A stretch of DNA of 24,306 nucleotides from a virus. Under the pieces are notes generated by a model. The model ran no database searches. It was not told the origin of the DNA and saw nothing but the letters and a program-made list of their open reading frames with translations. The stretch lies in the IMG/VR virus record IMGVR_UViG_3300029448_000426, positions 1 through 24,306 of that record. One strand, 5' to 3'. The translations under genes and the position numbers were made by a program. Shown piece after piece: positions 1 to 24,306 of the stretch (position 1 is the first letter of the stretch; each line of letters begins with the position of its first letter).

Positions 1-1454
1 GCAGCGTTTTCGGCGTTTTCAATTGTCACTTTATTTGTTGCTGCTACACTAGAAGGACTTTGAAAAGTCGTGAAATTGTCTCTTGCAATACCAGAAACAG
101 CGATTAACGGAATTTTTTCATCGGGGCGATCTTCATCGGGATCACCTTCATAATCAATATCGGTATCGCCGAATCCAGCATAGATATGTGGAACATCTGT
201 ACCATTACCCGGCTGAAAGACAGCTGAAACAATTTTTTTAATTTCGGCTAAAGATTTATCAAAACCAAATCCGATTGGAGGGGTTGTTTCTCTTCTAATT
301 ACGTTAAATACTTTATAGCCGGATGGGTGAATAATATCATTAAATGATTTTCTGAATGATGAAAAGGGTAAGTCTGTCGTGAGTTCGTAACTAAATTTTT
401 GGTAGTATTCAGAATCCTGTGTTACAATCCCATCCGAAAGTCTACCTTTAATGCCAGGTGCTGAACCTATAGTGGTAACTAATGCTGAAAAATTATATGT
501 TAAATCTACAAGATCGCCCTGAACTCCATCAGGTTTTAAGGTTGCGCCGTCTTTTCTTTTAAGACGTAAAAAAGACGCAACTGTATCTGTATTACCTTGT
601 ATTTTAAAATCTTCTGCTTTTACTGGCAGAGAACCAATAGTATTACCTGCACCAAGGTCAACTATTTTTAATCCTTGTATTACGCCTCTATCATTTACAT
701 TTCTTACTATTAATTCAAAAGAAGTGTTATCTCTTGTGTCTAGAAAAAGTCTATCACCTACTTTGTAACCTGATCCGCCATTGTTAATAGTAACACTGCT
801 TAATGATCGATAAAGTGTTCCGTAATTAAAGTCATTTGAGTCAACTAGTTTTTGGCCAGGAACAAAAGTTCCTACAACCGATGATTCGTCAAAGTAAATA
901 GTATAGATGGTTTCGTCATATTCTCTTTTTTCGAGTCTATTTACAAAACCTTGTGCATCGTTAGCCCCATATCTGTTTTTCTGAAATATAGTCTTACCAA
1001 CAATTGAAGAAGGAACGGAATTTGGAGAGTCTGCAACAATACGGACAAATGGATTTGTCGAAAATCTACCATCCGAAGGAATAAGTACATTCTCCCACGG
1101 CTCGGTGATCTTAATACTTTTATTAAAGAATAATCTAAAGAAAATCTCAATTGATCTTTTTGTTCCTTTAAGATTATAATAATCAACGAGTCTCTTTAGT
1201 AGTCTTGTTCTTTCAACGTGTACTGACTTAGGAATGTCCTTAGCAATTGAATCAGCAATTGTGTTAATAAACTTGTCATCAGCAACTCTATCTAAGTCTT
1301 GGTTTTCATTTAAGAACTGAATAAGTTGAGTTGGTGCACTGTCTTGGTTTTGTTGTGTGTAATATACTTTTAAAAATGCAAGTAGATTAGCTGCAGTCTC
1401 TCTTAACTGATCTGGTAATAACTCATCTATTCTAATGTTTTCAAGATTCTTCAT
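1..1454 (-). CDS. Tail/baseplate structural protein, N-terminal part (cut by window edge)
   Basis: An open frame runs from an ATG at 1454 to the left edge without a stop, giving the first 484 residues; the C terminus lies outside the window. The N-terminal ~120 residues (beginning MKNLENIRIDELLPDQLRE, with LLKRLVDYYNLKGTKRSIEIF) resemble a module seen in marine T4-like phages in large structural proteins encoded just after gp6. Residues from about 190 contain the NNGGSGYKVGD type of Gly-rich beta repeat common in virion proteins. The gene follows gp6 by only 2 nt and is the last one visible in the leftward baseplate operon, so a role in the baseplate wedge or in fibre attachment is likely. 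The exact T4 counterpart (gp7, gp8 or a marine-specific replacement) cannot be assigned. Structural role is fairly sure; the name is not. Confidence 0.7.
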   Translation of the reverse strand, partial: MKNLENIRIDELLPDQLRETAANLLAFLKVYYTQQNQDSAPTQLIQFLNENQDLDRVADDKFINTIADSIAKDIPKSVHVERTRLLKRLVDYYNLKGTKRSIEIFFRLFFNKSIKITEPWENVLIPSDGRFSTNPFVRIVADSPNSVPSSIVGKTIFQKNRYGANDAQGFVNRLEKREYDETIYTIYFDESSVVGTFVPGQKLVDSNDFNYGTLYRSLSSVTINNGGSGYKVGDRLFLDTRDNTSFELIVRNVNDRGVIQGLKIVDLGAGNTIGSLPVKAEDFKIQGNTDTVASFLRLKRKDGATLKPDGVQGDLVDLTYNFSALVTTIGSAPGIKGRLSDGIVTQDSEYYQKFSYELTTDLPFSSFRKSFNDIIHPSGYKVFNVIRRETTPPIGFGFDKSLAEIKKIVSAVFQPGNGTDVPHIYAGFGDTDIDYEGDPDEDRPDEKIPLIAVSGIARDNFTTFQSPSSVAATNKVTIENAENA

Positions 1455-1456
1455 TT

Positions 1457-3610
1457 TTAATAACTATACCCGCTTCCACCAGAAGATGGAGTTGATGGAG
1501 TGGTGGTAGTAGTAGTTGATGATGTTGATCCTGACGTTCCTGTCGAAACAATACCTCCTGCACCGAACGATGAGCCAGATGCTGATGTTCCTGCAGAAAC
1601 AGTAGGCCTTGTATGTACATAACCTAATGATTCATAAAGTAAATGTTCTTCATAAGTATTTGCCGAATAACCAATGCCAGTTACAGGATCATACATTGTG
1701 TGAGGGACAAATGTACCTGCAGTTGTGAATGGATTGAAGCCAGTTGCTGCTCCTGTTGTTTGAATGTTATACACCGAAGATGGTATGATATCTCCACTTG
1801 TTCCAGAAAGATTTGCATCAGGGAATATATTTGTTTTAGCAAGATCAATAGTTAAAATTTTATTTTCTACGCCTGGTACATCGTATGATCTTGGAATTAC
1901 TTTGAGCTCAATGGTTGCGTTTGGTTCTTCTACCTGCTGATTATCAAGTGTAATAGCACCAGTTTCGGGATATAAGAAACCAACTTCTCGCTCTTCAACC
2001 ACTTTAACACTGTTATTAGCAATATAATATTTTTGTATTCTTCTCTTAGTTGCATCTCCTGAAATTGCAACGTCCTCAAGGAAATATAGTTTGTTGTTAT
2101 ACTCCCAACCAGTGCTGGTCATCATTGGATTCGTTTGATTAATATCGCCAAGTAGTGGGAATCCAAAGGATGTAGAAAGTCCTGCAGTAGATGCAGAACT
2201 GAAAACAACATTTTTATACGCGTAGATTTGAGCAATTGAACCTTTGATTGAAGTATCAGTAGAGTCCACATCCGCAAGGAATTTAGAATATCTAAAGTTA
2301 TTTCCAAACTGTTCAAGGAAGGTTCCACTAAATGTCGAAATCTTATTTAAAACAGAAGCTTTTATTTGATCGCTGTTTTGGTCTGTTGCACTTGTATCAT
2401 ATTTAAAGTAAACATTAAAGTAAAGGTAAGTGTAGTCGGGATCAACGATTTCTGGAATAACGGTAATAACTCTTTTTCTTTCGAGAGCAGCTAAGATAGA
2501 AGACTTCTGTGCATCTGTTAAGAATAAAGATGATTGTGGTTTTACTGAAATAAATACTTTACCATACTGTGGAGGATTGAGTGTTTGCCCTCCATAAACG
2601 GAAACGTCTTGAAGGTCTCCGATAATTCCTTTTACAACTGCCTCATAGTCCTGTGTCGTAACAGCTCTGTCTTGTGTAATAAATCCTCTCGGTGCATTGA
2701 TTTGAATACTCTCAACTGATTCTCTTGCTGCCCCGCCTGACGATACAGAAGATACTGTTACTGCTCCAGCGTCAGCAAGTTCAGTATCCGTTGGGAACGA
2801 TCCAGTATAGGTAAAACTATTAGCACCGTTTGAATCTGTAAAAGAAGTTGACAAATATGTAACAGTTATAACAGAGCCAACGTTAGGTTTCTTACCAACA
2901 ATACCATCACCAAATTCTAGTTGATAAAATCCCTCGTAGTTTTCTGATAGGAAGTAAACACTTGTATTAGCTCCAACGTCTGCTTCAGAAGAATAAGGCG
3001 TATAAGTTGTTGATGTCTGTGCTGTAGCACTTTCCTTAACAGTAACCTTCATTGTTGAAGTATCTATTAAAGCATCTCTGATTACAAACTTTTGATTGTT
3101 GTTGTCATTAAAAAAGAATTGGCTTGTTCTGAGCGTTCCTTCAAACAAAGAAAGGGAATCAAATTCAAAGTTTCCAGAATCAGAATTATACCGTGACGAT
3201 TTAACATCTGCGAGTGTTTGATATGTGTATGTAACTCCGCCAACAGTTGTTTCAAAAGTAGAGTTGGCAGGTAGAGTGGCTGAGGTTGCTGTACCAGATG
3301 ATCTTTTAAGTTTAAGGGCAACTGTAGCTAATGGGGCCCTTACACTTCGTGGAATATAACCAATCAACTTAGCGTGTGATACTACATTTGAACGAACCTG
3401 TGCAGTATCGATAAAAGACTCATTTACGGCCATGTGGGCATTGAGTGCATTATAATGAGTATTATAAGCAAGGATATCAAGAAGGTTGTTAAGTCCTGAA
3501 CCTTCATAGTCATAATCGGCAAAGGTTGAATCACTATTCTTAAAATAGTCTTTTAGATTTGCCTTGATCTTATCAAAATCAAGTTCGGTTGTATTTAATT
3601 GTTTAGCCAT
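1457..3610 (-). CDS. 6: Baseplate wedge protein gp6 (gpJ-like)
   Basis: 717 residues against 660 in T4 gp6. Gp6 dimers tie adjacent baseplate wedges into the inner ring around the hub and belong to the baseplate J-like superfamily. The N terminus (TELDFDKIKANLKDYF, then GSGLNNLLDILAYNTHYNA) is typical of the marine T4-like gp6 family, and the middle contains APRGFITQDRAVTTQDYEAVV, the J-like core signature. The last ~50 residues form an unusual low-complexity tail very rich in Ser, Thr and Gly that ends in GYSY. The start codon lies directly after the gp25 stop, so the two are translationally coupled, and gp25-gp6 neighbourhood is conserved in T4-like phages. Family assignment is confident. 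Confidence 0.9.
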   Translation of the reverse strand: MAKQLNTTELDFDKIKANLKDYFKNSDSTFADYDYEGSGLNNLLDILAYNTHYNALNAHMAVNESFIDTAQVRSNVVSHAKLIGYIPRSVRAPLATVALKLKRSSGTATSATLPANSTFETTVGGVTYTYQTLADVKSSRYNSDSGNFEFDSLSLFEGTLRTSQFFFNDNNNQKFVIRDALIDTSTMKVTVKESATAQTSTTYTPYSSEADVGANTSVYFLSENYEGFYQLEFGDGIVGKKPNVGSVITVTYLSTSFTDSNGANSFTYTGSFPTDTELADAGAVTVSSVSSGGAARESVESIQINAPRGFITQDRAVTTQDYEAVVKGIIGDLQDVSVYGGQTLNPPQYGKVFISVKPQSSLFLTDAQKSSILAALERKRVITVIPEIVDPDYTYLYFNVYFKYDTSATDQNSDQIKASVLNKISTFSGTFLEQFGNNFRYSKFLADVDSTDTSIKGSIAQIYAYKNVVFSSASTAGLSTSFGFPLLGDINQTNPMMTSTGWEYNNKLYFLEDVAISGDATKRRIQKYYIANNSVKVVEEREVGFLYPETGAITLDNQQVEEPNATIELKVIPRSYDVPGVENKILTIDLAKTNIFPDANLSGTSGDIIPSSVYNIQTTGAATGFNPFTTAGTFVPHTMYDPVTGIGYSANTYEEHLLYESLGYVHTRPTVSAGTSASGSSFGAGGIVSTGTSGSTSSTTTTTTPSTPSSGGSGYSY

Positions 3611-4042
3611 TTACCTTAACCTCTTTAAATAGAATGAAGATTCAACTTCTGTATTGAGAGCTAAAACATTATATTGTAAGTTGACAATAAAGCCATTTCT
3701 ATCTAGATCGTCAATAACTGAAACTGTCACACCGTTTACTCTCGGCTCATGTTCTTCTAGCACTTTTTTTATTTCTTCTTGAATAGTATATGATGTTATT
3801 CCACTGCCAGGTTCAAAAAGGTAAGATGTAACATTACCACCTAACCCTTGCTGAAAAGGTCTTTCTCCAAAATTAGTCAATATCAGATTCTTTACACTTT
3901 GTTTTACTGCATCGATGTCTTTCAATGGTCTAATATCACCTGTGCCTGGATGCTTTAGAAACGATAGTGGTAAGTCAGCATACTTTCTCTTAACCGCAAC
4001 TCGTGTTGAACCTGTGTTATTATTAAAATCTGATAATGCCAT
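3611..4042 (-). CDS. 25: Baseplate wedge protein gp25 (gpW/gp25 family)
   Basis: 143 residues, close to T4 gp25 (132). Gp25 sits in the inner baseplate and, with gp6 and gp53, forms the wedge core where sheath assembly begins. The gpW/gp25 hallmark is visible: DAVKQSVKNLILTNFGERPF near residues 45-63, FEPG near 76-79, and the conserved E-P-R motif at residues 99-101, followed by beta strands ending in LQYNV. It ends immediately before the gp6 start. The ATG is preceded by a late-promoter octamer TATAAATA with only 5 nt between, so this gene may be read from a leaderless late transcript as well as from the longer operon message. There is little Shine-Dalgarno match. Assignment is confident. 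Confidence 0.93.
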   Translation of the reverse strand: MALSDFNNNTGSTRVAVKRKYADLPLSFLKHPGTGDIRPLKDIDAVKQSVKNLILTNFGERPFQQGLGGNVTSYLFEPGSGITSYTIQEEIKKVLEEHEPRVNGVTVSVIDDLDRNGFIVNLQYNVLALNTEVESSFYLKRLR

Positions 4043-4047
4043 GACTC

Positions 4048-4055
4048 TATTTATA
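4048..4055 (-). promoter_or_regulatory. T4-type late promoter (TATAAATA) before gp25
   Basis: The minus strand reads TATAAATA exactly, in the 27-nt gap between gp5 and gp25. T4 late promoters are defined by this octamer at about -13 to -6. Five nucleotides separate it from the gp25 ATG, which would put +1 on the A of the start codon. It may provide extra transcription of gp25, gp6 and the following gene. Octamer seen; function inferred. Confidence 0.6.
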
Positions 4056-4069
4056 TACTTTCGTTAAAT

Positions 4070-5098
4070 TTATGTTCCACTCGTTGGTGCATTAGTTTCT
4101 GATTGAGGATCAGGTGGAACATCTTTATCAGCCGGCTGAGAGTGTGTATGAGTATGAAGTGTTACTGAATTAGATGTGATATTACCTGCAGGGAAGTCTA
4201 TACTTCCTGTTGGTGCATCTAATGTGTATGTGCCTGTAACATCTTCGTCTACGTTTCCGTAAATCTTTTCAGTTTTATTTCCTCGCACTTCAATATTCCA
4301 GTCACCCTTGATTCTTGTATTACATCCACCGTCGATGGTCAAGTTGCAACCGCCCTTGATATAAACATTTTCTCCTTCGGCGACAACTTTATATCCAGCC
4401 CCTTCAATGATTTGTGTGTGATTACCATTACTGTCAATCTCAGTCGACGTTCCCGATTTATGCACATGAGAAAACCTTTCGGAACCAGAGGTGGAATCAT
4501 ACTCAACAGTATTAGCATCATTCTCAAATGCGGTTACGTGATTATGTGGATACTGAGGCGTTACGATATCGGTTAGGGGAATTAAGTTCCAAGTAGAGGA
4601 TTTGTTAGCAATAGGAATAGAGGTGTAGGTACTTCTTGCTTCATTCTTCTTGACATAGGCGTATGATTCGGTAAAATTACTTTTGGAGGCTATAGGATTA
4701 TCCGTAACATTAGTCGTCAAAGGATGTATGCCGTCAGGATCAGAGAAACCTAATTCTGGATTATTTTTCTTTACTGAAGTATAAGCAGGTATTGTTCCCA
4801 TTACCAAAGGGTCTTGTACACTTGTACCATCTCGGAAGAAACCAACAACCCAACTGCCTTGAAGTAATCCCGTTGCCGATTGTCCAACCTCTGCCATCGA
4901 TGCCGATGTAACAGGCATTAGAACCGAAGCCCAAGGAAGGTCACTAGTTGGTATTTGAGACTTTACAGCAGTGTGATAACCAAAACAGCGAACTCTTACT
5001 CTACCCATCTCTAAGGGGTCATTAATATCCTCAACCACACCTGTAAACCAAACGAATGCCTGATTGCCAACTAGATTCTCTGTACTCGACGCTATCAT
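4070..5098 (-). CDS. 5: Baseplate hub spike gp5-like, without lysozyme domain
   Basis: 342 residues, much shorter than T4 gp5 (575). Residues ~12-107 form the gp5/VgrG OB-fold (FVWFTGVVEDINDPLEMGRV, then LPWASVLMPVTSAS, GLLQGSWVVGFFRDG, DPLVMGTIPAY). There is no recognisable lysozyme segment. From about residue 205 to 300 come short repeats (EIDSNGNHTQII, VYIKGGCNLTIDGGCN, IEVRGNKTEKIYGNV) typical of the triple-stranded beta-helix needle. The C-terminal tail carries His315, His317 and His319 in an HTHTH cluster, like the metal-binding tip of lysozyme-free spikes such as P2 gpV (inference). It overlaps the gp27 stop by ATGA, fitting the gp27-gp5 hub complex. Peptidoglycan cutting must come from another protein. 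Confidence 0.88.
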   Translation of the reverse strand: MIASSTENLVGNQAFVWFTGVVEDINDPLEMGRVRVRCFGYHTAVKSQIPTSDLPWASVLMPVTSASMAEVGQSATGLLQGSWVVGFFRDGTSVQDPLVMGTIPAYTSVKKNNPELGFSDPDGIHPLTTNVTDNPIASKSNFTESYAYVKKNEARSTYTSIPIANKSSTWNLIPLTDIVTPQYPHNHVTAFENDANTVEYDSTSGSERFSHVHKSGTSTEIDSNGNHTQIIEGAGYKVVAEGENVYIKGGCNLTIDGGCNTRIKGDWNIEVRGNKTEKIYGNVDEDVTGTYTLDAPTGSIDFPAGNITSNSVTLHTHTHSQPADKDVPPDPQSETNAPTSGT

Positions 5099-6381
5099 AT
5101 TTTTCTCGCAATTGCATTTATAAAGTATTCATCATTTTGGAATCTGTGTGTCACATCCGTAACAATATGGTCTCCACTCAAAGATGGATCAAAGTCTTCG
5201 ATATCGCTTGCTTCTCTCTCCTGCGGGTCAACTGCTTTAGGAAACTTTAAATTAATCTTTCGGCCTGCATTCAGATTTAAGTCTCCATTTAAAACTATCT
5301 CCTGTGTCTGTGACTTTAGACTTGCTGCATAAGCACGCATTGTGTGTGATCTTTTCTTTCGGATATTGTTTGTATTATAATCTTCTGCATTAACCGTAGT
5401 CGAATAGGCCAATTCGTTAGTTGGAATGTAAACATCAAACGCGGTCTTAAAGTCAGAAAACTTTTTATCATCTACTATAGGATTTAAGTCCAATGGAAAA
5501 GAGTATTGGTTGGTCTCAAAGGTTTTTACAGACGTATCAAGATAGTTATTTCTAGATGCGTATAATCCACTTCTAGCTTGCTTTAATAAACTCTTTTCGA
5601 GTTCAGACTTAACATCTAGTATGCGTGTCTGTCTTTCAATAAAACTCTCATTAGTCTGAGCATTTGTGGAATATCCCTTTTCATCTACATAGGTCAAGTA
5701 TGTCGGCTTGTCTAATAACTCGTTTATTGAATAATAGAATATATTACCACTTATAGTCTGAAAAAGATAAAACGGTGCACCAAGGTTATCCGCACTTCTT
5801 CTTCTCAAAAACTCCGCGGCTTGCATGGGTGTTCTTGTTGTAATGATGCCTTTAGCTCTACTCACATTAGGATAAACTTTACCAACATAAATTGTGCCTG
5901 TAAACTTACAATCATCATGTAAGATACGAACGATCTCGGTTTCAAAATTTTCTTTAAATGATCGTGATATTTGTTTAAGACTAGAAAGATATGCGTGGGT
6001 GCTAATACACGAAAGAGTATATGCTTGGATATTAGGTCTGTTTTCTGCTCTACCAAATGCTGGAATATCAGTTATGTTAAACACCAAAACAATTTCTTTT
6101 GTGTCTTCTGTTCCAATGCCACTTGATTCGATATTAATAAGTATTTTTTCTGAACCTAAAATCGGAAGAGAACCAAGTAAGTTTACAGTATCCTTTACAC
6201 TTATCTCTGCTGTTAAGGAAGGAGCATATATTGACTCATTGATTACTACCTTAGTTACAAGATTATGAATCTCGGTATCAAATTCTGGATTACCGTCAGC
6301 TCTTCTTATCTTAATACTCTTAATTGAGAACGCCGATGGATTTATCGACTTTCCGCTTGATATGTCAATATTATTACTCAT
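5095..6381 (-). CDS. 27: Baseplate hub protein gp27-like
   Basis: 428 residues (T4 gp27 is 391). The trimeric gp27 ring caps the spike gp5 and adapts the sixfold tube to the threefold needle. The N terminus (INPSAFSIKSIKIRRADG, then VVINESIYAPSLTAEISVKD) and the middle (AAEFLRRRSADN, PFYLFQTISGNIFYYS) fit the hub/tail protein D-like fold. The C terminus (GDHIVTDVTHRF..EYFINAIARKI) is the usual closing strand. It is encoded between gp53 and gp5, overlapping gp53 by 8 nt and gp5 by 4 nt, which argues for coupled translation. Similarity to T4 itself is distant; the call rests on the motif pattern, the length and the position next to gp5. Confidence 0.83.
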   Translation of the reverse strand: MSNNIDISSGKSINPSAFSIKSIKIRRADGNPEFDTEIHNLVTKVVINESIYAPSLTAEISVKDTVNLLGSLPILGSEKILINIESSGIGTEDTKEIVLVFNITDIPAFGRAENRPNIQAYTLSCISTHAYLSSLKQISRSFKENFETEIVRILHDDCKFTGTIYVGKVYPNVSRAKGIITTRTPMQAAEFLRRRSADNLGAPFYLFQTISGNIFYYSINELLDKPTYLTYVDEKGYSTNAQTNESFIERQTRILDVKSELEKSLLKQARSGLYASRNNYLDTSVKTFETNQYSFPLDLNPIVDDKKFSDFKTAFDVYIPTNELAYSTTVNAEDYNTNNIRKKRSHTMRAYAASLKSQTQEIVLNGDLNLNAGRKINLKFPKAVDPQEREASDIEDFDPSLSGDHIVTDVTHRFQNDEYFINAIARKI

Positions 6382-7177
6382 TGATTAAGTTCTTATATAA
6401 TTCAGCAAATTGTACAATCTGATCTGGTTTTACAATTCTAATAGAACGAAGAGACTCATTCTCTTCATCTTCAAACTCACGATATGTTACTCGTGATGGC
6501 TTAGGACTATCATAAATGCCGATTCGTTTTCCATTAGCATCTTTATAGTACGCCGTTGCATTGTCACCATATCCCCAACCGTCTTGCGGTTGAAAAGCTG
6601 GCGAAAAGTTATCACCGTCAGATGTATCGAAAATCTTATACGTTTCGTGATTTGTTTTGCCATTTAAACTATTGATTAAACGTGTAGAAGGGTTTTTAAT
6701 CCAAAGTTGATGTGTATCAAGGTCAATCTTATGAATCGTTCCTAACACATTAGCAGGTGACTCATTTTGTCCAAGAGGGGAGTTATACTGAAAACCTAAA
6801 CTTAAAGAGGTGAAGTTGCTGATAGCTGCAACCTTACTAAAGTCGTCTGGTTTTAATTCTAGAATAGCGTAGTCAGTGTATTCTTGTTTTACAAAATCTT
6901 GAAGTTGTTGATAACTTTTAGGCCAGTTTTTATATCCATTTTTTAAATCATCATTTACAATAAAGAATGTCCAGTAATATCCAGTATTTTGGTATAGTCT
7001 AAATGATGCCTGATCGGGTCTTTCTCCATCTTTTATTTTGTAGAACTGATAAGCAGATACTTTATCAATAAGTTGTTCATTAACATCTACGTTTCTGAAT
7101 AAGTCTTGAATATTAACGAGGCTACCGTCTCTTTTCAAGTCATACGTTCTATTAGGAAATTGATTAAAGAATGCCAT
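6374..7177 (-). CDS. 53: Baseplate wedge protein gp53
   Basis: 267 residues against 196 in T4. Gp53 completes the wedge and lets six wedges join around the hub. The N-terminal half is characteristic: FFNQFPNRTYDLKRDGSLV, DLFRNVDVNEQLIDK, then GERPDQASFRLYQNTGYYWTF and FFIVNDDLKNGYKNWPKS, the gp53 core around residues 50-90. The C-terminal part (PSRVTYREFEDEENESLRSI, KPDQIVQFAELYKNLI) is also typical, with an extra ~70 residues in the middle. It starts on the TAATG that ends gp48. Confident. Confidence 0.92.
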   Translation of the reverse strand: MAFFNQFPNRTYDLKRDGSLVNIQDLFRNVDVNEQLIDKVSAYQFYKIKDGERPDQASFRLYQNTGYYWTFFIVNDDLKNGYKNWPKSYQQLQDFVKQEYTDYAILELKPDDFSKVAAISNFTSLSLGFQYNSPLGQNESPANVLGTIHKIDLDTHQLWIKNPSTRLINSLNGKTNHETYKIFDTSDGDNFSPAFQPQDGWGYGDNATAYYKDANGKRIGIYDSPKPSRVTYREFEDEENESLRSIRIVKPDQIVQFAELYKNLINE

Positions 7178-8307
7178 TATTTTTCACCCTTTACTTTTTC
7201 TGTTGCTTTGTCAGCGCTAACTCTAAGTGCTTCAGTTGCCTTACTTAAATTAGCATCAGCTCTGTTTAAAAATGTAGCAGCTTCTTGGCTTAATATTGTT
7301 GGATCACCTTCAACGGGTGTAGATAGTGTAGGTACTCCATCTTCATTTATTCCGCGATTATTAAGTTTATCATTTTCCATATCTTGAATGTCTTTTCTGT
7401 TTAATGCTCTTGTTTCTTGATACGTTAGTGATACACTTACAGAAAGAGGTGCATTATCTTTACCGAAATACATATTCCCCTGATCGTTTACAGTTGTTGT
7501 CACATTAGTCAGATAACAAGAAAAGATTCGGGGGATGTGTTTCATTTCTTTTAGGTCTGCGCCATTTGTTGATAAAGTTGGATTAGCTTTATTTTCTTCT
7601 TTTGCCACAGGTGCCATAAATCTAATTTGCCATGTAGGTGGATAGGATAGAAGTAAATTGTTCCCTCTTCTTAAATCTGCGTAATTGTAATACCTAAACC
7701 GCTCGTGTATTTGTCTAATCGTTTCGGATTCTTCAGCATCTTTAGCCATCATAGTAAAGTTAAAAGAAAACGACCTTACTCCGTGGCCCGTAAATGTTAC
7801 ATTTGTGTTTGGATTTGCAACTGTTCTTGTAAGAAGGGACGCCTGATCTGCAAACTTAGTTTTACCCGCAATTGTTTCTAATATGTCCGATCCAGTCATT
7901 GATTTCAATTGAGTTAAAACCGTACCTGCTGCTCGGTTCAATCCTCCACCCTGCTGGCCAACCTGCATTCCAGCACCAAGTATTCCAAGATTAATTTCAT
8001 TATACTGGGCCGAATCTGAAAATGATAATGTTGGAGGAATTGGTAAAAAAACGTGTCTCCATTCGCTTTTTGTTTCTTTTCCAGAACCCTCTTTGATAAA
8101 AGCAGACATGACTATTAAGGGTCTATCTAAGTTACGAAGTGCGTGAGGAAATACTAACGGGCCAGTGTAATCGACGGCACTTTCTCCTTGGCCAATAGAA
8201 CCTATATTTTTTAGCGAAGTTCCTAATTCCTGCAGTTGCCCTGAAACGTTTTGTTTGACATCACTGGCAAATCCCGATAAAGCACTTCCGATTGAACCAA
8301 ACGGCAT
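7177..8307 (-). CDS. 48: Baseplate/tail-tube junction protein gp48
   Basis: 376 residues (T4 gp48 is 364). Gp48 caps the hub and, with gp54, seeds polymerisation of the tail tube. The middle shows the tube-fold signature: FLPIPPTLSFSDSAQYNEIN near residue 88, FTGHGVRSFSFNFTMMAKDA, RRGNNLLLSYPPTWQIRFM, and a closing VSVSLTYQETRALNRKDI. The N terminus is Gly/Ser-rich and the C terminus is Ala/Lys-rich and probably helical. It is the first gene of the leftward baseplate operon, with a strong TAGGAG ribosome binding site and a late promoter TATAAATA 23 nt upstream. A gp54 identity is possible but less likely given the length. Confidence 0.85.
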   Translation of the reverse strand: MPFGSIGSALSGFASDVKQNVSGQLQELGTSLKNIGSIGQGESAVDYTGPLVFPHALRNLDRPLIVMSAFIKEGSGKETKSEWRHVFLPIPPTLSFSDSAQYNEINLGILGAGMQVGQQGGGLNRAAGTVLTQLKSMTGSDILETIAGKTKFADQASLLTRTVANPNTNVTFTGHGVRSFSFNFTMMAKDAEESETIRQIHERFRYYNYADLRRGNNLLLSYPPTWQIRFMAPVAKEENKANPTLSTNGADLKEMKHIPRIFSCYLTNVTTTVNDQGNMYFGKDNAPLSVSVSLTYQETRALNRKDIQDMENDKLNNRGINEDGVPTLSTPVEGDPTILSQEAATFLNRADANLSKATEALRVSADKATEKVKGEK

Positions 8308-8330
8308 ATTAATCTCCTAAATAATAATAC

Positions 8331-8338
8331 TATTTATA
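8331..8338 (-). promoter_or_regulatory. T4-type late promoter (TATAAATA) for the leftward baseplate operon
   Basis: An exact TATAAATA on the minus strand in the divergent gap between gp48 and gp4. Predicted +1 is near 8325, giving an 18-nt leader that contains the TAGGAG ribosome binding site of gp48. This is the best placed late promoter in the window and would drive gp48 to gp6 and beyond. Confidence 0.8.
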
Positions 8339-8358
8339 AGAAAAAAGGTATAATTATT

Positions 8359-8811
8359 ATGGCATACTCTGGTCGTTATTCAGTGAAAAACAAACAAAAG
8401 TACGAAGGTGATCCAACGAAAGTATTCTTTAGGTCACTATGGGAAAGGCAAGTCTTTAAATGGGTCGATGATAACTCAAAGATCGTAAAGTGGTCAAGTG
8501 AGGAAGTCGTTATTCCATATATATGTGCAACAGATCGAAAAAGACATAGATACTTTATCGATGTAAAAATTGTTTATGATAATGGTAAGACTTATCTTAT
8601 TGAGATTAAACCAAAGGCACAGACAAAAGAACCAAAAAGAAAACGTAAAACAAAGCAGTATTTAAAAGAGGTAATGACTTACGCGAAAAATACGTCAAAA
8701 TGGGAAGCAGCCGATCAATATTGTAAGGATCGGGGTTGGGAGTTTCAAATTTGGACGGAAGATACTTTAAAAGCTGCAGGAATAAAACTATTGACACCAC
8801 TCAAAAAGTAG
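8359..8811 (+). CDS. 4: Head completion protein gp4 (TnsA-like nuclease fold)
   Basis: 150 residues, the same length as T4 gp4 (also called gp50), needed to finish DNA-filled heads before tail joining. The N terminus (MAYSGRYSVKNKQKYEGDP) and FFRSLWERQVFKWVDDN are the family hallmark. A PD-(D/E)xK nuclease site of the TnsA type is visible: Glu29 in LWER, Asp68 in RYFIDVKI and Glu82-x-Lys84 in LIEIKPK. A basic stretch KEPKRKRKTK follows. It is the first rightward gene, divergent from gp48; an AAAAAAGG ribosome binding site lies about 11 nt upstream. Family is confident; whether the nuclease activity is needed is a matter of family knowledge, not of this sequence. Confidence 0.93.
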   Translation: MAYSGRYSVKNKQKYEGDPTKVFFRSLWERQVFKWVDDNSKIVKWSSEEVVIPYICATDRKRHRYFIDVKIVYDNGKTYLIEIKPKAQTKEPKRKRKTKQYLKEVMTYAKNTSKWEAADQYCKDRGWEFQIWTEDTLKAAGIKLLTPLKK

Positions 8812-8827
8812 TACATGGTAACAGTAT

Positions 8828-9865
8828 ATGGCAGATAAACCAACATGGGGAGAGTTGAGACATCCAAAGATGCGAGAGAATCCTGATCGCATGGAAGTCT
8901 TTCTTGAAAAGGTAAAAGAAGGCGATGAGTTTGCCACTAACCAAGGGAAGTTCACTATCAGTAAGAGTGAATACGATAAGATAGTTAAAATATTTTTAAC
9001 ACCTAAACTCAAAGTTGGAGGTGTTCCGATTAGAGGAAAACTAGGTAGTAAACTAGTTGATATCAAATATCCCAAAGAGTTTCTTAAAACGCCTGAGTTT
9101 GGTGGTAAAGGTGCTGGTTCTACTGTTCGTGACGAAGATCGTGCACTTGCAAATCTAAACAAACAGTTGAGAGAGATACTCAATGAAGAACGAGTTAATT
9201 TTATTCATATAAAGGTAAAGGGTTTGTCAAAACCTATTAAGTGCGCTAAGTTTGTTTCCACACCAGGCACACCAAAGTCTGATTTCCACGTAGAAGATTT
9301 AGATGGAAACATGACAATGTTTATTTCACACAAAGGTGCTAAGTTTTCAGCCAGTGGTGAGCTAAAGTCTTTTGGACAGCAGTATGGTGGTTTAACAGAC
9401 AAAGGAACAAAAAACGCATATCGATTAAGCCGAGAACTAAAAGACTTTCTTGAGGCAGTTGCAAAAGATCACTCAACCAGAAATGGGTATGGTGTTCCTG
9501 CCGATTTCCGTAAAACTGGTATGTCAAAAGGTGAACCTTCTTATTCAAGAGCAGTTAAAGACAAATCTGTAGTATTAAAAGCAATCTATGGCATTGACTT
9601 CGGAAAGAAAAGAGGGGTCGAAAACGTTGATGAATATCATGTTGGTAAGATGGTTATTAAAAAAATAAATGGCATGTATGAAATTCAATCAGATTTTAAA
9701 AAGAACAATGGAGACTTACCTTCATCTGGCTCAAAGTTTCAGGCTTTCTACCACGCACGATTCACTGCTGATTCTAAACCAGTGATTCAAGGAAATCTAT
9801 ATCTTAGAACACGATTCTTGATTGTACCTCGTGCAATGGTGCCACGCAGTACGATATATGTCTAG
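8828..9865 (+). CDS. Conserved phage protein of unknown function, possible nuclease fold
   Basis: 345 residues, not assignable to a T4 gene. An N-terminal ~55 residues (EVFLEKVKEGDEFATNQGKF) precede a KTPEFGGKGAGS motif at residues 87-98 and a helical stretch at 101-120. The centre holds PGTPKSDFHVEDLDGN, then MTMFISHKG at 163-170, and SFGQQYGG at 181-188. I recall this order of motifs from other marine phage proteins of unknown function. The spacing of Asp152 and Asp157 to Ser167-x-Lys169 is reminiscent of a degenerate PD-(D/E)xK site, but that is only an inference. It lies between gp4 and a probable gp2, both of which act on the filled head or DNA end, so a packaging or head-completion role would fit. 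No good ribosome binding site precedes the ATG. Confidence 0.8.
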   Translation: MADKPTWGELRHPKMRENPDRMEVFLEKVKEGDEFATNQGKFTISKSEYDKIVKIFLTPKLKVGGVPIRGKLGSKLVDIKYPKEFLKTPEFGGKGAGSTVRDEDRALANLNKQLREILNEERVNFIHIKVKGLSKPIKCAKFVSTPGTPKSDFHVEDLDGNMTMFISHKGAKFSASGELKSFGQQYGGLTDKGTKNAYRLSRELKDFLEAVAKDHSTRNGYGVPADFRKTGMSKGEPSYSRAVKDKSVVLKAIYGIDFGKKRGVENVDEYHVGKMVIKKINGMYEIQSDFKKNNGDLPSSGSKFQAFYHARFTADSKPVIQGNLYLRTRFLIVPRAMVPRSTIYV

Positions 9866-9872
9866 TTTTTCT

Positions 9873-9880
9873 TATAAATA
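9873..9880 (+). promoter_or_regulatory. T4-type late promoter (TATAAATA) before the gp2-like gene
   Basis: An exact TATAAATA in the 20-nt gap before the next gene. Five nucleotides lie between it and the ATG at 9886, so +1 would fall on the start codon itself. No Shine-Dalgarno sequence is present, consistent with a leaderless late mRNA. Confidence 0.65.
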
Positions 9881-9885
9881 GATGT

Positions 9886-10464
9886 ATGGCGACGTTTAAA
9901 GATAAGGTTCAAGCTGCAGCATTTAAAGCTGGTGTTCAGAAAAATACCTCTGACAGTTTAGCATGGTTTCGTAAAAATTTACGAGCCATGAAGAGAGTTA
10001 ATCGACGCCAACTCTTAAAGGACGATGACTATAGTTTAGTAAAACGATTTCTTCCCGGCAGAGTATATATGTTTTATTATGATCCAAAGGGGAAGAAAGA
10101 ACTTCCATATTATGATAGATTCCCTTTAGTCGTGATGGTAAAAAAGGCAAAGGGCGGGTTTTATGGATTGAATCTACATTACCTTCCGCCTATTTTACGA
10201 GCTCGACTGTTTGACGCATTACAGGATTTCAAAGTAGGCACAGGTCAGACAGAAAGATTAAGAATTACATACAGTAGGTTAAAAGGTGCAAGTAAGACAA
10301 AATTTTTTAAACCTTGTTTTAAACATTATCTAATGAATCATGTTGATTCACGAATTGTACAAGTGCCATCTTCGGAGTGGGACTATACACTATTCTTACC
10401 AAGTGAGAGCTTTGCGAAAGCATCTGTAAGTAAGGTTTGGAAAGATTCAAGGAAGATGATATGA
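9886..10464 (+). CDS. Probable gp2-like DNA end protector / head protein
   Basis: 192 residues (T4 gp2 is 274). The core reads FLPGRVYMFYYDPKGKKELP, then YYDRFPLVVMV and GFYGLNLHYLPPILRARLFD around residues 55-110, a pattern I associate with proteins annotated as gp2-type DNA end protectors in marine T4-like phages. In T4, gp2 binds the ends of packaged DNA and guards them from RecBCD after injection; gene 2 lies next to gene 4 there, and here the two are separated by one gene. The N terminus is rich in Lys and Arg. The stop overlaps the next ATG (ATGA). The structural/head context is firm; the gp2 name is tentative. Confidence 0.6.
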   Translation: MATFKDKVQAAAFKAGVQKNTSDSLAWFRKNLRAMKRVNRRQLLKDDDYSLVKRFLPGRVYMFYYDPKGKKELPYYDRFPLVVMVKKAKGGFYGLNLHYLPPILRARLFDALQDFKVGTGQTERLRITYSRLKGASKTKFFKPCFKHYLMNHVDSRIVQVPSSEWDYTLFLPSESFAKASVSKVWKDSRKMI

Positions 10465-11150
10465 GTTTTATTAATAACATAAAAAATGCTGTCAATCCTA
10501 CAAGAATAGATGATTTTAAATCAATCTTTTCTAAAAGAGGTGGAGCTGCTCAACCGAATCGGTTTGCAATCTTTATGACACCACCTTCACAAACTCTTCT
10601 TGACTTTGACTTACAAGGTGCTGCATCGCAACTTCTTTCAGGTTCTTTTGAACCAACTAGTTTTATTAACGATCCGCGGGATATAGCCTTACTATGTGAA
10701 AGCTGTAGTATCCCAGGCAAACAAGTCACAACTGTAGACTACTCTGACTATAGACAACCTATTAAACTTCCAAATGGTTATATCAATACAGACGTTGATT
10801 TTACGTTTCTTCTTACAAATGATTTTTATATCCGAAAGATGTTTGATAAGTGGGTCGATGCTATCATTCCAAGAAACAGCTACAGAGTCAACTACCGCAA
10901 TGAATATTCGACAGATGTTGTTATTCAACAATTGAATCGAGAGAATGTTCCTGTGTATGGTGTTAGACTTACTAATGCTTTTCCTATCACTCTAAACGCG
11001 GTTGAACTAAGTAACGCCTCAACCGATGAAATATCAAAAGTAACAGTTACATTGGCATACGAAGATTACTTCCCTGAAAAACCAATCAAGTCAGCATTGT
11101 CTAGCATTGACAATGTTATTGGTGGTATTAGAACGGGCGGTATCATTTAA
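10461..11150 (+). CDS. Tail-tube-fold protein, probable gp54-like tube initiator
   Basis: 229 residues from the ATG at 10461, which overlaps the previous stop (ATGA) and has AAGGAAG 7 nt upstream; an upstream TTG at 10437 would add eight residues but has no ribosome binding site. The segment QPNRFAIFMTPPSQ, then ALLCESCSIPGKQVTTVDYS, FTFLLTNDFYIRKMFDKWVD and the final KVTVTLAYEDYFPEKP is the beta-barrel pattern shared by T4 gp19, gp48 and gp54. With gp48 encoded nearby and gp26 directly downstream, the gp54 role (joining baseplate to the first tube ring) is more likely than the main tube protein gp19, usually encoded next to gp18. Which of the two it is cannot be settled here. Confidence 0.7.
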   Translation: MSFINNIKNAVNPTRIDDFKSIFSKRGGAAQPNRFAIFMTPPSQTLLDFDLQGAASQLLSGSFEPTSFINDPRDIALLCESCSIPGKQVTTVDYSDYRQPIKLPNGYINTDVDFTFLLTNDFYIRKMFDKWVDAIIPRNSYRVNYRNEYSTDVVIQQLNRENVPVYGVRLTNAFPITLNAVELSNASTDEISKVTVTLAYEDYFPEKPIKSALSSIDNVIGGIRTGGII

Positions 11151-11166
11151 ATAATATGGAGTTATT

Positions 11167-11859
11167 ATGGCACTACCAAAAATAGAAACACCAAAGTACA
11201 ACATACAATTACCATCGACAGGAAAGAACGTTGAGTTCAGACCTTTCCTTGTAAAAGAAGAGAAGATTCTTCTTATCGCACAAGAGTCAAACGACCAAAA
11301 ACAAATGATTAGAGCAATTACAGATGTTATCGAATCATGCACGTTTGGTAAGTTAGACGTACATTCGCTGACATCATACGATTTCGAGTATCTCTTTTTA
11401 CAGATCAGAGGCAAGAGTGTGGGCGAGAGAATCGAGCTCGAAGTAAAGTGTAAAGACTGTAAAGAAATAAGTCTAGTTGAAGTGATTATTGACGAAATAC
11501 AAATCCAACGGCCAGAAGAAGAACCCAGCAATCAGATACAGATTACACCTACAGTTGGGATGACACTTAAGCCTGTTTCGTTAAACAAACTAGTACAAAT
11601 TGATGAAAATAATTTAAACAGTGTTATATCAAGTGTTATTGAATCTATTTACGATGACGATAATGTCTATCCGATTGAAGAAGTGGATGATAAGGAGTTA
11701 GGTGAGTTTATCGATTCATTAAGTCGTAGTACAATGAGTCAGATTGAAACCTATATTGCAAATCAACCAAAACTTTCGCATACTATCGAATGGACTTGTA
11801 GAAAATGTGAACAACATAATAAATATGTTGTGGAGGGTCTGGCTAGTTTTTTTACCTAA
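11167..11859 (+). CDS. 26: Baseplate hub assembly protein gp26 (upstream frameshift partner)
   Basis: 230 residues (T4 gp26 is 208). The N terminus MALPKIETPKYNIQLPS, FRPFLVKEEKILLIAQES and SLTSYDFEYLFLQIRGKSVG are characteristic of the T4 baseplate gp26 family. Two CxxC pairs, Cys95/Cys98 and Cys211/Cys214, could hold a metal ion. A GGAG ribosome binding site lies 7 nt upstream. The last codons read AGT TTT TTT ACC TAA, so the gene ends on a run of seven T that forms a T_TTT_TTT slippery site; a -1 slip would replace Thr230 by a 61-residue extension with the gp51-like sequence. Its place just before the tape measure gene matches the tail-assembly chaperone pair of lambda-type phages. It is probably an assembly factor and not a major virion component. 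Confidence 0.92.
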   Translation: MALPKIETPKYNIQLPSTGKNVEFRPFLVKEEKILLIAQESNDQKQMIRAITDVIESCTFGKLDVHSLTSYDFEYLFLQIRGKSVGERIELEVKCKDCKEISLVEVIIDEIQIQRPEEEPSNQIQITPTVGMTLKPVSLNKLVQIDENNLNSVISSVIESIYDDDNVYPIEEVDDKELGEFIDSLSRSTMSQIETYIANQPKLSHTIEWTCRKCEQHNKYVVEGLASFFT

Positions 11860-11964
11860 GCATTTCCCATGAGAGTCTGGCGAACTATTACCAGACCAAC
11901 TTTGCTATGATGCAACACCATAATTATAGCTTAAGTGAATTAGATAGTCTGATGCCATGGGAAA
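11832..11964 (+). promoter_or_regulatory. Programmed -1 frameshift signal (SD-like, slippery T7, downstream stem)
   Basis: Three elements of a bacterial -1 frameshift site occur in order. GGAGGG at 11832-11837 is a Shine-Dalgarno-like stimulator, 9 nt before the slip site. T_TTT_TTT at 11847-11853 is in the correct phase with gp26 codons. Nine nucleotides later, TTTCCCATG (11863-11871) is exactly complementary to CATGGGAAA (11956-11964); the loop holds a smaller hairpin GTCTGG/CCAGAC (11875-11880 with 11891-11896). The -1 frame stays open from 11853 to the TAG at 12036. Elements are seen; frameshifting itself is inferred. Confidence 0.8.
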
Positions 11965-12038
11965 AAGAGATATATGTCTCACTATTGATAACACACTTAG
12001 AAGAAGAGAAAGAAAGGCTTGAGAAGCAAAAGGGTTAG
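11853..12038 (+). CDS. 51: gp51-like hub assembly peptide, -1 frame extension of gp26
   Basis: Read in the -1 frame from the slippery site, 61 residues follow gp26 residue 229, giving a 290-residue fusion. The stretch ESLANYYQTNFAMMQHHNYS, then LSELDSLMPWEKEIYVSLLI and a charged EEEKERLEKQKG end, resembles the short gp51-like protein found after gp26 in marine T4-like phages. A separate start is possible at 11907 or 11910 (43 residues), but no Shine-Dalgarno sequence precedes either ATG and the protein-like sequence begins upstream of them, which favours the fusion. By analogy with lambda gpG and gpGT, the extended form would bring the tape measure to the tube. It ends 3 nt before the tape measure gene. 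Confidence 0.78.
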   Translation, partial: YLSISHESLANYYQTNFAMMQHHNYSLSELDSLMPWEKEIYVSLLITHLEEEKERLEKQKG

Positions 12039-12041
12039 GAA

Positions 12042-13595
12042 ATGAGTGTAACAAATACAAGTAAAGCAATCATGGGTCTCACACAAGAGATTCGTGAACA
12101 AAACGCATCTACTAAAAACAATGAGTTACAGAATGAAGAGAATCGTCGCGAAATGATCGAGTTATTAAGTGAGATTCGCGATAACCTTGCTGGAGGTGGA
12201 GTTTCCACACCCGATCTTGCCCCACTCGATGAAAAAAAGGGTTTTGGTCTCAACCTTTCTAAGTTTCTAAAAGTACCTATAGCACAAGTTCTTGGTGTAT
12301 TAGTTGCATCTATTGCTTTTATTCCAGGCCTTGTCATTGGCTTTTTTGAAGGTCTTGGCTCAGTTCTTAAAAAATTATTTCCTAAAACTACTAAGAAAAT
12401 AACAGACCTCTTCACTAGAATCAAAACGTTTTTTACTAATATTATTGCTCGTTTTAAAGATATAGGTAAATTAGTAAAAGGTCGCGCAAGTGGTATCGTA
12501 AAAAGTGTTAAAAACTTTTTTCAGCCAATCTCCAATTTCTTTAAGGCACTTAAGGGTAGAGTTCTAAACAATCCTGTTATTAAAAATATTAGTAAGTTTG
12601 CTAAAAACTTAGGTAGAGACTTTAGTAAACTAGGTAAAACACTTAAAGCTCTTCGTGGTGGAGCCGGCCCCGGCACCGGTTTAATAACTAGAATTATTAA
12701 ACCCTTTAAAACTTTCGGAAGTGTAATACAAAGATTCTTTTCTCCGTTTCAAAAATTCCTTGGAACTGCTGGAAAATTTGCTCCGAAGTTCTTTAAAGCT
12801 GGTAAAATTTTAGGTAGGATTGGAGGTAAACTTTTTCTACCACTTACAATTATTATGGGCATAGTCGATGGCATTAAAGGATTTATCAACACTACATCCG
12901 ATGCTAGTACAAGTGCAGGAGCATTTGTAGATAAGTTAGGTGGAGCAGTTACTGGTATTATTAACGGAATTATTGGAATGCCACTTGACCTTCTTAAAGA
13001 TGGAGTTGCTTGGTTAATGGGTAAGTTTGGGTTTACCGAAGAAGCTGATGCGTTGAAAGAATTTAGCTTCCAAGATCAGATTTCAAATATAATCGGTACG
13101 ATGTTTGATTTTGTACAAAAAGCAGTTGATGGTATTGTCGAATTCTTTCAAGACCCAGTAGGTAATATAAAAACAGCATTTGCTAGTATGAAAAATATGG
13201 GTGAAGAGTTTCTTAAAAAAATATTACGAGCAATATTACCTCCGGCCGAGCTTTTTAAATTTAAAACGCCAGATGTTAATATACTTGGTAAACAATTTGG
13301 TGGTACAGAAGTCAATCTAAATCCCATCCCCGCTTCTTTATATGACTTTGCTAATACACCCGCTCCTACCCAAAACGATAGCGGTGCTAAAATGTCTGCA
13401 GCTCAAACAGGTGTCGAAAACGCACAAGACGAAGTTCAAGCAGCAACACAACAAAGAGCTATACCTGTGGTTGTACGAGAAACACCTGCTTCAACGAATG
13501 GAGCTCCATCTAGTGTCGTAATGAATAATGTAAGTGGCGAAAGAAATTCTGCTATTTCTAAACAAGTTCAAGCTGAAGAAGCAATGGCCTTTTAA
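12042..13595 (+). CDS. Probable tail tape measure protein (gp29 position)
   Basis: 517 residues (T4 gp29 is 590). It follows the gp26/gp51 pair directly, the place of the tape measure gene in tailed phages. The N terminus is a charged helix (NNELQNEENRREMIELLSEI, ~24-43), then a strongly hydrophobic stretch (QVLGVLVASIAFIPGLVIGF, ~82-101), a long basic region rich in Phe and Lys with repeated FxKxFK and KNFF patterns, a second hydrophobic block (FLPLTIIMGIVDGI, then GAVTGIINGIIGMPLDLL) and a polar Gln/Ala/Thr-rich C terminus. This mix of helix and membrane-active segments is typical of tape measures that insert in the inner membrane. No clear gp29 motif was seen, so the call rests on position, size and composition. 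Confidence 0.7.
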   Translation: MSVTNTSKAIMGLTQEIREQNASTKNNELQNEENRREMIELLSEIRDNLAGGGVSTPDLAPLDEKKGFGLNLSKFLKVPIAQVLGVLVASIAFIPGLVIGFFEGLGSVLKKLFPKTTKKITDLFTRIKTFFTNIIARFKDIGKLVKGRASGIVKSVKNFFQPISNFFKALKGRVLNNPVIKNISKFAKNLGRDFSKLGKTLKALRGGAGPGTGLITRIIKPFKTFGSVIQRFFSPFQKFLGTAGKFAPKFFKAGKILGRIGGKLFLPLTIIMGIVDGIKGFINTTSDASTSAGAFVDKLGGAVTGIINGIIGMPLDLLKDGVAWLMGKFGFTEEADALKEFSFQDQISNIIGTMFDFVQKAVDGIVEFFQDPVGNIKTAFASMKNMGEEFLKKILRAILPPAELFKFKTPDVNILGKQFGGTEVNLNPIPASLYDFANTPAPTQNDSGAKMSAAQTGVENAQDEVQAATQQRAIPVVVRETPASTNGAPSSVVMNNVSGERNSAISKQVQAEEAMAF

Positions 13596-13601
13596 ATAAA
13601 A

Positions 13602-13626
13602 AAGAGGTCACAATCTGTGACCTCTT
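13602..13626. terminator. Bidirectional terminator between tape measure gene and gp32
   Basis: A perfect 10-bp inverted repeat, AAGAGGTCAC at 13602-13611 with GTGACCTCTT at 13617-13626, loop AATCT. It sits between convergent genes. On the minus strand it is followed by a U-rich run (TTTTTTATTTAAAA), a good rho-independent signal for gp32; on the plus strand the tail is CCCGTTTTC, weaker. Confidence 0.88.
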
Positions 13627-13643
13627 CCCGTTTTCAAACTAAG

Positions 13644-14579
13644 TTAGTCTTGCTGGGCGAGTTTTGCAAAATAACTTAATGCATCATCATCATCATTACT
13701 AGTAGTATTCACTTCTTCTGAACCAGATTCGGGTGCATCTGATACAGTTGGTTGTTGACTAACAGGAGCAGGTGCATCAACTACTGCTTCCGTTGTCTCA
13801 TTCAATTCAGCTGTTTGATCCAATGTAAGACCTACAGAGGCAGCTTCATCACCAAGTACTTCAAACAACTTACGTTGTAGATCAGCGTATGATTTGAAGT
13901 TCTTTGGATCAACGAATTCCTGTAAAGAATTCAGTTCATTATATACCTTCTCCAGAGCAGCGTCATCACCATTAATGAACGGTGCTGGTGCAGAGAATTC
14001 TGATTTATCGTAGTTACGATAACCTTCAACGTTGCGAATCTTCAACTTGAATTCGGCACCACCCCAAAAATCAAATGGGTTTACTGGTGTTTCATCTTCA
14101 AACTGCGGTTGCATTACATCCATAATCTTGTCAAAGATTTTCTTACCATACTTGTATAGAAAAACCTTGCCTTCGTTTTCGGGATTAGCCGAGTCAGTTA
14201 CGACATAGATGTTTGATACATGGTGTAGACGACGTTTACGAGCTCGTGCGAGTTCTTTGTCTTCATCGCGACCAGTATTCCACAAGTAAGAATTCATTTC
14301 ACTAACAGGGTCTTTTTGACCAACTGATGTGAGTGAGTTCTCAATATACCACCGACCTGTTGGGCCCTTAAACCCATGATCCCAATAGCGTACCCAAGGT
14401 AAGTCTTCACCCTTACCAGCAGGAAGGAATCGAATAACGGCATAACCGTTACCAGCCTTGTCTACAGTGGGAGTCCAGAAGCCATCGTTACCGTATGACT
14501 TATCAGTGGTTGTTTCAGCAGCCTTTCGGAGTTTATCCATCGCGGCTTCACGATTTGCTTTTAATGCTTCGAATGACAT
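13644..14579 (-). CDS. 32: Single-stranded DNA-binding protein gp32, cysteine-free
   Basis: 311 residues (T4 gp32 is 301). Gp32 coats single-stranded DNA in replication, recombination and repair. The N-terminal basic helix (FEALKANREAAMDKLRKAA) is the cooperativity domain. The OB-fold core shows GYAVIRFLPAGKGEDLPWVR, WYIENSLTSVGQKDPVSEMN and NEGKVFLYKYGKKIFDKIMD, all gp32 hallmarks. The C terminus is acidic (NDDDDALSYFAKL), the usual docking site for partners. There is no cysteine anywhere, so the zinc site of T4 gp32 (three Cys and one His) is missing; the zinc-loop region is replaced by a basic ARARKRRLHH stretch. A TAGGAGA ribosome binding site and a sigma-70-like promoter precede it. The short A/T-rich leader could be an autoregulatory target as in T4 (inference). 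Confidence 0.95.
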   Translation of the reverse strand: MSFEALKANREAAMDKLRKAAETTTDKSYGNDGFWTPTVDKAGNGYAVIRFLPAGKGEDLPWVRYWDHGFKGPTGRWYIENSLTSVGQKDPVSEMNSYLWNTGRDEDKELARARKRRLHHVSNIYVVTDSANPENEGKVFLYKYGKKIFDKIMDVMQPQFEDETPVNPFDFWGGAEFKLKIRNVEGYRNYDKSEFSAPAPFINGDDAALEKVYNELNSLQEFVDPKNFKSYADLQRKLFEVLGDEAASVGLTLDQTAELNETTEAVVDAPAPVSQQPTVSDAPESGSEEVNTTSNDDDDALSYFAKLAQQD

Positions 14580-14619
14580 ATCATTCTCCTATAGTTAATA
14601 TTGCAGTGAGTTTTGTATT

Positions 14620-15240
14620 TCAATTATATGTTTGTATATTATCACAAGAAACGAGTGGTGTCAATACTTTAATAGAAATATTTGCCATCTTTTCAAGTGA
14701 AATTGTATTATTGTATTCTAGTATCTTTCGATATTTATATACTTTATCGCGTGACTGCATGTACACACCTAGCGGATCGTTCACTTTTTTCAACGGATAT
14801 CTTTTCTTTAGAATCATCTCAAAGATGACAAGAGTTTCGATATCAAGCACTTCACTCATGTACATATCATACAACAACGTTCCGTTAAACAAATCGTTAA
14901 ACCGCATCCCGCGTTCAGTGGCTTCCTCTAGAATTTTTGTAAGATTGTTATTAAAGATATAACTGATTGACTCCATCTTGGTTCTCCAATCAAAGTAATT
15001 CTGATTACTCATTTCAGATGGCCAAGTGTCTTCTTGTAAAAAGTTAGCAGTATAAAAATTTATTAAGTCTTCTTTTTTACGATACACACTTGCAAACTTT
15101 TCGTAGAAGTATCGTTCCTTCTTCATCTCAAACGAAGCAGGTGATACTCGTGACTTGAAGTTATACTTTGTGGCATCATAGTCCGTACTAAAGTGTAACC
15201 TCAACGAGTTGTATAGTTGGTATGCCTCGAATCCGTTCAT
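14620..15240 (-). CDS. 59: Helicase loader gp59
   Basis: 206 residues (T4 gp59 is 217). Gp59 loads the gp41 helicase on gp32-covered forked DNA. The N terminus (MNGFEAYQLYNSLRLHFS, then YDATKYNFKSRVSPASFEMK and RYFYEKFASVYRKKEDLINF) follows the T4 gp59 pattern of KYDVIKYN-type and RR-KYFF-type segments. The C-terminal half has FNDLFNGTLLYDMYMSEVLD and YKYRKILEYNNTISLEKM, again in T4 order. It starts on the ATGA that ends the parvulin gene and is followed by gp32, its partner, as in T4 (32-59-33 order). Confident. Confidence 0.92.
   Translation of the reverse strand: MNGFEAYQLYNSLRLHFSTDYDATKYNFKSRVSPASFEMKKERYFYEKFASVYRKKEDLINFYTANFLQEDTWPSEMSNQNYFDWRTKMESISYIFNNNLTKILEEATERGMRFNDLFNGTLLYDMYMSEVLDIETLVIFEMILKKRYPLKKVNDPLGVYMQSRDKVYKYRKILEYNNTISLEKMANISIKVLTPLVSCDNIQTYN
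14636..14664 (-). promoter_or_regulatory. Sigma-70-like promoter for gp32
   Basis: On the minus strand TTGACA (14659-14664) is followed after exactly 17 nt by TAATAT (14636-14641). It lies in the 3' end of gp59, about 57 nt before the gp32 start, leaving a leader of about 50 nt with a TAGGAGA ribosome binding site. The same -35, spacing and -10 occur before the hydrolase gene at 18023. Confidence 0.7.
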
Positions 15241-15512
15241 GCTTTATGATTAACTAGAATATAGTGATAACCACATTGTGTTTGTACGGGCCCCACAATC
15301 TTTCCAACTGGTGCTTCCCAAACGGCTTTATCAAATTCGGGTAGCATCTGCCCTGGCCCAAAGAATCCAAGATGACCACCCCGCTGTGCACTGGAACAGT
15401 CTGAATGTTTTTCAGCCATTTCAGTAAAGTTTTCTTCGGTGAGTTGATCTCTTAAATCAGTTGCTTCCTGTTCTGTACGAACTAATATGTGTTGTGCTGC
15501 TGCTTGCTTCAT
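15237..15512 (-). CDS. Parvulin-type peptidyl-prolyl cis-trans isomerase (PpiC/Par10-like)
   Basis: 91 residues, a complete stand-alone parvulin almost the size of E. coli Par10 (PpiC). The active-site set is present: His8 in AQHILV, Cys39 in KHSDCSSAQRGGHLG, Met56 and Phe60 in GPGQMLPEFDKAV, and His83 in QCGYHYILV. It has no signal peptide, so it should act in the cytoplasm, catalysing isomerisation of Xaa-Pro bonds. A clear AGGAGA ribosome binding site lies 7 nt upstream. It sits between gp33 and gp59, overlapping gp59 by ATGA, where T4 has no such gene. Possible clients are phage assembly or replication proteins, or host RNA polymerase partners; this is not shown by sequence. Acquisition from a bacterial host is the likely origin. 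Confidence 0.93.
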   Translation of the reverse strand: MKQAAAQHILVRTEQEATDLRDQLTEENFTEMAEKHSDCSSAQRGGHLGFFGPGQMLPEFDKAVWEAPVGKIVGPVQTQCGYHYILVNHKA

Positions 15513-15521
15513 AATAATCTC

Positions 15522-15776
15522 CTAAAATAAAGTTGCGGTTGTTCGTTTAATAATATTTCGATTCATTGCTTCTGCTTGAAGCTTTTCTTTCAATGGCCCT
15601 TTCCTTACAAGTTTTGCAACGTCTTCTGGTTCAAGTTCCATCTCTTTACATATCTCTACAATAGCTTCGGTGTATGACATCTTGTCATGTTCAACCAGAA
15701 AAGACGCTCTATTACTTAGTGTCTTAGGCGTTAGTACTGGCTTTACTATTGTTTGCGGACTACTACTCTGTTTCAT
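15522..15776 (-). CDS. 33: Late transcription coactivator gp33
   Basis: 84 residues (T4 gp33 is 112, marine relatives are shorter). Gp33 links RNA polymerase to the gp45 sliding clamp and activates late promoters. The core YTEAIVEICKEMELEPEDVA followed by GPLKEKLQAEAMNRNIIK at residues ~55-77 is the pattern of gp33 from cyanophage-type T4-like viruses. The C terminus ends in a hydrophobic Leu-Phe, where T4 late-transcription proteins carry a clamp-binding end. It overlaps the 3' end of the upstream gene by 14 nt and has an AAGGAAG ribosome binding site. Its presence fits the TATAAATA promoters in this window. Confidence 0.85.
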   Translation of the reverse strand: MKQSSSPQTIVKPVLTPKTLSNRASFLVEHDKMSYTEAIVEICKEMELEPEDVAKLVRKGPLKEKLQAEAMNRNIIKRTTATLF

Positions 15777-16284
15777 TATCTTCCTTTAAGTTTAAAACAT
15801 TAATACCCGCATTTGAATAACGAGCCTTTCCTTCGTGAATAGTTGTAACCGTTTTCAAACGTCTATCCTCTTCTTTGGTAACAACTGTAAAACTGCCATA
15901 ACTATACATATATTCTTTCAGTTTGTCAAGATTCCAATTGCCGTTTAACAAACTTTTTTTAACAATTGATAATGGATACTCATGTTCATTTATGTACGGT
16001 GACTTACCATTCACTTTGGCGTAACAGGCTTGTTTGTGTGACATTCCTTCTTTGCGAAAAGAAAGATACAGATCGTAAGCCTCTTTGCTCCATCGAAGAC
16101 AACCATACCGTGCAGTCGGCGAGGACTGACCGATGTTTTCGTCTTTTGATGATATTACATTGGACGCGATTCTCAACGTCTTATCAATAACACACTCGCG
16201 AGTTCTATACGGTGCGTCCATATTTGCTGCATCGAATGTTATTCGTAGCAACTCATCCGAAGTTTTTTTCCAATTACTTTCCAT
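15763..16284 (-). CDS. Unrecognised phage protein, 173 residues
   Basis: I do not recognise this protein. It has no membrane segment or signal peptide. A Tyr/Lys-rich centre (LRWSKEAYDLYLSFRKEGMS, then HKQACYAKVNGKSPYINEHE) could form a small helical DNA- or protein-binding domain, and residues ~105-150 are rich in Lys, Tyr and Thr. It overlaps the upstream small membrane gene by 11 nt and the downstream gp33 by 14 nt, so it belongs to the gp33-parvulin-gp59 transcription unit. A sigma-70-like promoter matching at all key positions lies inside it at 15901-15929. Real gene is likely because of the tight packing; function unknown. Confidence 0.8.
   Translation of the reverse strand: MESNWKKTSDELLRITFDAANMDAPYRTRECVIDKTLRIASNVISSKDENIGQSSPTARYGCLRWSKEAYDLYLSFRKEGMSHKQACYAKVNGKSPYINEHEYPLSIVKKSLLNGNWNLDKLKEYMYSYGSFTVVTKEEDRRLKTVTTIHEGKARYSNAGINVLNLKEDNETE
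15901..15929 (-). promoter_or_regulatory. Possible internal sigma-70-like promoter upstream of gp33
   Basis: Within the coding region of the 173-residue gene the minus strand reads TTGACA (15924-15929), 17 nt, TATAGT (15901-15906). It would start transcription near 15894, about 120 nt before gp33, and could give gp33, the parvulin and gp59 their own message. It lies inside codons for KLKEYMYSY, so chance is possible. Confidence 0.45.
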
Positions 16285-16426
16285 ATTCAGTCACATATAC
16301 TGCTAGTAACGCTAACGCTAGTATTCCATTCATCCAGCATGTATCTCCGTCTACAACTCCCGAAAGAACAAAGACGAGAGAGTTACCAACAATTGCTAAT
16401 ACTCCAAACCATTCAAACTTACCCAT
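16274..16426 (-). CDS. Small membrane protein, two predicted transmembrane segments
   Basis: 50 residues from the ATG at 16426, chosen because TAGGAGAG lies 6-7 nt upstream; a longer frame starting at 16462 would overlap the upstream gene and has no ribosome binding site. Two hydrophobic stretches, FGVLAIVGNSLVFVLSGVV (~7-25) and MNGILALALLAVYVT (~33-47), are joined by a short DGDTCW loop. The stop overlaps the next gene start. No family is recognised; a membrane-modifying or lysis-timing role is possible but unsupported. Confidence 0.7.
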   Translation of the reverse strand: MGKFEWFGVLAIVGNSLVFVLSGVVDGDTCWMNGILALALLAVYVTEYGK

Positions 16427-16437
16427 GATTATCTCTC

Positions 16438-17583
16438 CTATTTCACATACACTATTGCACAATGTTCATTAACCCGACCATTGACCGGCTTCTTATTTTT
16501 GGGAACATCTTTTAAATTCGTAAGAGTACCTAACGACGCTAGAACATCTTCGTAGTTTTTACCTTTTCGTACAGTAAACTGAAAGCTTTTATCTTTATCA
16601 TAGTCTTTGATACTTGTGCCCTTAATAGACAATCCACTTCGACCAATGGCATAGTATATTTGAAGCTTTCGATTCTTTGTATTGTATAGAACTGTAACTA
16701 CCGAGCCGGGTATCTTCATCGCAGAAACCTTAGAATCATCCTTATTGAACTTAAGTTTTCCGACCTGCTTGATTGCTGGCGTTACTTTCTTAGTACGAAT
16801 AACTGCCTTTGTGTGAGCCTTCTGATATTTTTCGACATCTTCTTTCATCTTCTCAAAGGCTTTGATCCACTTGTTAAGTTCTCGTTTGGTTAAAAATGAA
16901 TAACCTTCGACACAATCTTCGTCTTCACCCGATTGAGCTAGTTTCATATCTTCAAGATAACTCTCTAACCAAGTAAGAACAAAGGGACATCCTTTTGCAG
17001 GAATATTGGCTTTACCCAAAAGATTAGCTACATTTATTGCTTCAATATTTTTTGTTTCACACCACTCTTCAAGAGCCCAATCAATATGAGCAATAACATT
17101 TACCCACACCTTGTTCTCAAGGCGTTTCATAGGAGGCACAGGTTTTGGTTCATTTGCTTCCTCTTCGACCTTCTCTTCTAACTTTTTATGTGCAATGTGT
17201 ATTCGAGTCCGTTCCAAAGCCATTTCGACATTATTCTTCACATACTCTTCATGGTCTTTTCCATTAAATGACGTTGGCATTCCAAGTGAAAACATCCGAC
17301 AAAGTTTACCACTTGTTGAAAGTGAAAACTCTTTTGGCATACTCCGAATAACTTTTATATCTTCTGGTGTGTAACCTGCATCGACCATCCACGCCATAGC
17401 AAAGTTTGAGAAGTCATCACGATCTAGATAGTATCCATAGAATCGTAGAGCATCTAACATTCGATCTTGCAATCCTTCATCCGATAGAAACTCGGCGTCA
17501 TCCCAAGTTGGTTCTGGGCCAGTATGTTTTTCATCGTGTGCAATAACCATACCGTTCTTTTTAAATTTACCTTTACCTGCCAT
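16438..17583 (-). CDS. Unrecognised phage protein, 381 residues
   Basis: I do not recognise a family. The protein appears soluble. The N terminus (KGKFKKNGMVIAHDEKHT, then ALRFYGYYLDRDDFSNFAMA) is followed by a highly charged helical region with EEKVEEEANEPKPVPPMKR near residue 135-155, a middle helical part (INVANLLGKANIPAKGCPF) and a Lys-rich linker. The C-terminal ~110 residues (SVVTVLYNTKNRKLQIYYAI, GLSIKGTSIKDYDKDKSFQF, ending NEHCAIVYVK) look like a separate beta-rich domain. An AAGGAAGG ribosome binding site precedes the ATG. It follows the hydrolase gene by 2 nt in the same direction. The two-part layout suggests a scaffold or DNA-associated protein, but this is speculation. Confidence 0.85.
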   Translation of the reverse strand: MAGKGKFKKNGMVIAHDEKHTGPEPTWDDAEFLSDEGLQDRMLDALRFYGYYLDRDDFSNFAMAWMVDAGYTPEDIKVIRSMPKEFSLSTSGKLCRMFSLGMPTSFNGKDHEEYVKNNVEMALERTRIHIAHKKLEEKVEEEANEPKPVPPMKRLENKVWVNVIAHIDWALEEWCETKNIEAINVANLLGKANIPAKGCPFVLTWLESYLEDMKLAQSGEDEDCVEGYSFLTKRELNKWIKAFEKMKEDVEKYQKAHTKAVIRTKKVTPAIKQVGKLKFNKDDSKVSAMKIPGSVVTVLYNTKNRKLQIYYAIGRSGLSIKGTSIKDYDKDKSFQFTVRKGKNYEDVLASLGTLTNLKDVPKNKKPVNGRVNEHCAIVYVK

Positions 17584-17585
17584 AA

Positions 17586-18023
17586 TTACCTTCCTTTGTA
17601 AAAAATATGTTGACCTATTTTAGTAGTCTTTTTCATCTTCTTATTCCAATACGGATTAACATAGTCCGCATGATAGTGATCTGCACCCTTCGTGTAGTTT
17701 GTCTTTGATTTAGAATATGTTATTATTAATGCCTCATTCCACCGCGGATGCTTACTTGCTTTCTTGATTCCGTCTTCAACCTTAATATTATTCCAACACG
17801 AAAATTGAAGGTGGCGTAAACACTCGTCGACATAAGTTGACCTTCGTTTCTTAGCACGATTGTGAATTACTTCATAAACCGCTTCCATCGAACCTTTGTG
17901 ATACTCACCACCAGCTTCCATAATTAGAGTAGCTGCCACGACCTCTTGTTCAAAGTCTGCTTGCACAAAACAAACAAAACCCAAAACAACTGCTAATATT
18001 AGAATGAATATTGTCTTAATCAT
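17586..18023 (-). CDS. Secreted SleB-type cell wall hydrolase, probable endolysin
   Basis: 145 residues. A signal sequence or signal anchor is clear: MIKTIFILILAVVLGFVCFV followed by QA and DFEQ. The mature part is the SleB/CwlJ (Hydrolase_2) domain: VVAATLIMEAGGEYHKGSME with the probable catalytic Glu36, AVYEVIHNRAKKR, FSCWNN, GADHYHADYVNPYWNKK and a closing KIGQHIFYKG. These enzymes cleave peptidoglycan, and related ones serve as endolysins in marine phages. Export by the host Sec system would make it independent of a large-hole holin, as with SAR or signal-peptide endolysins. A TTGACA-N17-TAATAT promoter ends only 6 nt before the ATG, so the mRNA may be leaderless; no Shine-Dalgarno sequence is present. 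Confidence 0.88.
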   Translation of the reverse strand: MIKTIFILILAVVLGFVCFVQADFEQEVVAATLIMEAGGEYHKGSMEAVYEVIHNRAKKRRSTYVDECLRHLQFSCWNNIKVEDGIKKASKHPRWNEALIITYSKSKTNYTKGADHYHADYVNPYWNKKMKKTTKIGQHIFYKGR

Positions 18024-18029
18024 AGGTAC

Positions 18030-18058
18030 ATATTAACTTAATGCTATAGTCTTGTCAA
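18030..18058 (-). promoter_or_regulatory. Sigma-70-like promoter for the cell wall hydrolase, start codon at +1
   Basis: Minus strand TTGACA (18053-18058), 17 nt, TAATAT (18030-18035), then GTACCT and the ATG at 18023. This is the same -35, spacing and -10 as before gp32. With 6 nt between the -10 and ATG, transcription would begin on the start codon. Confidence 0.65.
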
Positions 18059-18297
18059 GTACTTTTTCGCGGATCATTGATAAATTCTACATAAGAACTA
18101 AAGTATTCATCAAATTTATCAAGTAATTTCTCGTAGCTTTCAGTGGCAAACACCTCTTGAAGCTCTTTCTGAATTGTCTCGTAGTCTTGATCTGACCACA
18201 ATCCATACTGCTTAGCTAACGTTAGAATCATAGCAATTGCTTCTTCCTTATCGGGGAAGTTTTTCAAATCAATCTTTGATTTAGTAATATCACTCAC
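18055..18297 (-). CDS. Small acidic unrecognised protein, 80 residues, GTG start
   Basis: 80 residues, mostly helical and acidic (KEEAIAMILTLAKQYGLWSD, then YETIQKELQEVFATESYEKL). No family is recognised. The GTG start at 18297 overlaps the upstream gene stop and has a GGGGG element 6 nt before it; no in-frame ATG lies near. The 3' end carries the -35 box of the hydrolase promoter. Part of a cluster of very small leftward genes. Confidence 0.68.
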   Translation of the reverse strand: MSDITKSKIDLKNFPDKEEAIAMILTLAKQYGLWSDQDYETIQKELQEVFATESYEKLLDKFDEYFSSYVEFINDPRKST

Positions 18298-18298
18298 A

Positions 18299-18457
18299 TT
18301 AATACCCCCAATCGTCAGATTCGGTATTTAAGCTGTGCTCAGCATTACCATTGGTCATTAAGTTCATTTCGTCTTCGATATCGTATTGAGAGGGCGGAAG
18401 TCCGAATCCACCACCTTCGTACTCAATACTGCTGTTTTTATTTGGATCAATACCCAT
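18299..18457 (-). CDS. Small unrecognised protein, 52 residues
   Basis: Starts at the ATG at 18457 because an AAGGAG site lies 4 nt upstream; a longer frame from a GTG at 18529 has no such site and would overlap another frame. The sequence begins MGIDPNKNSSIEYEGGGFGL and is rich in Gly, Asn, Asp and Glu, ending SDDWGY, so it is likely disordered. No family recognised. Confidence 0.6.
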   Translation of the reverse strand: MGIDPNKNSSIEYEGGGFGLPPSQYDIEDEMNLMTNGNAEHSLNTESDDWGY

Positions 18458-18465
18458 CTGTCTCC

Positions 18466-18556
18466 TTATGCTACCCGTGTTGCAAGAATACCTTTTTCGC
18501 CATCTTTTACTGTTTGGCGTGTTTTCCACTTCTGATGCTTAGCTTTTAAATTTCAT
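18466..18556 (-). pseudogene. Frame-broken mini gene (29 residues if one A is removed)
   Basis: An ATG at 18556 with GGAG 8 nt upstream opens MKFKS and then a stop. If the AAAA run in AAATTTAAAAGC had three A, the frame would read MKFKAKHQKWKTRQTVKDGE, then KGILATRVA, and stop at 18466, just before the ribosome binding site of the next gene. The fit to both borders suggests a real gene with a one-base insertion, or a sequencing error. Confidence 0.45.
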
Positions 18557-18561
18557 AACAT

Positions 18562-18726
18562 TTACTCCATTATTTTTAGTTTTTTTCTTATTATCACTTT
18601 TAAATCATACAACCGAGCTCGTAACTCGCCATCGTGGCCTCGATACATATCTACAGTTTTAATTGCTTTTGCAATTGCGTCATACAGATTATTCAACGCG
18701 TCTTTTACCTCTTCGTCAGGCGTCAT
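18562..18726 (-). CDS. Small charged helical protein, 54 residues
   Basis: 54 residues, beginning MTPDEEVKDALNNLYDAIAK and ending IIRKKLKIME. The whole chain looks like one amphipathic helix, acidic at the N terminus and basic at the C terminus. It overlaps the stop of the upstream gene by 11 nt and ends 5 nt before the frame-broken mini gene. No family is recognised; the compact gene packing and protein-like composition support it. Confidence 0.65.
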   Translation of the reverse strand: MTPDEEVKDALNNLYDAIAKAIKTVDMYRGHDGELRARLYDLKVIIRKKLKIME

Positions 18727-18913
18727 AATATACCGTCCTTAGTACTTCTAGTGATTGAATCGAATTATTCAAAAACTCTTTTACTGAAATCTTTCCTTCT
18801 TGCAAATCACCTAGGTGCATCTTAATTCCTGACTGAATGCCGTAAATAATTTCGTCTGCAGTTGGTTCGGGTTTATCGATAAACTCTCCTGTTGGAAACT
18901 TTTGCAATACCAT
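18716..18913 (-). CDS. Small unrecognised protein, 65 residues
   Basis: 65 residues from the ATG at 18913, one base after the upstream stop; a GTG at 18922 would add three residues inside the upstream gene. It begins MVLQKFPTGEFIDKPEPTAD and continues EIIYGIQSGIKMHLGDLQEG, then a helical end (SVKEFLNNSIQSLEVLRTVY). No family recognised. No clear ribosome binding site, so translation may be coupled to the upstream gene. Confidence 0.65.
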   Translation of the reverse strand: MVLQKFPTGEFIDKPEPTADEIIYGIQSGIKMHLGDLQEGKISVKEFLNNSIQSLEVLRTVYYDA

Positions 18914-18914
18914 A

Positions 18915-19256
18915 TTAAGCACCAGTCCAGTTTATGTGACCGTATTCACCGAAGACATTACCTCGTGCGAAGTTTCGAGCCGGAGCAGCCCAGCTTGCAG
19001 CTTTCAGAATGTCGCCATACTTAAACTTTTTATCGTTCTTAGTATTGACAATAAAGCTATGGACACCTGTGCTTCCTGACCGATCTGTTTTTGTAACTTT
19101 GATGTACTTCCGACCAACCTCGAAAGACAGTCCGTCAACATACTCGTTGATGAATTCATCGGCAGCTGCAGTGAGAGATCGGTTGGCGAAGACTGTAAAT
19201 TTTTCGCCAAGGTGTTTGAGATACTTATTAATGCTATTTTCTATTTTGTTTTCCAT
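18915..19256 (-). CDS. Conserved phage protein of unknown function (GRKYIKV / APARNFARGNVFG family)
   Basis: 113 residues from the ATG at 19256, which follows the upstream stop by 4 nt; an in-frame start at 19331 would overlap the upstream gene by 70 nt. The C-terminal half, GLSFEVGRKYIKVTKTD, then HSFIVNTKNDKKFKYGDILK and AASWAAPARNFARGNVFG, is a pattern I know from many phage proteins of unknown function, often found beside polyvalent-protein-type domains as here. The N-terminal half is helical. Likely a DNA- or protein-associated accessory protein; no catalytic residues are evident. Confidence 0.8.
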   Translation of the reverse strand: MENKIENSINKYLKHLGEKFTVFANRSLTAAADEFINEYVDGLSFEVGRKYIKVTKTDRSGSTGVHSFIVNTKNDKKFKYGDILKAASWAAPARNFARGNVFGEYGHINWTGA

Positions 19257-19260
19257 AATT

Positions 19261-19674
19261 TTATCCAATCTTTTTATAAGCTTTACCACTCCAAACATTT
19301 CCAAATTTAATATCGACGTACCAACCGACATCGAAGTAGTCAGTCATAACGTCAGACCTATCATAGTTTGATTCTTTTGAACCAACTCCATTCATAGCTG
19401 CTTTAAGAGCGTTGAGGAAGTCTCGAACTGGCTCGTTGTGAGCAAAGCGACTATCAATGTGATAATGATTTACTGAATACTGACCCCGATCTTTTTGCCA
19501 ATCTTCTAGTTCCTTACCCGCAATATCTTCTAGAGAAACGGGGCCCTCGGTGATACTGACCGCAAGAGTAGAATGATTATTAACTTTTAAAGTCCCTTTG
19601 TAACCGAACTTTTTCAACACACCTTTTACAAACGGTGCTATCTCTTTTTTCATTTCTTGACTCATATATGCCAT
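19261..19674 (-). CDS. LPD29-like protein (large polyvalent protein-associated domain 29)
   Basis: 137 residues. The segment IAPFVKGVLKKFGYKGTLKV near the N terminus, HYHIDSRFAHNEPVRDFLNA in the middle and DVMTDYFDVGWYVDIKFGNV at the end match the pattern of the LPD29 domain, found in polyvalent proteins of phages and plasmids that are thought to enter with the DNA and protect it. Here it is a stand-alone gene. Its function is not known. A sigma-70-like promoter at 19728-19757 precedes it with a leader of about 47 nt; a GAGGAAAAC element lies in the leader but too far from the ATG to be a usual ribosome binding site. Confidence 0.8.
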   Translation of the reverse strand: MAYMSQEMKKEIAPFVKGVLKKFGYKGTLKVNNHSTLAVSITEGPVSLEDIAGKELEDWQKDRGQYSVNHYHIDSRFAHNEPVRDFLNALKAAMNGVGSKESNYDRSDVMTDYFDVGWYVDIKFGNVWSGKAYKKIG

Positions 19675-19727
19675 AACTCAACCAACCTTTTCTTTTTTGT
19701 TTTTGTTTTCCTCAATCATCTATACGT

Positions 19728-19757
19728 ATAATATCACTTAAATCCGGCGTCTGTCAA
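19728..19757 (-). promoter_or_regulatory. Sigma-70-like promoter upstream of the LPD29-like gene
   Basis: Minus strand TTGACA (19752-19757), 18 nt, TATTAT (19728-19733). It overlaps the 3' end of the 93-residue gene and would start transcription near 19721, driving the small-gene cluster. Confidence 0.6.
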
Positions 19758-20015
19758 CATCTTTTTTCGTAATTCTTGCATTATTTTTAGCGACAGTTTA
19801 GAGACTATTTCAAATTCATTTTCGTTAAAAACACCCCATTTATCACGTTTTCCTTTATAACCGTACTGTTTTTCCGCTAACATCGCTACAGAATTTTCGG
19901 TATCTTTCACCTTTGCGTGGTAGATAATCTCCCAAATATTCCCATGTTCTTTTAGAAACTTAGAGGCTTTTTCCGTTTTTCCTCTCAACAAAACGTATTG
20001 TGTTTTCTTTATCAT
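19734..20015 (-). CDS. Unrecognised basic protein, 93 residues
   Basis: 93 residues, strongly basic, beginning MIKKTQYVLLRGKTEKASKF and continuing LKEHGNIWEIIYHAKVKDTE, with a C-terminal helix ending LTDAGFK. No family recognised. It is the first gene of the leftward block; a TTGACA promoter lies directly upstream with only 8 nt between the -10 and the ATG, so the leader would be about 2 nt and there is no Shine-Dalgarno sequence. This placement suggests expression of its own early leaderless message. Confidence 0.72.
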   Translation of the reverse strand: MIKKTQYVLLRGKTEKASKFLKEHGNIWEIIYHAKVKDTENSVAMLAEKQYGYKGKRDKWGVFNENEFEIVSKLSLKIMQELRKKMLTDAGFK

Positions 20016-20023
20016 CTACTACT

Positions 20024-20051
20024 AATATATCACACCTAGAGAGGTTGTCAA
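20024..20051 (-). promoter_or_regulatory. Sigma-70-like promoter at the head of the leftward block
   Basis: Minus strand TTGACA (20046-20051), 16 nt, TATATT (20024-20029), then 8 nt to the ATG at 20015. It lies in a divergent gap, back to back with the late promoter at 20063 that reads right. Confidence 0.7.
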
Positions 20052-20062
20052 CGAAAAAAACA

Positions 20063-20070
20063 TATAAATA
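20063..20070 (+). promoter_or_regulatory. T4-type late promoter (TATAAATA) for collar/fibre and lysis genes
   Basis: An exact TATAAATA, 8 nt before the ATG at 20079, so the predicted leader is about 3 nt. It is the only recognisable promoter for the chained genes from 20079 to 23308. Confidence 0.75.
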
Positions 20071-20078
20071 GCTATATT

Positions 20079-20939
20079 ATGGCTATTAAAATAAGACAAT
20101 CGAACGGTCTAACAGCGACAATGGATTCTCCAAACGCTCCTCAAGACTTGAGTAATCCTCTGATTGGGCCTAATTTATCCACAACCGGATCAAACGAATC
20201 TCCGTTATTCCATATTGACATGGACAATAACTGGAAATCAGTCTATCCTGTTGGATCAATATATATTAATGCAACTGATTCAACTAACCCATCGACCTTA
20301 ATTGGATTTGGTACTTGGGAGAGTTTCGGTAAAGGACGCATATTAGTGGGTCATAACGAGTCAAATAATGACTCTCCGGCAGTTGTACAATCAATTACTG
20401 GAACAGAAGGCCCGAGTGGCAACTTGTTTTCAATAATTTTCAAACATACACATGAGTATGCACCTGGCCAAAGAGTAACACTTTCTGGAATAAGCGGAAT
20501 GGCGGGTGTCAATCCCAATCAAGAGTGGACTATTAACCGGCTTGGTAGCTTAGGTGGAGCAGCTAACGATAAAGCAATAACACTCGAAACAACTGGCCTG
20601 ACAAGAGATGGGACTAATGCTCCAACTCTAACCGAGGCTAAAGCTCGATTTGCGGGTACAGAGTTTGGCGGGTTTAATACTTCAAACGGATATAGTGGTA
20701 ACATATCGCATAAACTCACTATTAATGAAATGCCGAAGCACCAACACCAAACAATAGATTACAACGAGGCATTAAGTGGTCTAGGAAGGTGGACAGGTTA
20801 TATCGACGGAACTCGCGCAACTTATACACACTATGTCACAGGTGGTGGTTTGGATCGGCTAGCTTTTCAAGGTGAGGGTGAACCACACAATAATTTACAA
20901 TCTTATATTACAGCATATATTTGGCGGAGAACGGCATAA
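20079..20939 (+). CDS. Tail collar / gp10-C-like fibre or baseplate tip protein 1
   Basis: 286 residues. A collar domain of the gp10 C-terminal/phage tail collar type is split by an insert. First half: VYPVGSIYINATDSTNPSTL, then GFGTWESFGKGRILVG (~54-92). Second half: SHKLTINEMPKHQHQ and a closing PHNNLQSYITAYIWRRTA (~233-286). Between them, at about 110-190, is an insert with APGQRVTLSGISG and VNPNQEWTI that recurs in the third paralogue. These domains form trimeric tips on virions that touch or attach to the host surface. The N-terminal ~50 residues are polar and unlike the next two copies. It is joined to the next gene by TAATG. Confidence 0.83.
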   Translation: MAIKIRQSNGLTATMDSPNAPQDLSNPLIGPNLSTTGSNESPLFHIDMDNNWKSVYPVGSIYINATDSTNPSTLIGFGTWESFGKGRILVGHNESNNDSPAVVQSITGTEGPSGNLFSIIFKHTHEYAPGQRVTLSGISGMAGVNPNQEWTINRLGSLGGAANDKAITLETTGLTRDGTNAPTLTEAKARFAGTEFGGFNTSNGYSGNISHKLTINEMPKHQHQTIDYNEALSGLGRWTGYIDGTRATYTHYVTGGGLDRLAFQGEGEPHNNLQSYITAYIWRRTA

Positions 20940-21388
20940 TGGCATTCGTTGGACGAGTAACTAGTGGACAAGAATTAACACAAGCACAATTAGACAATAA
21001 CTTTTTATGTCATTATCCGGTTGGTGCAATATACATGAATGCTAACAATCCAAATAGTCCAAATACTTACATCGGCTATGGAACTTGGAAAAAATTTGCT
21101 GAAGGACGGGTTCTTCTTGGGGAAGGTACTGGCTTTTCGGCGGGTAGCACTGGAGGTTCTTTATCACACACTTTAACCACTGGTGAAATACCGTCACATT
21201 CACATCCGCCTGCTGATGCAAATTCTAACAAGGAAGAACAAAGACGAGGTTACGGTGCCCTACAGTTTAAGAGCGTTGCTGGCAAAGGTAATAACATAAA
21301 AAATTCGTCTTTTGCAGGTGGAGATTTATCACACAATAATGTACAGCCTTATATAACCGTTTATATGTGGGAAAGGACAGCAACATAA
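20939..21388 (+). CDS. Tail collar / gp10-C-like protein 2 (minimal copy)
   Basis: 149 residues from the ATG in the TAATG junction. It begins MAFVGRVTSGQELTQAQLDN, a short N-terminal attachment motif, then HYPVGAIYMNANNPNSPNTY, GYGTWKKFAEGRVLLGEG, SLSHTLTTGEIPSHSHPP and SHNNVQPYITVYMWERTA. It has the same collar core as its neighbours but no insert between the halves, so it shows the basic unit. Closest in layout to the smallest tail-collar proteins. Confidence 0.85.
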   Translation: MAFVGRVTSGQELTQAQLDNNFLCHYPVGAIYMNANNPNSPNTYIGYGTWKKFAEGRVLLGEGTGFSAGSTGGSLSHTLTTGEIPSHSHPPADANSNKEEQRRGYGALQFKSVAGKGNNIKNSSFAGGDLSHNNVQPYITVYMWERTAT

Positions 21389-22191
21389 TGGCAGTCAATT
21401 TATTAGCAGATAAAAAACCTCTTACTTATACAGAGTTTGACAAAAACTTTACCGATCTTTATCCTATTGGAACAGTTATCTGTACGACAGCACACTCTAC
21501 TGCAGGGGCTTGGCAAACAGCTCTTGGATTTGGTACTTGGGAAGTTTATTCCGCGCAGAGAAGTATTGTAGGAGTTGATGCAGAAGGCTCTACTACAGCA
21601 AACTCAACTGGCCCTTATAGACAACCTGGCGTTACTTTCACTGGAACTGCACAGAACAATAGAAGTATAACTTCAGCGCGAGCAACAAGTGCAACACAAA
21701 TAGAATTATCACTTAATTCATTGAGTAACAGAGCTAATGAGGAATTTTCTGTTGGCCAAAAAATTACAACTTCTGGCTTGACTGGAGGTAGTAATCCCAA
21801 TGGAACATTTACAATTTCAGACGTAAATAGTAATAATACTAGTATCAGCATAACGGTCTCAGGCGAGACCAGTGGTACGGAATACGGAACTACAAATGCA
21901 CGATATGATTTATTCACGGCCGAGGAAACAGGTGGTTCAACTGAACATACACTGACTATAAGTGAAATGCCAAGACACGATCATCAGATTGTGAATGGCA
22001 ATTCTCAATTTGCAAAAGTAAAAGCAGTTGACCAACAATATGGTGGATTTTTTGGAAACACAAAAGAACCAGGCTCAACGGTTGGAAGTGGGGGCGGCAA
22101 TGATTATGAAACATCTTCAGTTGGAAATGACGAAGCTCATAATAATTTAATGCCATATAAAGTGGTTTATATGTATAAAAGGATAGGATAA
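21388..22191 (+). CDS. Tail collar / gp10-C-like fibre tip protein 3
   Basis: 267 residues from the ATG in the TAATG junction. The start, LTYTEFDKNFTDLYPIGTVI, resembles the N terminus of copy 2 (LTQAQLDNNF). The core reads GFGTWEVYSAQRSIVGVD, EHTLTISEMPRHDHQ and AHNNLMPYKVVYMYKRIG. An insert at about 88-172 contains SVGQKITTSGLTG and SNPNGTFTISDV, alignable with GQRVTLSGISG and NPNQEWTI of copy 1, and looks like a small beta-sandwich. The end overlaps the holin start (TAATG). Likely an adhesin tip or alternative tip. Confidence 0.83.
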   Translation: MAVNLLADKKPLTYTEFDKNFTDLYPIGTVICTTAHSTAGAWQTALGFGTWEVYSAQRSIVGVDAEGSTTANSTGPYRQPGVTFTGTAQNNRSITSARATSATQIELSLNSLSNRANEEFSVGQKITTSGLTGGSNPNGTFTISDVNSNNTSISITVSGETSGTEYGTTNARYDLFTAEETGGSTEHTLTISEMPRHDHQIVNGNSQFAKVKAVDQQYGGFFGNTKEPGSTVGSGGGNDYETSSVGNDEAHNNLMPYKVVYMYKRIG

Positions 22192-22673
22192 TGTTTGGAT
22201 TAGTAACAATGTTATTATCAACACTTGGTGCCACAGGTATGGGATCAATGTTAAAAATCGTAGGTGGTATTTTTCAGTCAATGAACGATGCCCGAGAAGC
22301 AAAACAAAAAAGAGAAATGGCTCGAGACTTGGCTTCCCAAAAGGCTGATGTTGAGTTTCAGAAAGCCGTATTTGGAGAAGCAAATGAAGATACATCTAGG
22401 TTTACACGGGCTACTCGGCGTTTTATTGCTCTTATCGGCATGCTCAACTTTTTCGCCATCTCAGTCCTCTGTACGCTCTACCCCACCATTGAACTCATCA
22501 CATTCACACCCCCTGAGCAAAAACAAGCAGTTGACCTCTTATGGGGACTCGTACACATACCGTATGGAAACTCAGAAACCGTTGCAATTACAACAGGACA
22601 CATATCGCTTGTCGCTATCTCCACTCTCGGAGCAATCATCGGATTCTACTTCACTCCCGGCGGTAAAAAATAA
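22191..22673 (+). CDS. Holin-like membrane protein (GTA holin 3TM type)
   Basis: 160 residues with three hydrophobic segments: LVTMLLSTLGATGMGSMLKI (~4-23), RFIALIGMLNFFAISVLCTL (~77-96) and HISLVAISTLGAIIGFYFTP (~137-156), separated by a charged helix (NDAREAKQKREMARDLASQK). This matches the layout of the GTA_holin_3TM family, which includes phage holins that permeabilise the inner membrane. It overlaps the preceding fibre gene by TAATG. From codon 65 onward a lipoprotein gene is encoded in the +1 frame, and in that stretch third codon positions become notably C-rich. The family name is likely but the similarity is mainly in topology. Confidence 0.78.
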   Translation: MFGLVTMLLSTLGATGMGSMLKIVGGIFQSMNDAREAKQKREMARDLASQKADVEFQKAVFGEANEDTSRFTRATRRFIALIGMLNFFAISVLCTLYPTIELITFTPPEQKQAVDLLWGLVHIPYGNSETVAITTGHISLVAISTLGAIIGFYFTPGGKK

Positions 22674-22728
22674 AAGAGTTTGGTTATTTGAGCATGAATC
22701 ACTGTGGGAAGCGTTTAAAACAAGGTAA
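22384..22728 (+). CDS. Nested lipoprotein gene, Rz1-like outer spanin candidate
   Basis: 114 residues, read in the +1 frame relative to the holin gene, inside which most of it lies. The ATG at 22384 has GGAGAAG 3-9 nt upstream. The sequence begins MKIHLGLHGLLGVLLLLSAC, a signal peptide ending in a perfect lipobox Leu-Ser-Ala-Cys20. Ser21 follows, which does not give inner-membrane retention, so the lipoprotein should reach the outer membrane. The mature part is rich in Ser, Pro, Thr and Gln, like Rz1 proteins. The last 18 residues (KRVWLFEHESLWEAFKTR) extend beyond the holin stop and explain the otherwise empty gap before the next gene, whose ribosome binding site follows directly. C-rich third positions of the holin frame supply the second positions of its Ser, Pro and Thr codons. 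Rz1 genes usually nest in Rz, not in a holin. Lipoprotein is convincing; spanin role is inferred. Confidence 0.75.
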   Translation: MKIHLGLHGLLGVLLLLSACSTFSPSQSSVRSTPPLNSSHSHPLSKNKQLTSYGDSYTYRMETQKPLQLQQDTYRLSLSPLSEQSSDSTSLPAVKNKRVWLFEHESLWEAFKTR

Positions 22729-22736
22729 AGGTAGGT

Positions 22737-23021
22737 ATGCAAGGAGATATATTAAACTTCATTAATCAAGTAGGAGTACCGATTACGGTAGCTCTTGGTG
22801 TGGGTTGGTTTCTTTTTATTATTCTTAAATTTATTCTCGCTCAGGTTAAGGATCAGATCGATGGTATTTCTGCATCTTTAATCGGATTAGAAAACAAATG
22901 CGATGTTATGAACAATGACATTGTAAAAATCGATGCGCTTTTCTCAAGTGCTTTCGGTGTTGAACCAAACCTTGATCGCGTTGCAGCGAGTGAGGGCAAA
23001 GAAGATTGTAGGGACGACTAA
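22737..23021 (+). CDS. Membrane-anchored coiled-coil protein 1 (possible inner spanin or holin partner)
   Basis: 94 residues. One N-terminal transmembrane segment, PITVALGVGWFLFIILKFIL (~15-34), is followed by a helix with heptad character (DQIDGISASLIGLENKCDVM, NNDIVKIDALF) and a polar acidic end. An AGGTAGGT ribosome binding site precedes the ATG. It follows the nested lipoprotein by 8 nt and overlaps the next gene (TAATG), which has the same layout. Single-span plus coiled coil is the topology of inner spanins such as Rz and also of small holin-like proteins (BhlA type). Function not settled. Confidence 0.75.
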   Translation: MQGDILNFINQVGVPITVALGVGWFLFIILKFILAQVKDQIDGISASLIGLENKCDVMNNDIVKIDALFSSAFGVEPNLDRVAASEGKEDCRDD

Positions 23022-23308
23022 TGAGTGGATACGAATTTAATCACTGGGCTGACATGATAAGTCAGTATGGGTTTCCAATCATCGCACTAATGCTTACTGG
23101 ATACTTTATCTGGTATGTATGGAAGTGGGTAACAAAAGAAGTAAAACCTGCTTTAAGTGCGTGTGGAGGTTCACTTGGTAAACTTAAAAAACAAGTTCAG
23201 TCATTGGATAACGATATGATTCGTTTGAATATGAAACTGAAAATATTGATTCAAGAACGTCACATCATTGACAAGCATCAAGAACGGTGTGATACATCGT
23301 CAGACTAA
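23021..23308 (+). CDS. Membrane-anchored coiled-coil protein 2, paralogue-like to its neighbour
   Basis: 95 residues. The N terminus (HWADMISQYGFPIIALMLTG, YFIWYVWKWV) gives one transmembrane segment at ~18-37, followed by a charged coiled coil (LGKLKKQVQSLDNDMIRLNM, KLKILIQERHIID). The arrangement GFPIIALMLTGYF matches GVPITVALGVGWF of the preceding gene, suggesting duplication. It is the last gene of the rightward block, before a strong terminator. Probably a partner of the neighbouring membrane protein in lysis or in membrane modification. Confidence 0.75.
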   Translation: MSGYEFNHWADMISQYGFPIIALMLTGYFIWYVWKWVTKEVKPALSACGGSLGKLKKQVQSLDNDMIRLNMKLKILIQERHIIDKHQERCDTSSD

Positions 23309-23312
23309 TAAA

Positions 23313-23334
23313 AAACCCCTCGATTGAGGGGTTT
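23313..23334. terminator. Bidirectional terminator
   Basis: A perfect inverted repeat, AAACCCCTC (23313-23321) with GAGGGGTTT (23326-23334), loop GATT, between convergent genes. On the plus strand CACTTTTCT follows; on the minus strand the stem runs into TTTTTTATTAG. It ends the rightward lysis block and the leftward small-gene block. Confidence 0.9.
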
Positions 23335-23341
23335 CACTTTT

Positions 23342-23539
23342 CTACTTCTTTGAAGTAGTTTTTCTCTTGCGAGTAGGTTTCTTTTCAAGATCAGCTTTTA
23401 ACTCGTTGAGCTCATTTTGCGCGACTTCAGCAAGTTGTTTTGCTTCCTCGACAAGAACATTCAACTTCTTGATATTGTTACGTGCAACTAGTGCACCTGT
23501 AACTACACCCACAAGAAAAGATACGATAATCGTAATCAT
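23342..23539 (-). CDS. Small single-span membrane protein with coiled coil and basic tail
   Basis: 65 residues. An N-terminal membrane segment (ITIIVSFLVGVVTGALVA) is followed by a coiled coil (KLNVLVEEAKQLAEVAQNEL) and a strongly basic end (KKPTRKRKTTSKK). An AAGGAAAAT ribosome binding site precedes the ATG. The topology resembles small phage membrane proteins near lysis genes, but no family is recognised. Confidence 0.75.
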   Translation of the reverse strand: MITIIVSFLVGVVTGALVARNNIKKLNVLVEEAKQLAEVAQNELNELKADLEKKPTRKRKTTSKK

Positions 23540-23553
23540 AGTATTTTCCTTAT

Positions 23554-23841
23554 TTAACTTTGATAGATATCGTAAAGATATTTCTCAAACGATTCTATCT
23601 TATCAAGTCTTGCTGGCCAGTAGATATACTCTTTTTCTGGATTCACTTTTAGATTATTAAGCAACGGTTGAACAGCATTGTAAAGTTTATCAACCTTATC
23701 CTGTAAGTGCGTAGCTGTTGAACCAGCAGCAGTGAGTTTACTTTCGGCCTCTTGTTTTAATTGTTCTGCTTCTTGATAAGCATTTAATTCTTTCTCATCA
23801 ACTGCGGTGAAGCCAAAATCAAAAATATCTTCGATGCCCAT
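23554..23841 (-). CDS. Conserved T4-like phage protein of unknown function (DIFDFGFTAVDE family)
   Basis: 95 residues. The N terminus MGIEDIFDFGFTAVDEKEL, a helical middle with KVDKLYNAVQPLLNNLKVNP and the end EKEYIYWPARLDKIESFEKY form a pattern I know as a small conserved protein in marine T4-like phages. Function is unknown. A strong AGGAAAAGG ribosome binding site lies just upstream. It follows the DUF6165 gene by 12 nt and precedes the small membrane gene in the same direction. Confidence 0.85.
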   Translation of the reverse strand: MGIEDIFDFGFTAVDEKELNAYQEAEQLKQEAESKLTAAGSTATHLQDKVDKLYNAVQPLLNNLKVNPEKEYIYWPARLDKIESFEKYLYDIYQS

Positions 23842-23853
23842 ACCTTTTCCTCT

Positions 23854-24219
23854 TTAGTATTCTGAATGCTTCTTTTCTTCTGTTATTTCGCTGTTTGAAT
23901 ACTTATTTATATGTTTCTTAAGTAGAGCCCTATGATCGTTTAATATGTACACAAGCCGTGCTAATTCAATAAAGGTTTCTCCAAAATCTTGATCAGCCTC
24001 GTGTTGTCTTTTATCATCTTCAATATCCCATAAAAGTGTATTGACTGTTTTAAGACACGCATAGAAAGAACCCGCAATCCTATTTGTGTCTTCTGTAAGA
24101 AGCAATTTTTCTTTTAAAAGATTTAGCTCTTTTTCAACATCTAAACCCTTTTGTTTTTTTATTTCTAAAATACTAAATTTGTCATAAAGCTCTCCAAGAG
24201 AGACTGGTATTTCTATCAT
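23854..24219 (-). CDS. DUF6165 family protein
   Basis: 121 residues. The N terminus IEIPVSLGELYDKFSILEIK, the middle LLWDIEDDKRQHE and FIELARLVYILNDHRALLKK, and the end NKYSNSEITEEKKHSEY follow the DUF6165 pattern, found in marine T4-like phages and in some bacteria. It is predicted to be all-helical and soluble. Function unknown. AGGAAATAAC precedes the ATG. Confidence 0.85.
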   Translation of the reverse strand: MIEIPVSLGELYDKFSILEIKKQKGLDVEKELNLLKEKLLLTEDTNRIAGSFYACLKTVNTLLWDIEDDKRQHEADQDFGETFIELARLVYILNDHRALLKKHINKYSNSEITEEKKHSEY

Positions 24220-24228
24220 TGTTATTTC

Positions 24229-24306
24229 CTATACTTGTTTAAGAACGCTTCTATTCCCAGTACGTTGAAAATACTTTTTGTTTTGTTTAAAGTGTTCTGG
24301 CGTCAT
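24229..24306 (-). CDS. Short frame at window edge, possibly the C-terminal end of a longer gene
   Basis: A frame ending at 24229 reads MTPEHFKQNKKYFQRTGNRS, then VLKQV. Its ATG is the last three bases of the window, so it could be a complete 25-residue peptide or the end of a larger protein starting outside. It is basic and precedes the DUF6165 gene by 9 nt. No function can be given. Confidence 0.5.
   Translation of the reverse strand: MTPEHFKQNKKYFQRTGNRSVLKQV

Follow-up and report, generated by a model that had tools for sequence, protein, structure and literature searches.

A predicted lipoprotein gene nested in the +1 frame of a holin-like gene in marine myoviruses and podoviruses

Background

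In a survey of 677 phages, four spanin architectures have been distinguished: the o-spanin gene is embedded in the i-spanin gene, the two genes overlap, the two are separated, or the spanin is unimolecular (PMC6139136). A survey from 2025 keeps the same classes (PMC12596118), and in the part of the literature that was searched an i-spanin gene is the only place where an o-spanin gene is found embedded (PMC6139136, PMC12596118). For 91 of the 677 phages, whose hosts are Gram-negative, no spanin was found (13%); marine T4-like phages account for many of the 91, and the 2018 survey raised the question of another route of outer-membrane disruption (PMC6139136).

In lambda Rz/Rz1 (Kongari et al. 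2018, PMC6139136), as proposed for the locus described here, an outer-membrane lipoprotein is encoded within a larger gene for a membrane lysis protein, in its +1 frame and on the same strand, with an internal start and a short mature part of low complexity. However, the enclosing protein of the present locus has C-terminal transmembrane (TM) segments instead of a single N-terminal TM followed by a periplasmic coil, the candidate partner is encoded elsewhere, and no sequence homology between lambda Rz1 and the nested protein was shown. The nested gene most likely works like an embedded o-spanin but lacks the defining feature of that architecture, an i-spanin gene as the enclosing gene. Overlapped and separated spanins (P2; T4 pseT.3/pseT.2) consist of a lipoprotein and an N-terminal-TM coiled-coil protein with a gene each, as would be the case here, and T4-like lysis genes are often unclustered (PMC6139136), but none of these systems has its o-spanin gene overprinted on a holin-like gene. 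The unimolecular spanin T1 gp11 is also a phage outer-membrane lipoprotein acting in lysis (PMC6139136) but has a C-terminal TM, whereas inspection of the nested proteins revealed no C-terminal hydrophobic stretch. Antiholins embedded in holin genes are known as well (PMC9025707); in contrast to the nested product, they are not lipoproteins. An o-spanin or any lipoprotein nested in a holin was not found in the literature searched, which is too partial for asserting priority. A preliminary description of the locus had stated that such nesting would be a new lysis-gene layout; the names holin and spanin are both read from sequence.

Results and discussion

The nested reading frame and its surroundings

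The locus is part of a 24.3-kb virus fragment (the window, 24,306 nucleotides), of which one strand was read from 5' to 3' (Table 1). The window contains T4-like tail, baseplate, and ssDNA-binding genes, and its tape-measure-like protein matches, among isolates, only Methylophilales phage Melnitz and its sisters (30% identity). Three consecutive genes at 20079-22191 share similar C-termini (HNNxQPYI / HNNLMPYK), with the third matching the Gp10_C domain, and are probably duplicated tail-fibre or baseplate tips; the stop of the third overlaps the start of the enclosing gene at 22191. The N-terminal hydrophobic stretch of the PF07486 hydrolase (17586-18023) suggests a signal-anchor or secreted endolysin, and homologues of this hydrolase are encoded just upstream of the holin-like gene in two relatives (loci L002 and L070).

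Table 1. Features of the locus, in positions of the window
Feature	Position	Strand	Description	Basis
Enclosing gene	22191..22673	+	160-aa predicted 2-3 TM inner-membrane protein, probable holin	ORF, TM segments, AlphaFold2 model, conserved family, weak GTA_holin_3TM link
Shine-Dalgarno-like GGAGAAG of the nested gene	22374..22380	+		sequence
Nested +1-frame lipoprotein gene	22384..22728	+	114 aa, proposed o-spanin	open frame, lipobox, stop depletion
Signal peptide of the nested gene	22384..22440	+	19 aa, MKIHLGLHGLLGVLLLLSA	sequence
Lipobox LSAC	22432..22443	+	residues 17-20; Cys codon (predicted lipidation) 22441-22443	
Mature Ser/Gln/Pro-rich periplasmic part (predicted)	22441..22725	+	95 aa in the window	
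Tail of the nested gene past the enclosing stop	22674..22728	+	C-terminus HESLWEAFKTR	
N-terminal TM + coiled-coil protein	22737..23021	+	94 aa; possible i-spanin or small holin	phrog_18771
Paralogue of the 22737 gene product	23021..23308	+	95 aa	phrog_18771; weak phrog_4898 holin match, E 0.001
N-terminal TM + coiled-coil protein, candidate i-spanin	23342..23539	-	65 aa	phrog_3879; weak match to Rz-like spanin phrog_739, E 0.0056
Cell-wall hydrolase, probable endolysin	17586..18023	-	N-terminal hydrophobic signal	PF07486

The nested frame (+1 relative to 22191-22673) starts with a plain ATG at 22384-22386, which is preceded by a Shine-Dalgarno sequence, and comprises 114 codons up to the stop at 22726-22728. 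The predicted product begins with MKIHLGLHGLLGVLLLLSAC, followed by the cleavage site and STFSPSQSS..., which is a textbook lipoprotein signal. The coordinates given in the preliminary description, which had pointed out the ATG, GGAGAAG, and the signal peptide with LSAC, are exact. It had also noted the tail, which in the window extends 55 nt beyond the enclosing stop and ends 8 nt short of the next gene (22737). As a general feature, however, the tail does not hold: it is present in only 17 of 71 distinct myovirus genes, and most of the 71 end 35 or 62 nt before the enclosing stop. The tail of the window, HESLWEAFKTR, reads HEAIWESFKVR in L002 and HQAIWE/HRAIWE in L068/L070. Across the nested family the mature part is 49 to 99 residues long and rich in Ser (24%), Gln (12%), and Pro (8%). 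A predicted tryptic peptide of the nested frame is, for example, NKQLTSYGDSYTYR.

Conservation in myoviruses and podoviruses

At least 366 relatives of the enclosing protein are present in IMG/VR, and in all of the best 80, which were analysed, the +1 frame is open and contains a lipobox. T7-like podoviruses encode a distant homologue, which is 38% identical when the profiles are aligned (hhalign E 1e-32). Its gene is flanked by scaffold and capsid genes in L086, and L114 and L115 have it in the vicinity of tail and lysis-like genes; in the podovirus set of 81 loci the +1 frame is open with a lipobox, too. Pooling all searches and removing identical genes, the same nested frame and lipobox, which the preliminary description had proposed to look for in relatives, are found in 157 of 157 distinct genes of marine T4-like myoviruses and T7-like podoviruses. 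Relatives contradicting a nested lipoprotein, such as those having stops or no lipobox in the nested frame, were sought inside this clade and none was found among the 157 genes; what varies is the start codon. Exceptions are of degree: L025 has an early stop in the mature part, leaving 49 residues, and L067 has the weaker lipobox SSGC. Every relative comes from a metagenomic fragment or a MAG contig, and the phage collection contains no isolate belonging to the clade. Direct tblastn searches of isolate phages with the proteins of the window and L046 gave no match, and the podovirus protein gave only two marginal matches, both to the un-nested outgroup described below. What emerges is a lipoprotein gene hidden within another lysis-type gene in a large uncultivated marine group. 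Gene callers tend to pass over such nested genes.

An in-frame AUG, GUG, or UUG is present 14 to 33 codons ahead of the Cys in 68 of the 71 myovirus genes and in all 67 podovirus genes. An ATG at position -19 or -20 combined with a 5-base Shine-Dalgarno-type motif is found in 28 of the distinct myovirus genes, while 56 of the 67 podovirus genes have an ATG at -31 from the Cys of the first lipobox site, accompanied in 49 of them by a Shine-Dalgarno match of 4-5 bases. In the three remaining myovirus genes (L032, L033, and L035) none of these codons was found in the expected stretch, and variants with D-K-D in the enclosing protein have ATA or ACA in place of the ATG of the window. Both hint at non-AUG initiation or another start. 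The L032 locus without the usual nested start is L032:1858-2343. Programmed frameshifting was set aside in favour of internal initiation given that an in-frame AUG is present in many genes and that a good Shine-Dalgarno-type motif goes with it in 28 of those from myoviruses; in addition, stops in the upstream +1 frame close it ahead of the lipobox in many relatives.

The enclosing gene

The enclosing protein is small, with an N-terminal helix and two C-terminal TMs at about residues 76-96 and 131-153 by hydropathy; an AlphaFold2 model of low confidence (pLDDT 60) has helices at 2-48, 66-96, and 135-153. Members of GTA_holin_3TM (PF11351) are built in the same way, with two to three TMs. Pfam, PHROG, and NCBIfam gave no firm name for the enclosing gene, which is below every curated holin cut-off. 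The GTA_holin_3TM model matched two of 26 members (best E 0.021) and gave no match in five records. The best lead to a holin is an hhalign comparison with eight PF11351 members (E 2.6e-4, probability 42%), in which the similarity is a short local match around the first TM, below the family cut-off. The RcGTA putative holin rcc00556 presumably belongs with PF11351. It has been named as a putative holin, but even for this protein direct evidence of lytic activity is lacking (PMC3423380).

An endolysin homologue is encoded less than 4 kb from the enclosing gene in seven myovirus loci, and L002 and L070 have a lysis cassette; podoviruses such as L086 carry the enclosing gene between scaffold and capsid genes. 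Because of the lysis context in some relatives holin is the most likely name of the enclosing gene, and from its topology together with weak profile matches and lysis genes near part of the loci we would place this assignment somewhat above even odds. The label holin of the preliminary description is thus in line with the topology and the GTA_holin_3TM lead but not with any curated cut-off. Alternatively, the enclosing protein could be another inner-membrane lysis protein, an antiholin or an unusual i-spanin-like partner, and a small protein encoded nearby could be the holin. The failure to reach the curated cut-off of any holin model, the separate 56-aa two-TM gene alongside in L114, and the weak match of the tandem paralogues downstream to a holin family would fit with this, but the topology and the weak profile-profile link to GTA_holin_3TM do not, and C-terminal TMs are unlike the usual i-spanin. 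It is a possibility to be taken seriously, if not a probable one. The 56-aa protein of L114 (L114:4469-4639), encoded right after the pair of holin-like and lipoprotein genes, is possibly another holin or antiholin.

Function of the nested lipoprotein and candidate partners

The nested proteins share with o-spanins a signal peptide with a lipobox, a short mature part, and the absence of Asp at position +2 after the Cys. This residue is Ser, Gln, Leu, Val, Ala, or Pro but never Asp in the 157 distinct genes (Ser in the window), and according to the Lol +2 sorting rule, which is established for E. coli and might differ in the hosts here, this would be compatible with sorting to the outer membrane. 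In PHROG the nested protein has two matches in all, both to Rz-like spanin families but weak (E 0.025 and 0.06), and the signal peptide may explain them; the podovirus nested protein matched a spanin PHROG with E 0.13. Calling the protein Rz1-like, as in the preliminary description, is appropriate for the topology, with the function of a spanin being a proposal.

Candidate i-spanins are encoded close by in many loci. In the closest relative, L002, an endolysin gene (phrog_938, E 7e-17) is followed by a 59-aa N-terminal-TM coiled-coil gene and the holin/lipoprotein pair. The 59-aa protein belongs to phrog_3879, matches the Rz-like phrog_739 (E 0.008), and is a homologue of the product of 23342..23539. 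A 73-aa N-terminal-TM coiled-coil gene directly follows the enclosing stop in L028, L032, and L033, and the L032 protein matches Rz-like spanins with E 5.6e-4. The two tandem paralogues at 22737-23308, both phrog_18771, have homologues downstream in 38 of 81 myovirus loci each. In podoviruses related to L115 and L154, two N-terminal-TM coiled-coil genes precede the pair. Where the flanking sequence is long enough, such a candidate is nearby in 40 of the 61 loci from myoviruses and 13 of the 46 from podoviruses, and an i-spanin gene that is constantly linked was not found among these. A podovirus 74-aa N-terminal-TM gene has homologues elsewhere in three podovirus records of the scaffold/capsid type (E 5e-5 to 2e-4), which does not identify the i-spanin. 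An N-terminal-TM protein with the motif NSEFRIKWPRGE(L/I)GSLPADA (phrog_20984) is encoded beside the holin-like gene in both a myovirus (L071:4806-5168) and a podovirus (L115:3454-3786).

Judged from its sequence features and from the lysis genes near part of the loci, the nested protein is probably an outer-membrane lipoprotein; its likeliest role, at odds moderately above even, is that of the o-spanin in a two-component spanin. Ribosomes on the enclosing gene would then produce a small inner-membrane protein, probably a holin of the 3-TM type, and internal initiation at the ATG at 22384 with its own Shine-Dalgarno sequence would yield the lipoprotein precursor in the +1 frame. After export the precursor would be cleaved in front of Cys20 and receive its lipid, and with Ser and not Asp at +2 it would be directed to the outer membrane. 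The endolysin would clear the peptidoglycan, and the lipoprotein would pair as o-spanin with an inner-membrane N-terminal-TM coiled-coil protein, the pair disrupting the outer membrane. To this explanation as a whole, a holin-like gene with a nested o-spanin lipoprotein gene, we assign a probability of about 0.68. If it is right, the +1 frame of holin-like genes would be a place to look for missing spanins.

The nested protein could also be a real outer-membrane lipoprotein but not a spanin, being instead similar to colicin lysis proteins (bacteriocin release), or involved in superinfection exclusion, or a regulator of the enclosing holin. It is short with a variable mature part of low complexity, its matches to spanin profiles are weak, and no i-spanin is constantly linked, all of which would be expected in this case. 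However, endolysin, N-terminal-TM coiled-coil, and Rz-like genes adjoin in several relatives, and both the length of the mature part and its Ser/Gln/Pro-rich composition are like those of o-spanins. Such a role is thus unlikely although it keeps some weight. Still less probable seems a more far-reaching version of the o-spanin reading, according to which a marine lineage that extends over myoviruses and podoviruses overprinted an outer-membrane lysis lipoprotein on a holin gene with the enclosing protein, or no dedicated i-spanin, as partner. If overprinting on a holin is true, a single stretch of DNA would encode the lysis step at the inner membrane as well as that at the outer membrane.

Selection on the nested frame

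The conserved Cys alone is no evidence for a lipoprotein because the conserved I-G-M-L/S of the enclosing protein reads x-x-Cys in the +1 frame. The lipobox is partly fixed by the enclosing protein, and any test must therefore rest on synonymous choices. The C-rich third positions of the enclosing frame, which had been pointed out for the window, are a property of the family: in 71 distinct genes third-position C rises from 14% before to 35% inside the overlap. When synonymous codons were redrawn according to the usage of each phage, the overlap stayed open in 0 to 1 of 2000 redraws per gene, with a lipobox in 4%. A stricter shuffle of codons within the region, which retains the C-rich bias, left on average 16% of redraws per gene open and 8% with a lipobox. 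Thus, the C bias could explain the openness of a single gene but not that of 157 genes. Among 39 myovirus representatives, which are at most 90% identical, one +1 stop was observed in the overlap where 240 were expected, and 16 podovirus representatives have none (75 expected). The controls are also depleted of stops, but mildly: in the +2 frame of the same stretch 91 were observed versus 156 expected (myoviruses) and 15 versus 35 (podoviruses), and in the upstream +1 frame 106 versus 193 and 31 versus 39, respectively.

Synonymous variation in the enclosing frame, whose suppression the preliminary description had proposed to measure, is lowered only inside the overlap, to 0.71 of the expectation, compared with 0.91 ahead of it and 1.02 beyond it (Mann-Whitney before versus within, p = 1e-5, which is indicative only as the loci are related). 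Ratios near 1 outside the overlap mean that silent sites are near saturation, so relatedness explains little. At the A, L, I, and G lipobox codons of the enclosing frame the ratio drops to 0.04-0.28, with minima of 0.04 at Ala and Leu. For the Gly ahead of the Cys, 80 of 80 loci use GGG or GGC (66 GGG and 5 GGC in the 71 distinct myovirus genes), whereas elsewhere GGG and GGC make up 25% of the Gly codons and GGT and GGA 75%. With the enclosing protein held fixed, simulated nested proteins are 0.333 +/- 0.008 identical in myoviruses and 0.284 +/- 0.009 in podoviruses; the observed identities of 0.475 and 0.480 exceed this by about 18-22 standard deviations. The nested frame is far beyond chance, and the sequence data leave hardly any doubt that the nested lipoprotein gene is functional.

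The lipobox has moved in part of the podoviruses. In 21 genes the enclosing protein has Gly or Ala following I-G-M, by which the nested Cys codon becomes TGG (Trp). These genes and three others with Cys at that residue have a lipobox ending in GC five codons upstream. All 24 relocated genes use AGG or CGG for the second Arg there; among the 43 others this codon gives a nested Gly or Ala in 16. In turn, the Gly codon of the abandoned site is freed: it is GGA or GGT in 16 of the 24 genes versus none of the 43 in which the site is in use, and compatible with a lipobox in 8 of 24 versus 43 of 43, a contrast that is partly built in since the definition of the first site includes this position and that, given the relatedness of the loci, is statistically indicative only. 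Sorted by the enclosing residue alone, GGA or GGT is present in 13 of 21 genes with Gly or Ala versus 3 of 46 with Ser, Phe, or Cys. A tree of the dereplicated proteins requires three changes of site, two of which are forced by well-supported branches. As far as can be read from these genes, relocation with codon switches at both sites is the mark of selection for a lipoprotein, and we can think of no constraint at the nucleotide level that would produce it.

It could be argued that the C-rich open +1 frame is the by-product of a regulatory element, an RNA structure, or a base bias and has no product, given that 16% of the genes stay open on average when shuffled with their own codons and that the control frames likewise have fewer stops than expected. 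It is, however, hard to imagine how such a constraint would move the lipobox by opposite codon switches at two sites while keeping the lipoprotein character, raise the nested identity so far above the simulation, and recur in two types of virus whose neighbouring genes differ widely; this is very improbable. Overlapping ORFs of more than 100 aa do arise by chance and the opening would be unremarkable in one C-biased gene, but a chance frame in one phage is refuted by the stop counts, the conservation in all 157 genes, and the relocated lipobox.

Homologues without the nested frame

Profile searches with the enclosing protein revealed homologues in Roseobacter phage CRP-7 (gp70) and Vibrio phage 2.275.O (NVP2275O_289) with E 2e-8 and 5e-8, which share the T-R-R-x-I-A-L and Y-F motifs. 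As in part of the clade described here the homologous protein is followed by N-terminal-TM coiled-coil genes, but the nested frame is absent: the matching +1 stretch contains 4 to 13 stops in these two phages and in 80 CRP-7-type relatives from IMG/VR. A homologous outgroup full of stops means that the nested gene is most probably not a property of this membrane-protein fold. Most probably, going by these comparisons, it was overprinted in an ancestor of the myovirus/podovirus clade and then carried between virus types. The dual-coding lipoprotein gene of the preliminary description is thereby borne out by its conserved lipobox, stop depletion, synonymous suppression, relocation, and an outgroup without the nested frame. 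As an overlapping gene it is an unusually clean case, with a motif that moved while the function was kept, codon choice that tracks it, and homologues without the overlap for comparison. The un-nested homologues (L169-L248) belong to a very large marine group of at least 599 IMG/VR stretches. In CRP-7 itself (L167) two N-terminal-TM coiled-coil genes directly follow gp70, and gp68-gp70 are possibly an unannotated lysis module.
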